This document shows, piece after piece, positions 1 to 64,000 of a stretch of DNA of 64,000 bases. The notes beneath the pieces were generated by a model. It was not told the DNA's origin. It searched no databases and saw only the letters and a program-made list of their open reading frames with translations. Source of the stretch: Bacillus marasmi (GTDB taxonomy: Bacteria; Bacillota; Bacilli; Bacillales; Cytobacillaceae); the NCBI RefSeq assembly GCF_902168435.1, contig NZ_LR656179.1, positions 1 through 64,000 on the forward strand. Reading direction: 5' to 3'. Numbering within the stretch: the stretch's first letter is position 1; every line of letters begins with the position of its first letter. A program made the translations under genes and the position numbers.

Positions 1-131
1 CAGGTTGCCCACGTGTTACTCACCCGTCCGCCGCTGACTATCGGGAGCAAGCTCCCTCAAGTCCGCTCGACTTGCATGTATTAGGCACGCCGCCAGCGTT
101 CGTCCTGAGCCAGGATCAAACTCTCCAATAA
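1..131 (-). rRNA. 16S ribosomal RNA, 5' end (partial)
   Basis: The reverse complement contains the universal 16S start region (GAGTTTGATCCTGGCTCAG at about 107-125) followed by the conserved GACGAACGCTGGCGGC stretch. Only the first 130 or so nucleotides of the gene are in the window; the rest lies to the left. The exact mature 5' end is approximate. Confidence 0.97.
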
Positions 132-311
132 GATGAGACTTCCATCTTTAGATGGTTAGTCGAATCAATCGGGCATTTACGGGCAGTTATCCGAAAGGAT
201 ATTACTGCGCGTTATACGCGAGAAAGTTGATTTAGCTCATAAAAGTTACGTTGGCTAGTGTTCATGACCGAAGTCAGATACACTAAAATTTGTTTATTGT
301 TGACGTTTGTT

Positions 312-334
312 TGTTTAGTTTTCAAAGAGCAATT
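312..334 (-). promoter_or_regulatory. rrn leader boxA-type antitermination region
   Basis: On the minus strand the leader between the rrn promoters and 16S contains GCTCTTTGAAAACTAAAC, the conserved boxA-like sequence of Bacillus rRNA leaders. It is placed as expected between P2 and the 16S 5' end. Confidence 0.6.
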
Positions 335-363
335 TTTTCGTTATCGCTTGAGGCGACTTTATT

Positions 364-392
364 AATATATCACATGGTGTTTATGATGTCAA
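364..392 (-). promoter_or_regulatory. rrn P2 promoter (sigma-A)
   Basis: On the minus strand there is a perfect -35 TTGACA (387-392) and a -10 TATATT (364-369) separated by exactly 17 bp. It drives the rRNA operon leftwards out of the window. Confidence 0.85.
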
Positions 393-460
393 CACCGTTT
401 TTCAAAAACCGTCAACCGCGAAGTTTGGTTTAATCCATGTCGTTCGCAGCGACGGTTATA

Positions 461-489
461 AATATATCAAGTATTAGAAAAAAGGTCAA
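461..489 (-). promoter_or_regulatory. rrn P1 promoter (sigma-A)
   Basis: On the minus strand -35 TTGACC (484-489) and -10 TATATT (461-466) have a 17-bp spacer, 97 bp upstream of P2. Tandem P1/P2 promoters are the normal arrangement for Bacillus rrn operons. Confidence 0.8.
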
Positions 490-508
490 TAGTTTTTCAA
501 AAATAAAT

Positions 509-1381
509 TTAATCTTTTTTAATCACACTATAATAACGATGCAATATATCTTTGCCTTTTGTTTCTTTAGTTACGACATTAATGTAATTTTTCTCGATTA
601 AATACTCAAGCATAACGCTTAAATCCACTGAATACGGACTTAAATCCGGATGATTTACCATTTCATCAAATGACCAAAGTTCTTTTTCCTGGAGTGTTTC
701 AATTAAATGCTTGGATCCGATATTAGTCCGAGAATGAACCAGGAACTCTCCGGCTAGGAACAATAATTCCAATCTCTTTTCAATGGATTCCTCACTACTA
801 ATAAGCTCCTCGTATAACTTATAAATCTCTGGTTCAATTTGTTTCACTTGATTCCAAACCGTCATATCAGGATGGAAACCATTTTCAATGACCGATAACC
901 TGGCCAGATGATGTAACGAATGAACAATGTGATTATAAGCATCCATATAATGTTTATTTTCAAAAAAAGCTTTCCCATCAAGGTAACGGCGGATTAACTT
1001 TGAATACTCAATTCCCATTTTTATTTTTCTACCATAGAATGGAAACTCTCTTAGTTCTAACTTAAGATTGTGTAAATAATCGTTACGATCATAGAGTATC
1101 TTGCCAGAAAATATCCATTCAAGGATTTTGCGATTACTTCCCATTAATAGCCATTCGTTTAATTGGTCTTCACGGACTAAATTTAATGCAGCCTTTTTAT
1201 TCTGGTAACTGTAATGCTTCACATGTAGCGGACGTTCTGACTCATTCACAATAATTAATAATACTGCATCAAATGTATCTGTAATCGGACTTGCTTTTTC
1301 TCGTTTTTCGATTAGCAATACACCTAGCGTATTCGCTTGACTTGCCCGTTCTTGGTAAATGGGACGAAGAATGTGTTCCAT
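509..1381 (-). CDS. ygxA: YgxA-type nucleotidyltransferase-like protein
   Basis: A 290-residue protein of the YgxA family, found upstream of an rRNA operon next to ygzB and perR exactly as in B. subtilis. The family is annotated as nucleotidyltransferase-like; its substrate is unknown. The start is set by a GGAGGA site 7 bp before the ATG at 1381 (MEHILRPIYQERASQ). An upstream in-frame extension would overlap the promoter of divergent ygzB and is rejected. The gene is transcribed towards the rRNA promoters, which begin directly after its stop. I see no strong terminator between it and rrn, so some read-through into the rRNA leader is possible. Confidence 0.85.
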   Translation of the reverse strand: MEHILRPIYQERASQANTLGVLLIEKREKASPITDTFDAVLLIIVNESERPLHVKHYSYQNKKAALNLVREDQLNEWLLMGSNRKILEWIFSGKILYDRNDYLHNLKLELREFPFYGRKIKMGIEYSKLIRRYLDGKAFFENKHYMDAYNHIVHSLHHLARLSVIENGFHPDMTVWNQVKQIEPEIYKLYEELISSEESIEKRLELLFLAGEFLVHSRTNIGSKHLIETLQEKELWSFDEMVNHPDLSPYSVDLSVMLEYLIEKNYINVVTKETKGKDILHRYYSVIKKD

Positions 1382-1534
1382 AATCATTCCTCCAAAAATT
1401 TTCAGATAGCGTATATAGTTCGACAATTGAAATTGAAATCCTTCATTACAAGGAACATTTCCTCCATCACATTCATTACCACTTAAATCCATTACGATGA
1501 TATAATAAGTTGATGCAAGAGGAGGGGACAAATT

Positions 1535-1885
1535 ATGGCAAAATACTCGAGTAAAATTAATAAAATACGATCGTTTGCATTAAGCTTAATTTTCATTGGA
1601 TTTATCGTAATGTATGGGGGAATTTATTTCAGAACAAAACCAGTAGTGATGTCCGTCTTTATGCTAGTAGGGTTACTATTTATTATCGCTAGTACCGCTG
1701 TATATTTTTGGATTGGCATGCTCTCTACGAAGACGGTTCAAGTGGTTTGTCCAAGTTGTGGAAAAACGACAAAGGTACTCGGAAAAGTGGATATGTGTAT
1801 GTATTGCAACGAGCCATTAACCTTAGATCCAAACTTAGAAGGTAAACAATTCGACGAAAAATATAACAGAAAAACAAAACAATAA
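1535..1885 (+). CDS. ygzB: YgzB, UPF0295 membrane protein with zinc-ribbon-like tail
   Basis: A 116-residue protein with two predicted membrane helices (about residues 13-31 and 37-60) followed by a short cytoplasmic tail. The tail carries CPSCGK and CMYC, i.e. two CxxC pairs typical of a zinc ribbon. Family UPF0295; the role is unknown. Start ATG at 1535 follows GAGGAGGGG; a TATAAT -10 hexamer sits at 1501-1506. It is divergent from ygxA and convergent with perR, sharing a bidirectional terminator with the latter. Confidence 0.88.
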
Positions 1886-1886
1886 A

Positions 1887-1917
1887 AAAAGAAGGCTACT
1901 ATTAGCCTTCTTTTTTA
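1887..1917. terminator. Bidirectional terminator between ygzB and perR
   Basis: AGAAGGCTA / TAGCCTTCT stem with a 4-nt loop, flanked by A-run and T-run, so it can serve ygzB (+) and perR (-). Confidence 0.85.
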
Positions 1918-2352
1918 ATGGGTTTCCTTATTTGAGCAATCAGGACAATTGCCGTATATTTCTAAACGGTGGTGACTGATTTTAAAGCCTGTAACATGTG
2001 AAGCTAAATGCTCTACTTCATCTAGTCCAGGATAATGGAAATCAACAATTTTTCCGCAGTTTTCACAAATTACATGGTAATGATGTGTCGTGACAAAATC
2101 AAAGCGGCTGGATGCATCCCCGTAAGTAAGTTCTTTGACAAGTCCTACTTCACGAAATACTCGTAAATTGTTGTAAACTGTTGCCACACTCATATTTGGA
2201 AACTTTCCTTCTAAAGCTTTGTAAATATCATCAGCCGTAGGGTGTGACATGGAGTTTATTAAATATTCAAGTATCGCATGACGTTGAGGAGTAATACGTA
2301 CTCCAGTATCTTTTAAAGTATCCAACGCTTCTTTTAACGGATTTTGTGACAT
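1915..2352 (-). CDS. perR: PerR, peroxide-sensing Fur-family repressor
   Basis: A 145-residue Fur-family protein very close to B. subtilis PerR over its whole length. The N-terminal winged helix contains [15 protein letters not shown]; the dimerisation half has the metal ligands: DFVTTHHYH for the regulatory Fe/Mn site, and the two CxxC pairs CENC and CPDC of the structural zinc site. PerR senses H2O2 by metal-catalysed oxidation of its own histidines and then releases its DNA sites. Of two possible starts, the ATG at 2352 is preferred because the GAGGTG site is 8-9 bp away, too close to the upstream ATG. A Per box in its own promoter points to autoregulation. Confidence 0.95.
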
Positions 2353-2386
2353 CGCCATGCACCTCTTTTCTATAAAGATTTTCAAA

Positions 2387-2401
2387 TTATAATGTTTATA
2401 A
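2387..2401. promoter_or_regulatory. Per box in the perR promoter
   Basis: TTATAATGTTTATAA matches the PerR consensus TTATAATNATTATAA with one mismatch. It lies directly downstream of the predicted -10, over the likely transcription start, as expected for autorepression. Confidence 0.8.
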
Positions 2402-2403
2402 TT

Positions 2404-2433
2404 AGTGTACTCAATAACAAATACTTTTGTCAA
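2404..2433 (-). promoter_or_regulatory. perR sigma-A promoter
   Basis: Minus-strand -35 TTGACA (2428-2433) and -10 TACACT (2404-2409), spacer 18 bp, just upstream of the Per box. Confidence 0.65.
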
Positions 2434-2467
2434 TATAACAACTATTAAAATAGAAATTCTTTATAGG

Positions 2468-3019
2468 TTAATCTTGATGAAGTGTTTTTTCGACTGCACC
2501 TAATTGGAAATTAACATATCTAGCTGTTACAAATAACAAATCAGAAAGGCGATTTAAGTATGCTAACACCAACGGATTGACTTCTCCCTCAAGCCCTACT
2601 GAACATCGCTCTGCTCTTCTTGCAATTGTTCTAGCACTATGAAATGCTGCGCCAGATGGATGTCCGCCTGGTAACACAAAATTCGTTAAAGCAGGTAAGT
2701 TCTTATCCCATTCATCTATTAGCGTTTCCATTTCCTCAATTTCTTTACTTTCAAGCTTCCACTTAACTTCTTTTCCAGCCGGAGTAGCCAATTCAGCTCC
2801 CACATGAAATAAAATCGTTTGTATTTTATGATATGCAGCTTCTATCGTTTCTTTTCCTTGGAATTTTTCTCCACTTAAATAACTAAGTGCTAAACCAATC
2901 ATCGAATTCGCTTCATCACAAGTACCATAAGCTTCAACACGAAGGTCATCCTTGCGCACTCGTTGACCATATACTAAAGAGGTTGTCCCCTTATCCCCTG
3001 TTTTTGTATAAATTTTCAT
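2468..3019 (-). CDS. yvqK: Cob(I)alamin adenosyltransferase, PduO type
   Basis: A 183-residue ATP:cob(I)alamin adenosyltransferase of the PduO/EutT-like family (B. subtilis YvqK). It transfers the adenosyl group of ATP to cobalt to make coenzyme B12. Visible motifs are TKTGDKGTTSL at the N-terminus (ATP-binding region), VEAYGTCDEANSMIG, and the C-terminal SARTIARRAER helix that packs on the active site. The start follows AAAGGGG. The gene sits alone between perR and bcp, a position not shared with B. subtilis, so it is probably a local insertion. It ends 35 bp before the region upstream of perR. Confidence 0.9.
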   Translation of the reverse strand: MKIYTKTGDKGTTSLVYGQRVRKDDLRVEAYGTCDEANSMIGLALSYLSGEKFQGKETIEAAYHKIQTILFHVGAELATPAGKEVKWKLESKEIEEMETLIDEWDKNLPALTNFVLPGGHPSGAAFHSARTIARRAERCSVGLEGEVNPLVLAYLNRLSDLLFVTARYVNFQLGAVEKTLHQD

Positions 3020-3162
3020 GTTTTGTATCCCCTTTCAAACTTACGAATATAGTAGTTCAACTGCTTTGATTTGTTTATTAATCCCTATTTTTTCTCCATT
3101 ATATCTTTTATTATCATATCATCAGAATATACTGAATTCATTTTTTATGAACTTTTTTGCAT

Positions 3163-3197
3163 AAAAAAAGCGAATCGGCTCGATTCGCTAAAAAAAA
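3163..3197 (-). terminator. Rho-independent terminator downstream of an unassigned transcript / upstream of yvqK
   Basis: Perfect stem AGCGAATCG / CGATTCGCT with 3-nt loop between an A-run and a T-run at 3169-3189; it lies between bcp (minus) and yvqK (minus), so it most likely ends the bcp transcript. Confidence 0.75.
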
Positions 3198-3288
3198 TTC
3201 TGAGGAGGTATGCCCTAATATAATGTATTCACATATAGAAAAAATGAATTGGACAAATGCCTTTTCTAAAAAAAACAGGCTTGTCTTA

Positions 3289-3756
3289 CTATAGATTTTC
3301 TTTAATAAATTGGAGTGCTTCTTCGACGTGACCTTTAACTTTTACCTTGCGCCACTCCTTAACAAGATTGCCATTCTTGTCAATAACAAAGGTAGACCGT
3401 TCAATCCCCATATATTCTTTGCCAAAATTTTTCTTTAACTTCCAAACCCCATAGCTTTCCGCTGCTTGATGGTCCTCGTCAGCTAGTAGCTGGAAAGGGA
3501 GACCATGCTTGGCGATAAATGTTTCGTGTCGTTTTAGTGGGTCAGGACTTACTCCAAGAATGACAGCATTTACTTCCTGAAATTGACCATGATAATCCCG
3601 AAAATCACAGGCTTCCGTCGTGCAGCCCGGTGTCATGTCCTTAGGGTAAAAATAAAGCACGACATTACTCCCTATATAGTCCGATAATTTCACTGTTTTT
3701 CCCTCTGTTGAAGGGAGTTCAAATTCCGGTGCTTGTTGGCCTACTTCAATAGTCAT
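3289..3756 (-). CDS. bcp: Thioredoxin-dependent peroxiredoxin BCP
   Basis: A 155-residue atypical peroxiredoxin (BCP/PrxQ; B. subtilis YgaF). It reduces H2O2 and organic hydroperoxides with thioredoxin as electron donor. The peroxidatic Cys45 and resolving Cys50 lie in TPGCTTEACDFRD, with the catalytic Thr/Pro of the PxxxT/SxxC motif before Cys45. The start ATG at 3756 is set by GAGGAGG. Its place near perR is conserved in bacilli and suits a peroxide-defence role, though I see no clear Per box upstream of it. Confidence 0.93.
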   Translation of the reverse strand: MTIEVGQQAPEFELPSTEGKTVKLSDYIGSNVVLYFYPKDMTPGCTTEACDFRDYHGQFQEVNAVILGVSPDPLKRHETFIAKHGLPFQLLADEDHQAAESYGVWKLKKNFGKEYMGIERSTFVIDKNGNLVKEWRKVKVKGHVEEALQFIKENL

Positions 3757-3833
3757 AATAAATCCTCCTCTATTCAAAATTGCTATGTTTAGCCTAGCAG
3801 ATTTTTTCCTGAAAATACAATTATCAGGCTTCG

Positions 3834-4235
3834 TTAATTCCGGTCAAAAACAGCTCTTGCCACAAAAGCTGCTGCAATTGTATGCCCAAGCAACGCTTCG
3901 GTAATGGCTAGAAGTCTTCCGATTCCAATCGGTGTAATATCACCATAACCAACTGAAAACAAAGTCATTCCACTAAAATATATGTAGGTTTCCAGTTGAG
4001 TAAAAAAGCTAATATGATCGGATTCGCTTGCATCGACAATCAGTAGAAAGCCTTTCATTTCAAGCATCATAAATAACAGACCAAAGCCAATCATGATAGT
4101 GGCATATAACATAGCTAGCATAAAAAAGTTTTCTAATGAAACGGGATTTCCTCGTATCGAACGCGGTAAAAATAGTACTCTTAAGCTCATAAAAATACAA
4201 AAGACCACACAGATAAATAAAATGTAAAAGGCCAT
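3834..4235 (-). CDS. Small potassium channel protein (2-TM pore domain)
   Basis: A 133-residue integral membrane protein. Hydrophobic segments lie near residues 3-22, 38-60 and 105-128. Between the last two is a pore loop with selectivity filter SVGYGD (94-99), close to the canonical TVGYGD of K+ channels. There is no cytoplasmic RCK/TrkA-N domain, so it is a bare pore protein of the ion-channel-2 family that would have to assemble as a tetramer. Transcribed alone; the start follows AGGGAGC. Gating and physiological role cannot be inferred. Confidence 0.8.
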   Translation of the reverse strand: MAFYILFICVVFCIFMSLRVLFLPRSIRGNPVSLENFFMLAMLYATIMIGFGLLFMMLEMKGFLLIVDASESDHISFFTQLETYIYFSGMTLFSVGYGDITPIGIGRLLAITEALLGHTIAAAFVARAVFDRN

Positions 4236-4314
4236 GGAATTCGCTCCCTTATCTTCCTAATAAAGAATACGCTCCATGACCTTCTAGTATGCTAGCCTGT
4301 CTAATCTTAACTCT

Positions 4315-5100
4315 TTAGTTTCCAGCTCCGCGGTACCGTTTAACCCCTTGGTTCCAAACGACAACAGATAATGCGAAGAAAACTATTCCAATGATTGGTG
4401 TAATGAACGCATAGGTGTACCATTGGCTTTTCCCCAGAAAAAAGGACGCTGGATATACACCAACAAATGCGAATGGTAGAAGCCAGGTTAATACAAATCT
4501 TATTGCTTTATTATAAATATCAACTGGATAACGTCCGTAATTACTAATGTTGTACATCATCGGCATGATTGACGTTTTTGCATCAGCCCAAAAGCTTATG
4601 CAAGCAATCAACACGAAAATCCCCGCATACACTAGGACACCACCCGCTACAAAGACAATAAACAAGACCGGATCAAACCAACGAATTTCTAGATTTAACA
4701 TTGACCCAGCATATAGCATCACTGCCAACCCGGTAATTCCTCCAAATAAAGCCTCCAGCTCCATGCGTTCTAAAATGATTTGAAATAAGCTATGAATCGG
4801 TCGAGTTAAAATGCGGTCAAACTCCCCTTTAACGATATAACGCTCATTAAAATCCCAAATATTAAAGAAAGCAGAAAACAGTGCAGTCGGAACGAGAAAA
4901 AATCCATAAATGAAGATAATTTCCTCCCTACTCCAGCCAGCCAGCATTTGTGTATGGCCAAATACTACTAAAATAAACACAAAATTCACAGCCTGCTGCA
5001 ATAAATCGGTGACGATTTCAACAATCAAATTCGAACGATATTCCATTCTCGTCTTTAAATACTGGGCGACATATTGAAAAAAGATTTTTACATAAAACAT
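4315..5100 (-). CDS. ABC-2 type exporter permease (second permease)
   Basis: A 261-residue polytopic membrane protein with six hydrophobic segments, of the ABC-2 permease group that pairs with a second, different permease and a roughly 330-residue ATPase (COG3694 type). Last gene of a three-gene operon; its ATG follows AAGGAGGGTGA and lies 3 bp after the preceding stop codon. The substrate is not evident. Related sets in other firmicutes are annotated as multidrug or viologen exporters, but nothing in the sequence establishes that here. Confidence 0.8.
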   Translation of the reverse strand: MFYVKIFFQYVAQYLKTRMEYRSNLIVEIVTDLLQQAVNFVFILVVFGHTQMLAGWSREEIIFIYGFFLVPTALFSAFFNIWDFNERYIVKGEFDRILTRPIHSLFQIILERMELEALFGGITGLAVMLYAGSMLNLEIRWFDPVLFIVFVAGGVLVYAGIFVLIACISFWADAKTSIMPMMYNISNYGRYPVDIYNKAIRFVLTWLLPFAFVGVYPASFFLGKSQWYTYAFITPIIGIVFFALSVVVWNQGVKRYRGAGN

Positions 5101-5103
5101 CTG

Positions 5104-5895
5104 TCACCCTCCTTGGATAATCAGCTGTTTTTTTGCGAGAATCCATAATACATATATCGGCACAATTAGAATTCCTACCCAAACAGCTTGTGAAATGATA
5201 GCCTGTATTGCCTGCTCGTGTGAAAATCCACCAGTAAAAATCATACTTGGATAATAACTAATGCCTTGAAATGGCAAATAATTCATGATTTGTTGGGCCC
5301 AGCCTGGAAAAAAGCTTATTGGCAACAGCAGTCCCGAAAATAAATCAATCACAACCCTTTTTGCGCGGATCAGTCCACTGTTATTATATAGAAAGAACGT
5401 AGCAATTCCTGTCAGCAGGTTAATTTGCGTATTAATGAAAAAGCTAAAAAGTATTGAGACAAAAAACAATAAAAGGCTAGTTGGCGAGATTGAAAAATCA
5501 AGCTGAAAAATAAACGCAACAATCACCATTCCTGGCAGTGAGAAAAAGAATAACCGAAATATCCCTTCTCCTAACCCCTGCATTACCTTCATACCTAAAT
5601 AACTGTATGGTCGGATTAATTCAACTGCTACTCTGCCTTCCATTATCTCTATTGCCATTTCCCGATCGAGGTTATTAAAGTAAAATGCACGTGCCATCCA
5701 GGCAACCGCAATATAAGTAGTCATTTGTGCGACCGTTAATCCTTCAATTTCCGGCTTATCTCCATAAATGCCATTCCATAAGAAATAATAAGCTCCAATA
5801 TTAATACTATAGATTAGAATACCGGTGTAGTAATTTGTCCGATAAGCTAGCATCATTAGGAAGCGAATTCGGATCATTTCAATATACTTATCCAT
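5104..5895 (-). CDS. ABC-2 type exporter permease (first permease)
   Basis: A 263-residue membrane protein with about six hydrophobic segments, of the COG4587-type ABC-2 permeases. A characteristic stretch is MEGRVAVELIRPYSYLG, seen before the central membrane segments in this family and echoed as VKGEFDRILTRPIHSLF in its partner. Second gene of the operon, 14 bp after the ATPase gene; SD GGGGGAGTGA. Together the two permeases would form a heterodimeric channel. Confidence 0.8.
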   Translation of the reverse strand: MDKYIEMIRIRFLMMLAYRTNYYTGILIYSINIGAYYFLWNGIYGDKPEIEGLTVAQMTTYIAVAWMARAFYFNNLDREMAIEIMEGRVAVELIRPYSYLGMKVMQGLGEGIFRLFFFSLPGMVIVAFIFQLDFSISPTSLLLFFVSILFSFFINTQINLLTGIATFFLYNNSGLIRAKRVVIDLFSGLLLPISFFPGWAQQIMNYLPFQGISYYPSMIFTGGFSHEQAIQAIISQAVWVGILIVPIYVLWILAKKQLIIQGG

Positions 5896-5909
5896 CCTTC
5901 ACTCCCCCT

Positions 5910-6920
5910 TTATGCTGAACCTTTTTCATAAATGTTTCGTACAATTTCTTCAGTGGATAACTCATTGATTTTTAAATCTTTAACCTTATAAGTAGATACG
6001 ATTTTAGCAATGAGGTTCGAGATGAGTTCATCATTGTCGTTTTCAATGTGTACCGTATAGGTTTGATTGTCTTGATCGACTTCCCAGGTAAGAGGGTAAT
6101 GACTGGTTAATTTTTGCAAATCGTATAGTTCAACTTGTTGTAAAAATTGAAACTGTACATCCTTACCGTCACCCCATTTTTCTTTTAAGCTAGCAAGCGC
6201 ACCATCATATATAATTTTTCCATCATCAAGCATAATAACCCGCTCACATAATGCCTCGATATCAGATAAATCATGGGTTGTAAGTAACACAGTCGTATTA
6301 TACTTTTGGTTGATTTCCTTCAAGAATTCACGAATCTTCAATTTTACGAGAACATCCAGCCCTATTGTTGGCTCATCAAGAAATAATAAAGGCGGATTAT
6401 GAATCAGTGCTGCAGCAAGCTCACAGCGCATACGTTGCCCTAGCGAAAGCTTTCGAACCGGTTTATCCAATAATGGTTCTAAATCAAGTGTTTTAATAAC
6501 GTGGTCCATATGCTCGTTATATTGGGCATCAGAAACCTTATAGACCTTTTTTAACAGCCGAAAGGATTCCTGAACTGCAATATCCCACCATAATTGCGAT
6601 CGCTGACCAAAGACAACGCCGATGGTTTGCACGAATTTTTCACGTTCCTTGTGTGGATTCATTCCGTTGACAATGACACTACCAGAGGTTGGCGTGAGAA
6701 TACCTGTTAACATTTTAATCGTTGTTGATTTTCCTGCCCCATTTTCACCAATATAACCAACCATTTCACCTTGCTTGATTGAAAAATTAATATCATTTAC
6801 CGCTGGAACCACTTTATAGTTTCTCGTAAACAAGTCACGGAAAGCTCCCTTTAACCCCGACCTGCTTGAGTATGACTTAAATTCTTTTCTTAAATCGTTT
6901 ACTACGATTGCATCTTTCAT
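5910..6920 (-). CDS. ABC transporter ATP-binding protein (exporter, COG4586 type)
   Basis: A 336-residue ATPase with a C-terminal extension of about 90 residues beyond the core. Walker A is GENGAGKSTT, the signature is LSLGQRMR (one residue different from LSGGQ), Walker B is LLFLDEPTIGLD, and the H-loop is TTHDLSDIE. The ATG at 6920 is chosen because GGAGGAG lies 6 bp upstream; a longer TTG-initiated form lacks a site. First gene of the ABC-2 operon; it energises the two permeases that follow. Confidence 0.88.
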   Translation of the reverse strand: MKDAIVVNDLRKEFKSYSSRSGLKGAFRDLFTRNYKVVPAVNDINFSIKQGEMVGYIGENGAGKSTTIKMLTGILTPTSGSVIVNGMNPHKEREKFVQTIGVVFGQRSQLWWDIAVQESFRLLKKVYKVSDAQYNEHMDHVIKTLDLEPLLDKPVRKLSLGQRMRCELAAALIHNPPLLFLDEPTIGLDVLVKLKIREFLKEINQKYNTTVLLTTHDLSDIEALCERVIMLDDGKIIYDGALASLKEKWGDGKDVQFQFLQQVELYDLQKLTSHYPLTWEVDQDNQTYTVHIENDNDELISNLIAKIVSTYKVKDLKINELSTEEIVRNIYEKGSA

Positions 6921-7024
6921 CTTATTCTCCTCCAACAATGTTTACGGCAGCCCTAAATTTATAGTTTAGCGAACGATTAACGTTAACACAACAAACATGA
7001 TTTGCAATTTGGTATGCATCACTA

Positions 7025-7215
7025 TTTAGCGGACATCTAATCCTTTATATGTGCTAAAAACAGTATTTCCGATGTGAAAGCGGACATTGTATCCTCTATT
7101 TACGGGAAAAACCGCTTAATTTTCATGATTTTGACTAAATAAGGTGTCTGTTGTCCGCAAATCTTTCTATTTAAGATTTTTCACCGCAAATAAGGTACTC
7201 CATGTCCGCTTAATT
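7025..7215. repeat. Block A of GCGGACAT-type short repeats
   Basis: Four related units of about 21 bp: AGCGGACATCTAATCC (7028), AGCGGACATTGTATCC (7079), and two in inverse orientation ending TTGTCCGC (7158) and CATGTCCGC (7209). They fill most of the gap between the ABC operon and gsaB. A second block with the same 2+2 layout is at 43774-43960. The rest of this 476-bp gap shows no gene. Confidence 0.75.
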
Positions 7216-7396
7216 ATTACAATGTTGGTTCCGTTCCAATCTCCTTAGGAATATTCTGCATCGCTTAGTAATTAATGTTAAAATAATAATGCACATTGGG
7301 GTGAATACGGATATGAATACTTAATTATTTACGTTTTTCATCTATTATATATAAACTTTGTCCCGAAAAAGACAGGGGAAATTAGGAGGATATATC

Positions 7397-8695
7397 ATGA
7401 AATTTACTAATTCAGAAAGGCTACATAATGAAGCTTTACAGCATATTGTCGGCGGGGTTAACAGTCCTTCACGTTCCTATAAGGCCGTTGGTGGTGGTGC
7501 ACCAGTAGTAATGGAAAGAGGGCAAGGAGCTTATTTCTTTGACGTGGATGGTAATCAGTATATTGACTATTTGGCAGCATATGGACCGATTATTACAGGG
7601 CATGCTCACCCACACATTACTGAGGCAATTAAAAAAGCGGCAGAAACGGGTGTGTTGTTCGGTACCCCTACACCACATGAAGTCAAATTTGCGAAAATGC
7701 TGAAGGAAGCAATTCCTTCCCTAGATAAAGTCCGTTTTAACAATTCAGGAACCGAGGCAGTGATGACAACGATTCGTGTGGCTCGTGCCTACACTGGCAG
7801 AGATAAAATTATTAAATTTGCTGGCTGTTATCACGGACATTCCGATCTAGTTCTTGTCGCAGCTGGCTCTGGACCATCAACCTTAGGCACACCGGACTCT
7901 GCCGGAGTACCTCAAAGCATAGCCCAAGAGGTCATTACAGTTCCCTATAACGATATTGAAGCCTACAAAGAAGCTCTTGATAAATGGGGCGATCAGGTTG
8001 CAGCTGTTTTAGTTGAACCAATCGTCGGCAACTTTGGGATTGTCGAACCAAAACCAGGCTTCTTACAAGCTGTTAATGATTTAACTCACGCTAAAGGCGC
8101 ACTAGTCATTTACGATGAAGTGATTACCGCATTCAGATTTATGTATGGTGGTGCTCAGGATTTACTTGGTGTAAAACCAGACTTAACAGCACTCGGAAAA
8201 ATCATTGGTGGTGGTCTACCAATCGGTGCCTATGGCGGCCGAGCGGACATTATGGAAAAAGTTGCCCCACTCGGTCCAGCCTATCAAGCTGGTACAATGG
8301 CTGGTAACCCTGCTTCAATACTATCTGGAATTGCGTGTCTTGAAGTACTAAACCAAAACGGTGTATACGAATATTTAGATCGATTAGGCGCAATGCTTGA
8401 AGAAGGCATTTTAAAAGCTGCAAAAGAACATCAAATCTCAATCAGCATTAACCGGTTAAAAGGTGCTTTAACAGTCTATTTTACTGATGAAGAAAAAATT
8501 GAAAATTATCAGCAGGCAGAAAAATCGGACGGTGAAATGTTCGGGAAATTCTTCAAGTTAATGCTACATCAAGGAATTAATCTTGCTCCTTCAAAATACG
8601 AAGCGTGGTTCCTGACTATTGCCCATACTGAAGACGATATTGAGGCCACAATCCACGCTGTAAACCAAGCATTTTCAATACTAAATAATGAATAA
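7397..8695 (+). CDS. gsaB: Glutamate-1-semialdehyde 2,1-aminomutase
   Basis: A 432-residue PLP enzyme that converts glutamate-1-semialdehyde to 5-aminolevulinate, a tetrapyrrole precursor. The N-terminal [15 protein letters not shown], the [10 protein letters not shown] segment and the PLP-lysine region [19 protein letters not shown] are characteristic. Position between bcp and ygaE identifies it as GsaB, the second bacillar paralogue, rather than the hemL copy of the hem operon. The ATG at 7397 has AGGAGG 7-8 bp upstream; an upstream in-frame start has no site. Transcribed alone and followed by its own terminator. Confidence 0.93.
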
Positions 8696-8713
8696 TTATG
8701 CATAAAGGCGTAC

Positions 8714-8748
8714 AAACCAGGAGAAACTAAATTCTTCTGGTTTTGTTA
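8714..8748 (+). terminator. gsaB terminator
   Basis: Stem AAACCAGGAGA (8714-8724) with TCTTCTGGTTT (8733-8743), one G-U pair, followed by a short T-rich tail. Confidence 0.7.
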
Positions 8749-8832
8749 TTATATCAACAAAAAGCGGTTTTATTTTACCATAATTTCTCATCGTTACCAC
8801 ATTATAAACCTTTTAATCTTATGCAAAGAAAA

Positions 8833-8861
8833 TTGATTTCTGAATATTCCTATGATACTAT
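8833..8861 (+). promoter_or_regulatory. Putative sigma-A promoter of the glutamate synthase gene
   Basis: -35 TTGATT (8833-8838) and -10 TACTAT (8856-8861) with a 17-bp spacer, about 160 bp upstream of the coding start. Confidence 0.5.
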
Positions 8862-8897
8862 AAAAATACCATTGTGCTAGTATTGCAACCCGTTTTC

Positions 8898-8947
8898 AAT
8901 GCTTGAAATTTAATGTATAAATCAATGAATTTAAGCATTTTTTCATT
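8898..8947 (+). promoter_or_regulatory. Leader hairpin before the glutamate synthase gene
   Basis: AATGCTTGAAATT (8898-8910) pairs with AATTTAAGCATT (8928-8939) leaving one bulge, followed by a T-rich run. It lies between the promoter and the coding region and looks like a weak terminator or attenuator. The stem is AT-rich, so it may be unstable. Confidence 0.35.
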
Positions 8948-8992
8948 TATGACAATGATAAATAAAATTATTATGGGAGGTGAAACGGCTTT

Positions 8993-9058
8993 GTGAGGTA
9001 TTCCTTTAATAAAGCCGAAAAATATGAATCAAAAATGGAGCCCTTCTCTCTTTACTGA
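8993..9058 (+). CDS. Possible 21-residue leader peptide overlapping the glutamate synthase start
   Basis: GTG at 8993 follows a strong GGGAGGTG site (8975-8982) at ideal spacing and opens a 21-codon frame ending TGA at 9056-9058. It overlaps the ATG at 9024 in another frame. The large gene itself has no good ribosome site before its ATG, so this short frame could couple or regulate its translation. Alternatively it is accidental, or marks a frameshift. Confidence 0.35.
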   Translation: MRYSFNKAEKYESKMEPFSLY

Positions 9059-12000
9059 TTTTCGAAAGCAAGAGCACGATGCATGCGGAATCGTTGCTAG
9101 TCTTGAGAAAAAGAAAATACCTACAAGGGAAAATATCTTTCATTGTATTGATGCCCTTGTCCTAATGAACCATCGTGCAGGCTTTATTAATGGCGAAGGT
9201 GATGGAGTTGGAATTCATGTTGATATCCCTCGCGAATTATGGAAGGAGAAATTAGCGAAGGAAGGTGCAGATCCTGCCATTACGGAGCGTGATAACTTTG
9301 TTGTTGGACATATTTTTATAACTAAAAATGCTGGTCCAAAGGATATTATCGCATATTTACAAAAAAAGCTATCTAAAGGCGGCTTTGAACTTATCTTCCA
9401 ATCCGACCAAGTGACTGATTCTAGTGCACTAGGGCCAATCGCCATTCAAGAAAACCCTGTTTTTTGGCAATTCGCCTGCCTTGCCCCTGTTTCTGGAAAG
9501 GAATTATCCCAGAAGCTGTTTGAATTAACCGTAGAGTTTGAATTAAATGATGCGGTTCATGTTGCCTCTTTAAGTCAATATATTGCTGTTTATAAAGTAA
9601 TGGGTGCTGGTGACATACTACCAAAATATTATCACGACCTCGCGAGCCCAATTGTTGCTTCAACCATAACACTCGGGCATAATCGTTATTCTACAAATAC
9701 CTTATCTAGCTTTTTTAGAGTTCAACCATTTGCTGTACTTGGACATAATGGCGAAATCAATACTATCGCAAAATTACGCGATGAAGCCAGAAAGATACAA
9801 GTTCCTTTAGTAAAGGATGGCAGCGATTCACAAGATTTAAGCCGAATCATCGATACATTTATTTGTCGGGACGGCTATTCCTTATTTGAGACGATGGATG
9901 TTCTCTTTCCACCAATCATTAATGAAATAAAAGCATTCCCTAAACATTTAAAAGATCTGTATACGTACCTTCGTGAAGCATGGGGGCATTTTGCCCAGGG
10001 TCCAGCAGGCATTATTTCTCGATTTGCTGATGAAGCAGTCTTCAGCGTTGACGCACTTGGGCTTCGACCACTCTGGATGCTTGAGACTGAAAAATCATAC
10101 CTATTTGCATCTGAACCAGGCATCATTCCAACTACTGAATATATGAATGATCCAAAACCTTTAGCTCCAGGTGAAAAGGTAGGTTTCAAATGGAATGGTG
10201 ACGACCTGAAAGCCTATTATATGCAAGATTATCAAGAGGAAGTTTATCAACGCTTTTCTTCACATCTTAATTTTAAGGATGCCAGGAAACGAATTTTACC
10301 GCCTAAGGCTGAAAAAATTGTAACCATCAACTATCCAACTAAAATTACAAATGGTCAATATAAAGCTTTTGGTTGGGAAAGAGACCAAGTACAATTGGTT
10401 GAGCAAATGGCTGAAAAAGGCGTTGAACCAATTCGTTCGCTTGGACATGATACACCTCTTGCTAGCTTAAATTTAGAGCGGAGAAATATTCCTGATTTTA
10501 TCAAAGAAAGTGTTGCAGTTGTTACTAATCCTGCCATTGACCGCGACCGTGAAACGGAGCATTTCTCAACCCGTACAGTTATTGGGAAACGCCCTTCACT
10601 ATTTTCTAAAGAGGATGTAAGCGTAATCGTCGAACTGACTACACCAATATTAATTGAAGGTAAAGTTGGCTTTGATGCTTCAGGGGATTTAGAACAACCT
10701 AGCTTCGATCAATTAGTTAATCTGTTCCAAACGAAGAAATTAGCTTCATATATTCCCACTACTTTCGCAAAAAATGAAACGGTTAAAGATGCGTTAAATC
10801 GCTTAACAGAAACAGCAATTGATGCAGCAAAATCTGGTAAGACTTTACTAATATTAGACGACGCGGATGCTCATAAGCAGGATTCATTCTGGCTTGATCC
10901 ACATCTTGTAACATCAGCTGTTGACCAGGCACTCGTGAAAGCTGGGATGCGTAGGGATTGTTCCATCTTATTACGCTCTGCAGCAATTCGAAACTTACAT
11001 GATATTATGATCGCGGTTGGATTAGGCGCTGACTTGATTAGCCCTTACTATATGTTCATGACCGTATTGGATGATTCTTTAATAACCGTTAAAAACTTGT
11101 ATAGCGCCTTAACAAAAGGGATTGAAAAAGTAATCTCGACAATCGGAATCCATGAACTTCGCGGATACGGAAGATTGTTCTCTGCAATTGGATTAAGCGA
11201 TGAAATAGCTGAAACTCTAAATATTACTAACTTCTTTGGTTCAAAAGAGCTTGCTTATAATTATGAAGCATTAAAGGAAGATTCATTATTACGAGCAATT
11301 GATTACCATAATGAGAACGAACGGATTGGGAAATCATTTAATTTATTCCCGAGGATATGGAAATCGATAGGTGAAATGGCTGCAACTGGTAGCTATGAGG
11401 CATACCGCGAAAAGATTTCCGAGCAGGAAGCTCAAAACCCTGTTACAATCCGCCATTTAGTGAGCTTTAAAAAGGCGAATCCAATATGTACTCCTGAGGA
11501 GGTAACACTACGAGTTGGTGAGCATGATTTGCCATTCGTAATAGCCTCGATGTCATTTGGCTCGCAAAACGAAATTGCCTTTCGTGCCTACGCTGAAGGA
11601 GCAAACCGTCTAAATATGGTAAGCCTAAATGGCGAAGGCGGAGAAATTAAGGATATGCTAGGAAAGTATCCAAAAACGCGCGGTCAACAAGTTGCATCAG
11701 GGAGATTCGGTGTTAACGCTGAATTATTAAACTCATCTAATTTGCTTGAAATTAAAATAGGGCAAGGGGCAAAACCAGGAGAAGGCGGACACTTACCTGG
11801 TTCAAAGGTTACCGCAAAAATTGCTGAAGCTAGAAATGCGACTATCGGTTCAGATTTAATCTCACCATCCAACAATCATGATATTTACTCAATTGAAGAT
11901 TTAGCGCAAATGATTCATGAATTAAAAACTGCCAATGATAAAGCAAAGGTTGCTGTTAAAGTACCAATTGTCCCTAACATCGGAACTATTGCAGTCGGAA

Positions 12001-13490
12001 TCGCCAAAGCAGGGGCAGACATTATTACATTAAGTGGTTTTGACGGCGGGACAGGAGCAGCCAGAATCCACGCAATTCAACACGTTGGTTTACCTGTTGA
12101 AATTGGTGTAAAAGCAGCACATAACGCACTTTTAGAGGCTGGATTACGACATCATGTTGAGATATGGGCTGATGGCGGAATCAAGAGTGCCCAAGATGTC
12201 CTTAAAGTCATGTTGCTTGGCGCAAATCGAATTGGGTTTGGAACCTTATCGATGATTGCAATCGGATGTACAACATGTCGAGGCTGTCATCTAGATACTT
12301 GTCACGTTGGAATTGCAACACAAATAGATTCTGAAGCACAGGCAAAAGCCCACGGATTACGTCGTTTTGTTCCTAGACAATCTGAATTGGCAGTTCAAAG
12401 CATCGTCAATCTCTTTACCGCTTTTGGAACAGAATTAAAACGCTTAGCAGCAGCAATTGGAATTAAAAACCTTCAGGATGCAGTTGGTCGTTCCGACTTG
12501 CTCGAACAGACGCGTGGAACCGATCAATTAGATTTAACCTATTTGCTAAAAGCATTAGATATTAGCCCATTAAGTGCAAAAGAAGCGGTTCAATCATTTG
12601 AATCTTCGCAGTTACAGGTTGCCGTCGGAGCAGAATATTTGGACTCGGTTGTAGCTGATCTGCATCATTCCCGTGAATTTAAGTCCGTCGGTTCAGAGCA
12701 GCGTGTCCTTGGTAGTCGAGTATCTTGCCATCGTGTTCGCGGACGCTTAGATGGCTCTTATCATGATTTACCACCTGTTAACTTAAAATATAAAGGATCA
12801 ATTCCAGGAAACGGTCTAGGTGCCTATAACTGTGATGGAATCAATATTGAAATCAGCGGTGGAGCACAAGACGGAATTGGAAAAACCTCCTTTGGTGGAA
12901 AAATCCAAGTCTTTAAAGCGCAAGGTAAGGATGGAAAATTTTACAATGGCTCTGTCGGAAAAGGCTTTGGTTATGGTGCGCAAAAAGGATTGCTTGTTGC
13001 TCAAGGTGATGCTGATGCTCGCGCTGGAATTCGCTTATCAGGCGCAGATATCATCATCGGCGGTCAACTAAAGCATCCAATTCCTGAAAATGAGGCTGGT
13101 AATATTGGTACAAACGCAAATATTAAAGGATTTGCTTTTGAATATATGACCAATGGAAGAGGTCTTGTCCTTGGCGATCCTGGTCCGTGGATTTGTGCAG
13201 GTATGACAGGTGGTGTCGTCTACCTTCGTCATCAGCCGGAAATGGGCTTAACTAAAGATGCGATTGGACGCCGAATTGCCAAAGGTGCAAAAGTGTCAGT
13301 TACTCCACTTTCAGAGAAAGGAAAAGCTGACATTAATGAGTTATTAGGGTCATATGTAGAAGCCCTTAAAGCGCAAGGTCAAACCGAAGAAGCCGACAAC
13401 TTAGCAACGTTATTAGTCGATGTAGAGAACCATTTTATTCAAGTAATTCCTGTCAAAGAACAAGCTGACCCATCAGTTTCTACTGAATGA
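9024..13490 (+). CDS. Glutamate synthase large-subunit homologue (orphan)
   Basis: A 1488-residue protein with the full glutamate synthase layout: N-terminal class II glutamine amidotransferase with Cys21 in EHDACGIVA (exposed after removal of a 20-residue propeptide), a central domain, an FMN-binding synthase domain with KPGEGGHLPGSKV and SGFDGGTGAA, a 3Fe-4S cluster motif (Cys1082, Cys1088, Cys1093 in CTTCRGCHLDTC), and a C-terminal glycine-rich beta-helix. It would make glutamate from glutamine and 2-oxoglutarate. No small (NADPH, FAD) subunit lies nearby, so the electron donor may be ferredoxin or a distant subunit. It is a paralogue beside, not a substitute for, gltAB. The start is uncertain: no SD precedes this ATG and an in-frame TGA lies at 8994. 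Confidence 0.88.
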   Translation: MNQKWSPSLFTDFRKQEHDACGIVASLEKKKIPTRENIFHCIDALVLMNHRAGFINGEGDGVGIHVDIPRELWKEKLAKEGADPAITERDNFVVGHIFITKNAGPKDIIAYLQKKLSKGGFELIFQSDQVTDSSALGPIAIQENPVFWQFACLAPVSGKELSQKLFELTVEFELNDAVHVASLSQYIAVYKVMGAGDILPKYYHDLASPIVASTITLGHNRYSTNTLSSFFRVQPFAVLGHNGEINTIAKLRDEARKIQVPLVKDGSDSQDLSRIIDTFICRDGYSLFETMDVLFPPIINEIKAFPKHLKDLYTYLREAWGHFAQGPAGIISRFADEAVFSVDALGLRPLWMLETEKSYLFASEPGIIPTTEYMNDPKPLAPGEKVGFKWNGDDLKAYYMQDYQEEVYQRFSSHLNFKDARKRILPPKAEKIVTINYPTKITNGQYKAFGWERDQVQLVEQMAEKGVEPIRSLGHDTPLASLNLERRNIPDFIKESVAVVTNPAIDRDRETEHFSTRTVIGKRPSLFSKEDVSVIVELTTPILIEGKVGFDASGDLEQPSFDQLVNLFQTKKLASYIPTTFAKNETVKDALNRLTETAIDAAKSGKTLLILDDADAHKQDSFWLDPHLVTSAVDQALVKAGMRRDCSILLRSAAIRNLHDIMIAVGLGADLISPYYMFMTVLDDSLITVKNLYSALTKGIEKVISTIGIHELRGYGRLFSAIGLSDEIAETLNITNFFGSKELAYNYEALKEDSLLRAIDYHNENERIGKSFNLFPRIWKSIGEMAATGSYEAYREKISEQEAQNPVTIRHLVSFKKANPICTPEEVTLRVGEHDLPFVIASMSFGSQNEIAFRAYAEGANRLNMVSLNGEGGEIKDMLGKYPKTRGQQVASGRFGVNAELLNSSNLLEIKIGQGAKPGEGGHLPGSKVTAKIAEARNATIGSDLISPSNNHDIYSIEDLAQMIHELKTANDKAKVAVKVPIVPNIGTIAVGIAKAGADIITLSGFDGGTGAARIHAIQHVGLPVEIGVKAAHNALLEAGLRHHVEIWADGGIKSAQDVLKVMLLGANRIGFGTLSMIAIGCTTCRGCHLDTCHVGIATQIDSEAQAKAHGLRRFVPRQSELAVQSIVNLFTAFGTELKRLAAAIGIKNLQDAVGRSDLLEQTRGTDQLDLTYLLKALDISPLSAKEAVQSFESSQLQVAVGAEYLDSVVADLHHSREFKSVGSEQRVLGSRVSCHRVRGRLDGSYHDLPPVNLKYKGSIPGNGLGAYNCDGINIEISGGAQDGIGKTSFGGKIQVFKAQGKDGKFYNGSVGKGFGYGAQKGLLVAQGDADARAGIRLSGADIIIGGQLKHPIPENEAGNIGTNANIKGFAFEYMTNGRGLVLGDPGPWICAGMTGGVVYLRHQPEMGLTKDAIGRRIAKGAKVSVTPLSEKGKADINELLGSYVEALKAQGQTEEADNLATLLVDVENHFIQVIPVKEQADPSVSTE

Positions 13491-13518
13491 TTAAATAATT
13501 ATGCAAAAATAAAAACCA

Positions 13519-13553
13519 AAATCGCCTGCAAACAAAAGCAGGCGATTTTTTTT
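13519..13553 (+). terminator. Glutamate synthase terminator
   Basis: Perfect stem AATCGCCTGC / GCAGGCGATT followed by eight T residues. Confidence 0.88.
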
Positions 13554-13647
13554 CATAAATTGTCCCTTGAACTTGTTAACTAATCGTTGTATGATACATA
13601 ATTGGTTTGGTCTTTACGAAATACATGTGATTAGAAAGGAACCTATT

Positions 13648-14700
13648 ATGAAGCTAGGAGCCCGCATTTTTAAAACGGGAATTGCTATTATCCTTGCACT
13701 TTTACTATCAGAATTATTAAAATTGCCTTCACCAGTTTTCGCTGGAATTGCTGCAATATTTGCCATCCAGCCAACAATCTACCGCTCTTATTTATCAATC
13801 ATTGAACAAATTCAAGGAAACTTAATTGGAGCCATCATCGCTGTTTCATTTGTATTATTGTTTGGAAATGACGTTATCATTATTGGCCTGGCAGCCATCA
13901 TTGTAATCACTATAAATTTAAAACTAAACATCGAAAATACAATTGGCCTTTCCTTGGTTACTTTAATCGCTATAATGGAAACGCCTGGTGATGAATTTAT
14001 TCAATTTGGCTTGATTCGTTTTTCAACGATTATGCTTGGCGTCCTCTCAGCATTTATTGTAAATTTAGTATTTATTCCACCGAAGTATGAAAATAAACTT
14101 TTCGATAAAATAACTGAAGTAACGGAAGAAATCATTCGTTGGATTCGCTACAGTATTCGTCACGCCTCAGAGCATCGGCTTTTGAAGCATGATATTTCTA
14201 AAATTAAAGATTCAATTATCAAGGTCGATCAGTTATTTTTGATGTACATGGAAGAACGGAATTACTTTAAAAAAATAACCTTGGTAAAATCACGCAAGCT
14301 CGTCATCTACCGTCAAATGGTTGCTACAACAAAACGTGCATTAGAGGTTCTTAAACGCCTACATCGCTATGAGAATGAGCTTCAGCAAATGCCGACCGAG
14401 TTTCAAAAAGCAGTTCAAGCTCAGCTCGATTGTTTAATCAACCATCATGAACAAATGCTCTTATTGTTTATTGGAAAAATCAAACCTAATGCCGCTCTTG
14501 ATAATCACGAGCATTGTATGAGTAAACAGGAGTTATTCGATTTATTTTTGGCACAACAAAAGGATTTTGACGATCCCCAATCGCCAATTTTGTTCCATTC
14601 AATGCAGGTGATTTCTTCAATTATTGAATACCGTGAGCAAATTGAGCATCTCGAAACACTAATAACCAGCTTTCAAGCATTTCATAAGAATGATCATTAA
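13648..14700 (+). CDS. ygaE: YgaE-like FUSC/aromatic acid exporter family membrane protein
   Basis: A 350-residue protein. The N-terminal 150 residues contain about five hydrophobic segments typical of the ArAE_1/FUSC family, followed by a soluble, helix-rich C-terminal half. Name given from position between gsaB and ygaD as well as family. The ATG at 13648 is preferred because AGAAAGGA lies 7-8 bp upstream; the longer form has no site. A transported substrate has not been established for bacillar members. Confidence 0.75.
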   Translation: MKLGARIFKTGIAIILALLLSELLKLPSPVFAGIAAIFAIQPTIYRSYLSIIEQIQGNLIGAIIAVSFVLLFGNDVIIIGLAAIIVITINLKLNIENTIGLSLVTLIAIMETPGDEFIQFGLIRFSTIMLGVLSAFIVNLVFIPPKYENKLFDKITEVTEEIIRWIRYSIRHASEHRLLKHDISKIKDSIIKVDQLFLMYMEERNYFKKITLVKSRKLVIYRQMVATTKRALEVLKRLHRYENELQQMPTEFQKAVQAQLDCLINHHEQMLLLFIGKIKPNAALDNHEHCMSKQELFDLFLAQQKDFDDPQSPILFHSMQVISSIIEYREQIEHLETLITSFQAFHKNDH

Positions 14701-14701
14701 T

Positions 14702-14732
14702 GAAAAAAGTGGCTAAGATAGCCACTTTTTTT
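14702..14732 (+). terminator. ygaE terminator
   Basis: Stem AAAAAGTGGCTA / TAGCCACTTTTT with 3-nt loop and a T-run; its left half is A-rich so it may also serve the convergent spore-coat gene. Confidence 0.85.
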
Positions 14733-15060
14733 AATATGGAAATTGAGAAGAATAGCCGTTAAATTGCTGATAAGCCTGGTCAATTTTTTGTTGTTCCTCA
14801 GCCTCCAGCTTATACCAACCTTTTTGGAACATTAAATTAAATAAATCTCGAGAACATTGATGAGTTTCCGTTAATATTTGAAGGAAATCTGCATGCAACT
14901 GAGTATGACTCGCTTCCCGAACTGCACTGTTTAAGCTATCCGTAATATATTTACACGTACTTAATCCATCATTTACAAAATCCCGATCGTTCATTTCAGG
15001 ACCTTTAACTTGTGGCAATTGACCAGTTTGTTGATTTGCGATTTGATTTTGGTTTTGCAT
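14731..15060 (-). CDS. CotF-family spore coat protein
   Basis: A 109-residue protein resembling the CotF domain: mostly helical, ferritin-like, with the conserved stretch RDFVNDGLSTCKYITDSLN and the C-terminal GWYKLEAEEQQKI. A Gln/Asn-rich N-terminal tail precedes the domain. Second gene of a two-gene set with the smaller protein upstream (20-bp gap). SD GGGGG about 10 bp before the ATG. Expected to be expressed in the mother cell and assembled into the coat, but no sporulation promoter was firmly identified. Confidence 0.75.
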   Translation of the reverse strand: MQNQNQIANQQTGQLPQVKGPEMNDRDFVNDGLSTCKYITDSLNSAVREASHTQLHADFLQILTETHQCSRDLFNLMFQKGWYKLEAEEQQKIDQAYQQFNGYSSQFPY

Positions 15061-15080
15061 AACATGAATCCCCCACTCTT

Positions 15081-15347
15081 TTATTGAAGTTGTTGTCCCC
15101 CAGGCATGTTAGCTAAAGCACTTTGATTATTAACTTGTAAGTGGGACAGAAGTTTTTGATAATGCTGTTGGTGCGTTTGCCCAACCTTTTCTAATGCTTG
15201 TTGAATTTCTTGATCTTGGACCTGGCCCGCTAAGTAATGAAACTTCTTAAACGCAAGTAATTCCCAAGATAATGCATCCTTAATGTAAGAAAGATCCTTC
15301 GTTGTAATTGCTTCAGGAGGCGTTTGCATTATTGATTGTGATTGCAT
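15081..15347 (-). CDS. Small spore coat-like helical protein
   Basis: An 88-residue protein beginning MQSQSIMQTPPE, with two predicted long helices (TTKDLSYIKDALSWELLAFK and a later QTHQQHYQKLLSHL) of the kind seen in small coat proteins that accompany CotF-type genes. The ATG at 15347 is chosen because GAAAGGGG lies 10 bp upstream. Paired with the CotF-type gene downstream. Function inferred from its neighbour and composition only. Confidence 0.65.
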   Translation of the reverse strand: MQSQSIMQTPPEAITTKDLSYIKDALSWELLAFKKFHYLAGQVQDQEIQQALEKVGQTHQQHYQKLLSHLQVNNQSALANMPGGQQLQ

Positions 15348-15451
15348 ATGTTGTTGACCCCTTTCAAGAATAACTCGTAACATTCTTTAGAGTTATCTTG
15401 GACTGAATGAAATATGTTGGTGAAAAATTGGGATTTTGTATCAAAAAAAAA

Positions 15452-15478
15452 CCAAACTGGCTCTATACGCCAGTTTGG
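15452..15478 (-). terminator. ygaD terminator overlapping its stop codon
   Basis: On the minus strand CCAAACTGGC / GCCAGTTTGG followed by a run of T. The upstream arm covers the last codons of ygaD, so coding and terminator sequence overlap. Confidence 0.8.
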
Positions 15479-17241
15479 GCTTCATTTTTTTCTTTTGGCT
15501 CCAGTTGTTGAACTTGAAATAATCGATAGTATCCGCCCTTTTTCTGCATTAATTCTTCATGTCTGCCAATTTCAACAATTTCACCATGTTCAATTAAGAC
15601 AATACGGTCAGCATGCGTTATTGTAGATAAACGGTGTGCCACCACGAAGGTCGTCCTTTCTTTTGCAAGCTTGTCGAGTGCTTCCTGGATGAGGTGCTCA
15701 CTTTCTAAATCTAATGCGGAAGTCGCTTCATCGAGGACAAGTATTGGTGGGTTTTTCAAAAAGACCCTCGCAATCGCAATCCGCTGCTTTTGACCACCAG
15801 ATAGCTTTACGCCTCTTTCGCCAACCTTTGTATGATAGCCCTCGGGAAGATTCATGATAAATTGATGTGCATTAGCTGCTTTTGCAGCCTCAATTACCTC
15901 TCTCTCAGTCGCTGTGGGTTTACCTAACAGGATATTCGTCATGACGGATTCACTAAATAGGATATTATCCTGGAGCACCATGCCGATTTTATCCCGAAGC
16001 GAACGAACTTTTAACGTTGTAGTATCTACTCCATCGAGAAGAATTCTTCCGTTCGTGACATCGTAAAATCGAGGGATCAAGCTAACTAAAGAGCTTTTTC
16101 CGCCACCGCTCATTCCGACAAAGGCAATGGTTTCTCCCTTTTTCACATCTAGTGAGATGTTCCTAAGAACTGGCTCTTCACCTTCATTATAAGCAAATGA
16201 AACATTCTCAAAGACGATGTTACCTTTAACATTTTTACACTCAATCGCATTCTCAGAATCCTGGATATCATACTTTTCATCCATAAACTCAAACACCCGG
16301 TCCATTGATGCAATTGCTTGAGTTATCGTTGTCGATGAATTAACTAATCTCCTTAATGGACTATAAAGCTTTTCGATGTATGAAATAAATGCAACCATTG
16401 ATCCTAAGCTTAAATTACCTTGAATGACTAAATAGGCGGAATAACCAATTACGATTAATGGCGCTACATCTGTAATTGTATTTACCACGGCGAACGATTT
16501 GGCGTTCCAGCGTGTATGGTCAATGGCTTTCGTTAAAAAATTACGATTTTGCCGATCGAATTGGGTTTGTTCAAAATCCTCAATCGCAAAACTTTTAATA
16601 ACAGGCATACCTTGAACTCGCTCATGTAAATAGCTTTGCACCTCTGCTAATGCTTGGGAGCGAACCTTTGTTAATTTTCTTAAGTTGCCGAAAAAATAAC
16701 GAACAGAAAAACCATAAAATGGGAATAAAATCAATGAGACCAAGGTTAATGAAGGGTCCATCGAAAACATAATGATGATGGCAATAACAATCGTTGCAAC
16801 ATCAAGCCATATGTTCATTAATCCAGAAATAACGAAAGTTTTCGTCTGCTCTACATCATTAATAACTCTAGAGATAATTTCTCCTGATCTCGTATTTGCA
16901 TAGTATTTGAAGCTCAGCTTTTGGATATGATTGAACAGACGGTCCCGGATATCATACAATATCCTGCTAGCTGTCCACTGCGCAAAATATTGCCGATAAT
17001 ATTCAATCGGCGGACGTAACACCACAAATACAAGAATCATCAATCCCATTAACACAAAAAGCTTATCAATTTTTTCCTGATTGGAAAGAAATTCGCTCCC
17101 AATAATATCATCTAAAACGTATTTTAGTATCAACGGGATAATAAGGGGAATCGCAAATTTTAAAATTCCAATTAAAACTGTACCCATTATTTGAAATTTA
17201 TAAGGCTTTACGAATTGTAAGTATCGAAATATGCTGCCCAA
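15463..17241 (-). CDS. ygaD: ABC exporter, half-transporter (YgaD)
   Basis: A 592-residue half-transporter: six-helix exporter domain (residues about 1-320) fused to an ATPase. Motifs: Walker [12 protein letters not shown]-loop LQDNILF, signature KLSGGQKQR, Walker [14 protein letters not shown]-loop VAHRLST. All catalytic residues are present, so a homodimer would be fully competent. Position next to ygaC and ygaE matches B. subtilis ygaD. Substrate unknown; the family includes lipid and drug exporters. Confidence 0.88.
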
Positions 17242-17322
17242 TAGTTCCTTCTCCTCCTAAAAAGAAAACCTGTTGAATATCTCAACAGGCATTTCGTGCA
17301 TACCACTTTATCTATTTTAACA

Positions 17323-17853
17323 TTATCGTCTGTAAGTTAAATACCTTTCATACCAAATATCAATAAAATCTGGGGCAAACGGTCCTTTACGTTGTCGTAT
17401 CCATTGGATAAGCTGATCGACATTTCTTTTTAAAATTTGATCAATAATATCTGGATACTTCATTTCCTTACGATGACGTTCATACTCGTCTTCATCAAGT
17501 AAATTAAAGGTCATATCTGGAAATACTTTAATATCCAAGTCATAATCAATATATTTTAATGCTTCGTTATCGAAAATAAACGGCGAGCTAATGTTGCAAT
17601 AGTAATAAATACCATCCTCCCGTAGCATTCCAATTACATTAAACCAATATTGAGAATGGAAATACACAATGGCTGGTTCGCGAGTAATCCATGTTCTTCC
17701 ATCCGACTCGGTCACCATTGTTCGATCATTACCACCAATAACAAGATTTTGCGTCCCTTTCAAAATCGTTGTTTGTTCCCAGACGCGATGGATGTGCCCA
17801 TTGTGTTTATAGCTATGAATTTGTACTGTTTCACCTTCGATGGGAACGCCCAA
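17323..17853 (-). CDS. ygaC: YgaC / NtdP, DUF402 nucleoside phosphatase
   Basis: A 176-residue DUF402 protein nearly collinear with B. subtilis YgaC, with conserved [23 protein letters not shown] and [11 protein letters not shown]. The S. aureus orthologue has nucleoside tri- and diphosphatase activity (NtdP); the acidic DYDLD/DEDEYE residues fit a metal site. The start codon is TTG at 17853, supported by AGGGGAG 6 bp upstream. Monocistronic. Confidence 0.88.
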
Positions 17854-17997
17854 TAATCTCCCCTACTTTCATCCCGGACGCTTTGTAACCTACGCATAAT
17901 ATAAATTAAATAAATTATTAATAAAAATAAAAAAGGCACAAAGAACTATTCCTATTTTCTACTATTATAACGGTAAAACACAGAATTTAAAACAAAG

Positions 17998-18023
17998 AGC
18001 CATTGAAAATGGGATCAATGGCT
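17998..18023 (-). terminator. ygaB terminator
   Basis: Stem AGCCATTGA / TCAATGGCT with an 8-nt loop, followed on the minus strand by CTTTGTTTT. Confidence 0.6.
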
Positions 18024-18056
18024 AAATTTTCGTTACTTTTTATTGAAAATGGCAAA

Positions 18057-18308
18057 TTAACAAATAGGATTGAGTTCCTGATAGGTACGAATAACATCCT
18101 CAGTTTGCTGCTCAAAAATTTCATGTATTTCACGTAATTCTTGTTTTTTGCGGATGATTTCGGATTGTACTAACGCCAATTTCGTTGCATCTTCAAGCTT
18201 TAGCAATTCTTGTTCGATTTTTTGTGATGATTCCAATTCTGTTTGGATTTCCAACAATTTGTCCATTGTTTTCATTTGCGCAGAAATTAAACGGTTAAAG
18301 TCGTTCAT
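18057..18308 (-). CDS. ygaB: YgaB-like coiled-coil protein
   Basis: An 83-residue, highly charged protein predicted to be almost entirely coiled coil (LLEIQTELESSQKIEQEL through QELREIHEIFEQQTEDV). It matches YgaB in length and position between ygaC and sspE. Function unknown. The start is uncertain: the ATG at 18308 is only 2 bp after GGAGG, and in-frame GTG (18317) or TTG (18326) codons are alternatives. Confidence 0.7.
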   Translation of the reverse strand: MNDFNRLISAQMKTMDKLLEIQTELESSQKIEQELLKLEDATKLALVQSEIIRKKQELREIHEIFEQQTEDVIRTYQELNPIC

Positions 18309-18458
18309 TTCCTCCACCGTCCTCAAGTATTTTCGTAGTATATATGTATTCGTTAAATGTACTTAAATACCTTTGACTAGTTATGTTGAGTTAACTGTTG
18401 TTTTGTCGAAACTAACGATAAGTTAAAGATTGTTAGTCATGGACTTTTGAGGACGTCA

Positions 18459-18494
18459 AAAAAGACACCTTCACGATGAAGAGTGCCTTTTTTA
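18459..18494 (-). terminator. sspE terminator
   Basis: On the minus strand GGCACTCTTCA pairs imperfectly with TGAAGGTGTC, followed by a T-run; between sspE and ygaB. Confidence 0.7.
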
Positions 18495-18515
18495 GTCATT
18501 CGCCTTAAGCTGTAA

Positions 18516-18722
18516 TTAGCTTTGGCCGAATTGACCAGAGTTTTGAGATTTTCTTGATTGAGACTGTTGGTTTTGACGTCTCACCTCTGCAGCGTTTGTT
18601 TCGCTAGCAAATTCAGTACCGAATTGCCCAGCGCCACCTTGTGCAGATTGAGCGTTTTGTTGTCTCACTTGCTGAACATTAGTTCCAGCAGATGTTTTGT
18701 TTGGCTGATTGTTGTTTGCCAT
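18516..18722 (-). CDS. sspE: Gamma-type small acid-soluble spore protein
   Basis: A 68-residue Gln/Asn/Ser-rich protein with no bulky aromatic residues apart from three Phe. The repeated GQFGTEFASET motif contains the germination-protease cleavage region, characteristic of gamma SASP. It is an amino-acid reserve in the spore core degraded on germination; gamma SASP do not coat DNA. The ATG at 18722 follows a strong GGAGGTGAT site. Expected to be sigma-G dependent. Confidence 0.93.
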   Translation of the reverse strand: MANNNQPNKTSAGTNVQQVRQQNAQSAQGGAGQFGTEFASETNAAEVRRQNQQSQSRKSQNSGQFGQS

Positions 18723-18819
18723 TTGTATCACCTCCACGCTAATTAATATAACCAGCAGCGGAGGAACAAGTCGTGCCATATATTTCCAAATTTTCAAGCT
18801 GATTTATCCAATCGGATAA

Positions 18820-19581
<762 letters not shown>

Positions 19582-19698
19582 TCATTTCTATCTAGTTCTA
19601 ATACTTGGTACTATATTTATTTTAGCTTTTCCTTGTATAGATGACAATGATAAGAACAAACTAAATCGAAAATCGATATTTTTGAAAGGAGTAAATAT

Positions 19699-19878
19699 AT
19701 GTCAATAACCAGAGATATGACTGAATTACAAATGATTTCCAAAACTGAGTGGAATGATCACGAGTTGGCCTATTATCATAAATCGCTTCAGCAGGTTGTA
19801 CCATTCTTAAATGTAGAAGGCCAATCTATCCACGCTCAAATAGTAAAAGAAATTGAACGCCGCAGAACACAAAACTAA
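19699..19878 (+). CDS. yfhS: YfhS-like small protein
   Basis: A 59-residue charged protein (MSITRDMTELQMISK... ending KEIERRRTQN) with a good GAAAGGAG site before ATG. It lies between fabL and mutY, where B. subtilis has yfhS, a small sporulation-associated gene. Identity is by position and size; no known domain is visible. Confidence 0.6.
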   Translation: MSITRDMTELQMISKTEWNDHELAYYHKSLQQVVPFLNVEGQSIHAQIVKEIERRRTQN

Positions 19879-19881
19879 ATC

Positions 19882-19928
19882 AACGCTTTAAAGCAGTGGG
19901 GGACAGTCCCCCACTGCTTTAACGCGTT
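19882..19928. repeat. GGGGGACAGTCCCCC palindrome, copy 1
   Basis: 23-bp arms around a single central A (19905), with one arm mismatch. It fills the gap between convergent yfhS and mutY and reaches into the mutY stop codon (19927-19929). It could act as a bidirectional transcription stop. Confidence 0.85.
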
Positions 19929-21021
19929 AGTGTTTTAGGTATTTTTTGAGCATTTTTTGATGCGAGACTGGGAATGCGTGGTTTTCTAGTTGGTCAAGGG
20001 TCACGAGCTTCAGCGTAGTAGATTCGGCTACATCTTCAAGAATTTGACCTTGATAAACATGAATATTCCATTCTAAATGGGTAAACACATGGTCAATTTG
20101 GCCAATATGTTCATCTAATGTAACAACCGTTTCATATTGCTCAAGCATAAATTTCTGAAAGTGCTGTTTATGATTTGAAAAAGATAAGTGAGTTTCGACA
20201 TTAGGAAATTCCCATAAATCAGCTAACAGACCTTTGCTTGGTCGCTTATGAATCAACAGCCTTCCGTCTTTGTCAGATAATACCGCAGCGATAAGTGATA
20301 CAAGTCGTTGTTTCTTCTTTTTCGTTTTTACAGGAAGCTCTCCCTGTACTCCCTCAGCAAATGCCTGACAATGTTCGCGAACAGGACATAATAAACAAGA
20401 TGGTGAGGTCGGGGTACAGATTAAAGCGCCAAGCTCCATTAACGCTTGGTTAAAGAACGATGGATTTTCATGGGAAATTAGTTCTCGCACAGCATATTCA
20501 AAGATTTTTCTTGATGAAGGTTTTGCGATATCATCCCAAATAAGCAGAATTCGTGATAATACCCGCATAACATTCCCGTCAACTGCAGGTTCTGGAAGCC
20601 CATAAGCAATACTTAAAATCGCTCCTGCAGTATACGGACCAACACCTTTTAATGCCGATATATCTTTTGGCGTATTAGGTACTTGACCACCATAATGTTC
20701 ATGAACTTCCTTCACAGCACTGTGGAGGTTACGAACTCTTGAATAATACCCTAAGCCCTCCCATGCCTTTAATACTTTTTCCTCATCAGCATTTGCAAGA
20801 GCTTCAATGCTTGGGAACTGCTCAATAAAAGAATTAAAGTAGGGAATGACCGTATCTACCCTTGTTTGCTGCAGCATAATTTCAGACACCCAGATCCGAT
20901 ATGGGTCCTGATTTTCTCGCCATGGTAAACGTCTCTGTTCCATAGCAAACCAATGAATCAAATCATGCTGGAATGCTTCAATAGAAAATTGCTCCAAAAT
21001 TTTTAAATTGTGGTTATTCAC
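19927..21021 (-). CDS. mutY: A/G-specific adenine glycosylase MutY
   Basis: A 364-residue base-excision repair enzyme that removes adenine mispaired with 8-oxoguanine. The helix-hairpin-helix GVGPYTAGA is followed by the catalytic Asp in [11 protein letters not shown] and the 4Fe-4S motif C-x6-C-x2-C-x5-C in [19 protein letters not shown]-terminal Nudix-like domain (from about residue 235) reads the 8-oxoG strand. The start is taken as GTG at 21021, which has GGAGG 5 bp upstream; the ATG four codons earlier (21033) has no site and forms part of that SD sequence. Confidence 0.93.
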
Positions 21022-21214
21022 TTTTTCCTCCATAAGTAATAAGTTGATTTAAGTTGCATACCCTATAAAATATCTATAAGGCGTATGATGATTATTGTTT
21101 TACAAAAGTCTAAATATTCAAAGCTTTCATACTGTAAAAAACAGCTAATTACTGTTACACTATTCTTGAAAGCTACCTAATTGTCTAAACGAGTATATGA
21201 GGAGGTTTTTCCTT

Positions 21215-22195
21215 TTGGATACAGGTACACATGTTGTAATGGGACTTGCTTTGGGCGGATTAGCAACAATGGATCCAGTAGTCGCCGGCAGTGCCGCAAC
21301 AACAACGAGTGTTCTAATTGCAACCTTAATTGGATCGCAAGCACCTGATATTGATACTGTTTTAAAGCTTAAGAACAACGCAGTTTATATACGCAATCAT
21401 CGTGGGATTACACACTCTATTCCCGCAGTACTATTATGGCCGATTGCGATTTCATTTGTCATCTACCTTTTTTCACCAGAAACTAATTTGCTGCATTTAT
21501 GGCTTTGGACTTTTTTAGCCGTATTTTTGCACGTATTTGTTGATATTTTTAATGCTTATGGAACCCAAGCTTTGAGGCCGTTTTCTTCAAAATGGCTAGC
21601 ACTGGGTGTTATCAATACATTTGATCCATTTATATTTGGCATACATGTAGTCGGTTTATTATTTTGGGCTTTTGGAACCAATCCCGGCTATACATTCCTT
21701 ACCATTTATGGAATTTTAGTTGTATATTATATCCTTCGCTTCATCGCCCAAAGACGTGTTTATCATGAGGTACGACGTCTTATACCAGATGCTACCGAAA
21801 TCATCATTGCTCCAACAATGAGATACAGTCAATGGCGATTAGCGATAATGAATAAACACCAGTTCTTTGTTGGGAGAGCTCACAATAATGAAGTCAACAT
21901 ACTAGATCAATTTAACCGGGTTCCAGTTCCGGATTCACCGATACTAGAAGCAGCTAAAAAGGATAAGAATCTATCAGCGTTTTTGTCCTTCTCGCCAGTT
22001 TATCGCTGGGAGCTTGATGAGTATGATGATTATTACGAAGTCCGTTTTATTGATTTGCGTTATCGCAGTAATGATCATTATCCATTTGTAGCTGTAGTTC
22101 AGTTGGACCTGCAGCTTGAGATTATCAAATCCTACACTGGCTGGATTTTCAGTGAAGAAAAGCTTCGAAGAAAACTCGATTTGCTTCCAGGATAG
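21215..22195 (+). CDS. yfhP: YfhP, membrane-bound metal-dependent hydrolase (DUF457 family)
   Basis: A 326-residue protein beginning at TTG 21215 (MDTGTHVVMGLALGG); GAGGAGG lies 8 bp upstream and the apparent ATG at 21197 is actually part of that site. Motifs: TGTHVVMG at the N-terminus, GSQAPDIDTV, and HRGITHS, which together form the metal-binding pattern of the YdjM/YfhP family. Several membrane helices lie between residues 65 and 190, followed by a soluble C-terminal domain. In B. subtilis YfhP is reported to be a regulator of its neighbour; the enzymatic role is unproven. Confidence 0.85.
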   Translation: MDTGTHVVMGLALGGLATMDPVVAGSAATTTSVLIATLIGSQAPDIDTVLKLKNNAVYIRNHRGITHSIPAVLLWPIAISFVIYLFSPETNLLHLWLWTFLAVFLHVFVDIFNAYGTQALRPFSSKWLALGVINTFDPFIFGIHVVGLLFWAFGTNPGYTFLTIYGILVVYYILRFIAQRRVYHEVRRLIPDATEIIIAPTMRYSQWRLAIMNKHQFFVGRAHNNEVNILDQFNRVPVPDSPILEAAKKDKNLSAFLSFSPVYRWELDEYDDYYEVRFIDLRYRSNDHYPFVAVVQLDLQLEIIKSYTGWIFSEEKLRRKLDLLPG

Positions 22196-22200
22196 CACGT

Positions 22201-22446
22201 AAAGCGGAAGCGGCTTGCCCAGGGGCGACAGGCATAAGGCGAGCCGGCTAGAAGGTCGTCCTTTAACCTTCTGGACGGATTGACTTATGACCCCGAGCCC
22301 CTAGCCGCTGTAGCTAGACAGTACGAAAAGCGGAAGCGGCTTGCCCAGGGGCGACAGGCATAAGGCGAGCCGGCTAGAAGGTCGTCCTTTGACCTTCTGG
22401 ACGGATTGACTTATGACCCCGAGCCCCTAGCCGCTGTAGCTGGACA
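22201..22446. repeat. Tandem pair of 120-bp repeats
   Basis: Copies at 22201-22320 and 22327-22446 differ at only two positions in 120 bp and are separated by a 6-bp spacer. Each copy is GC-richer than its surroundings and has internal inverted-repeat character (GAAGGTCGTCC / ACCTTCTGGACG; AGGGGCGA / CCGAGCCCCT). No reading frame of note. Similar elements beginning AAAGCGGAAGCG are familiar from bacillar intergenic regions. Confidence 0.85.
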
Positions 22447-22465
22447 TTGTTCTAGAAAAAATATG

Positions 22466-22499
22466 AAAGCGATGCTGACAAGGCATCGCTTTTTTTTAA
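22466..22499. terminator. Terminator between yfhP and yfhJ
   Basis: AAAGCGATGC / GCATCGCTTT with 7-nt loop and eight following T on the plus strand; weaker T-run on the minus strand. Confidence 0.8.
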
Positions 22500-22765
22500 T
22501 GAAGAATTTTTGGTTTTTGATTTAGAAAATCCTTATATTTCGGATTCTTAGCTACAAATTCATGTAATTTAGTACCATAAAGATCAATCCATTGCCGCAC
22601 AATTCGCTCCGTTGTTTCACTGCCCATATACTCTTTACCCGCTTTTGCATAAGTCGTTTCAAAATCATCCCATAATAGCTCAACCCAAGTAATTGCCTGA
22701 TCGTAGGATAATTGATTATTTTTCTCCAGTAAAAGATTGGCCAACCGCTGATGGTAATCATTCAT
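22496..22765 (-). CDS. yfhJ: YfhJ, WVELL-domain small protein
   Basis: An 89-residue protein with the diagnostic WVELLWDDFETTYAKAG stretch that names the WVELL family (YfhJ). Function unknown; conserved among spore-formers close to sspK. The ATG at 22765 has GGGGG 8 bp upstream. Confidence 0.85.
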   Translation of the reverse strand: MNDYHQRLANLLLEKNNQLSYDQAITWVELLWDDFETTYAKAGKEYMGSETTERIVRQWIDLYGTKLHEFVAKNPKYKDFLNQKPKILH

Positions 22766-22898
22766 CTCCCATTCCCCCATTTCCAATGATTAAATGACAT
22801 ACCTTTAAGCTTAACTCCAAATACTAATAACACGTATGAATGGATACTAAGATTCATTCACACGTTTTCTTAAAACAAGAGGCGGGGGGTAGACACTA

Positions 22899-23078
22899 AT
22901 GCGAAATAAAGAACGTGGATTTCCTAACCAAAATAACCAAAAGCTCGAAGGTGAACCTCGAGCAAAAGCTGAATTCGCTTCAGTAAGGGCTGACGGAACG
23001 ATTAATACGCATCCTCAAGAACGGATGTATAATTCCAGTCACCGTGAAAACGGAACCCTTGACTTTAAAAATAAATAA
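22899..23078 (+). CDS. sspK: Small acid-soluble spore protein K
   Basis: A 59-residue basic protein ([38 protein letters not shown]) matching SspK, a minor SASP found in spores of bacilli and expected to be sigma-G dependent. Slightly longer C-terminus ([10 protein letters not shown]) than the B. subtilis protein. A G-rich SD lies 8-12 bp upstream. Confidence 0.88.
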
Positions 23079-23095
23079 TATGAAGCCTAAATATT

Positions 23096-23133
23096 TGCTC
23101 GGAGCGTAATCTTGCCTCCGGGCACCTTTTTAT
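23096..23133 (+). terminator. sspK terminator
   Basis: GCTCGGAG (23097-23104) pairs with CTCCGGGC (23116-23123), one wobble, followed by ACCTTTTTATTT. Confidence 0.7.
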
Positions 23134-23459
23134 TTAGCATTATTATTCAGCATTGAAATTGGTAGTCCCTCTTCTTTGCCATCGCCATCTAAACGGTATC
23201 CCCAAGCAAATACACCATTTAAATAGTCTACTTTAAAATACGATCCAGGTGCGCCAATTATTTCGTAAATTGAGCCTGCAGAAAAATCGTCTGGGTTTAA
23301 TAAATAAGCCTTTGCCATAAAAGCCTTTCTTTCAAGCACGGCGTACTCATTTACCATACCTAACTGCTCTGCTTTTCTTGCCTTGTCATTTAATAACGCA
23401 ATCTCTTGCTGTAATTCATATGCGCTCATATCACTGTACCGTTTTTCCTGTTGTTCCAT
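23130..23459 (-). CDS. yfhH: YfhH family protein
   Basis: A 109-residue protein with a helical N-terminal half (KRYSDMSAYELQQEIALL, KARKAEQ) and a beta-rich C-terminal half with YLNGVFAWGYR and LPISML, matching B. subtilis YfhH. Function unknown. Start ATG at 23459, GAGGTGGGG upstream. Confidence 0.87.
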   Translation of the reverse strand: MEQQEKRYSDMSAYELQQEIALLNDKARKAEQLGMVNEYAVLERKAFMAKAYLLNPDDFSAGSIYEIIGAPGSYFKVDYLNGVFAWGYRLDGDGKEEGLPISMLNNNAK

Positions 23460-23545
23460 GTCCCCACCTCGCAAGTTTTCTTCTATATTTTAAGTATAGT
23501 CATTTTTTGTCGATAAATAAAGAAAGTTGGCTTATGAAACCAATG

Positions 23546-24367
23546 CTATTCCTCAGAAAGTCCATCCGAAAGCTCAGCTAAATATTGATCAATCAGTTCA
23601 AGCGGAAATCCCTTTCGGTACAACGCTTGTTTCATCTTTTGACGAAATTCATAGCCCTCGTATTTACGATATTTACTGATTAGTTTATCGCCTTGCTTTT
23701 GCAAAGCTTGTAGCTCTTGAAAAGTGTCTTCTTCAAACTCAACTGAACAAAGTGCTTCATGAATGATTTCAAACGGATAGCCTTTTCGAATTAATAATTG
23801 TTCAAGCTTTTGCTTACTCGCTTTCAGTGATTCATGACTCTTTTTTTGTAAAAATTTTTCTGCCAAATTACAGGCTTTCGCCAATTGTTTTTCGTATGGA
23901 TATTCTCGCAACGCTGTCTCAACTTTAAATTCAGCAATTCCCTTTTCCTTTAATTCCTGAGTAATCACAACTACACCTTTATCAGTAGTGTTCATTTGCG
24001 TCCGCACATATGCAATTGCAAATTCCTGGTCGTCTAAAAACTTGTATTGATATAGCTTATGTATAACCTCATTGATGATTTCCTCTTGAATTTCCTTCTT
24101 AAGTAAGTGTTTTCTTACTTCGGCCTCTGAACGCATTCTTGCCGCTAAGTATTGAACCGCTTGTGAATATGCTTTTCGAATGTCATCCTGATAAAATATT
24201 TCCGTTACCGTAAAATCATCAAGCTCCATCCCTTTTTTTAGCTGGTATTTAATTAATACATCCTCATCAACACTAAATCCGTATTTTTCACCTTTTCCAT
24301 CGTCAATAAAGATATTATAGCGGTCCTTTAGCTTTTGTTGAGCAGTAATTTTTGTGATGACTGGCAT
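23546..24367 (-). CDS. recX: RecX, regulator of RecA
   Basis: A 273-residue RecX-family protein. RecX binds inside RecA filaments and modulates recombination and strand exchange. Three repeated three-helix units are recognisable, each with an ALxRKGF-type turn (LLIRKGYPFEII, ALYRKGFPLELI); the N-terminus MPVITKITAQQKLKDRYNIFIDDG is typical for bacillar RecX. The ATG at 24367 is set by GGAGGTG 8 bp upstream; a longer ATG form overlaps this site. Confidence 0.9.
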   Translation of the reverse strand: MPVITKITAQQKLKDRYNIFIDDGKGEKYGFSVDEDVLIKYQLKKGMELDDFTVTEIFYQDDIRKAYSQAVQYLAARMRSEAEVRKHLLKKEIQEEIINEVIHKLYQYKFLDDQEFAIAYVRTQMNTTDKGVVVITQELKEKGIAEFKVETALREYPYEKQLAKACNLAEKFLQKKSHESLKASKQKLEQLLIRKGYPFEIIHEALCSVEFEEDTFQELQALQKQGDKLISKYRKYEGYEFRQKMKQALYRKGFPLELIDQYLAELSDGLSEE

Positions 24368-24482
24368 TCTCTTCACCTCCATATTAATGTACCACGAAAT
24401 TTTTCCAAATAGGTATGGTTCTTTTTGATTAGGGAAAAATGGAAACTGTGTTCAATTAACCGATATGAAAGGATGATATTGA

Positions 24483-24608
24483 ATGGAAAAGAAAAAACGT
24501 GAAAAAATGAGAAGTTCTCTAACAAGTGCTCAAGAGGTAAATTACCAGCGCGAATTTAGAATGGCCGACCGTGCCGCAGGGTTTACTGAAAGACGCCCTC
24601 GTTCATAA
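24483..24608 (+). CDS. yfhE: YfhE family small protein
   Basis: A 41-residue protein (MEKKKREKMRSSLTSAQEV ... ERRPRS) matching the YfhE family, conserved in bacilli beside yfhD. GAAAGGATGAT site upstream. Function unknown. Confidence 0.8.
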   Translation: MEKKKREKMRSSLTSAQEVNYQREFRMADRAAGFTERRPRS

Positions 24609-24700
24609 TTTTTCCATTCATATGAGCTCCCCTTCAAACAAATGATAAGGTAGGGAAACAATTTGTTTTCAAACTTTGAATTATGAAAGGGGAATGACGA

Positions 24701-24895
24701 ATGGGTAGAATGCATGGACGACATCACACACGTGACAGCAATAAGAACTCACTTCCTCAGGTTCCAAAGAACATGAAATCGGATGGAATTGATGAGGAAT
24801 ATTCAGCTGAACTTGCTGATCAGGCAGATTTAGAGGCTCAAGCACGAGCAAATGCTGCAAATCAACGAGTGCAACTCCGGAAAAATAAGCGATAA
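24701..24895 (+). CDS. yfhD: YfhD family small protein
   Basis: A 64-residue hydrophilic protein (MGRMHGRHHTRDSNK, SLPQVPKNMKSDGID, ARANAANQRV) of the YfhD family, found in spore-formers next to yfhE and recX. Basic, His/Arg-rich N-terminus and Ala-rich C-terminus resemble small spore proteins, but its role is not established. GAAAGGGG site upstream. Confidence 0.83.
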   Translation: MGRMHGRHHTRDSNKNSLPQVPKNMKSDGIDEEYSAELADQADLEAQARANAANQRVQLRKNKR

Positions 24896-24912
24896 TAATA
24901 GTGTGAATAATA

Positions 24913-24946
24913 ACAGACCGGGTTTGTTTCAGCCCGGTCTGTCTCA
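24913..24946 (+). terminator. yfhD terminator
   Basis: Perfect stem ACAGACCGGG / CCCGGTCTGT with a 10-nt loop. The following tail is only weakly T-rich. Confidence 0.7.
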
Positions 24947-24983
24947 TTTAGACTATTCACAATATAACAAATTGTGCACAGGT

Positions 24984-25123
24984 TTATCCACAACGCTGTG
25001 GATAATGTGGATTAATTTAATAAATAACTAATATATTAACAATTATCGTTGTGGATAAATTCAGTCTTATTACTGTGGAAAACTTCGCGTGCTTGTGGAT
25101 ATTGTGGATAATATTATGGATAA
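24984..25123. promoter_or_regulatory. DnaA-box cluster
   Basis: Eight sites in 140 bp. Exact TTATCCACA (either strand): 24984-24992 (+), 24997-25005 (-), 25050-25058 (-), 25103-25111 (-). One mismatch: 25006-25014, 25074-25082, 25094-25102, 25115-25123 (all minus orientation). The segment is AT-rich and without genes, between yfhD and the phosphonate operon. It is not next to dnaA or dnaN, so it is more likely a DnaA-titrating or regulatory cluster than the origin itself. Confidence 0.75.
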
Positions 25124-25166
25124 GTGTTAATGCTCTTTTTCATCGTTCAGATATCTATCATTTTCT

Positions 25167-25580
25167 TCACATTTCAATAATATATGGCGTATTTTTTTCA
25201 TTTGCACATTTATAGAGACGATCTTTAAAATTTCTCAACTTAATGATTTTCATTGCTTCATCGTAGCTAAAAAAACCAACATCTTCATTTTCACTCGAGG
25301 TCGTCAATGTTCCACCAATCTTTTTTCCTTCAAAAACAAATACGGATACGGACCTGTTCATATCATGCTCTACACCAAGCGTCTTCTTAATGACGATGTC
25401 AATTCCTGATTCTTCCTTTACCTCCCTAATGGCCGCTGCTTTAATCGATTCACCCCGATTAACATAACCACCTGGAAATTCCCATCCCCTCCGAAAGCCT
25501 TTCACTAGTAAAATGTTACTTTGATCATCCAACACATAAACGGCAACTGCTAATGAATGACTAGGAATTTGAATCACCAC
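25167..25580 (-). CDS. Nudix hydrolase of the phosphonate operon
   Basis: A 137-residue Nudix protein with a complete Nudix box (GGYVNRGESIKAAAIREVKEESGI region, residues about 41-63): conserved G, E, REV and EE residues are present. Such enzymes cleave nucleoside diphosphates linked to another group. Last gene of the operon; its GTG start (25580) lies 20 bp inside the preceding gene, implying translational coupling. In this context it could hydrolyse a CDP-linked phosphonate or a by-product, which is inference. An alternative GTG is one codon downstream. Confidence 0.8.
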   Translation of the reverse strand: MVIQIPSHSLAVAVYVLDDQSNILLVKGFRRGWEFPGGYVNRGESIKAAAIREVKEESGIDIVIKKTLGVEHDMNRSVSVFVFEGKKIGGTLTTSSENEDVGFFSYDEAMKIIKLRNFKDRLYKCANEKNTPYIIEM

Positions 25581-27423
25581 CTTTTAATCCATGTAAATAG
25601 ATTGCCAACAGGTCGATGAAACGTCCGATATCCCTATAATCAATATTGCCAATGTTTGCAACTCGAAAAGTATTTTGCTGATCGAGCTTGCCTGGATAAA
25701 TCGTAAAGCCCTTCTTGTAAAAATAATCATGCATCTCATTAAAATTATATTGAGGATGTTCCGGTTCAATGATAGAGGTAATAATTTTCGAATGATTCTT
25801 TACAGGAACTAAATGCGAGAGACCTAACCCAGTTATTCCAGAAATCAGAGTCTCCCATGACCTCGAATAGCGGGCATATCGATTTTCGATTCCTTCCCAA
25901 TTCGTCTCAATAATAGCCTGCTTTAAGGCATACAGTATCTGAACTGGTGGAGTAAAACGCATTTGCTTTGTTTCTTGGAAGGAGCGGAATTGCTCGTAAA
26001 GATTCAAATATAAATTGCGCGGTGTGTTTAGCTTTGTTTTTTCTAAAGCAAACTTATCCGCAATGACAAACGAAACACCTGCCATACCTTGAAGATTCTT
26101 GTTAGAGCTGGCTGCTAAATAGCTAATGTTCATTGCCTTCATATCAATTGGTACAGCAGCAAAAGAGCTCATAGCATCAACAATCATCGTAATTTCATGC
26201 TGCTTACAAAGGGTACCAACCTCATGAAGCTGATTTAATAGTCCCGTTGTTGTTTCGCAATGAATGATGGCAAGATGGGATACTTTCACCTTTTGTGCCA
26301 CAATATACGCTTCAAGCTGCTCTAGATTAATTGGTTGATCAGGAGGGCTCTTAAACTCTAAGTAATTTAATTGATAAATCTCTGCAATTTGACACATTCT
26401 TTTTCCGTATGCACCATTATTTACGATTAACAAAACTTCGTCATCATCGATAACCGAGCTTAGTATCGCTTCAACCGCAGCTGTCCCTGATCCGGCAAAT
26501 AGGACGGTTGTAAATTCTTCGGTATTTCCAACTAGCTTAGTGAGCTCACTTGATATAAACTCCATTACGGTGCCAAAATCTTGTTCCCGCGGACAGATAT
26601 CGGGAACAATCTGGGCATACTTCACTGTATCTGTTGTCGTTGCTGGACCAGGATTCAGTAAAACCTTCCGCTCGACAGGGATTTTTTGTGCCGTGCCTTC
26701 ACGAGCTTTTATTAGAGGAAATACTACCGTTTTTGCCCGTTGCCAATGATGCGGATCATCAACCTCACACCAAACTAAATCGTTCTCTTTCGTAACGATA
26801 ACCTCTTCAATTTTAGCTAGTTGAATCAAGCCCTGCTCATAATCTATTTGCAAATTAGTCTTAAAACGCGGCTCTACAATTCTAGTTAATGCCTGAAAGC
26901 CTTGATAAGACAGCTTAGTAATCCCGACTAATTCGCCAAAAATATCATGTAAATGAGCGGAATTTTTAGACATATTAAGCAGATGATGGGATTCATCTAC
27001 TTCAATGAATACCTCATCACCTGATTGAGTCAATCGACTCGCCAAGATCACATTGTCATGTTCATGCTCTATGAGCGCAGTTAAAGCCTTTTTTTCATAT
27101 ATTAAGTCAGATTCCAGCAATAAGAAATCGTCCTTCACGACATCTTTTAACTGATAGAGTGTGTACATGCTCCCAGAGTCTTCATAATTTGGATTGTGGA
27201 CGCAATGCAGCTGTGGATATTTTTCAGCGAGCGCTTGATAATCCTCCTGCTTATAGCCCGTTCCTAAGTAGATTTTTGTGATTCCTAATTCAAGTAATGT
27301 TAGAATCGAATGTTCGATGATTGGTAAACGATCCAGCAGCAAAAAACCCTTTGGATGATTCCCACTATGCTCGCGAATCCGACTTCCTAGTCCAGCCGCT
27401 AGAATGACTGCTGTGCTAATCAC
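25561..27423 (-). CDS. pntC: Phosphonate cytidylyltransferase-AEP transaminase fusion (PntC-like)
   Basis: A 620-residue two-domain protein. Residues 1-240 are a nucleotidyltransferase with LAAGLGSRIREHSGNHPKGF (NTP binding) and an acidic ESDLIYE metal site. Residues about 255-615 are a class V aminotransferase of the 2-aminoethylphosphonate:pyruvate type, with LLNPGPATTTDTVK and PLP-lysine region AASSNKNLQG. The domain order matches PntC proteins that make 2-aminoethylphosphonate from phosphonoacetaldehyde and activate it as CMP-AEP. It overlaps aepY by 8 bp and the Nudix gene by 20 bp. CMP-AEP would be the donor for adding AEP to a lipid or glycan. Confidence 0.85.
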   Translation of the reverse strand: MISTAVILAAGLGSRIREHSGNHPKGFLLLDRLPIIEHSILTLLELGITKIYLGTGYKQEDYQALAEKYPQLHCVHNPNYEDSGSMYTLYQLKDVVKDDFLLLESDLIYEKKALTALIEHEHDNVILASRLTQSGDEVFIEVDESHHLLNMSKNSAHLHDIFGELVGITKLSYQGFQALTRIVEPRFKTNLQIDYEQGLIQLAKIEEVIVTKENDLVWCEVDDPHHWQRAKTVVFPLIKAREGTAQKIPVERKVLLNPGPATTTDTVKYAQIVPDICPREQDFGTVMEFISSELTKLVGNTEEFTTVLFAGSGTAAVEAILSSVIDDDEVLLIVNNGAYGKRMCQIAEIYQLNYLEFKSPPDQPINLEQLEAYIVAQKVKVSHLAIIHCETTTGLLNQLHEVGTLCKQHEITMIVDAMSSFAAVPIDMKAMNISYLAASSNKNLQGMAGVSFVIADKFALEKTKLNTPRNLYLNLYEQFRSFQETKQMRFTPPVQILYALKQAIIETNWEGIENRYARYSRSWETLISGITGLGLSHLVPVKNHSKIITSIIEPEHPQYNFNEMHDYFYKKGFTIYPGKLDQQNTFRVANIGNIDYRDIGRFIDLLAIYLHGLKGGDSNS

Positions 27424-28546
27424 GTAAAAACACCTGCAATCTATTTTTAACCTCGTAAGGTTTCATTTTTGGTCTCCCCAAATCATTTTTTGAACCCTTT
27501 GCGATTTTTAAATAAACGAAGGTTAATTGCTTATTCTTTTGCCAGTTGTCAATCGCATCCTTTAATTCATGAAGATTATGTGCATAGATGGAGTTAGGAT
27601 ATCCACAGGCTGCAGCTAGTTCTGTAAATTGAACATTAGCAGACACCGTTTGCTGTCCCCCCGTTGAATCATGGCTTTGATTATCTAATAAAATATGAAG
27701 CAGATTTTCGGGTGCATAAGTGCCGTTTGTTGCTAAATTTCCCATTCTCATTAACAAAGCACCATCCCCATCGATAGCAACAACCGCCTTATCAGGTCTC
27801 GTGAGTGCAAGGCCGAGACCTAACGCACTGACACACCCCATTGAGCCAACCATATATAAGTTATGTTTGGAATCTTCAAGATCATACAGTTCCCGACCTG
27901 TTTTTCCTGTTGTGGCAAGCTGAATAGTATCAGCATTTTTACAAGCATTAATGATGGATAAGGCTTCGTAACGAGTTGGCAGCAAATCATCGTCTTTTTT
28001 TTGATAATGAAGGAGATTTTGCTTTTGAGAAAAAGACCGTTCTTTTAACTCAACGGCAGCAAATGTCGCTTTTTTTACAATAAAGAAAAACGATTGATTG
28101 GCTTCAATGTAGGAATTAGCGTGCGCTAATTGACGCTTAGCCTCGGCAACATCACCTGATAGATATTCCCAGTTTATATTCATAACGGTCAGCATTTCTG
28201 CCGTGATTTGCCCCATTAATTCATGTTGTGGTTCATCCTTGTGGCCAGGTTCGCCTCGCAGACTGACAAAGCCTAATATCGGAATTTGGAATGGATGTGT
28301 GAGTGAGATGAGTGGTGAGGTAGCATTTGTTAAGCCTGAGTTTTGCATTAACACGACTGATTTTTTTCCGCCAAGGCTGGCTCCAGCTGCAATGGCAATC
28401 GCGTCACCTTCATTTGTTGCCATAACATATTCACAATCATTGATGGCAAAATTGATGAGATTTTTTAAATAAGAACACGGGACACCGCTAAAAAAATCAA
28501 AACCTAGTTGTTTTAATTCAAAACCAAATTCTGCTGTTTCAATCAT
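27416..28546 (-). CDS. aepY: Phosphonopyruvate decarboxylase
   Basis: A 376-residue thiamine-diphosphate enzyme that decarboxylates phosphonopyruvate to phosphonoacetaldehyde, the step that makes C-P bond formation irreversible. The N-terminal half has [13 protein letters not shown] and the cofactor-activating Glu in [13 protein letters not shown]; the C-terminal half has the ThDP/Mg motif [14 protein letters not shown]...NILLDN. Its ATG overlaps the aepX stop codon by 4 bp. Confidence 0.9.
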
Positions 28547-30063
28547 CCTTTTTCACCAGCACTTTGGATTTTCTTATAAGTATTAAAATCAAGCCAGGCT
28601 CCCTTCACATATTTTACGTTTACTTGCTCAAGGGAGTGGAGGTAATTAAATAAGTCTAGCATGGTTAGCTCATGGAAATCGTCCCGTTTTGCTAACGCTT
28701 CTAACGCTGCTTTTAACAATACTGAACCTTTATCCGATACCTTCCATAATCCGATAAATTCACCATGAACATCTTCAGCAGTTGCATTTGAAGTCATGTT
28801 AGTAAATTCTACATTTCCGTTGTAAAGCATTTTTGTATAAGGGAGCTTCGTCGAGACAAAGAACTTCCCTGATGTATTTGCATCAATATCAGGATCGACC
28901 ACAATCGTTATTGTACTAGCGTCGTCAAGTAGTTCATTTATTACATATGGTTTATAAACGATATCCCCATTCGAAATAATCGTCGTTTGAGTCAAGCTTT
29001 CTCGAGCTGAAAACAGTGGCGCTAATTCCCCACGAGCTAATGTGTTCTTCTCCATGTTCCCTCGGGGCTCTGAATTTTCTATGCGGACAATATCGCTTAT
29101 CCCTAAACCTTTTAAACTATTTACTTGTTCTAAAACGAGCGGAGCTGCTTCTGGTTTATTTTCGATGATGATGGCAGTTCGATTATTTGCAGCACTATTT
29201 AAATAAATCTTTTCTGCCTGGGCCAGTTCTTCAGCTCCTTGAAGTCGGAAAACCTCTTCGAGCGGAGTGACATTTTTCTCAACGTTCATTAAGCTTTCTT
29301 CTTGATAAATTTGAGAAGCAGTTTGCTTGATCGCCTTGATGGAAGCTCGCAAGTTGTGATTAGCCCAAATACATAGACCAACCCCGATTTCTCGGAAACG
29401 GTCCGTTGGCACCGAATAGTATTTAGTTGGGACGATGACGACCGGTAACCTTCCCGCCCATTCCTTCATAAACGCTTCAATTTCAGTAAAATCAGCCCGT
29501 TTGCTATGCATGAGAATCGCATCTGTTCCTGCCTGACGATATGCCTCAGCTCTTTTTAACGCTTCGCTAAGTCCCCAACCAGCAATAAACGCCTCAACCC
29601 TCGATACCACGACAAAATCATCATCTGTTTGGCTATCCTTCATCGCTTTAATCTTCCCGGAAAATTCATCGATATCAGCTAATGGCTGGGCTTCACCTTT
29701 GATGAATGAATTGGTTTTCGGAAAAATTTTATCCTCAATACAGACGCCGCCAATGCTGCGCTGTTCAAGTTTTTTGACTAATCTACGAGCATTATTGAAG
29801 TTGCCATAGCCCGTATCCCCATCGAGTAAAATTGGAATCGATGTCGCATCACTCATAAACTCTAAAACATCCAATACTTGAGTCCAAGATGCCTCGTTAT
29901 TATCGCGAACACCCATGCTTGCCGAAATCGATAAGCCGCTCCCCCAAATGCCTTTGAAGCCAGCCTCCTCAACGATTTTTGCACTTAGAGCATTATGTGC
30001 TTCCATAATAAACTCAAGCGGTTTATTTGTAATTAAGTTTCTTAGTTGTGTCGTTTTCTTCAT
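28543..30063 (-). CDS. aepX: Phosphoenolpyruvate mutase with C-terminal nucleotidyltransferase-like domain
   Basis: A 506-residue protein. Residues 1-290 form a PEP mutase TIM barrel: LDGDTGYGN binds Mg-PEP and [10 protein letters not shown] is the signature EDKxFPKxNS loop separating mutases from isocitrate-lyase-like relatives. It rearranges PEP to phosphonopyruvate, the entry step of phosphonate biosynthesis. Residues about 300-500 resemble a sugar-nucleotide transferase fold (IISNGDIVY, then [16 protein letters not shown]), but the usual GxGxR NTP-binding loop is absent, so this domain is probably inactive or structural. It follows the Mur ligase gene by 24 bp and overlaps aepY by 4 bp. 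Confidence 0.9.
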
Positions 30064-30087
30064 GTTTACGCTCCTTGCTGTTTTTCA

Positions 30088-31503
30088 CTAGTCCTCATTT
30101 TTGATGAGCTTATTTCGAAGCTCCTGAAAGCTTGGTTTTTTCATAACGCGATGGGTAATTTTTAATAGAATATTAGTATCTGGCTCAAGATGAGCTTGAA
30201 TTACTTGATAAATCTCCTCACCTGTTTCGCAAAAATGAAGCTGCTCCGCCGGATACCCATGTTTAAGAGCTGATTCCCCAATCACCTTTGCTTTTTCACC
30301 AACAATGACCAACAAATCAACCTCAGCTTCTGCAGCACGTTTGCCCATTTCACTGTATTGTTCAAAGGCATGGGTGCCAGTTCCAAGCTGCGGCATATAG
30401 CCTAACAAGGCAATCGATTTCTTTCCGATTGACACATTTTTTAACACTTGAAGCGCGGAATCCATCGATAACGGGGCCGAGTTCCATGTATCATCAATGA
30501 TCGTAGAGCCGTTTGTACCATGATTAAATTCTAGATGCGACTTTACCTGCTTAAAAGAGGCCAGCCTTGTTATCGCAGTTGGTATTGAAATTCCGACAAA
30601 TGAAACAGCCGCAATTGCCGCCAGTGCATTATAAACATTGTGCTCACCATAACCCGGGACGAAAGCCTGATATTGCTTGCTTTCATGGGTGAAGGTAAAG
30701 TTCATTCCGCCATTACCGAAATGAGACTCATCAATTCTAAATTGCGCCCTTTGAGTTTTGCCAAAATAAATCACTTTTTTATAAGGACTTGGGTCAAGAA
30801 CCTTTCTAATATTTTCATCATCAGCATTTACAATCAGAACATCGTTTTGCGGATCCATCCCATCAACAATTTCTCCCTTTGCTTTCATATATACCTCGGG
30901 AGTGTCGCAATCAGCCAAATGATGGACACCGATATTTAAGAGAATACGAATTTGCGGTTTAAAGGCACGACAAGCTACCCTTAAATAGCCAGGATAAGCA
31001 ACCGGCATCTCAAACACAGCAACTTCAGTATCCTCCTCGATTCCCGTTACATAGCGAAGATTGACCGACATAGAATTCATACTTTTCCAGGTTGCTTTTA
31101 CCTTGAAATCTTCACTGAGTATTTGCTTCATCATTTCTTTAGTTGTTGTTTTTCCGCAAGTCCCTGTCACACCAATGACCGGAATATCGAACATCCCACG
31201 ATAGTATTCAATGAAATTCCAATATGCTCCTTCTAAATCCTTAGTCTCGATTAGAGTTATCTTACCTCCTAGATTTGTACAAAGCTCAGGCTTATCAGTA
31301 ATAATGGCGATATCTTGATTATTTTTCCAATACTTTCCCCTAATTTTTTCATGATCCATATGGAAAACCAATGTGTGGTCATCGATATCCTTTGCCGTCC
31401 AATCCATTGCGCGCTGTATGATTGGATTACTTGCCAAAGCTGAACTGCGGATAATATGTGGGCCAATTACATTAAGAATTTCGTTAAGACTTAAGCTTTT
31501 CAT
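30088..31503 (-). CDS. MurF-like Mur ligase
   Basis: A 471-residue Mur-ligase-family ATP-dependent amide ligase. P-loop GVTGTCGKTTTKEM, central-domain GEHNVYNALAAIAA, and DDTWNSAPLSM followed by LGYMPQLG...H are all MurF-like. The N-terminal domain is divergent from housekeeping MurF, and the gene sits in a phosphonate operon rather than a cell-wall cluster. Such paralogues are expected to join an amino acid or peptide to a carboxylate. It lies 20 bp after the amidoligase/ATP-grasp gene and 24 bp before aepX. Confidence 0.8.
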   Translation of the reverse strand: MKSLSLNEILNVIGPHIIRSSALASNPIIQRAMDWTAKDIDDHTLVFHMDHEKIRGKYWKNNQDIAIITDKPELCTNLGGKITLIETKDLEGAYWNFIEYYRGMFDIPVIGVTGTCGKTTTKEMMKQILSEDFKVKATWKSMNSMSVNLRYVTGIEEDTEVAVFEMPVAYPGYLRVACRAFKPQIRILLNIGVHHLADCDTPEVYMKAKGEIVDGMDPQNDVLIVNADDENIRKVLDPSPYKKVIYFGKTQRAQFRIDESHFGNGGMNFTFTHESKQYQAFVPGYGEHNVYNALAAIAAVSFVGISIPTAITRLASFKQVKSHLEFNHGTNGSTIIDDTWNSAPLSMDSALQVLKNVSIGKKSIALLGYMPQLGTGTHAFEQYSEMGKRAAEAEVDLLVIVGEKAKVIGESALKHGYPAEQLHFCETGEEIYQVIQAHLEPDTNILLKITHRVMKKPSFQELRNKLIKNED

Positions 31504-31523
31504 GTGACATCACCTCGATGAGT

Positions 31524-34139
31524 TCATACTTTAAAATCTTCTCCCTCATATCCAGCAAGTGAAGCAGCATAATTTAGGAGTCGGATTCCTGCTAAATTTC
31601 TGAGCTGATATGCTCCAATTTGTGAAAACAGATTATCAGGCTTTGAGTTCACCTCAAGGAGCTTGATGGAATTATATTGATCTATACATAAATCCACAGC
31701 CATCTCACCAAAGGTCCCGACGTTATTTTCAATAGTTGTCACAATACTCCTGGCAATATTTCCAAGCTTTTGGGTGATACTGCGTCGTTCAGACGGATCT
31801 TCATATAGGAGCTTTAACACTTTACTTAAGCGCAAATTAATTTCTGTATCTTCCGTCATGACATCCTCGGCTGTTAAGCGAGTTACCATGCCCGTTCTAA
31901 ACCATTTATGCTGACCGTTCTTCTGCATATAAACACGTATTTCTAAATTCTTTCCTCTGTATTGCTTTCTCCTGATTCCTTCCTGAATGAGGTAAGTCTG
32001 TTCCTTCATAAGTGGGGCAACAAAAGATAGTAATTGCTCGTTTGTTTGCAGGTGATAGGTCTTTTTTTCTTTTATATTTAAAAGAAATATACCGGTTGGG
32101 CGTCTTATCACACGCAGAATTCCTTTTCCAAGTGAACCACCGACAGGCTTCAAATAAATTTCCCCATATTCATTGAGCTTCTCAATCAAATCGCCCGTAT
32201 CTTGAAGTAGACAAGCATCAGGTAATATTTTTTCATGCTTCTCATAAAGTAACTTATGTGTTTCCCATTTGTTGCGGGTAAGAATGGATAACTTAGTTGG
32301 ATTAATGAAGGGAATATGATACACATGCTGAAGCTTAGCTCGAATCCGATCAATAATCGGGTCTTTTTTTCCAACTACTAATCGATCATAAATAACTGCT
32401 GGAAACGGGAAAATACCTTGACCTTTGCTTGTTTCCCCTTTAATAATTTGTTGATTCCAGTCGATATCCTTCGGTTCAAATACATACACGAGCATTTGTT
32501 TTTCAGTTGCTAATCTTTCGATATGGTGAAAATATGTTGTTTGCCGATCGAATGGTCTTTGGGCAAGAATGCCAATAATTGGGCCGAGCGTAATTACGCC
32601 GTTGACCAAGGAAATTTTCGGATTCCAGTCCATTGGTAGCAGCAGACTTTCCTTAAGTGCTTTCGAGAGCTGAATGATATTTGAATTACGAAATGTGAAG
32701 GGATATGGGCGGATGGTTGCCTCGGTGATTCGATTTCCAGCACAAATATATGTTGTTGATCCTTCAGTCAAATCGTGTTTTAATCTTATTTTTTTCGGTA
32801 TGAGAATGACCTTGCCTCGGTCAAAGCTTTGTTTAGTAATAGAAAGCCCCCAGTTGATACGAAAGTCACTCTTTTCTGAGTATGGATATCCATTTTCAAT
32901 TGAATCAAACAGAAACAATAGATTCTCTTCATATTCAGGGTAGCTAGATGTATTTTGTAATTGCTTTTTAATTTCAGGCCACAATTGTTTTAAGATTACA
33001 TGATTGCTATTATAATAGGCGCGTTGAATGATGGGGTTCTCCAAAAAATCCCCCGTTAATTCGTGATGATGAAGAGCAACGAGTTTTGCAAGACTTAGCA
33101 CTCCTAACGCTAATTTCGGGTCAATGATCCACGAACTTAAGCCAATGTACTCGAATCCATATGGCTTTAAACGATAGCGTCCTAAGCCACCATGATTGGT
33201 CCTTCTTCTTTTTTTGGCAGTTTGCGGATCTTCTATCAATGAGAATGGAATGGCTACAAATTGATCAAATGCTCTAAGGATAGATAATGTAATAGGCATA
33301 CCTATATGGATATGCCCTCCGCATTGATAACCTGAAAAGGGCATACTACCTGACCTAAATTCCACATTTTCATAAGGTACTATCTCTGATGCCTGATGGA
33401 TGATTTGTTTAATGTGCTGAAATAGCTCTTGTGGTGTATTTGCTTTTTCCGGACGAATTTCTACCAGTGCATAATCACCACTGTCCTGTTCGATTTGCCG
33501 TTCGTCACAGCCAACTTCACCACCTGGTGAAAAGAAGGTTGATGCTGGAAGTAGGTCAGCATCACAGCTCAGCATAAACTCTATATCCGCCCCCATTGTA
33601 AATGAACCCTTTGGCACAGTAGTGGCTTCCGTATAGGTGGAATTTGCCCTGTTAATATCAGTTACAATGATTGATTCATTCTCTAACAGGCCAAGCTTAA
33701 CGAACCCATTATTTAATCCGGTAACATAAAGTGCTCGTATCGCGACAGCTAGCCACTCCTCCGGTATAGTGTCTATTTCGCAAGCTACCCATTTCCAGCC
33801 AAATGCTTTAGTACGGATTGGTACTTCATTAAAAACGACTTCCTGACCTACGGCGATATAAACACCTTTTACGGTTAATCCTTCAATTTCTAACATGTAT
33901 TCCGTTGAAATGGCATACATTTTGGTAAAAAAATCAGCTTCTGTATTTGCAATCTGTTCATTTGTGTTAATGATGATTAAATCTTTTCCATTGTGATGAC
34001 CATACTTCCTGCCAACAATCGGATACTTACACGTTTTTGGATCAATTAATTCTAAACAAGGTACATTATTCATATGAAGGATTTGTAGCATTAGTTCTTT
34101 GTCTGTCACCATACAGAATCGCTTTCCCGTCAATTCCAT
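31524..34139 (-). CDS. Amidoligase (COOH-NH2 ligase type 2-like) fused to YheC/YheD-type ATP-grasp
   Basis: An 871-residue protein with at least three parts. Residues 1-175 form an unassigned N-terminal domain. Residues about 180-500 resemble the glutamine-synthetase-fold COOH-NH2 ligases: GADIEFML, FFSPGGEVGCDERQIEQD, LVEIRPEKANTP and GYQCGGHIHIG. Residues about 560-865 are an ATP-grasp domain of the YheC/YheD spore-coat-associated family: LSILTRNKWETHKLL, IYLKPVGGSLGKGI, GEMAVDLCID, LLEVNSKPDN. Both halves are predicted ATP-dependent peptide-bond makers. The ATG at 34139 follows GGGGG by 8 bp; a TTG five codons earlier lies within the SD. First gene of the operon. Confidence 0.75.
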   Translation of the reverse strand: MELTGKRFCMVTDKELMLQILHMNNVPCLELIDPKTCKYPIVGRKYGHHNGKDLIIINTNEQIANTEADFFTKMYAISTEYMLEIEGLTVKGVYIAVGQEVVFNEVPIRTKAFGWKWVACEIDTIPEEWLAVAIRALYVTGLNNGFVKLGLLENESIIVTDINRANSTYTEATTVPKGSFTMGADIEFMLSCDADLLPASTFFSPGGEVGCDERQIEQDSGDYALVEIRPEKANTPQELFQHIKQIIHQASEIVPYENVEFRSGSMPFSGYQCGGHIHIGMPITLSILRAFDQFVAIPFSLIEDPQTAKKRRRTNHGGLGRYRLKPYGFEYIGLSSWIIDPKLALGVLSLAKLVALHHHELTGDFLENPIIQRAYYNSNHVILKQLWPEIKKQLQNTSSYPEYEENLLFLFDSIENGYPYSEKSDFRINWGLSITKQSFDRGKVILIPKKIRLKHDLTEGSTTYICAGNRITEATIRPYPFTFRNSNIIQLSKALKESLLLPMDWNPKISLVNGVITLGPIIGILAQRPFDRQTTYFHHIERLATEKQMLVYVFEPKDIDWNQQIIKGETSKGQGIFPFPAVIYDRLVVGKKDPIIDRIRAKLQHVYHIPFINPTKLSILTRNKWETHKLLYEKHEKILPDACLLQDTGDLIEKLNEYGEIYLKPVGGSLGKGILRVIRRPTGIFLLNIKEKKTYHLQTNEQLLSFVAPLMKEQTYLIQEGIRRKQYRGKNLEIRVYMQKNGQHKWFRTGMVTRLTAEDVMTEDTEINLRLSKVLKLLYEDPSERRSITQKLGNIARSIVTTIENNVGTFGEMAVDLCIDQYNSIKLLEVNSKPDNLFSQIGAYQLRNLAGIRLLNYAASLAGYEGEDFKV

Positions 34140-34353
34140 ATGTAAAACCCCCAATACTTTAGAAAATCACATGCTGCATTTTCTAGTTTTTTTCATTAAA
34201 CCGGTTAATTACCAATATATTATGAAAACGCTAAGATGTTTCTGGATAGTTTTTGCAGAAACAAATAAAAAGTGCTCATTTACTGAAACACTTTTAAAAT
34301 ACTTGCATTTATATTAGAAACACTCCCTTAAACGTTAATGGAGGCTGATTTAG

Positions 34354-35037
34354 ATGACAATTCCTTATATTGAACAAACCTTTATAAAATACCATATGGG
34401 TAAGGGCTATATTTGCGCACTTGTCGACGCCCTGCACGCTGCCCCCCCAGCTGCAGATAAATATACTGACAAAATCGTCGAGAAATTAATTAAAGAAATT
34501 GGCTGTGCCGGAATAATCAGTACGGTTTCGAGGTTATATTGCGATTTAAACCGTGCGCCAACTAGGGAAAATCAAGCTGGGATTACAGAATACAGAAAGG
34601 CAATTCACGACATATTAGATTATTTGCAAATCGTAGATTTCGCTAAGCACACGCTTCAGACTCCATTTTTACATCTTTCCTTTCACGGTATGAAGGATGC
34701 AAACTATGGTCCTTTTGCAATTGAAATCGGTACCCAAAGAGGTAAATCCTGTTCGCGGGAGGTGCGAAAATGGTTTGAAAAGAAATTGAAAAGTACTTTT
34801 TCAAATATTTCTCCAGAGATGAATATCGTTTTTGATAGAAAATTTAAAGGGAATGAATCGATTGTTTCCCATCGCTTCGGAGATACCGATCATTACTCAG
34901 GTTACGGCGCAAATTTTCACACGTTCCAAATCGAGCTATCTCGAACATTACGTGTGAAGTACTTGAAAGAGACAGTAAAAATTTTCGCTGGAATTATCGC
35001 TGAATTCCAGGATACCTTTGTTCACCCAGCTAGTTGA
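34354..35037 (+). CDS. N-formylglutamate amidohydrolase-like protein
   Basis: A 227-residue protein. HAAPPAADKYTD, RLYCDLNRAP and HLSFHGM match in order the zinc-ligand and substrate-binding motifs of the N-formylglutamate amidohydrolase family (M14-related zinc hydrolases), and QIELSRTLR is the typical late motif. It would hydrolyse an amide next to a carboxylate. It is transcribed away from the phosphonate/amidoligase operon across a 214-bp shared promoter region, suggesting it trims or releases that system's product. Start ATG with GGAGG upstream. Family call moderate; function inferred. Confidence 0.6.
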   Translation: MTIPYIEQTFIKYHMGKGYICALVDALHAAPPAADKYTDKIVEKLIKEIGCAGIISTVSRLYCDLNRAPTRENQAGITEYRKAIHDILDYLQIVDFAKHTLQTPFLHLSFHGMKDANYGPFAIEIGTQRGKSCSREVRKWFEKKLKSTFSNISPEMNIVFDRKFKGNESIVSHRFGDTDHYSGYGANFHTFQIELSRTLRVKYLKETVKIFAGIIAEFQDTFVHPAS

Positions 35038-35051
35038 TGCTTGTGCTTGTA

Positions 35052-35930
35052 CTATATCTCGAGTAAATCATGAACATATTTTGGCAAGACAAACGACGCT
35101 AAAAACATTTCAGGGCAAATGTATTTCGTATCACTATAATGTAATTTGCTTAAATTGGCCTGTAGCGGATCATACCTCTTTGAGGCAAGTGTAAAGCTCC
35201 ATAAACCACATGGATACAAAGGAATCGACATTAAGTAGGTTCGAACGATTGGAAAATGAGTACGTAATTGCTTCACTGTTTTTTTTAGTATTGATTGATT
35301 ATAAAACGGTGAACCCGATTGAAAGACCACCACTCCATCATCGGACAATGCATTATACACATACTGATAAAACTCTGGTTCAAACAGTTTTTTCCCTGGA
35401 CCTACTGGGTCTGGTCGATCAATCATTAACACATCATACTCCCCTTGTTGCTCTTGAATCCATTCAAAGCCGTCCCGATGAAAGATTTGAAAACGCTGAT
35501 CCTGTTCGTAAACCTCTGCTGGTGTCAGCCATTTCTGACATAGCTCGGTTACCTGCGGATCAATTTCAATTACATGTATCTTTTCTATTTCAGCATATTT
35601 CATTGCTTCGCGGGCGTTGCCACAATCTCCTCCCCCAATCATTGCCACCTTTTTAGGGTTATGGTGGGTGACAATCGGAATGTGACTAATCATTTCATTA
35701 TAGATAAAACCCTCGCCCGTTGAGATTTGGGGAATGCCATCTAGTACGAGCATTTTTCCAAACGCCACACTGTCAACTATGCTAATTTGCTGGTATTCAG
35801 ATTGCTTATAATCCAATAACTTCTTAATTTTATAGTTTATTCTCAGCTTTGCATTACTAACATAATTCGAAATCCACCACACACCCTTATCATCCTGCTT
35901 AAAGCCTGACATTGATTTCTTGTCTGCCAC
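35052..35930 (-). CDS. Spermidine synthase-like aminopropyltransferase homologue
   Basis: A 292-residue protein of the SpeE fold: N-terminal beta domain (VDSVAFGKMLVLDGIPQ), decarboxy-SAM site GGGDCGNAREAMKY, acidic EIDP, and MIDRPDPVGPGKKLF where both Asp of the catalytic D-x-x-D are kept. Yet the usual DEF-x-YHEM is here GEGFIYNEM, and the normally invariant second Gly of GGGDGG is Cys, so substrate preference may differ from putrescine. The GTG start at 35930 is supported by GGAGGTG 8 bp upstream. It is convergent with the hydrolase gene, 14 bp apart. The housekeeping speE may be elsewhere. Confidence 0.75.
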   Translation of the reverse strand: MADKKSMSGFKQDDKGVWWISNYVSNAKLRINYKIKKLLDYKQSEYQQISIVDSVAFGKMLVLDGIPQISTGEGFIYNEMISHIPIVTHHNPKKVAMIGGGDCGNAREAMKYAEIEKIHVIEIDPQVTELCQKWLTPAEVYEQDQRFQIFHRDGFEWIQEQQGEYDVLMIDRPDPVGPGKKLFEPEFYQYVYNALSDDGVVVFQSGSPFYNQSILKKTVKQLRTHFPIVRTYLMSIPLYPCGLWSFTLASKRYDPLQANLSKLHYSDTKYICPEMFLASFVLPKYVHDLLEI

Positions 35931-36027
35931 TCTCAACACCTCCTTACAAATACATAACTCTCCTTATATAAACTATGTAACAATAACAAATCTCGTCCTA
36001 TGGTAAACGCACAATTTGTCCTTTTAC

Positions 36028-36068
36028 ACAGTAAAGCAGTGGGGGACAGTCCCCCACTGCTTTACTGT
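36028..36068. repeat. GGGGGACAGTCCCCC palindrome, copy 2
   Basis: Perfect 20-bp arms around a single central A (36048). It sits in the region between the divergent speE-like and lysR genes, not at a gene end. Confidence 0.9.
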
Positions 36069-36195
36069 CATAAAATATTTGGTTTTTCACTAATGTTAAC
36101 TTATTAATTGTCGGTTGTTTGTAATACAATATAATAGTATCTATCGAAACATTCTATAATCATTAATCTAATATTCCGATAATGAGGTGATTTTT

Positions 36196-37083
36196 CTGGA
36201 TTTTCACCAACTGCAGGTATTCACAAAAGTCGTCGAGCACCGTAGTTTCTCCAAAGCAGCCGATGACATATTTCTAAGTCAGTCTACTGTTAGTTCTCAT
36301 ATAAACTCGCTGGAGAAAACGCTCAACGTACAACTATTCGACCGGGTAGGTCGGGAAATTATCCTGACACCACAGGGAGAACGCCTTTATCATTGGGCCC
36401 AACAAATAATATTATTAAAGGATCAAGCATTGCTCGATCTGAATCAAGAAACGACGGCCTTCCGTGGCAAAATTCAAGTAGCAGTCAGCTCTGTCCCTGG
36501 ACAATTTATTTTACCTAAAATGGTGAAGAAATTTAGAGAGGAGTACTCACAAGTAACCTTTCATATAAAGCAGTCTTCATCCAAGCTTGTAGCTGATAAA
36601 GTCCTTAATGGTCTTGTTGATTTTGGTATATTGGGAGAAAAATATGAAAATGACCGACTCCACTATATCCCATTATTGAAAGAAAAATTAGTACTCATCA
36701 CGTCTACTCAAACTAAAATCAACAACCCGATCAAACTTAAGGACATCATAAACTATCCATTTGTGATGCGAAATGTCGGTTCAGGGACCAATGCAATGCT
36801 AGAACGCTTTTTGAAGAAGCAGCACATTTCAAAAGACAAGCTCAATATCATTGCCTATACCGATGACGGACAGAGCTTGATTCAATACGTAATCCAAAAT
36901 ATCGGCATTTCAATTATCTCTGAAATTGCGGCAAAGGGTTATGCTGATAACCAAATGATAAACATGTATGAAATACCAGAATTCAATGACGAGCGCTATT
37001 TTTATCTTGTGTATAACAAGCAAAAAACGCTGTCCTTAATATCGAAAACCTTCATTGAACAAGCGTTGAAATGGCTACCTTAA
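36196..37083 (+). CDS. LysR-family transcriptional regulator
   Basis: A 295-residue LysR regulator: N-terminal winged helix (FTKVVEHRSFSKAADDIFLSQSTVSSHI) and a periplasmic-binding-like effector domain. It resembles CysL or selenium-metabolism-type LysR proteins, with effector and targets unknown. The start is unusual: GAGGTGA lies 5-6 bp before an in-frame CTG at 36196 (giving MDFHQLQVF, the normal LysR N-terminus), whereas the only in-frame GTG (36187) is inside the SD. Its last 4 bp overlap the end of convergent nagB. Confidence 0.85.
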   Translation: MDFHQLQVFTKVVEHRSFSKAADDIFLSQSTVSSHINSLEKTLNVQLFDRVGREIILTPQGERLYHWAQQIILLKDQALLDLNQETTAFRGKIQVAVSSVPGQFILPKMVKKFREEYSQVTFHIKQSSSKLVADKVLNGLVDFGILGEKYENDRLHYIPLLKEKLVLITSTQTKINNPIKLKDIINYPFVMRNVGSGTNAMLERFLKKQHISKDKLNIIAYTDDGQSLIQYVIQNIGISIISEIAAKGYADNQMINMYEIPEFNDERYFYLVYNKQKTLSLISKTFIEQALKWLP

Positions 37084-37826
37084 CAACAAGATGTCAATGT
37101 TAGCTTTTTTCGTAGTGCTGCTTCGTCAGCAATAATCGTAACTTTGGGATGATTTTTTAATACTGAGGCTGGGAAGCTCTCACACACTCCATCATGCAAA
37201 AGTCTGTGTAGCGCATCGCTTTTTGATTCTCCAGAAATAAGCAAAAGAATTTCCTTACTTTTCATGATGGTAGAAATCCCCATCGTAATAGCTTTTGTAG
37301 GAACTTCATTTGGAGTGTTAAAAAATCTTGCATTCGCCTCTCTTGTTGAAGGAGCAAGGTCTACAATATGGGTTCTCGAATCGAACTTTGTTCCAGGCTC
37401 GTTAAAGCCAATATGACCATTGCTACCAATGCCAAGTATCTGCAAATCAATTCCGCCCTTTTGATTAATTAATTGCTCATACATATTACATTCGTTTAAA
37501 ATATCGTCTGCAGCACCGTTCGGGATAAAGGTATTTATTTTTTTTATCCCAATATGATTAAATAGCTTTTCGTTCATAAAATAGCGATAGCTATTCGGGT
37601 GATTTCCGGAAAGTCCTACATATTCATCGAGATTAAACGTAGTAACATTTTTATAAGAAGTATGATTCTTCCGATAGTCTTCAACCAATAACTTATACAA
37701 ACCTATCGGTGTCCCGCCGGTCGCCAATCCGAGATTAATAAATGGTGCTTCACGCACCTTATCAATGACATATAGTGATGCCTTTTCACTCATCGCTTGA
37801 TAATCTTTTACTTCAATGATATTCAT
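37080..37826 (-). CDS. nagB: Glucosamine-6-phosphate deaminase
   Basis: A 248-residue enzyme converting glucosamine-6-phosphate to fructose-6-phosphate and ammonia. Motifs: LGLATGGTPIGLYK, TFNLDEYVGL (catalytic Asp) and GIGSNGHIGFNEPG. Last gene of the amino-sugar salvage operon, 4 bp after nagA; SD GAGGGGGA. Confidence 0.95.
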   Translation of the reverse strand: MNIIEVKDYQAMSEKASLYVIDKVREAPFINLGLATGGTPIGLYKLLVEDYRKNHTSYKNVTTFNLDEYVGLSGNHPNSYRYFMNEKLFNHIGIKKINTFIPNGAADDILNECNMYEQLINQKGGIDLQILGIGSNGHIGFNEPGTKFDSRTHIVDLAPSTREANARFFNTPNEVPTKAITMGISTIMKSKEILLLISGESKSDALHRLLHDGVCESFPASVLKNHPKVTIIADEAALRKKLTLTSCC

Positions 37827-37830
37827 GATG

Positions 37831-39027
37831 TTATCCCCCTCTGTGATAGGCTATTTTTCCGCGACAAATTGTCATATATACATCATTGTTATAGTCTAAA
37901 ATAACCAAGTCCGCATCTTTTCCAACAGCAATGCTACCTTTTTGCTCAAACATCGATAATTGCTTTGCCGGATTAATTGATGCCATTTCGATGATGTGTG
38001 CTAAGGAACATCCAGTATACTGAAGCATATTTTTAACTGCCTGCCCCATTGTTAATACACTACCTGCCAGCGTTCCATCAGCTAAGCTTGCTCTTCCACC
38101 TTGAACGGTAACCACTTGACCTCCAAGGTCATATGTTCCATCCCCCAAGCCTTTTGCCCTCATCGCATCGGTTATTAATATCATTCCATCACTGCCTTTT
38201 TGCTTAAAGCATAGCTTTACCATTTCAGGTCTAGAATGAATTCCATCTACGATGATTTCCGCCTTTAATCCATCCTGCAATAATGCAGCACCTACAACTC
38301 CAGGTTCACGATGATGCAAAGGACTCATTTGATTATATAAGTGCGTCACTTGGCGTGCACCTTTGGCAACAGCTGTCTCTACCTCTGAAAAACTGGCATC
38401 ACTATGGCCAATTGAAGCGATGATGCCATTCTCATGTAAATAATCGACCAGCTCTAATCCGCCGGGACATTCAGGCGCTAAAGTAACCTGTTTAATCTGA
38501 CCACCCGCTAAATTGTTCCAATGTTTAAATTGCTCTAAATTAGGATTAACAATATACTGTAAAGGCTGTGCCCCAGCGCGTTTAGTGTTGACAAATGGAC
38601 CTTCAAGATGAATGCCAATCACCTCAGCTTTACCTTGGTGCTGATTTAGATTCATATAATTTGCTGCATTACGTAATGCAGCTTCAATTGCTGCTTCGCT
38701 TTGAGTCATCGTTGTCGCTAAAAAGCTAGTGGTGCCTTCCTTAGGAAGAACGTTGGCCATCGTTTCCAATGCTTGGAAAGTGGCATCCATTGTGTCAGCG
38801 CCACCTGCCCCGTGGATATGAAGATCGATAAAGCCAGGAACTAGACTATAACCTGCATTTACATCGATAACAGTTTCAAATTCATCCCTACTGTTACGTA
38901 AATCGGCAGCATCACCATATTGATTTATTACTGTGTCATTTATGATTAAATAACCATTGTCGATGATGTTACCTTCAGCATATATTTTCATGCCTATGAG
39001 TAAAATTTCACTATTGTTTTGTGTCAT
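37831..39027 (-). CDS. nagA: N-acetylglucosamine-6-phosphate deacetylase
   Basis: A 398-residue amidohydrolase removing acetate from GlcNAc-6-phosphate. Motifs: PGFIDLHIHGAGGADTMD (metal site), GIHLEGPFVN, ASIGHSDASF, VTHLYNQMSPLHHREPG and the catalytic Asp in LITDAMRAKG. Feeds nagB directly. SD GAAAGGTTG 7 bp before ATG. Lies 79 bp after mupG with an imperfect hairpin between. Confidence 0.95.
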   Translation of the reverse strand: MTQNNSEILLIGMKIYAEGNIIDNGYLIINDTVINQYGDAADLRNSRDEFETVIDVNAGYSLVPGFIDLHIHGAGGADTMDATFQALETMANVLPKEGTTSFLATTMTQSEAAIEAALRNAANYMNLNQHQGKAEVIGIHLEGPFVNTKRAGAQPLQYIVNPNLEQFKHWNNLAGGQIKQVTLAPECPGGLELVDYLHENGIIASIGHSDASFSEVETAVAKGARQVTHLYNQMSPLHHREPGVVGAALLQDGLKAEIIVDGIHSRPEMVKLCFKQKGSDGMILITDAMRAKGLGDGTYDLGGQVVTVQGGRASLADGTLAGSVLTMGQAVKNMLQYTGCSLAHIIEMASINPAKQLSMFEQKGSIAVGKDADLVILDYNNDVYMTICRGKIAYHRGG

Positions 39028-39059
39028 TTTGATTCAACCTTTCAGGTGAACATTTCAAA

Positions 39060-39095
39060 AATAAAGGGAACCCCTACTGTAAGCATGGATCCCCT
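39060..39095 (-). terminator. Imperfect hairpin between mupG and nagA
   Basis: On the minus strand AAGGGGATCC pairs imperfectly with GGGGTTCCCTT and is followed by a T-rich run. It could partly terminate the mur transcript before nagAB. Weak evidence. Confidence 0.4.
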
Positions 39096-39106
39096 TCGAA
39101 TTTTTA

Positions 39107-40111
39107 TCAATTAATTAGCTTAATTTTATAGCCTGGTTGGATAAAACGAAGGATTGGTAAATCTGCTTCGATTACTTTTCCGACAACATTGACGCGTGTA
39201 TCAGCCTCTAAATCCTGAAGCGCAATTTGTACTTCGCCCCGATAACGTCCGTATAAATCATTATCAACCGTGATAGTTCCAAAGGGCCGCTCAAGCGTTG
39301 CATGAGGTGGTACGGGTTCCGTACATCTAGTGTCCATCAATCGTAATACGTCACGAGCAAAGTCCGGACGCAATCGAAAATCACCTGCTTGAAAGCCGTC
39401 AATTCGAAGCGGCACTGTATTTTTCGAATCAAACATGATTAATTTTTCTAGCAATTCCCCACTTACTTCCGGATCACCAATATATACATCCTTCACACCC
39501 ATTTGAACTAAATCAAGCGCACTGGCAAATGGATCAATACTACGATGATTTTCTAATGTTGGCAACCCCGCAAATAAAGGACCTCGTTTTTCCCCATCAC
39601 CGCAAATATAAGCACTTACAGGAATTCCAAATCGTTGAAACAAAGCATTTTGCTTTAGAAAAAATGGTTCTGACAGTCCAGTTTCGACTCGTGGGTAAAA
39701 ATTATGCCAGGCAATGAGCTGTTTAGGGTCCAAGCCTGACTCGATTAATGCCATTAATTCTTCTTCCAAAATGATGCTTGAGTTTAAAGCAATTTTAAAT
39801 TTTTCCGCTAAGCGTAAAATTGTTTCATGATTAAAAAAATCATCTAACCTGAGCCCTACAACACCAAGCTCCGCTAATTGTTCTAAGCTCGTTAGCCCTA
39901 AATGAGCTGGAGTTCTACTTGAAACGTCCGAAAAAACTTCAATACCAAATTGCTGGGCCAGTTCAAGCAAGTGTTTAGCCCGCACAGCTAAATCTCCAGA
40001 CTCTTCAGGAATATGAAGCGAGGTAAACGCTCGCTTCACTCCTTTCTCTGCAGCAAATTTGATTCTATCCTCGGCTTTAGGGTCATTCAAATAGAATGAG
40101 ATACCGATCAT
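39107..40111 (-). CDS. mupG: 6-phospho-N-acetylmuramidase, MupG family (DUF871)
   Basis: A 334-residue TIM-barrel protein of the DUF871/MupG family, starting MIGISFYLNDPKAEDRI. MupG splits intracellular MurNAc-6-phosphate-GlcNAc, produced from wall turnover, into MurNAc-6P and GlcNAc. A C-terminal beta domain (from about residue 230) follows the barrel. Its ATG overlaps the murP stop by 4 bp, so the two are translationally coupled. Its presence explains why no nagZ or amiE accompanies the operon. Confidence 0.85.
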   Translation of the reverse strand: MIGISFYLNDPKAEDRIKFAAEKGVKRAFTSLHIPEESGDLAVRAKHLLELAQQFGIEVFSDVSSRTPAHLGLTSLEQLAELGVVGLRLDDFFNHETILRLAEKFKIALNSSIILEEELMALIESGLDPKQLIAWHNFYPRVETGLSEPFFLKQNALFQRFGIPVSAYICGDGEKRGPLFAGLPTLENHRSIDPFASALDLVQMGVKDVYIGDPEVSGELLEKLIMFDSKNTVPLRIDGFQAGDFRLRPDFARDVLRLMDTRCTEPVPPHATLERPFGTITVDNDLYGRYRGEVQIALQDLEADTRVNVVGKVIEADLPILRFIQPGYKIKLIN

Positions 40112-41469
40112 TCAAATTCACTTGCCATGCTATCATTATAGCCAAATAAATAAGTTAGAACGAAGCCTGCAATGTAAGCAATTACTAACCCTGCAAGATA
40201 TAGCAGTACCTCACCTGGATTTACGATGAATGCTAATGGTAGACCTGAAACACCGATTGCGACAGTTGCTACTTCAAATGATGCCTGGAATGCAGCACCG
40301 ACACCAGCACCTAAGCATGCTGTTAAGAATGGGCGTCCTAATGGAAGTGTAACACCGAATATTAATGGTTCCCCAATTCCTAATAAACCTGATGGAAGAC
40401 CGCCACCAATTGCTCTTTTTAAACGAGTTTTCTTCGTTTTAAAATAAATCGCAAAGGCTGCACCCACTTGTCCTGCTCCACCCATTGCTAAAATTGGCAG
40501 TAAGGGATCATCTCCAAGCGTATTGATTAACTCTAAATGAATAGGTGTCAACCCTTGGTGTAAGCCGGTTACAACTAATGGTAGGAAAGTTGCACCAAGC
40601 ACAAAGCCCGCAAACGCTCCACCCATATCTAAAATTGATGTAAGACCGTTTGTAATTGCATCTGATACGAAACCACCGATTGGCATAAAAACAAGATAAG
40701 TAATAATACCAGTAATCAATAATGAAACAGTTGGGGTAATAATAATATCAAGTGACGCTGGAACGTACTTACGAACTCGTTTTTCAACTAGAGCAATAAA
40801 GATTGCGGCTAACAGGACACCGATTAAACCGCCACGACCTGGTAGCAATGCTGTGCCAAATAGTTCAATTCCAGCAGATGCAGGGTTAATAATCAGGATA
40901 CCCGCTAGACCACCTAGTGCTGGTGAACCGCCAAATTCCTTCGCTGCATTGATACCTACTAAAATTCCAAGGTAGCTAAATAACCCACCACCGATGACCG
41001 TTAAAATCATCGCTAGCTGTGACTCTCCATCTAGCCAACCTGCTTGAATGACAGCCTTCGTAATCCCGTTAATTAATCCTGATGCGACAAGTGCCGGAAT
41101 TAATGGGATAAAGATACTGGCAATCTTTCGCAAAAATAATTTAAACGGTGTTGCATTCTTTTTATTAATTTCCGCTTTTTTGTCAGCTGCTTTGCCTTTT
41201 AAATCAATCCCGCCTGCTGCTTCTATTAATTTACCAAACTCTTCACTAACTTTAGTTACTTTTCCGGGACCAATAATAATTTGTAATGTTTCTTCTTCTA
41301 CAAGTCCCATAACTCCATCTATTTTCTTAATCGCTGTTTTGTTGACAATCGATTCGTCTATAGGGGTAACACGAAGTCGCGTCATACAATGCGTATAAGA
41401 GGCAATATTGGACGGACCCCCTAATTGTTCAAGCAATTTCTCAGCGAGCAATTTAAATTCTCCAGCCAT
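40108..41469 (-). CDS. murP: PTS N-acetylmuramic acid transporter EIIBC
   Basis: A 453-residue EIIB-EIIC protein. The EIIB domain (1-80) has the phospho-cysteine motif SYTHCMTRLRV; the EIIC domain (from about 105) has about ten membrane helices with GIGEPLIFGVTLPLG. No EIIA domain, as in MurP, which uses a separate EIIA. Operon context with murQ, murR and mupG supports import and phosphorylation of MurNAc or MurNAc-GlcNAc rather than sucrose or trehalose. Confidence 0.88.
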   Translation of the reverse strand: MAGEFKLLAEKLLEQLGGPSNIASYTHCMTRLRVTPIDESIVNKTAIKKIDGVMGLVEEETLQIIIGPGKVTKVSEEFGKLIEAAGGIDLKGKAADKKAEINKKNATPFKLFLRKIASIFIPLIPALVASGLINGITKAVIQAGWLDGESQLAMILTVIGGGLFSYLGILVGINAAKEFGGSPALGGLAGILIINPASAGIELFGTALLPGRGGLIGVLLAAIFIALVEKRVRKYVPASLDIIITPTVSLLITGIITYLVFMPIGGFVSDAITNGLTSILDMGGAFAGFVLGATFLPLVVTGLHQGLTPIHLELINTLGDDPLLPILAMGGAGQVGAAFAIYFKTKKTRLKRAIGGGLPSGLLGIGEPLIFGVTLPLGRPFLTACLGAGVGAAFQASFEVATVAIGVSGLPLAFIVNPGEVLLYLAGLVIAYIAGFVLTYLFGYNDSMASEFE

Positions 41470-41579
41470 TCTGTTTCCCTCATTTCCCTTTTTTTCTTTG
41501 AAAAGCTATAGAAGTACGGTTAGTGAAATGATTTCCCCGATTGATGATTTTTCGGCATCACCTCCAAAAAGTATTCATT

Positions 41580-42434
41580 CTATTTTCCTTCTTTTAAAAA
41601 ACGAATCGCTTCTCTTGTTTTATCAATATAGCTAACGGTTTCTCCATACTGGGCAGTCGCCATCGATAAAAATAAAATATCGATCATGTATAGCTGTGCC
41701 AACCTTGACGAGGTCGCAGCACTTCGGAATGGTGCCTCAGCCGTCCTAGATGTAAATAGCTTTATATCAGCTAAGCTGGATACGGTTGATTGACCATACT
41801 GCGTAAGACTTATGGTCTTAACGCCGCGCTCTTTGGCCAGTGACATGATTTTAATAACCTCCGGTGTCTCACCGGAATGGGAAATTCCGAAGACAACATC
41901 GTCTTTTTCTGCATTTCCTATTAATGTTGCCGCTAGATGTGTATCAACAAAGGCTGAAGCGGTTTTATTAATCCGGATAAATTTTTGCTGAGCATCCAGC
42001 GCAATGATATGTGATGCTCCAATCCCGAACAAATGGACATGCTTCGCATCGATTAAGGTATGGACCGCCTTTTCAAGCTCCTCATAATTAATAATTTCTT
42101 CAGAATCCCGTAAGGTTTGAATGCTGTTACTCGTTGTTTTTTGAACGATAGAATAAAAGGATTCATCTGGTTCAATATCGCGATATCCATGCTCAGCTGG
42201 TTTTGCTAAATCACCAGCAACGCGAACCTTTAAATCCTGAAAGCCATTTAACCCCAATGACTTACAAAGCCTGATCACTGCCGCAGCACTCGTATTTGCT
42301 TGGACACCCAATTCATTTGCAGTCGTGTTGACGACAGCTTCCGGATTATCCAAAATAAACTGAGCTATTTTCCGCTCTGAAGCTGGCAGAGTTTCGAGCA
42401 TATTTTGAAGCATTTTTAAGCCGCCTTTTGCCAT
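41580..42434 (-). CDS. murR: MurR/RpiR-family transcriptional regulator
   Basis: A 284-residue RpiR-type regulator: N-terminal helix-turn-helix (LPASERKIAQFILDNPEAV...TSAAAVIRLCKSLGL) and a C-terminal SIS domain (HLFGIGASHIIALDAQQK, VVFGISHSGETPEVI) that binds a phosphosugar. Probably senses MurNAc-6-phosphate and controls the operon through inverted repeats upstream of murQ. Lies 21 bp after murQ and 110 bp before murP. SD AGGTGG. Confidence 0.9.
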   Translation of the reverse strand: MAKGGLKMLQNMLETLPASERKIAQFILDNPEAVVNTTANELGVQANTSAAAVIRLCKSLGLNGFQDLKVRVAGDLAKPAEHGYRDIEPDESFYSIVQKTTSNSIQTLRDSEEIINYEELEKAVHTLIDAKHVHLFGIGASHIIALDAQQKFIRINKTASAFVDTHLAATLIGNAEKDDVVFGISHSGETPEVIKIMSLAKERGVKTISLTQYGQSTVSSLADIKLFTSRTAEAPFRSAATSSRLAQLYMIDILFLSMATAQYGETVSYIDKTREAIRFLKEGK

Positions 42435-42455
42435 TTGCCCTGACCACCTTTTTCA

Positions 42456-43367
42456 TTATCCTTTAGCGATTTCAACCGCCTTTTTCACATATCCATCTGC
42501 TTCGGCTAACAGTCTTGTTGCCTCTTCTACAGTTGTTTTCGCCATAATCATGACAATCGCAATTTTCACTTGATTATTAGCCTTTTCTAGTGTTTCTAAT
42601 GCTTCGTCATAAGATACATTTGTGATTTTTCGGATGATATTAATCGCCCGTTCTTTTAGCTTTTTATTGCTAACATGTACATCTACCATTAAATTTTCAT
42701 ACGCTTTTCCTAATAAAATCATCGAAGACGTTGAAATCATGTTAAGAATCATTTTCTGAGCAGTTGCAGCTTTTAAACGAGTGGACCCAGTTAATACTTC
42801 CGGACCTACGACAACCTCGATTGCTTGATCCGCCTCTTTGCTAATCGTTGCATCTTTATTGCAGGATATCGCAACTGTTTTTGCGCCAACGCTTCTGGCA
42901 TACTGCAACGCACCGATCACATAAGGAGTACGACCACTTGCTGCCAATCCAATTACAGTATCATTTGCTGTTAAATGAATCGCTCTTAAATCATTTTCGC
43001 CGAAGTCAGGTCGATCTTCAGCACCTTCAACTGCCTTTACATACGCCCCGTCACCGCCCGCAATTAAACCTTGTACCAAATTTGGGTTGGTGCTGAAGGT
43101 TGGCGGACATTCAACGGCGTCGAGCACTCCAAGTCGCCCACTAGTTCCAGCTCCCATATAGATGAGCCTTCCTCCGTTTTTCAAAGATTTTACGGCGTAA
43201 TTTACTGCTACTTCTACATCTGGCAGGACTTCCTTAACTGCCAAGGCAATTTTCTGATCCTCATCGTTCATGATTTGCAAAATTTCAATTGGTGTAGCAC
43301 TATCTATATTCATTGAGTATTGATTACGAGATTCTGTTGTTAATAAGCCAAGCTTTTCTTTCATCAT
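42456..43367 (-). CDS. murQ: N-acetylmuramic acid 6-phosphate etherase
   Basis: A 303-residue SIS-domain lyase cleaving the lactyl ether of MurNAc-6-phosphate to yield GlcNAc-6-phosphate and D-lactate. Signature [21 protein letters not shown]; catalytic region [29 protein letters not shown]. First gene of the operon; AGGAGG 8 bp before ATG. Confidence 0.95.
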
Positions 43368-43397
43368 CTTGTAAACCTCCTGTATTACGATTCGTGG

Positions 43398-43411
43398 TGA
43401 AAGCGGTTACC
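43398..43411. promoter_or_regulatory. Candidate cre (CcpA) site upstream of murQ
   Basis: TGAAAGCGGTTACC fits the cre core TGNAANCGNWNNCA with one mismatch at the last base. It lies 31 bp before the murQ start, suggesting carbon catabolite repression. Confidence 0.5.
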
Positions 43412-43433
43412 CACAAACTCATTATAATTCTAC

Positions 43434-43481
43434 TGAAATAATATTTCAATATATTTATTTATTTTTTAAAATAAAATTTCA
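43434..43481. promoter_or_regulatory. Candidate MurR operators
   Basis: Perfect 15-bp inverted repeat TGAAATAATATTTCA (43434-43448) and a half-degenerate copy TAAAATAAAATTTCA (43467-43481), 33 bp apart or about three helical turns. This fits the short TGAAAT/ATTTCA palindromes bound by RpiR-type regulators. They lie in the murQ promoter region. Confidence 0.55.
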
Positions 43482-43545
43482 GAAGGGGGTTCTTTCTTTC
43501 TGATTCGGTTCAGTTAACGTTTTTTTCTTTTTAACAAACATAAAA

Positions 43546-43574
43546 AATTGGCCACGTATTAATACGTGACCAAT
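43546..43574. terminator. Hairpin upstream of the mur operon
   Basis: ATTGGCCACGTA / TACGTGACCAAT with a 4-nt loop and one mismatch, next to A/T runs. It follows the gene remnant at 43595 and is probably its old terminator. Confidence 0.6.
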
Positions 43575-43594
43575 CCTATTATTTACAAATTCAA

Positions 43595-43753
43595 TTAATT
43601 TAATATCCGTCTCGCCTCCAGCAGTCTTTGTAAGCCAGTAATGATTTCTACAACAATAAACACAATCGTCCATAAGACAAGCTGGTTTTGAAATAATGCT
43701 AACAGCGAGAATAAAATAAACCCTTCCGTCCGCTCAGCCAAACCTCTTTCTGT
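43595..43753 (-). pseudogene. 3' remnant of a CDP-alcohol phosphatidyltransferase-like gene
   Basis: A 52-codon open stretch with no start. Its translation (TERGLAERTEGFILFSLLA, then a hydrophobic helix and LQRLLEARRILN) resembles the C-terminus of CDP-alcohol phosphatidyltransferases, where ERTExF precedes the last membrane helices. The frame is closed by a stop at 43754-43756 and sequence upstream is replaced by short repeats. A decayed gene. Confidence 0.5.
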
Positions 43754-43773
43754 TTATGATGATGCATGTGATT

Positions 43774-43960
43774 TAAGCGGACATATTGTACCTTATTTTC
43801 AATCAAATGCCTTCTTTTAGATGTTTTACGGACACCAGGTACCCTATTTAGTCAATACGCTTAAGGCTAGACCCGTTTTTGGCTCAATAGCGGATTCTAT
43901 GTCCGCTTCCAGCTCAAAAATGCTGATTTTAGCACAAATAGCGGATCCTATGTCCGCAAA
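43774..43960. repeat. Block B of GCGGACAT-type short repeats
   Basis: Four units: AGCGGACATATTGTACC (43776), a decayed TTACGGACACCAGGTACC copy (about 43828), and two in inverse orientation, AATAGCGGATTCTATGTCCGC (43886) and AATAGCGGATCCTATGTCCGC (43937). Spacing is about 50 bp. It has the same two-forward, two-inverse layout as block A at 7025-7215. Confidence 0.75.
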
Positions 43961-43968
43961 AACTATGA

Positions 43969-44415
43969 TCAGCGAATTGCAGCTGAAGGGTACCAGATGA
44001 TTTTTGCGATTGGAATACCAATTTCAACAAACTCCATCTGTTTCGGAATAATGTCCCACACCGTCAACTCCACTTCAAAGATGATCCCAGACGTTTCGAT
44101 TAATGCGATATTCCCCTTTTGTTCATGCCTGACTCTAGTCACGATCCCTTCCCGCCAGACAATCGTCTGATTACGATCATCTTTTTCTATTGTCAGTTCT
44201 TGTTTCTTTTTTCTAAGAAATAATGCATTGGCAGGAATCCGGCTCATATCATTTTCGTTATTGCTAGGCCATTGTTGTTGAAGTGTTTCCTCCCAGCGTT
44301 GTTTACTAAAACGATTTGGCAATGAAAAGAAAGCTGCAATCTTCTCTGATGTCGGATTTTGATAAAAATCAAGCGGTGTTCTGGTCTGAAGAATTTTAGG
44401 AGAGCCTGTTTTATT
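43969..44415 (-). pseudogene. C-terminal remnant of an ABC transporter ATPase
   Basis: The open frame carries a translation beginning SPKILQTRTPLDFYQNPTSE (near 44406), the segment that follows the ATPase core in metal/anion/polyamine-type ABC ATPases (usually QxGTPxExYxxP), then a TOBE-like beta domain to the stop. Walker A, signature and Walker B are all missing. Upstream the frame is closed and sequence changes to a TVP38 fragment. It cannot work as an ATPase. Confidence 0.6.
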
Positions 44416-44710
44416 TTATTCATCCAGGTTATGAATAACCAGCCAAACAACAAACCGTTTGCAAACGTAATGACAAACCCCGGCAATGGAGCAATGATTG
44501 ACTGAAACACCATCAGCAAACCGATACAATGGCTGCATATGGACCAAAAGATAGTAAATAATCGCGGAAACCTTCTACATCGGCATTCCTTAAATATGTA
44601 ATGGAATCAATCATGATACTGTTAGCTCCAGCTTGGACAAAATAAAAGATGGTGGTAAAGAAGGAGATAGCTACAAGGAGGTAAATACATTTAATTAATA
44701 TTTGTTTCAA
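44416..44710 (-). pseudogene. Truncated and frameshifted TVP38/TMEM64 family membrane protein
   Basis: TTG start at 44710 with an AAAGGTCGGG site. The first frame encodes a membrane anchor and RDYLLSFGPYAAIVS; it then hits a stop, while the next frame continues directly as GLLMVFQSIIAPLPGFVITFANGLLFGW, the hallmark TVP38 core. So a one-base shift near 44520 breaks the gene, and the C-terminal two thirds are gone, replaced by the ABC remnant. Confidence 0.7.
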
Positions 44711-44868
44711 TGGTAACCCGACCTTTTCAAATACAAATTTCCAGCCCGACCCTTTACTCTACAAGTATATCGGACATTTTGAATCTTAATAAATTCATTT
44801 TACCGATTAAAAAGATGACAACCTATCGCTTTTATCTATATTAGAATAATATTTTCCACAAAAAAAGA

Positions 44869-44898
44869 AACGGCAGGTTATTCCCACCGCTCCTTTTT
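44869..44898 (-). terminator. Terminator after the TauE/SafE gene
   Basis: On the minus strand AGCGGTGGG pairs with CCTGCCGTT including G-U pairs, followed by TTCTTTTTTT. Confidence 0.6.
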
Positions 44899-44928
44899 CC
44901 ATTAAGAAAACGAAGGATCACTTTACAT

Positions 44929-45720
44929 TCACGTAAATAAGAGTTCATACCAAATTTTTATTACAGTTGCCACGATGATAATAAATAGTATTTTTTCTAA
45001 CGACTTAGTATTTATTTTTTTACTTAGTCGTGCACCGATTGGAGCTGCAATTAAGCTTGAGATTACCATGACTATTGACGGGACCAACAGCATATGACCA
45101 CCAAATACCTTCCCAATTGTCGCTCCTATCGAAGAAATAAATGTGATCGCCAAAGATGATCCAATGGCAACCCGAGTTGGGATTTTTAATATAACTAGCA
45201 TGATAGGTACCAGGATAAAGGCACCTGCAGCTCCAACTATTCCTGAAGAAATTCCGACAACCAACGCAAATATTATTGCCAAAAAACGATTGAAGGATAC
45301 TACTGTAGTTTTTTCGTCTCCATTTGTATTAGGTCTTGGAAATAACATCAACACAGCGGCCAATAATGCGAGGATTGCATAAACTAGGTTTATCGTCCCG
45401 TTACTTAAAAATTTAGAGCCATATCCCCCAATGAAACTTCCTATTATTATAGTACCTCCCATATATGCAACAAGCGGAATTGAGATATAGCCATCCTTTT
45501 TAAAGACTAGCATTCCTGAGAGCGTTGCAAAAAACACCTGTATCGCACTAATTGCAGAGACTTCCTGTGCAGTAAATGCCATAAATCCGAGAAAGGGCGG
45601 AATATATAGCAGCATCGGATATTTTATGATAGATCCGCCTATTCCCACCATACCTGATAATAATGATCCGATTGAACCGATAATAAATAAGAGGATTAAT
45701 AGCCATATAGAATAATCCAT
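44929..45720 (-). CDS. TauE/SafE-family sulfite/sulfur-anion exporter
   Basis: A 263-residue membrane protein with eight hydrophobic segments and the duplicated family motif (GMVGIGGSIIKYPML near the N-terminus; GIVGAAGAFILVPIML in the second half). TauE/SafE proteins are thought to export sulfite, sulfoacetate or thiosulfate. It follows the response regulator gene by 15 bp, and the sqr-cstB operon lies just beyond the kinase, so it probably exports the sulfite or thiosulfate made by sulfide oxidation. Confidence 0.88.
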   Translation of the reverse strand: MDYSIWLLILLFIIGSIGSLLSGMVGIGGSIIKYPMLLYIPPFLGFMAFTAQEVSAISAIQVFFATLSGMLVFKKDGYISIPLVAYMGGTIIIGSFIGGYGSKFLSNGTINLVYAILALLAAVLMLFPRPNTNGDEKTTVVSFNRFLAIIFALVVGISSGIVGAAGAFILVPIMLVILKIPTRVAIGSSLAITFISSIGATIGKVFGGHMLLVPSIVMVISSLIAAPIGARLSKKINTKSLEKILFIIIVATVIKIWYELLFT

Positions 45721-45735
45721 TTATAGCTTTCCTTT

Positions 45736-46392
45736 CTATAAAGGACTTTCTTCGCTAATAATGACATAGTAGTTGTTTAAAGCGAATTTGACAAGCTCAT
45801 GCTTCCCCTTTAAACCGAGCTTTGACATAATATTCGCTTTATGATTTTCGACCGTTTTTGGACTTATTCCTAGCTTTTGGGCTATTTCCACATTTGTATA
45901 TCCTAATGACGTCAACCGTACAACCCCCTTCTCTCTTAAAGACAATATTGGCTTTGATTGCTTTTCTTTAAGAAGCTTCTCCATATGCTCCTCCGGAAGA
46001 TTTGTTTGAAAATAATGCTTCCCAGCTAAAACTGTTTGAATCGCTTCGTACATTTCGGTTGCTTGGCTTGTCTTTAACAGATAACCGTGAAGTTGCTCTG
46101 TAATACACTTCCGAACATAAATCTCACCATCATGCATAGTAACAAGAATAACTTTGACATGCTCCACATCGGCCATGATTGCTTTCGCTGCCGTAAACCC
46201 ATCCAGTCCGTCTGGCATTGATAAATCCATTAGCACTATATCCGGTTGATGCTTATTGGCTAATATAATCGCCTCTGCCCCTTCACTCGCTTCCCCAATC
46301 ACCTCTATATCCGAAAATTGTTCCAAAAGAAGCTTAATCCCTTTGCGAATCAATACATGATCATCTACAATCAGCACTTTTGTTTTATCCAT
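45736..46392 (-). CDS. NarL/LuxR-family response regulator
   Basis: A 218-residue regulator: receiver domain with phosphoacceptor Asp56 in IVLMDLSMPDG and a C-terminal LuxR helix-turn-helix (LSLREKGVVRLTSLGYTNVE, KLGISPKTVENHKANIMSKL). Its start overlaps the kinase gene by 8 bp, so the two are coupled. Likely targets are the adjacent sulfur genes, which is inferred from position. Confidence 0.92.
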   Translation of the reverse strand: MDKTKVLIVDDHVLIRKGIKLLLEQFSDIEVIGEASEGAEAIILANKHQPDIVLMDLSMPDGLDGFTAAKAIMADVEHVKVILVTMHDGEIYVRKCITEQLHGYLLKTSQATEMYEAIQTVLAGKHYFQTNLPEEHMEKLLKEKQSKPILSLREKGVVRLTSLGYTNVEIAQKLGISPKTVENHKANIMSKLGLKGKHELVKFALNNYYVIISEESPL

Positions 46393-47419
46393 GTAACACC
46401 CCTTGACTTTCCGGAACGATGATCGATATCATAACACCCTTATCCAGCTCAGATTCAATCAAAACCGTCCCGTTTAACTGAGAGATGCGTTCTTCTATAT
46501 GCGTAAGTCCTAGACCTTCGCTTTTCCCATTATTATTAAACCCTACTCCGTCATCGATGATATTCAAATAAATCATGCCATCTCTGCGGTAGAGATCTAC
46601 ATTAACAGCTCTTGCCATTGAATGTTTCATAATGTTATGTAACGCCTCCTGTGTTACTCTGTATAAATTTATTTCTACAATTGGCTCAAGACGCAGTTCT
46701 ATATTCGAATTGAATTGAAATAGGGTATGAGGCATTTTTGTTTGAGTAGACTCAACGAGTGCTTCAATGGTCGGTACCAACCCAAGTTGATCCAAACTTC
46801 GCGGCCTTAACTGATGGGAATATAGCTTCACATCCTCCATCACTTTTCCTAATTCAGTTCTTACCTCCATGACATATTCATGAAGTTTCATATCATCGAT
46901 ACGGTGGACTATATTATCTAAAGCGATTGATACACTGAAAAGCGACTGACCTACATTATCATGGAGTTCTTGGGCAAGCCGCTTTTGTTCACTTTCCCTT
47001 GCCTCAATTAATTTTTTTACCATTAGCTTTGATAATCGTGCTTCCTCTTCTTTCTTTTTCACAGTTTGATCACGAAGAACTAATAAATAATATTTTTCGT
47101 TATTTAAATCATCATTAAAAATTAATGCCGTGCTCATTTCAACATCGATTTTTTCCCCATGGTATGTTGGCATTTGTGATAAAAAATAAGGGACCTCTTG
47201 ACGATCAATCAAATAACATCTTCCCTCGTTTTGATGTAATTCTCTACATTCACAGAATGAGCAAAAGGGAACATTTCCACCAATTTTCCACCCAGTCATC
47301 TTGCGGGCAGCAGGATTCATCTTGATAATGCATCGATTATCATCCATAATAATGATTCCATCTTGAATTACTTGATAAATCTCATCCATAAAATCATTGC
47401 TATGCAAATCCTTCATCAT
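46385..47419 (-). CDS. Sensor histidine kinase with cysteine-rich PAS domain
   Basis: A 344-residue soluble kinase without membrane helices. Residues 10-120 form a PAS domain holding four clustered cysteines, Cys53-x2-Cys56-x-Cys58-x9-Cys68 (PFCSFCECRELHQ...GRC), which could bind an Fe-S cluster or react with persulfides. A HisKA_3 domain follows with phospho-His154 (LAQELHDNVGQS) and a HATPase with DDGVGF and GLGLTHIEERI. GGAGG precedes two adjacent ATG codons; the second (47416) has the better spacing. Confidence 0.9.
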   Translation of the reverse strand: MMKDLHSNDFMDEIYQVIQDGIIIMDDNRCIIKMNPAARKMTGWKIGGNVPFCSFCECRELHQNEGRCYLIDRQEVPYFLSQMPTYHGEKIDVEMSTALIFNDDLNNEKYYLLVLRDQTVKKKEEEARLSKLMVKKLIEARESEQKRLAQELHDNVGQSLFSVSIALDNIVHRIDDMKLHEYVMEVRTELGKVMEDVKLYSHQLRPRSLDQLGLVPTIEALVESTQTKMPHTLFQFNSNIELRLEPIVEINLYRVTQEALHNIMKHSMARAVNVDLYRRDGMIYLNIIDDGVGFNNNGKSEGLGLTHIEERISQLNGTVLIESELDKGVMISIIVPESQGVLHG

Positions 47420-47500
47420 ATTTCCTCCACTCGCAATCTAGCGCTCTTTTCAATTAGTTTAATAGGCAGAGGAAACAGGCGCAATAGATTAGCAAATGGA

Positions 47501-47529
47501 CCCCCTTAACAAAAGGGGGCTCTTAAGAG
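47501..47529 (-). terminator. Terminator after the cstB-like gene
   Basis: CCCCCTT / AAGGGGG stem (47501-47507 with 47513-47519), preceded on the minus strand by the CTCTTAAGAG palindrome. The T-run is weak. Confidence 0.55.
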
Positions 47530-47565
47530 ATTTCTTTGATAATGTAATATATCTGACTATTAAGC

Positions 47566-48975
47566 TTAGGCTTTAATAATCGGTAGTTTTTCTTTAGCCC
47601 AGTCCAAGTATCCACCTTTTAGGTTTACAACCTTTTTTATTCCGTATGCTTGGAGCAAACTTGCGGCGATGGCAGACCGTGCACCAGATCGGCATTGGAG
47701 AATACACGTCTTTCCACTAGGGATTTCATCCAAGCGCTTTGGTAAAGTACCAAGCATGATGTGGATAGCATTTGGTAATCTACCTTCCTCCCATTCGCTC
47801 TGACCGCGAACATCAATAAGACAATATTGGTCATTTGATAAATAGTCTTCTAATTGGTACACATCAATTTCCGAATAAGATTCAAGCTCATGGCTACTAG
47901 TTACTAATAACGGATTGACCACACCAATGATTCGATCAAGACCAATTGAAGTTAATGCTTGTTTCATTTGTACTAAATTTGTTTCTTCTGCAATTAAGAC
48001 AATGTCCTGTTCATAGGTTACGAACCATCCCGCCCAATTGGTAAACGATTTATTGTAAGGAATATTAATCGTCCCTGGCAAATGACCTTGGGCAAATTCC
48101 TTGGCAGGGCGTGTATCAATGATAACTGTACTCGGTTGACTAAGTTTTTCTAGCGTTTCGAGACTATTAATAAACGGAATTTCTCTTGTTGGTAGATAGG
48201 CTGGACCAATTTTATTTAATTTTTTCATCATCGCAAAATAAAGCGGTGGCTCAGGTTGACCTGATAAAAGAACTTTTACAAATTCGTCTTCATTATTTAT
48301 TCGAAGCGCCCAGTTATTCATTTTTTCATATCCGACTGTCGAGACCGGTACTGCCCCTAACGCTTTACCACAAGCACTACCTGCCCCATGTGCCGGCCAA
48401 ACTTGAAGATAATCTGGAAGCTGTTTAAATTTTTTCAAGGATTGGAACATCTGTCTTGCCCCAGGCTCTGCCGTACCTTCAACTCCTGCAGCCTTTTCAA
48501 GGAGATCTGGGCGGCCGATATCACCAACGAAAACAAAGTCACCCGAGAAAATTCCCATCGGTTTAGTTGCCCCACCACCAATGTCTGTAAGAATAAAAGA
48601 TATACTCTCTGGTGTGTGACCAGGTGTATGAATGACATCAAATTTCACGTTCCCGACCATAAAAGAACTACCTTCCTTAACGAGCTCATACTTCACTTCA
48701 TTCAGGTACTGATATTTCCAGTTTTCATCCCCTTCATCAGATAGGTACAGCTTTGCCCCAACAGTCCTTGCTAATTGCTTACAACCAGATACAAAATCGG
48801 CATGAATATGTGTTTCCGTTGCCGCAGTTATGTTTAGGCCTTCTTTTTCGGCTTCTTTTATATAGACTTCAATATTACGAGCTGGGTCAATAACGATTGA
48901 ATCTCCAGTTCGTTGGCAGCCGATTAAATATGACATATGTGCAAGGTTTTCATCAAAAAAAGAGCGAAATAGCAT
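47566..48975 (-). CDS. cstB: CstB-like persulfide dioxygenase-rhodanese
   Basis: A 469-residue three-domain enzyme. Residues 1-240 are a metallo-beta-lactamase-fold persulfide dioxygenase (TETHIHADFVSG, HTPGHTPES, GDFVFVGDIGRPD). Residues about 265-355 are a rhodanese-like domain lacking the catalytic Cys. Residues about 370-465 are a functional-looking rhodanese with active-site CRSGARS. This MBL-pseudorhodanese-rhodanese layout is that of S. aureus CstB, which converts persulfides to thiosulfate. Third gene of the sqr operon, 20 bp after the DUF1641 gene. Confidence 0.9.
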   Translation of the reverse strand: MLFRSFFDENLAHMSYLIGCQRTGDSIVIDPARNIEVYIKEAEKEGLNITAATETHIHADFVSGCKQLARTVGAKLYLSDEGDENWKYQYLNEVKYELVKEGSSFMVGNVKFDVIHTPGHTPESISFILTDIGGGATKPMGIFSGDFVFVGDIGRPDLLEKAAGVEGTAEPGARQMFQSLKKFKQLPDYLQVWPAHGAGSACGKALGAVPVSTVGYEKMNNWALRINNEDEFVKVLLSGQPEPPLYFAMMKKLNKIGPAYLPTREIPFINSLETLEKLSQPSTVIIDTRPAKEFAQGHLPGTINIPYNKSFTNWAGWFVTYEQDIVLIAEETNLVQMKQALTSIGLDRIIGVVNPLLVTSSHELESYSEIDVYQLEDYLSNDQYCLIDVRGQSEWEEGRLPNAIHIMLGTLPKRLDEIPSGKTCILQCRSGARSAIAASLLQAYGIKKVVNLKGGYLDWAKEKLPIIKA

Positions 48976-48995
48976 TTCCTATCATCCTCCAATTA

Positions 48996-49562
48996 TTATT
49001 TTTTCGTTTGGATTACTCCTAATAAAGTCTCGATATACCGAAATCCTTTTTGTAGCATAGGATCCTTAAGCAAACGATACATTTTTAAAATCGTGATATT
49101 CGTATCACTCTCTTGGGAGAAACGCTCATTTGTTTCGTTAAAAATTTCTAGCCCTCGTTGTAGAGCTACATTATCGTTCAAGGAACGAAGGAAATAGTCA
49201 ACTGATTGCTTATCGTGCAACACATTTTCGACAAATTGGACTGCTTCCTCTAGTTTTTCAAGTCGTGGCACGATCCTTGGCAATAAATGTGTTATTTTAA
49301 CGAGACTATCAAAGTGCTCATTTGTAATATGCAAAGAGTCCCAACGGCTCTCACATTCTGCGGCAAGCGTGGATAGCGATTGTTTATCAGCTAATACTGA
49401 TTGGATAAAAGACAACTGTTCATCAACTGCTTGGGTAGCTTTTACAAATTCAGGTAGCTTTTGTACCAAGTAATGAAGGGAATTCAATTGTTCTTCTTTT
49501 TCTAGTTCACCCAAGATTCTTTCTATTTCATTATGCTCATTTTGCTTTTGGATTGTTTCCAA
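48996..49562 (-). CDS. DUF1641 protein of the sulfide oxidation operon
   Basis: A 188-residue, mostly helical, charged protein of the DUF1641 type, with a repeated pattern (NSLHYLVQKLPEFV, ESRWDSLHITNEHFDSLVKI, LPRIVPRLEKLEEAVQ). DUF1641 proteins often accompany sqr or formate dehydrogenase genes in bacilli; the role is not known, possibly a membrane or quinone-side partner. TTG start with a strong GGGGGGAGGG site. Between sqr (23 bp) and cstB (20 bp). Confidence 0.8.
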   Translation of the reverse strand: METIQKQNEHNEIERILGELEKEEQLNSLHYLVQKLPEFVKATQAVDEQLSFIQSVLADKQSLSTLAAECESRWDSLHITNEHFDSLVKITHLLPRIVPRLEKLEEAVQFVENVLHDKQSVDYFLRSLNDNVALQRGLEIFNETNERFSQESDTNITILKMYRLLKDPMLQKGFRYIETLLGVIQTKK

Positions 49563-49585
49563 CTAAGTCCCTCCCCCCTTCAGCA

Positions 49586-50785
49586 CTACATCGTTCCTTT
49601 TAACATTCCGTTCCAATACATAATCGGGAGCAGACTCTTTTTCATAAAGTACATGCTAGCCCGTTCCTTCGATTGATCAATTGGAAAAGATTCCTTCGCT
49701 AATTTATCGTAATCAAATTCTGCTAATACTAGACGGTTATAACCAGTTACAAGCGGGCAAGATGTATAACCGTCATATCTTTGTTTCATATCCTTATTTT
49801 CCATAACCGCAAGGAGGTTCTCAGCAACAGTCGGTGCTTGTTTGCGAATAGCAGCACCGGTTTTAGAGGTAGGTAAATTGGTACAATCTCCTGCTCCGAA
49901 AACATTTTTAAACTGGTTGTGTCTAAGTGTATACGGATCAACGTCTAACCAACCGGCTACATCCGAAAGTGGACTTTCTGCAATAAATTTTGGTGGTCCC
50001 ATCGGCGGGGTTACGTGAATCATATCGTATGCTAGAGTTGTTTTTTCCTTTGTTTCGATATTCTTAAAAAAAGCAAGTTTTTCTGAACCATTTATTTCAA
50101 TTAATTCTTCTAAGTAATTTGCTTTGATTTGCTTCCTTTGAATCACTTCCTCGAGGGTATCGGCATAACGTTTTACTTGGAAAATATTTGCTATACCTGA
50201 CATAAAACGAATTTCCGTCTTGTCACGAATTCCATTTTTCCGAAAGTAATCATCAGCTAAGTACATTATTTTCTGAGGTGCGCCACCACATTTTATTGGA
50301 GTACTCGGTTGCGTGAAGATCGCAGTACCCCCATTGAATTGTTCAATATTTGACCAAGTATCACTAACATATTCATAAGAGTAATTACTACAAACTCCAT
50401 CTTGTCCAATCGCTTCTTTCAGACCCTTAACCTTATCCCAAAGAATCTCAATGCCTGCTGCAACGACGAGATAGTTATAATGAATCGTCAATCCACTTTG
50501 TAATTGCACTTGATTTTCAGTTGGATTAAATTTTACTACCTGATCTTTGAGCCATATAGCCTCATTTGGGATTACATCCTTTTGATCTCTTACAGTATCT
50601 TCCTTTAGAGCTGCCCCGCCACCTACCAGTGTCCAAAGAGGTTGATAATAATGCTTTTCAGCTGGATCAATCAGTACAACTTTTTCCTTTAGGTGCGGAG
50701 CCATTCGTAATATTCTTGCGGCAATTGAAATCCCGGCTGTACCAGCACCAACAATGGCAATGCTATAGTATTTTGTACTGCCCAT
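49586..50785 (-). CDS. sqr: Sulfide:quinone oxidoreductase
   Basis: A 399-residue flavoprotein of the type II SQR group. VGAGTAGISIAARI binds FAD; the second FAD motif is NVFGAGDCTNLPTSKTG. Three cysteines are in the expected places (DGVCSNYSYEYV, PIKCGGAPQK and YTSCPLVTGYN) for sulfide attack and polysulfide transfer. It oxidises H2S to persulfide and passes electrons to menaquinone. ATG at 50785 preferred (GGGAGGG 9 bp upstream); another ATG lies two codons earlier. First gene of the operon. Confidence 0.9.
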   Translation of the reverse strand: MGSTKYYSIAIVGAGTAGISIAARILRMAPHLKEKVVLIDPAEKHYYQPLWTLVGGGAALKEDTVRDQKDVIPNEAIWLKDQVVKFNPTENQVQLQSGLTIHYNYLVVAAGIEILWDKVKGLKEAIGQDGVCSNYSYEYVSDTWSNIEQFNGGTAIFTQPSTPIKCGGAPQKIMYLADDYFRKNGIRDKTEIRFMSGIANIFQVKRYADTLEEVIQRKQIKANYLEELIEINGSEKLAFFKNIETKEKTTLAYDMIHVTPPMGPPKFIAESPLSDVAGWLDVDPYTLRHNQFKNVFGAGDCTNLPTSKTGAAIRKQAPTVAENLLAVMENKDMKQRYDGYTSCPLVTGYNRLVLAEFDYDKLAKESFPIDQSKERASMYFMKKSLLPIMYWNGMLKGTM

Positions 50786-50976
50786 TAACATAATCCCTCC
50801 CGTAGAAAGCGTTTTCATTCGCACTATATTCATATTTTAAATACAGGAAAGATAATAAGACCATAGGGGGGTTCACCTAAAAAATTTCCTCGAATATTGA
50901 CAAAATGCCTGTAACGGTTGATATCATTGAGGTGTTTTCTACACAGAGATATTCGTGGATTTAAAAATAGTTCATC

Positions 50977-50992
50977 ATACCTATAAGGGTAT
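50977..50992. promoter_or_regulatory. CstR/CsoR-type operator upstream of sqr
   Basis: ATACCTATAAGGGTAT has inverted ATACC / GGTAT halves like known CstR operators that control sqr-cst genes in firmicutes. It lies 192 bp upstream of the sqr start. No cstR gene is in the window. A weaker ACC-N7-GGT relative is at about 50863. Confidence 0.5.
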
Positions 50993-51014
50993 ACTTACTC
51001 GCATTAACGCAAGC

Positions 51015-51058
51015 GGGGACAGTCCCTCACTGCTTTAAAGCAGTGAGGGACTGTCCCC
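51015..51058. repeat. GGGGACAGTCCCTCACTGC palindrome, copy 3
   Basis: Perfect 22-bp arms (51015-51036 and 51037-51058) meeting with no loop. This copy doubles the core: both arms carry GGGACAGTCCC-type sequence joined through ACTGCTTTAAAGCAGT. It lies downstream of the ABC exporter operon (minus), close to its stop at 51085. Confidence 0.88.
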
Positions 51059-51084
51059 CGTTACGCTGATGCGGTGATGTGTTG

Positions 51085-52974
51085 TTAGGCTGGTTCTGAT
51101 TCGAAGTTTCCTTGAGTAAATTGGCTGCTGTATAGGTCAGCATAGAAGCCTTTTTGTTGTAACAGTTCGTCATGTGTGCCTTGCTCAATTACTTGTCCGT
51201 GGTTCATGACAAGAATTAAATCTGCTTCACGAATGGTTGAAAGTCGATGGGCAATGACAAAGCTAGTTCTCCCTTTCATTAACGCTTCCATTGCGTGTTG
51301 AATTTGAACCTCTGTCCGCGTATCGACGCTACTCGTTGCTTCATCTAATATTAAAATCCTTGGATTGGCGAGGATTGCCCTTGCTATCGTTAATAATTGC
51401 TTTTGCCCTTGCGAAATGTTTGAAGCCTCTTCATTTAATATCGTATCATAGCCTTCAGGAAGAGTCCGAATAAATTGATCAGCATGTGCCGCTTTGGCTG
51501 CAGCCACAATATCTTCCTCGCTTGCCCCAATTCGCCCATAACCAATATTATCGCGAATGGTCCCATTAAATAACCATGTATCTTGAAGCACCATCCCAAA
51601 CAAGGTCCGCAATTGTTGCTGCTTCAGCTTGGTAATATCCATTCCATCAATCATAATTTTTCCACCGTCAAGCTCATAAAACCTCATTAATAAATTGACC
51701 AATGTCGTTTTTCCTGCACCAGTAGGACCGACTATCGCAATTGTTTGGCCTGGTTTGACGTCAATCGATAAATCGGTGATTAAAGGCTGCTCTTTTTTAT
51801 AGGAGAATTGAACATGGTCGAACACCACAGCTCCTTTAGGTATTTCAAGAACATTCTTCTCTCCTGTCTCAACCATTTCCTCTTCATCTAAAATTTCAAA
51901 AACACGTTCCGCAGAAGCGATAGTCGATTGAATAATATTAGCTATTTGCGCGGTTTGCGAGATTGGATGTGAAAACTGACGTGCATATTGAATAAATGCT
52001 TGAATATCGCCGATTTCGATCGTTCTTTTTGTCACAAAAATCCCACCTATGACACAAATTAGCACATAGCCAATGTTACTAATAAAGAGCATCGCCGGCA
52101 TAATGATCCCGGAAATAAATTGTGACTTCCATCCTGAATCATAAAGTTCCTCATTAATCTTCTTAAATGTATCGACTGATTTCCCTTCCCGACCATATGC
52201 TTTAATAATCGGATGTCCTGTATACATTTCTTCAACATGGCCATTAAGAATGCCTAACGTTTTTTGCTGCTGTTTAAAATATTTCTGTGATCGCTTCGCA
52301 ATCATGATTGTACCAATAAAGCTCAGCGGCAGCGTCACTAAACTAATAAGCGTCAAAAGAGGGCTGATTGTCAGCATCATAATGATTACGCCAACGATTG
52401 TAATGACTGCAGTAATCGATTGAGTTAAGCTTTGCTGCAAAGTGTTCGCAATATTATCAATATCATTGGTGACACGGCTCAAAATTTCACCATGAGTTCT
52501 TGTGTCAAAATACTTTAACGGCAGCTTCGTAAGCTTTTCATTAACCTCCTCGCGCAGCTTATAGACTACTTTCTGTGCCACACCTGCCATAATATATTGC
52601 TGTATATACATAAACGCCGAACTTATCACATATAACACTACTAAAATTAAAAGAATATACCCGATATAACCAAAGTCGACCCCAGCACCAGGCACGCCTT
52701 GGTACTTTGCCATCATCCCTTCAAAAAGTTTTGTCACGGCCTTTCCTAATACCTTGGGGCTAACGATTGAAAAAATCGTACTTAAAATTGCCGCTAAAAA
52801 TACTAGTAATAATTGAATTCTTAATGGTTTTAAGTAACGGATGAGTCGATTAAAGGTCCCTTTAAAATCCTTCGCTTTTTGAACTGGCATTCCCATTCCG
52901 TGCGGTCCACCTGAGCCAGGTCCCCGAAAGCCTGGCCCACCTTGCGTTTTCTTTCCGAATTTTCTTTCGCTCAT
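51085..52974 (-). CDS. Heterodimeric ABC exporter, subunit 2
   Basis: A 629-residue half-transporter with a Gly-rich N-terminal tail, six membrane helices and an ATPase with intact Walker A GPTGAGKTTL, Walker B ILILDEATSSVD and H-loop IAHRLST. Its signature is ISQGQ instead of LSGGQ, as in the partner that completes the degenerate site of BmrCD/LmrCD-type exporters. Start overlaps the stop of subunit 1 by 4 bp. Probably a drug exporter. Confidence 0.9.
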   Translation of the reverse strand: MSERKFGKKTQGGPGFRGPGSGGPHGMGMPVQKAKDFKGTFNRLIRYLKPLRIQLLLVFLAAILSTIFSIVSPKVLGKAVTKLFEGMMAKYQGVPGAGVDFGYIGYILLILVVLYVISSAFMYIQQYIMAGVAQKVVYKLREEVNEKLTKLPLKYFDTRTHGEILSRVTNDIDNIANTLQQSLTQSITAVITIVGVIIMMLTISPLLTLISLVTLPLSFIGTIMIAKRSQKYFKQQQKTLGILNGHVEEMYTGHPIIKAYGREGKSVDTFKKINEELYDSGWKSQFISGIIMPAMLFISNIGYVLICVIGGIFVTKRTIEIGDIQAFIQYARQFSHPISQTAQIANIIQSTIASAERVFEILDEEEMVETGEKNVLEIPKGAVVFDHVQFSYKKEQPLITDLSIDVKPGQTIAIVGPTGAGKTTLVNLLMRFYELDGGKIMIDGMDITKLKQQQLRTLFGMVLQDTWLFNGTIRDNIGYGRIGASEEDIVAAAKAAHADQFIRTLPEGYDTILNEEASNISQGQKQLLTIARAILANPRILILDEATSSVDTRTEVQIQHAMEALMKGRTSFVIAHRLSTIREADLILVMNHGQVIEQGTHDELLQQKGFYADLYSSQFTQGNFESEPA

Positions 52975-54698
52975 GCTGACTCCTCCTCTGACATTTGAGA
53001 AGACACGATTTCACGGTACACTTCACAAAAGTTTAATAACTCCTTATGCGTGCCCATACCGGCAATTTTCCCTTCATCCAATACAATGATTTGATCAGCA
53101 TTCATGACCGTGGTAACACGTTGTGCGACAATAATAACTGTTGCATGTTCTGTTTCGCTTTTTAGATTCTCACGTAACTTTGCATCGGTTTTTAAGTCTA
53201 ATGCTGAAAAGCTATCATCAAACAAATAAATTTTTGGTTTTCGGACGATGGCCCGCGCGATAGCTAAACGCTGTTTCTGTCCACCTGAAACATTTGTGCC
53301 ACCTTGAGAAATTTCAGACTCAAACCCTTTTTCTTTTTCCGAAATAAATTCTGCTGCTTGGGCGATTGTCGCCGCAAAACTGATTTCTTCCTCTGTAGCG
53401 TCCTCTTTCCCGTAACGAATATTTTCAGCTATCGTGCCACTAAATAAAACTGCCTTCTGTGGTACATAGCCCATTTTTTCGCGCAGCTCTCCTTGGGCTT
53501 GCTCCCGAACATCGACACCATCGATGAGTAATTCACCATCTGATATATCGTAGAAACGCGGAATTAAACTCAATAACGTTGTTTTACCTGAACCGGTTCC
53601 GCCGATAATTGCAGTTGTTTCACCTGGTTTTGCTGTAAAAGAAATATTAATTAATGCAGGAAACTCTGCCCCTGGGTAACTAAATGATACATCCTTAAAC
53701 TCTACTAAACCTCTGTTTTCGTTTGATTGGATTGGCTGGTTCGGGTTTTCTATTGATGGTGCCAATTCAAGCACCTCGTTTATTCTTTGAGCAGAAACCG
53801 AACCGCGTGGAACTAACACTAACATGAAAGAAGCCATTACAATCGACATCATAATTTGCATCGCATACTGGATGAAGGCCATTAAATCACCGACCGCCAT
53901 TTCTCCACTATCAATGCGAACACTACCAAACCAAACAATTGCCACAATCGAAACATTCATAATCAGCATCATCATCGGCATCATAAAAGCCATAATCCGA
54001 TTCACTTTTACAGCTGTATCTGTTAAATCAAAATTCGCTTCACTAAATCTTTGCTTTTCATACTCATCACGATTAAAGGAGCGAATAACTCGAATTCCCA
54101 TTAATTGCTCACGTACCACTTGATTTAAGCGGTCCAATTTCACTTGCATTGCTTTAAAAAATGGAATTCCTTTTTTGCTAATAATCAATATCACCACTGC
54201 AAGAACAGGAATAACACCGACAAACACCCATGTTAGCTCAGCATCTTGATTGAGGGCCATAATCATTCCACCAATTAGCATAATTGGTGCCATAATCATC
54301 ATTCTAAGCATCATCATCAAGACGTTTTGTACTTGAGTAATATCATTTGTTGTTCTTGTGATTAAGGATGCAGTTCCAATTTTATCAATTTCCTGTAAAG
54401 AGAAATTTTGCACGAGCGCGAATACTTTCTCACGTGTATTTCTTCCAAATGCTGCAGAAACTCTGGCAGAATAAAAACTTACTAGTATGGAACAAATCAT
54501 TCCACCCGCTGCAACAAGCAGCATGTATCCACCAATTTTCCAAATGTAATTCGTATCCCCACTGACAACCCCCTCATTGATAATATTTGCCATCAGCCTT
54601 GGTAAATATAAATCTGCTAGCGTTTGTAAAAAGACAAATAGAAACACTAGAGCAACCTGAAATTTGTAAACTTTCAAAGATCTGAATAATTTCAGCAC
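52971..54698 (-). CDS. Heterodimeric ABC exporter, subunit 1 (degenerate ATP site)
   Basis: A 575-residue half-transporter with six membrane helices and an ATPase. Walker A GGTGSGKTTL and signature VSGGQKQR are normal, but the catalytic Glu after Walker B is Asp (IYLFDDSFSALD) and the H-loop His is Gln (VAQRVTT). This is the expected asymmetry of heterodimeric exporters such as TM287/288 and BmrC/BmrD. 57 bp after the MarR gene, same operon. Confidence 0.9.
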   Translation of the reverse strand: MLKLFRSLKVYKFQVALVFLFVFLQTLADLYLPRLMANIINEGVVSGDTNYIWKIGGYMLLVAAGGMICSILVSFYSARVSAAFGRNTREKVFALVQNFSLQEIDKIGTASLITRTTNDITQVQNVLMMMLRMMIMAPIMLIGGMIMALNQDAELTWVFVGVIPVLAVVILIISKKGIPFFKAMQVKLDRLNQVVREQLMGIRVIRSFNRDEYEKQRFSEANFDLTDTAVKVNRIMAFMMPMMMLIMNVSIVAIVWFGSVRIDSGEMAVGDLMAFIQYAMQIMMSIVMASFMLVLVPRGSVSAQRINEVLELAPSIENPNQPIQSNENRGLVEFKDVSFSYPGAEFPALINISFTAKPGETTAIIGGTGSGKTTLLSLIPRFYDISDGELLIDGVDVREQAQGELREKMGYVPQKAVLFSGTIAENIRYGKEDATEEEISFAATIAQAAEFISEKEKGFESEISQGGTNVSGGQKQRLAIARAIVRKPKIYLFDDSFSALDLKTDAKLRENLKSETEHATVIIVAQRVTTVMNADQIIVLDEGKIAGMGTHKELLNFCEVYREIVSSQMSEEESA

Positions 54699-54754
54699 TT
54701 CCTACAACTCCAATCGTCATTCTGACATACGTTTATTTTTTGAAAATCCGCTGT

Positions 54755-55222
54755 TTATTCTTGTTGACCTTTTTTCATTTGATCGAGAAAATAGTCCTGC
54801 ATTTTCTTTAAAGTATGAATGAAATCAATAGTTTCTTGTTCGCCAAGGTGGTCAATTAACCCACTATAAGTAATTTGGATTTCTTTCTCGACTTTCTTAA
54901 GTACCGTTTTCCCTTCATCGGTCATTCTAATCCACACAGAACGACGATCCGTCGACCTAGTTATTCGTTCTACCTGACCTTTAGCCTCCAACTCGTTTAC
55001 GAGCTGAGTAACTGTTGGTGCTTTCACATGTAATCTATTACTTATTTCTGAGACTTTCATTTCACCTTCAGCTGATTTATTAATACAAACCAACACCATA
55101 ATTTCACTTCGTTTTTGTCCAACGTTTGTACGCTGTGAAAAAATCTTTGGAAATTGTCTTAAAGTCGTTAATAATTCCTCAACTAATTCCTTTTTATTAT
55201 CACTAATTGTAATCACCGCCAA
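54755..55222 (-). CDS. MarR-family transcriptional regulator
   Basis: A regulator of up to 155 residues with MarR winged helix (EMKVSEISNRLHVKAPTVTQLVNELEAKG, RITRSTDRRSVWIRMTDEG). It precedes the exporter genes and probably represses them and itself, releasing DNA on binding a drug-like ligand. The start is uncertain: TTG at 55222 lacks a clear site and GTG two codons later overlaps the GGTGATT that may be the SD. Confidence 0.88.
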   Translation of the reverse strand: MAVITISDNKKELVEELLTTLRQFPKIFSQRTNVGQKRSEIMVLVCINKSAEGEMKVSEISNRLHVKAPTVTQLVNELEAKGQVERITRSTDRRSVWIRMTDEGKTVLKKVEKEIQITYSGLIDHLGEQETIDFIHTLKKMQDYFLDQMKKGQQE

Positions 55223-55245
55223 TTTTTAGTCAGGTTCCTTAAAAC

Positions 55246-55290
55246 TTAGGTTAACTAACACTTAGGTAACCTAACATTTAACCTACCTAA
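55246..55290. promoter_or_regulatory. Candidate MarR operators
   Basis: Perfect 13-bp palindrome TTAGGTAACCTAA (55262-55274), near-palindrome TTAGGTTAACTAA (55246-55258), and a third partial site TTTAACCTACCTAA (55277-55290). The tight spacing (16 bp centre to centre) upstream of the MarR gene fits cooperative autoregulation. Confidence 0.7.
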
Positions 55291-55460
55291 TTAAACAATA
55301 TTTATTTAGGATTCGTCAAGAAATAATCCTTATGTTTTGCTTGGAGAAATGTCCCTATTTTGTTAGAATAACCCGACACATATGTGTTGATTAGTTTACA
55401 ATTAATATGAAGAATGTATGAATATAGAGATTTAATTCCCGAACTATAGGAGGTTTCATT

Positions 55461-56186
55461 ATGTGGATTTTCTTAACGGTTCAGCTATTTACAATTAGTC
55501 TATTTCTAATTCTCGGCTGGGCTATTCGTAACAAAAAGGCCTACTCGCTTATTTCAGGATTTGCGACTCGTCCTGAAGAAGAACAACAGCAATTAATCGA
55601 TAATGGATATCCGCAAAAAACTGGAGCAATGCTTCAATTAACCGCCATCGGAATGCTATTATTATTACCGCTTGCATTTACCAAGTTTAAATTTGCGATG
55701 GAGTTTGAGTTTGGATTCATGCTTTTCTTCTTACTTGGTGGTTTTATTTACTTATCAAAATTTGAACTTCCTCACAAACGGAAGCGCGCTTATATTATTA
55801 GTACTTCTTTCTTTGTTCTCATAACTGGATTTGTTGTCGGACTTTATGTGCTAGGTTATCAAGACTATGAGTTAGTGACTAAAGAACAATCATTTGAGAT
55901 TACCGGAATGTATGGAGATGAATGGGAGATTAGTGATATTAAGAGAGTTGAACTACTTGAGGAGATACCAAAGGTTACTTCCAAACAAAATGGATTTGGT
56001 TTATCCACTTTGGCAAAAGGCTATTTTACTGTGACTGGATACGGGCGTAGCTTGTTATTTATTCAAAAAGACCATTCCCCGTATCTTTATATCGAAGTAG
56101 GAGACCAAAAAATCTTCATCAACCACGAACAACCAGACATAACAAAACAATGGTATGACGAACTAAATATCGCTGTAACGCATTAA
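55461..56186 (+). CDS. DUF3784-type membrane protein with C-terminal PH-like domain
   Basis: A 241-residue protein with four hydrophobic segments (about 3-21, 57-76, 82-100 and 110-132). The N-terminal part, AYSLISGFATRPEEE...NGYPQKTG, resembles DUF3784 membrane proteins; the C-terminal 100 residues look like a small beta-rich, PH-like domain. Function unknown. AGGAGG 6 bp before ATG. Its last three codons lie inside a large palindrome, so the C-terminal sequence may have been altered by that insertion. Confidence 0.65.
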   Translation: MWIFLTVQLFTISLFLILGWAIRNKKAYSLISGFATRPEEEQQQLIDNGYPQKTGAMLQLTAIGMLLLLPLAFTKFKFAMEFEFGFMLFFLLGGFIYLSKFELPHKRKRAYIISTSFFVLITGFVVGLYVLGYQDYELVTKEQSFEITGMYGDEWEISDIKRVELLEEIPKVTSKQNGFGLSTLAKGYFTVTGYGRSLLFIQKDHSPYLYIEVGDQKIFINHEQPDITKQWYDELNIAVTH

Positions 56187-56224
56187 CGTGCTGGGGGACA
56201 GTCCCCCAGCACGTTAATGCGTTA
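56176..56224. repeat. GGGGGACAGTCCCCC palindrome, copy 4
   Basis: Perfect 24-bp arms around central A (56200); the longest copy in the window. It includes the stop codon (56184-56186) and last codons of the upstream gene. Confidence 0.92.
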
Positions 56225-56230
56225 AAAGGT

Positions 56231-56261
56231 TGATAGCGCCGGCAAATCGCCAGCGCTATCA
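56231..56261 (-). terminator. Terminator after the flotillin remnant
   Basis: TGATAGCGCCGGC / GCCAGCGCTATCA, one wobble in a 13-bp stem with 5-nt loop; on the minus strand followed by ACCTTTTAAC. Confidence 0.7.
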
Positions 56262-56268
56262 CAATAAC

Positions 56269-57543
56269 CTAAATATCCTCTAGACGATCTTTTGTCGTGT
56301 CTTTTTGTAATTCTTTAACTACAGAAACTTCCGACTCAATATTTTTTCGAACAGGTGATGCTTTTCCTGAGAAGTTTTCAATAAGTTCTTTCACATCAAT
56401 CCCTGATGATGCCTTCAACGATTCCTGTAATGTGGCCATCAGGTTAGTCGCATAACCGGTTACCTTATTAGCACCGCTGTTTGGACCGTTAGAGCCTGTA
56501 TCAACAACCGTAATTTTATCAATATTACCGAGTGGTGCAGCGACTTGCTTTGCGTATTCAGGAAGCATTTTCATAATCATATCGAGAATCGCTGCTTGCC
56601 CGAACTGCTCGAAGGCTTCGGCAATTTTTTCCTTTGCTTCTGCTTCAGCAACCCCTTTTAAACGAATAATTTCAGCTTCTGCTTCCCCTTGAGCTCGTTG
56701 TGCATCAGCTTTCGCTAAACCATCAATACGCACTTTTTCCGCTTCAGCTTTTGCCATTGCCTCAATCCGATACTTATTAGCATCCGCATCGTAAATTTGC
56801 TTAGCCTTTTGCGCGGCAGCTGACTGCTCTACGGAGTAACGGTCTGCGTCCGCTTTCTTTTTAACCTCTGAGTCATATTGCTTTTCACGACGTAAGATTT
56901 CTTTTTCTTCAAGCTCGATTTGCTTTTGACGTTCAATGATTTTAACTGTCATTTCTTGTTCAGTTACTTCCTGCTTCGAACGTGCCGTTTCTAAATCATA
57001 GGCTTGGTCAGCACGAGCTTTTGCAATATCCTGCTCACGGCGGAACTCCGCGATTTTTAACTGATTTAATTTTTCTGCTTCAGCAATTTCTGTTGCTCGT
57101 TCAAGCTCAGCCTTTTTCGCTTCTTTTGCAGCCTCTGCTCGTCTGATACGGGTTTCTTTTTCCGCATCTGCAGTCGCAATATCGGCATCACGTTTCACTT
57201 GGGCGATACGTGGTTTACCAAGCGAATCTAAGTATCCATTTTTATCTCGAACATCTTTAATGGTAAAAGAAACGATAACAAGCCCCATTTTCGCTAAATC
57301 CTGGGAGGCAACGCGTTGCACTTCCTGTGAAAATTTATCACGATTTTTATAGATTTCTTCGACGGTCATTGAACCAAGTATTGAGCGCAGATGACCCTCT
57401 AATACCTCACGTGCTTCATTTTCACGATCCTGCTTTGTTTTTCCAAGAAATTGCTCTGCAGCTGTGGCAATTTCACTTATGGAGCTACCAATTTTTATGA
57501 TGGCAGTACCATCTGCTGTAACCGGTACACCTTGCTCGGTATA
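56269..57543 (-). pseudogene. floT: 5'-truncated flotillin (FloT/YuaG-like)
   Basis: The frame encodes FloT from TEQGVPVTADGTA onwards: rest of the SPFH domain (AAEQFLGK, LRSILGSMTVEEIY), the long Glu/Ala-rich coiled coil (EKIAEAFEQFGQAAI) and the C-terminal assembly tail. About 90 N-terminal residues including the membrane hairpin are missing. Immediately upstream of Tyr (57541-57543) the frame hits TAA and homology stops. An internal ATG (57369) could give a 366-residue soluble fragment, but it cannot anchor in the membrane like normal FloT. The intact family helps organise functional membrane microdomains. Confidence 0.88.
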
Positions 57544-58128
57544 TTATCTTTATATTAACATTGTACAAAATTATATTGTTCTATCTAATCATTGATATTA
57601 TAGTGTTTTCTCAATTAACCTTAGTGTACAACACAAAAAAACGTACATAACTCTATAAATTATGTACACTTATTATTTTTATCTCTCCTATTTTATCGTT
57701 AATGAAAACCTCCAATATTATTGAATTTATATCTAACCAATAATCCAAATACATTTTGTGGTTATTGATATCGACACTATATTCTAAGAGAAATCCCCCC
57801 ACAAAGTTTTTTAAAACTGATCCTCGTTATTGAGCAGTATACCTCTTTTGCCCAGTAGATGTTAAAAAATAATGAAGCGTAAGTCAATTTGACTTAGGCC
57901 TATTTCATATTACGTTAGCTAACGAAAATGAACAATAGAGTAAAAACAAGCATTACATTTGCTCCATCTCTAACTCTTTATTATCTAAAGAACAAATGTC
58001 TCATAATTTGTCCTTAAACCTTGATGTTTTGACGTTCGTAATTTGTAACAAGTAGCCTGATGCATTTTGTTTATTTAAGCAGTAAGGAGTGGATGAATTT
58101 TATACCCGGTCAATCCTCCATATCATAT
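57544..58128. other. AT-rich non-coding region at a genome junction
   Basis: 585 bp starting where flotillin homology stops. Strongly AT-rich; no convincing gene, RNA or terminator was recognised. It holds short inverted motifs such as GTACATAACTCTATAAATTATGTAC near 57645 but no clear attachment-site duplication. Marks the left edge of a probably acquired segment. Confidence 0.5.
57645..57666. repeat. Short inverted repeat
   Basis: GTACATAA and TTATGTAC arms separated by about 9 nt in the junction region; too short to assign a role. Confidence 0.4.
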
Positions 58129-59355
58129 TCACTTTATATGCAAAGCATGTTTATCATTAAATTGTTTATCAATTTTTTGAGTTATTATACCTATACTCCT
58201 TACCGATGGCTCTTCTCTATTTATACTCTTTCCTACAAGACTAAAAGATGTTGGTATTAGACAAATAGTAATGTTTTTATTGACCTTAAATATTTTAGAG
58301 AATCTAATCAGTAATCCAATAAATCGAGTCTGTATAATAAAAAATACTAGATTGTCTTTGTTTCGATATTTTAAAGATAAATAAATTGTTGAAATAACCT
58401 TCGCAATTACAATATTCAAATCGGACGATAAATTTACTTCATTAATATTATTGTATTTACATAATTCCGTTTGAAAATTACTCGAGATTTCTTTTGATAT
58501 ATAATCGGAATAACCATATTTTTTAAAATAGATTTTTCTTGTAGTAGACGACATAACAACTTTCTTTCTTTCCTGAAAAGAAATCAAAGAATGTAAAGTA
58601 CCACCAGAATTATACTTCTTTTGATATTCAATTGCTTTTTCTGATTTATCAATGATTGTTTTTCTTTCGTAATAGTGAATATTATTTTTTTTAACGACAA
58701 AGTAGATTTTTTGTAATTCATAAATATATTCATAAGTATTGGATAAATAATTAAATTCATACTTATTCGTATACCACTCAATTAGTTTAGAGTTTTTTAA
58801 TTTTGTTAAATACTTGAATAATTTAGTGTCGTTGACAAAATAGCTTTCATAAGTAAAGATAACATTTAAGCTTGCTTCTATGTTTCTAAGAGAACCACGA
58901 ACAACATTATTTAAGTTGCTTGGTTGCATGACAGGATCTGGAATATAATAATTATTGCTAACTTTACATTTTTTATTCTTAAAAGATCTTTCATACATTA
59001 TAAACTGAGAAGATGTTGTATCCCTTCTGTTGAGCATAATCTTCCAGTCTCTTAATACTATATCTTCGAGTTCTTTATCAATTGAGAAAAAGTCTTTATT
59101 TATACTTAATATGGTTTCTATATTCGCAATAATACTCGAAAGCTCTACTTGAATTAGTTTAAATCCCATCAGTTTTTTTCTATGCTCAGGGACGTAATCG
59201 ACAATAAAGTAGATAGTAAGGGCCAATAATATACCCATTGATGCATCATATAAAAGCTTATTATTATCTACTATCCCTCCACACCACAATTTGACTATAA
59301 CAGTAATGCAACCTATAGCGATAAAGAATATCAAGTAATTAATTTTCTCTTTCAA
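58129..59355 (-). CDS. Membrane-anchored protein of unknown function
   Basis: A 408-residue protein not recognised. Two N-terminal membrane helices (about 6-24 and 35-52) are followed by a Lys/Asn/Tyr-rich cytoplasmic region. Near residues 335-360 is a moderately hydrophobic stretch (NLVFFIIQTRFIGLLI). Strongly AT-biased codon use, unlike the conserved core. TTG start supported by GGTGAGGATGAT. It stands alone between the flotillin break and the type I restriction locus; membrane-anchored genes in such places are sometimes phage-defence effectors, which is only a suggestion. Confidence 0.6.
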   Translation of the reverse strand: MKEKINYLIFFIAIGCITVIVKLWCGGIVDNNKLLYDASMGILLALTIYFIVDYVPEHRKKLMGFKLIQVELSSIIANIETILSINKDFFSIDKELEDIVLRDWKIMLNRRDTTSSQFIMYERSFKNKKCKVSNNYYIPDPVMQPSNLNNVVRGSLRNIEASLNVIFTYESYFVNDTKLFKYLTKLKNSKLIEWYTNKYEFNYLSNTYEYIYELQKIYFVVKKNNIHYYERKTIIDKSEKAIEYQKKYNSGGTLHSLISFQERKKVVMSSTTRKIYFKKYGYSDYISKEISSNFQTELCKYNNINEVNLSSDLNIVIAKVISTIYLSLKYRNKDNLVFFIIQTRFIGLLIRFSKIFKVNKNITICLIPTSFSLVGKSINREEPSVRSIGIITQKIDKQFNDKHALHIK

Positions 59356-59582
59356 AATATCATCCTCACCTAACGTACCGGGAACAAGGCCCGACTTCTA
59401 ATCTCCAAATTAAATATTAACAACAAATACCCTTTTATTCATTTTTACACAAGTTACCGTTTGACTTATTATTACAAAACGTAAATATATTATTAATTTA
59501 ACTTAAATAATATAAAAGCATCATTCATGGATTAATAGATAAACTACCAAGGGTATGGATCGATAATTATTAAACATTGAAG

Positions 59583-60416
59583 TTAATTGTTTACTGAAAT
59601 TTGTCTTGTTTCTGGATTGTATCTCACACACTTATCAGTGGTTTTGTCAATCGTATAACCAATCATTTTTTTATGAGAAGGATTATAATTCCTTCCCATG
59701 TTAAACTCTTTTCTTATTGTTAATATTAGCTCATGTGCAATTTGTCTTATAGCAGCATGGAGCGGAGACCTTATAGGAATTCCAGGTACATATTTGTCAC
59801 CTGGTTTATAAGAATCTAGAGATTTAACATCATGGTATTCCATACTACTTAATGCTTTTTCTAAATAATACATATCAAAATTCACCTTAGAATCTATATG
59901 CGCTCCTCCACTTTTGTTTACAAAATACTTTATTAAGTCTAAACGAGAAATCACAAGTTTACTACCTGGTTTCTGTTCTAACATTATAAGCCCATCATTA
60001 TTATCCTTGTTGTAAATAAAGATAGGGGAATTAGCCCAATCATCAAAACTAACCCAAGTTTTGTGATTTATATTTCTATTAAGATTAGGAACAAAGATTA
60101 ATTCTTGATTAACAACACGGCCATTTTCAATTTCCGGTTTAAATACTGGAGTTATTAAGGTAATCAAATGAATTATATCGTCTTGTTTAGGGTAAGTATT
60201 AGATGTTGAACAAAACATCATATCTTCCTTCCTTTTCAGTAATGAAAAAAGGCTTTTAGAACTAGGTCCATCATATGCTAACACCCTAATAAGAGTTGCA
60301 AGCGGTAAAGCATAGTTCATTTTCCCCGAGTCTAATTGAACGCAGTAGTCAATAAGTAAATCTAATTGATTCGATAAATCTTCTATTAAATCACTTTCAG
60401 TTCTTCTATAATTCAT
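59583..60416 (-). CDS. Hypothetical protein
   Basis: A 277-residue soluble protein without a recognised domain. It begins MNYRRTESDLIEDLSNQLDLL; the ATG at 60416 has GGAG 9 bp upstream, whereas a TTG eleven codons earlier has no site. Near residues 218-260 is RSPLHAAIRQIAHELILTI, a charged amphipathic helix. The pattern of a hydrophobic N-terminal helix bundle and a C-terminal tail with KMIGYTIDKTTDKC is reminiscent of cargo genes in restriction islands. Function unknown. Confidence 0.6.
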   Translation of the reverse strand: MNYRRTESDLIEDLSNQLDLLIDYCVQLDSGKMNYALPLATLIRVLAYDGPSSKSLFSLLKRKEDMMFCSTSNTYPKQDDIIHLITLITPVFKPEIENGRVVNQELIFVPNLNRNINHKTWVSFDDWANSPIFIYNKDNNDGLIMLEQKPGSKLVISRLDLIKYFVNKSGGAHIDSKVNFDMYYLEKALSSMEYHDVKSLDSYKPGDKYVPGIPIRSPLHAAIRQIAHELILTIRKEFNMGRNYNPSHKKMIGYTIDKTTDKCVRYNPETRQISVNN

Positions 60417-60626
60417 TTTAATAGGCTCCAATCTATCAAATATTGTCAATTATAAATAAAAATAGTTAAAATTAAGCCACTTGAGACAAAGAGATTTCCC
60501 ATTTAGTAAGTACCACTACTGCCATAACCTCGATTGACAAGATATTTACACAAGTCACCACCATTATTACCAATTTAGAAACGTCAAAAGACCGCGTTTA
60601 CAACTTTATAGATTTAGTTAAATAAA

Positions 60627-60661
60627 AAAGTCTAATCCCACTGTAAAGGATTAGGCTTTTT
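60627..60661. terminator. Terminator downstream of hsdR
   Basis: AGTCTAATCC / GGATTAGGCT stem (one wobble), flanked by AAAAAA and TTTTTT so able to act in both directions. The remaining 60417-60792 gap shows nothing else. Confidence 0.75.
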
Positions 60662-60792
60662 TCTGATATTATGGCCATTTAAATCAGAACACGTTTTTTA
60701 TATTTAATTTTTTTATTCTTAAAACGACATGTGAGAACGCGGATTTCAGCACACTTTTCATTACGACGTGTGCGGTTGGTAATATCTCTTTG

Positions 60793-63700
60793 CTATAATA
60801 AATCAAACTCTAATTGTGCCATTAATTCAGCTTGTTTGATTACTGTTTCAACAGCTTCCTTCTGTAGATCAGGTGGATACCCATATTTTTTTAGTAATCT
60901 CCTTACAGTTACCCGCATTTTCGCTCTTGCTGATTCTCGCAAGTTCCAATCAATACTCATATTCTCTTTTATTGACTTTGTGAGTTCATGTGCAATGAGT
61001 TTAAGTGTATCGTCTCCCAAAACTTGTTCTGCTGTTTCATGCGATGCCAAAGCATCATAGAATGCAATTTCCTCTTTAATTAAGCCTGTTTGTTCTCCTC
61101 GTTTATGAGCTAAATCCATATCTTTTGCTAAAGCAATTAGTTCTTCTATAACTTTTGATGTTTCAATCGCTCGTTTATTGTATTTATTTAACGCTCCTTC
61201 TAACATCTCGGAGAATTTGCGTGCTTTAATTAAATTTATTCGTTGGATACTCTTTACTTTGCCATTTAATAAACGGTTCAATAATTCAACTGCCAAATTT
61301 TTATGTTGCATAGCTTTAACGTCTTCCAAGAACTTATCCGATAGTATTGATATGTCTGGATTTTCTAAACCAAGTGTTTCATAAATATCAACTACTTCTT
61401 CTGAGATGACTGATTTGGAGATTAATTGATTAATCTGAGCTTCCATTTGTGCGTTTGTTTTCTTTTTACTGCCATCCCCAATGTTTTTTACAAGACTTGC
61501 TTTTACAGCTTTAAAGAAGCCTATTTCCGCATTTAGGTCTTGTGCTTCGGGTGTAGTTGCACATAAAGCAAATGCCTTAGAAAGTTCTGTTACTGTATTT
61601 AGAAAGCGTTTTTTCTCTTCTTCACCGAGACCTAAAACATAATCCATTGTAGAAATTATGGAGTTCATTCTTTCAGTTGCTTTTTCAGATAGATACCCTT
61701 TGTATTCATGCTCATACAACATTTCAAGGATAACTTCATATTTTTCTAACATGATATTCACTGCAACTGATGTATCAACACCTGCTGTCGCCTTATCGCT
61801 TTCCGTATATTGATGTAGAGCTTCTTTTAAATTTTCCGCAATACCAATGTAGTCAACAATTAATCCACCAGGCTTATCTTTAAATACACGATTCACCCTT
61901 GCAATTGCCTGCATTAAGTTATGCCCTTTCATCGGCTTATCAACGTACATTGTGTTCATTGAAGGCACATCAAATCCTGTTAACCACATATCTCGAACAA
62001 TAACAATCTTTAACGGGTCATCATTATCCTTCATCCTTTTTGCTAAATATTCACGTCTCTTTTTATTACCGATAAATGGTTGCCATTCAACAGCGTCACT
62101 TGATGAGCCTGTCATAACAATTTTTATGACTCCTTTATCATCATCATCTGAATGCCAATCAGGTCTCAGTTTCACGATTTCCTTATATAAATCAATTGCA
62201 ATACGTCTCGACATAACGACTATCATTGACTTTCCAAATATCGCTTGTTGACGTTCTTCGAAATGTTTTATTACATCTTCTGCGAAACGCTTTAACCTGT
62301 TTTCAGCACCAGCTAATGCCTCTAAACGTGACCATTTTGATTTTAAACGTTCTTTAACCGACTGTTCTTGGTCTTCTGTAATTTCCTCGTATTCATCATC
62401 TAAATGAAGATCACTCGGTAAATTAAGAGGGATAATTCGACTCTCATAAAAGATTTTTACTGTTGCACCATCTTCAACAGCTTGTGTCATATCGTAAATA
62501 TCAATGTATTCACCAAAAACTGCGGGTGTATTTTTATCAGTAGCTTCGATAGGTGTTCCAGTGAATCCAATGAACGAGGCGTTTGGCAAAGCGTCTCGTA
62601 CATATTTTGCAAATCCATACTTCGTATCGGCATCATTGCCACGAATTGTTGCTCCGAAACCGTATTGAGAACGGTGAGCTTCATCTGCCATGACTATAAC
62701 GTTACTACGATCTGTTAAGCAAGGCATGATGCCAGATTCCTCGTCAGGAGCGAATTTCTGTAAGGTCGTAAAAATAATACCACCTGATTCAACGGACAAA
62801 AGTTGTCGAAGTTCATCACGCCCATTCGCTTGGCTTGGTGTTTGACGTAGGATGTCGCTTGAAATAGAGAATGTATTAAATAATTGATCGTCTAAATCAT
62901 TTCGGTCAGTTAGTACAACAATGGTTGGATTGTTCATTGCTTGGATTAACTTACCTGCATAAAAAACCATCGACAAACTCTTCCCAGATCCCTGTGTATG
63001 CCACACAACACCTATCTTACGGTCTCCTTGAACAGCAATCTTCGCCTTTTCTACGGCTTTATTTACAGCATGGAATTGATGATAGGCAGCCAATATTTTA
63101 TATGTATTCTCTCCATCAGACTGAAATAAAATAAAGTTGCGTATGATGTCCAAAAATCTTGATGGTTCCAACATTCCTTTTAATAACACTTCCAGTTGCG
63201 AAAGTGATGTAGGTGCAAGTTCAAGTCCATCAATTGTACGCCATTTCATAAAACGTTCTTCATTTGCAGTCAAAGACCCACAACGAGCATTTACTCCATC
63301 ACTCGTTATCATAAATGCATTGTAACGGAATAATGAAGGAATTGTTTGCTTATATGTTTGGAGTTGATTGTACCCTTCTGAAATGCCTGTAGCCTCGTTT
63401 GTAGCGCTCTTTAACTCAATTACTACTAATGGTAGACCATTTACGAAAACAAGCACATCAGGTCGCTTATTTTGATTTCCTTCTATGACTGTAAACTGAT
63501 TTACTGCAACAAAATCATTATTTGCGAAATTTTCAAAATCAAATAACCATACTTTTACTGTTGGATTGTAACCATCCTTACCTTGCAACTCAATATCCAA
63601 ACCATCTGTAACCATTTGATGGAATTTTTGATTGTTAATCACTACATTTGGTGATTCATTTGCTTCAATTTTTTGTACTGCAAGTTCTAATGCTTCTCTT

Positions 63701-63888
63701 GGAACTCTGTGATTAATACGAAATAAGGCTTCCCTTAATCGGCCTGTTAAAACCACATCTCGGTAACTATCTCGTTCAGGATAATCTCCTTCGTGAGCAA
63801 TATCAGGGCCAGCTAAAATGGAATAATCCATTTCAGCTAACCATTCAAGTGTTGCTTCCTCTAAATCTGACTCCATATACTTAAACAT
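60793..63888 (-). CDS. hsdR: Type I restriction enzyme, R subunit
   Basis: A 1031-residue motor and nuclease subunit. The N-terminal PD-(D/E)xK nuclease lies at [19 protein letters not shown]; the translocase has Walker [14 protein letters not shown] box [10 protein letters not shown], motif [10 protein letters not shown] and motif [13 protein letters not shown] helical C-terminal region contacts HsdM/HsdS. The start is taken as ATG 63888, one base after the hsdS stop (TAATATG), implying translational coupling; a longer form would overlap hsdS by 31 bp. It cleaves unmethylated foreign DNA together with HsdM and HsdS. Confidence 0.93.
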
Positions 63889-63889
63889 A

Positions 63890-64000
63890 TTAGTCAACCA
63901 CACTTTCGTCTGGAACTTCAATCGCTCCAGAAAGAAGTTTTGGCAGTAGAGAATCTCTTAAATCTTCCAATATCCCTATCTCCACCGTCATTGAATAAAT
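63890..64000 (-). CDS. hsdS: Type I restriction specificity subunit, C-terminal end (partial)
   Basis: The last 36 codons of a gene that runs past the window end. The translation [21 protein letters not shown] is the classic C-terminal helix of HsdS target-recognition subunits. Stop codon TAA at 63890-63892. Gene order hsdS-hsdR means hsdM is expected just beyond the window. Confidence 0.85.

Follow-up and report, generated by a model that had tools for sequence, protein, structure and literature searches.

Gene Content and Layout of the Cassette

The window analyzed here, which is the whole stretch of 64,000 nt, contains a conserved unit of eight genes, consisting of a set of six genes on the reverse strand, a divergent gene of the PF05013 family and a spermidine-synthase-like (SpeE-like) gene (Table 1). 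The original prediction had described a six-gene operon, and the order and place of these six ORFs, all on the reverse strand, as well as their spacing in the order of transcription (gaps of 20 and 24 bp, followed by overlaps of 4, 8 and 20 bp), were reproduced in the ORF list of the window. The content and order of that unit can thus be kept, while its boundary was drawn two genes too short, as the PF05013 and SpeE-like genes had been missed. Since these encode N-acyl-hydrolase-like and aminopropyltransferase-like enzymes, the chemistry of the cassette is likely altered by their inclusion. The domain identities proposed earlier were recovered as well, with PF14395 and PF14398 in one protein and profile matches to Mur_ligase_M, PEP_mutase, TPP-enzyme domains, NTP_transf_3 plus Aminotran_5, and NUDIX in the others.

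Table 1. Features of the cassette, given as positions in the 64,000-nt window (forward-strand numbering).
Feature	Position	Strand	Basis or remark
GS-fold amidoligase (PF14395)–YheC/D-type ATP-grasp (PF14398) fusion, 871 aa	31524..34139	-	ATG start at 34139; full-length relatives
MurF-like Mur ligase, 471 aa, diverged N-terminal domain	30088..31503	-	profile matches
PEP mutase, EDK-X5-NS motif and degenerate nucleotidyltransferase-like C-terminal domain	28543..30063	-	profiles, motif
Phosphonopyruvate decarboxylase	27416..28546	-	TIGR03297, 420 bits against a cut-off of 312.5
AEP cytidylyltransferase (PntC)–AEP transaminase fusion	25561..27423	-	architecture as in T. denticola Tde1415 (PDB 6pd1/6pd2)
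Nudix hydrolase, Nudix box intact	25167..25580	-	NUDIX domain match
N-formylglutamate amidohydrolase-like (FGase-like, PF05013), divergent from the operon	34354..35037	+	in 21/21 cassette-type loci
SpeE-like aminopropyltransferase paralogue, active-site motifs altered	35052..35939	-	in 19/21 cassette-type loci
CATAATATA, sigma-K/E-like -10 element	34216..34224	-	77-85 nt ahead of the ATG of the fusion gene, the first of the operon

Predicted Synthesis and Activation of AEP

Sequence comparison gives good support to the prediction that the cassette makes aminoethylphosphonate (AEP) and activates it as CMP-AEP. PEP would be converted to phosphonopyruvate by the PEP mutase and further to phosphonoacetaldehyde by the decarboxylase, while the transaminase half of the fusion protein would yield AEP, which the PntC half would join to CMP. 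The NCBIfam cut-offs were exceeded for PEP mutase (TIGR02320), phosphonopyruvate decarboxylase (TIGR03297) and AEP transaminase (TIGR03301), and the PEP mutase carries the EDK-X5-NS motif (PMC6697681) expected of its counterparts in Pnt clusters. In the PDB sequence search, the PntC–transaminase protein proved to be related to 6pd1 over its full length (E 7.6e-170); 6PD1 and 6PD2 represent Tde1415, the PntC-AEPT of Treponema denticola, in which Glu104 and Glu196 sit near the AEP amine (PMC6697681). Both residues are kept in the PntC half in an ungapped alignment to 6pd1. The C-terminal domain of the PEP mutase, for which the PDB sequence search gave no useful relative, was modeled with a mean pLDDT of 82.

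Pnt clusters such as that of Tde1415 have in common with the cassette the PEP mutase, the decarboxylase and the cytidylyltransferase–transaminase fusion making CMP-AEP, and many of their PEP mutases also bear a fused nucleotidyltransferase-type domain (PMC6697681), which is degenerate in the cassette. In contrast to these clusters, the cassette has no adjoining LicD or glycosyltransferase gene and instead possesses three amide ligase domains together with Nudix, FGase-like and SpeE-like enzymes. Pfam and NCBIfam domain calls revealed no CMP-AEP transferase among the conserved cassette genes, and neither a LicD-like phosphotransferase nor a glycosyltransferase is present among them. The earlier remark that no AEP transferase is visible is therefore true of the cassette; the genome-wide search, which covered the LicD family, gave a hit in 1 of the 17 carriers searched.

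Ligases, Nudix Hydrolase and the Two Additional Enzymes

The fusion protein matches PF14395 at 299.9 bits and PF14398 at 166.3 bits (gathering score 26.8), and the PDB sequence search gave no useful relative for it. The Mur protein, which has a P-loop and a diverged N-terminal domain, is closest to MurF, although its score against TIGR01143 (murF) of 235.5 bits lies under the cut-off of 288.6, and the cyanophycin synthetase models match it weakly. It has the Mur ligase core with P-loop in common with both MurF and cyanophycin synthetase, but differs from them in its N-terminal domain and in that the ATP-grasp domain is placed on a separate protein. The Nudix hydrolase has an intact Nudix box, and no specific NCBIfam model was matched above its cut-off.

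The SpeE-like protein exceeds the NCBIfam cut-offs of PRK00811 (303.4 against 260) and TIGR00417 (258 against 249.55). Its motifs YNE, GGGD(C/S)G and DRPDP are present in all 16 aligned cassette copies, whereas 1iy9 and 1inl, two of the 23 solved relatives, have YHE, GGGDG and DST(D/E)P, which points to the SpeE-like genes being an altered lineage of spermidine-synthase-like enzymes. The FGase-like protein matches PF05013 at 50.2 bits (gathering score 28.9); no NCBIfam match and no useful relative in the PDB sequence search were obtained for it.

Conservation and Distribution

The conserved association of the ligase genes with the AEP genes, on which the original prediction had been staked in advance, was upheld. 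The amidoligase/ATP-grasp fusion has a strong match over its full length in 24 genomes, and in 18 of these the ligase and AEP genes occur in identical order, one of the loci being split over two contigs. The PF05013 gene is present in every cassette-type locus and the SpeE-like gene is absent from two, while no further family reaches more than 5 of 20 compared loci. The carriers, among them Bacillus sp. DNRA2 and Brevibacillus sp. SYP-B805, form a patchy group of spore-forming bacteria, and since the gene order recurs across several families in which the flanking genes mostly differ, the grouping is more than chance. Moreover, protein distances correlate at 0.84-0.96 among the cassette proteins and at 0.57-0.82 with rpoB, though the PEP mutase value with rpoB (0.82) nearly matches its values with the other cassette proteins (0.85-0.89). 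Purifying selection was found in all four pairs tested. In three genomes the fusion has no adjoining AEP genes, and a Mur gene lies nearby in two of them, so the AEP module seems to have been added to a core of ligases.

A plasmid- or phage-borne unit was considered and rejected, as none of nine matching plasmid records and not the single matching phage record covers 80% of the fusion. A defense system was likewise rejected: the PADLOC-DB matches (DndA and SspA for the class-V aminotransferase part, PDC-S07 for the Nudix protein and mads_2 for the SpeE-like part) are generic and partial, without a defense-specific gene set. No comparable cassette appeared among the matches listed in a literature search that did not extend to the survey of amidoligases by Iyer et al. 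(2009).

Upstream Element and Possible Link to Spores

The element CATAATATA upstream of the operon resembles a sigma-K/E-type -10 consensus. The pattern CATANNATA, among the strongest of seven upstream patterns tried and chosen after inspection of these regions, lies 70-130 nt upstream of 9 of 18 cassettes, which are related and hence not independent, compared with 1 of 68 control genes; the other nine cassettes are without it. Neither the sigma-E pattern nor the housekeeping sigma-A pattern (z -2.5) is enriched upstream of the cassettes, and when the -35 region is included, the best sigma-K site of the window differs from the CATAATATA element. Because a mother-cell-type promoter element recurs upstream, a spore product of the cassette is plausible. 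The spore or surface location proposed originally gains only indirect support, from the YheC/D kinship (PF14398) and from the sigma-K/E-like element. In B. subtilis, yheC and yheD belong to the sigma-E/SpoIIID program (PMC517825), and YheD forms a shell around the spore, its function being described as not determined (PMC517825, PMC7911427). The presence of SpoIIID in all 12 fusion-bearing genomes of the order sample is uninformative about a role in spores, as 379 of the 397 genomes in the whole sample have it.

Possible Fates of CMP-AEP

The explanation favored here, tentatively and at somewhat less than even probability, is that the eight genes form a biosynthetic cassette in which CMP-AEP serves as the ligase substrate and the Nudix enzyme releases the product. 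The amine used by the ligases would be that of CMP-AEP rather than of free AEP, to which carboxyl compounds, such as amino acids or a short peptide, might be coupled by the Mur-type enzyme and the double GS/ATP-grasp ligase, with the nucleotide potentially acting as a handle as UDP does for ordinary Mur ligases. In addition, the SpeE paralogue might supply an aminopropyl group or transfer one to an acceptor other than the usual one. An N-acyl group might be removed by the FGase-like protein, and the CMP-phosphonate bond might be cleaved by the Nudix enzyme. With expression presumed to take place in the mother cell during sporulation, the product may reach the spore surface. A CMP-aminophosphonate has been put forward as a peptide-bond substrate by the authors of the argolaphos study, as a proposal of their own (PMC8976061).

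The argolaphos cluster of Streptomyces monomycini has a PEP mutase, a decarboxylase, a nucleotidyltransferase, an ATP-grasp ligase and a Nudix protein in common with the cassette, but its head group, aminomethylphosphonate, is made via other enzymes, GNAT-type ligases and an MFS exporter are present, and the table entries AlpA-AlpP include no Mur or GS-fold ligase (PMC8976061). In the phosphonoalamide clusters of Streptomyces and Bacillus, two ATP-grasp ligases join the phosphonate to amino acids, as shown for Streptomyces; the head group is phosphonoalanine, and the text of PMC11867202 contains neither the term cytidylyl nor nucleotidyl. Like ligase-made phosphonopeptide clusters, the cassette has a PEP mutase and an ATP-grasp ligase, and these likenesses, which for argolaphos extend to the nucleotidyltransferase and Nudix genes, would suit a diffusible phosphonopeptide acting as an antibiotic or signal. 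Such a product nevertheless seems rather improbable, given that the eight conserved genes include no exporter-, regulator- or resistance-like gene and that a promoter of the mother-cell type would be unexpected for such a compound.

Less improbable, yet still doubtful, is that the ligases make a surface polymer carrying peptides, to which an unlinked phosphotransferase adds AEP from CMP-AEP, as in the proposals for Pnt systems. Glycans or lipids are the presumed targets of tailoring by PntC clusters (PMC6697681), and ligases of the YheC/D and Mur types hint at a role in the envelope; the lack of a transferase among the conserved genes and the single LicD-positive genome among the 17 carriers searched for this family argue against it. 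A polymer storing phosphorus and nitrogen, with the ATP-grasp and Mur ligases working as in cyanophycin synthetase (CphA), is very unlikely. CphA combines ATP-grasp and Mur ligase domains and cyanophycin synthetase models weakly match the Mur protein, but this protein is nearest to MurF, no recognized depolymerase is among the eight genes, and CMP activation would be left unexplained. That the genes merely adjoin without functional relation is least credible of all, for although the three genomes with the fusion but no AEP genes beside it would fit, order is kept in 18 of the 24 fusion genomes, flanks differ and the genes co-vary.

As the cassette lacks a transferase but has three ligase domains plus a Nudix enzyme in constant order, CMP-AEP may be a ligase substrate here instead of a donor, and the cassette offers a small testable system for this use. 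In an extended form, which we consider unlikely, CMP-AEP would be a sugar-free carrier and counterpart of UDP-MurNAc, on which the Mur-type and GS/ATP-grasp ligases would assemble a peptide in the mother cell, joined to a new aminopropylated amine, and from which the Nudix enzyme would free the product onto the surface of the spore; if true, this would be a phosphonate-polyamine peptide of a kind not yet described from spores. The ATP-grasp half shares its Pfam family with YheC/YheD of B. subtilis, but, unlike these, it forms one protein with a GS-fold amidoligase and is linked to phosphonate genes, and the cassette may give the YheC/D ATP-grasp family a chemistry.

Organization and distribution of the cassette

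The window carries six minus-strand ORFs separated by gaps of 20 and 24 bp and then overlapping by 4, 8 and 20 bp, as the original prediction had described them, and all the enzyme families it had named were recovered as domain matches, with the three phosphonate enzymes passing NCBIfam cut-offs. An EDK-X5-NS motif is present in the PEP mutase, and the Nudix protein keeps an intact Nudix box.

Genes of the cassette in the window, the operon in order of transcription
Gene	Position	Strand	Matches
Amidoligase/ATP-grasp fusion	31524..34139	-	871 aa; PF14395 plus PF14398 in a single protein
Second operon gene		-	Mur_ligase_M
Third operon gene		-	PEP_mutase; NCBIfam PEP mutase
Fourth operon gene		-	TPP enzyme; NCBIfam phosphonopyruvate decarboxylase
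Fifth operon gene		-	NTP_transf_3 plus Aminotran_5; NCBIfam 2-aminoethylphosphonate (AEP) transaminase
Sixth operon gene		-	NUDIX
N-formylglutamate-amidohydrolase-like (FGase-like)	34354-35037	+	PF05013
Spermidine-synthase-like (SpeE-like)	35052-35939	-

With the fusion protein as query (E <= 1e-20), 187 of 193 family genomes gave a match; the whole protein is present in 10, split across two contigs in one of them (G015), while the remaining matches listed cover no more than the ATP-grasp half. The first 450 residues (E <= 1e-15) were matched in 19/397 genomes of the order sample (12 strong, E below 1e-100), 202/398 of the class (6 strong) and 36/299 of the phylum, where the strong match was the window's own and one distant relative has 940 aa (34% identity); these samples overlap. 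Taken together, 24 distinct genomes have a strong full-length match, including Bacillus sp. DNRA2, Brevibacillus sp. SYP-B805 and two uncultured Bacillus assemblies whose cassettes are cut short.

AEP genes adjoin the fusion in 18 of the 24, G030 retains remnants only, in which neither PEP mutase nor decarboxylase was found, and the loci of G067 and G006 are cut by contig ends. In all 21 of these cassette-type loci the fusion gene is preceded by a divergently oriented FGase-like gene, which the SpeE-like gene follows in 19 (missing in G655 and G650). The conserved unit is eight genes, not six: the predicted association recurs in other genomes, but the predicted unit was too small, since the FGase-like and SpeE-like genes belong to it. 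No other family occurs in more than five of the 20 loci compared (19 distinct, because L045 and L138 are one place), and a few flanking families are common to distant genera. No description of such an eight-gene unit appeared among the open-licence papers listed.

A decaying copy was seen in G030 (L035, 7462-14521), where the fusion, FGase-like and SpeE-like matches each stay in one frame and those to Mur and to PntC-AEPT, the AEP cytidylyltransferase-transaminase fusion, are fragmented. In G014 (L033, 8146-9556) the Mur match is divided over two frames, likely through assembly errors, given that its rpoB also has internal stops.

Evolution of the cassette

Across 18 genomes (some proteins being available from fewer of them, with the broken copies of one genome excluded and the C-terminal part of PEP mutase left off), pairwise distances of cassette proteins correlate with one another at 0.84 to 0.96, versus 0.57 to 0.82 with rpoB, PEP mutase being the weakest case (0.82 with rpoB, 0.85-0.89 with other cassette proteins). 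The fusion protein of G339, from another family (rpoB 82.8% identical), is 65% identical to that of the window, whereas those of G008 and G163, from the same family (rpoB 93%), are only 51-52% identical. This discordance suggests that the unit has moved by horizontal transfer; old duplications and losses would be the alternative account. dN/dS is below 0.26 for every cassette gene, including the PEP-mutase C-terminal domain (four pairs tested).

In the remaining three of the 24 genomes (G500, G666 and G712), no AEP, FGase-like or SpeE-like match was found within the 19-20 kb read around the fusion, and a Mur gene is nearby in two of them (one adjacent, one divergent), which fits a ligase core that came first and to which the AEP genes were added. 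At L143, L144 and L145, the three neighbourhoods read, a stand-alone GS-fold (PF14395-type) amidoligase lies in each case amid three or four YheC/D-type ATP-grasp matches. As GS relatives were matched in 202/398 class genomes, such pairing may be a wider theme.

Predicted enzyme functions and a proposed use of CMP-AEP

PntC-AEPT matches PDB 6pd1 along its length (E 7.6e-170); 6PD1 and 6PD2 are the characterized Tde1415 of T. denticola, in which Glu104 and Glu196 lie near the AEP amine. Both glutamates are kept in the window's protein (ungapped alignment), which makes the synthesis of CMP-AEP the best-supported step of the predicted pathway. The PEP-mutase C-terminal domain, which lacks the glycine-rich start, matches the cytidylyltransferase domain when profiles are compared (probability 86.5%; E 4.6e-6 for a single comparison), and its structure model (mean pLDDT 82) alternates helices and strands; we take it to be a degenerate nucleotidyltransferase domain. 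The PEP mutases of G655 and G650 were seen to lack this domain, and their loci (L138, L139) the SpeE-like gene; both absences may be one event, because the two genomes cluster together in the 18-genome rpoB tree.

Both family models and solved structures place the Mur protein closest to MurF, yet it falls below the murF cut-off, and its N-terminal domain has diverged. The SpeE-like protein, with one further relative in the genome (38% identical), has the motifs YNE, GGGD(C/S)G and DRPDP in 16/16 aligned cassette copies; the corresponding motifs are YHE, GGGDG and DST(D/E)P in that second copy and in 1iy9 and 1inl, the two of 23 solved relatives that were compared. From these altered motifs we infer a changed acceptor. 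Where the SpeE-like gene would be expected in L139 (2485-3792), an ORF convergent with the FGase-like gene has, by eye, a methyltransferase-like stretch.

No CMP-AEP transferase is among the conserved cassette genes, in line with the original prediction, which had seen none, and LicD occurs in 1 of the 17 carriers searched (all 18 but G015). The argolaphos cluster likewise brings together a PEP mutase, a nucleotidyltransferase, an ATP-grasp ligase and a Nudix protein, and the authors of that work proposed, rather than demonstrated, that the CMP-aminophosphonate is the substrate for peptide bond formation (PMC8976061). Given the missing transferase and this proposal, we favour by analogy a route in which CMP-AEP would be the substrate of the ligases and the Nudix enzyme would free the product.

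Upstream elements and a possible link to sporulation

A sigma-K pattern is enriched upstream of the fusion gene (z 6.7 against shuffles, reached by 0/200) and more weakly on the divergent FGase side (z 4.15); no enrichment was seen for sigma-E, sigma-A, sigma-F, sigma-G or sigma-H. The element CATANNATA lies 70-130 nt before the fusion gene start in 9/18 cassettes (L069-L071, close to L068, left out) versus 1/68 control upstream regions of the same loci, with a Fisher p of 9.5e-7 that is too good because the pattern was picked after inspection and the cassettes are related. In the window, the CATAATATA element is not the best full sigma-K site, because it has no AC at the usual -35 distance. 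SpoIIID is present in 12/12 fusion-bearing genomes of the order sample but in 379/397 overall, so its co-presence adds nothing. In B. subtilis, yheC and yheD belong to the sigma-E/SpoIIID programme, and YheD surrounds the spore as a shell. A spore product of the cassette is plausible. By eye, a TGCATT-like element also recurs on the FGase side of the divergent promoter region (34139-34354 in the window).
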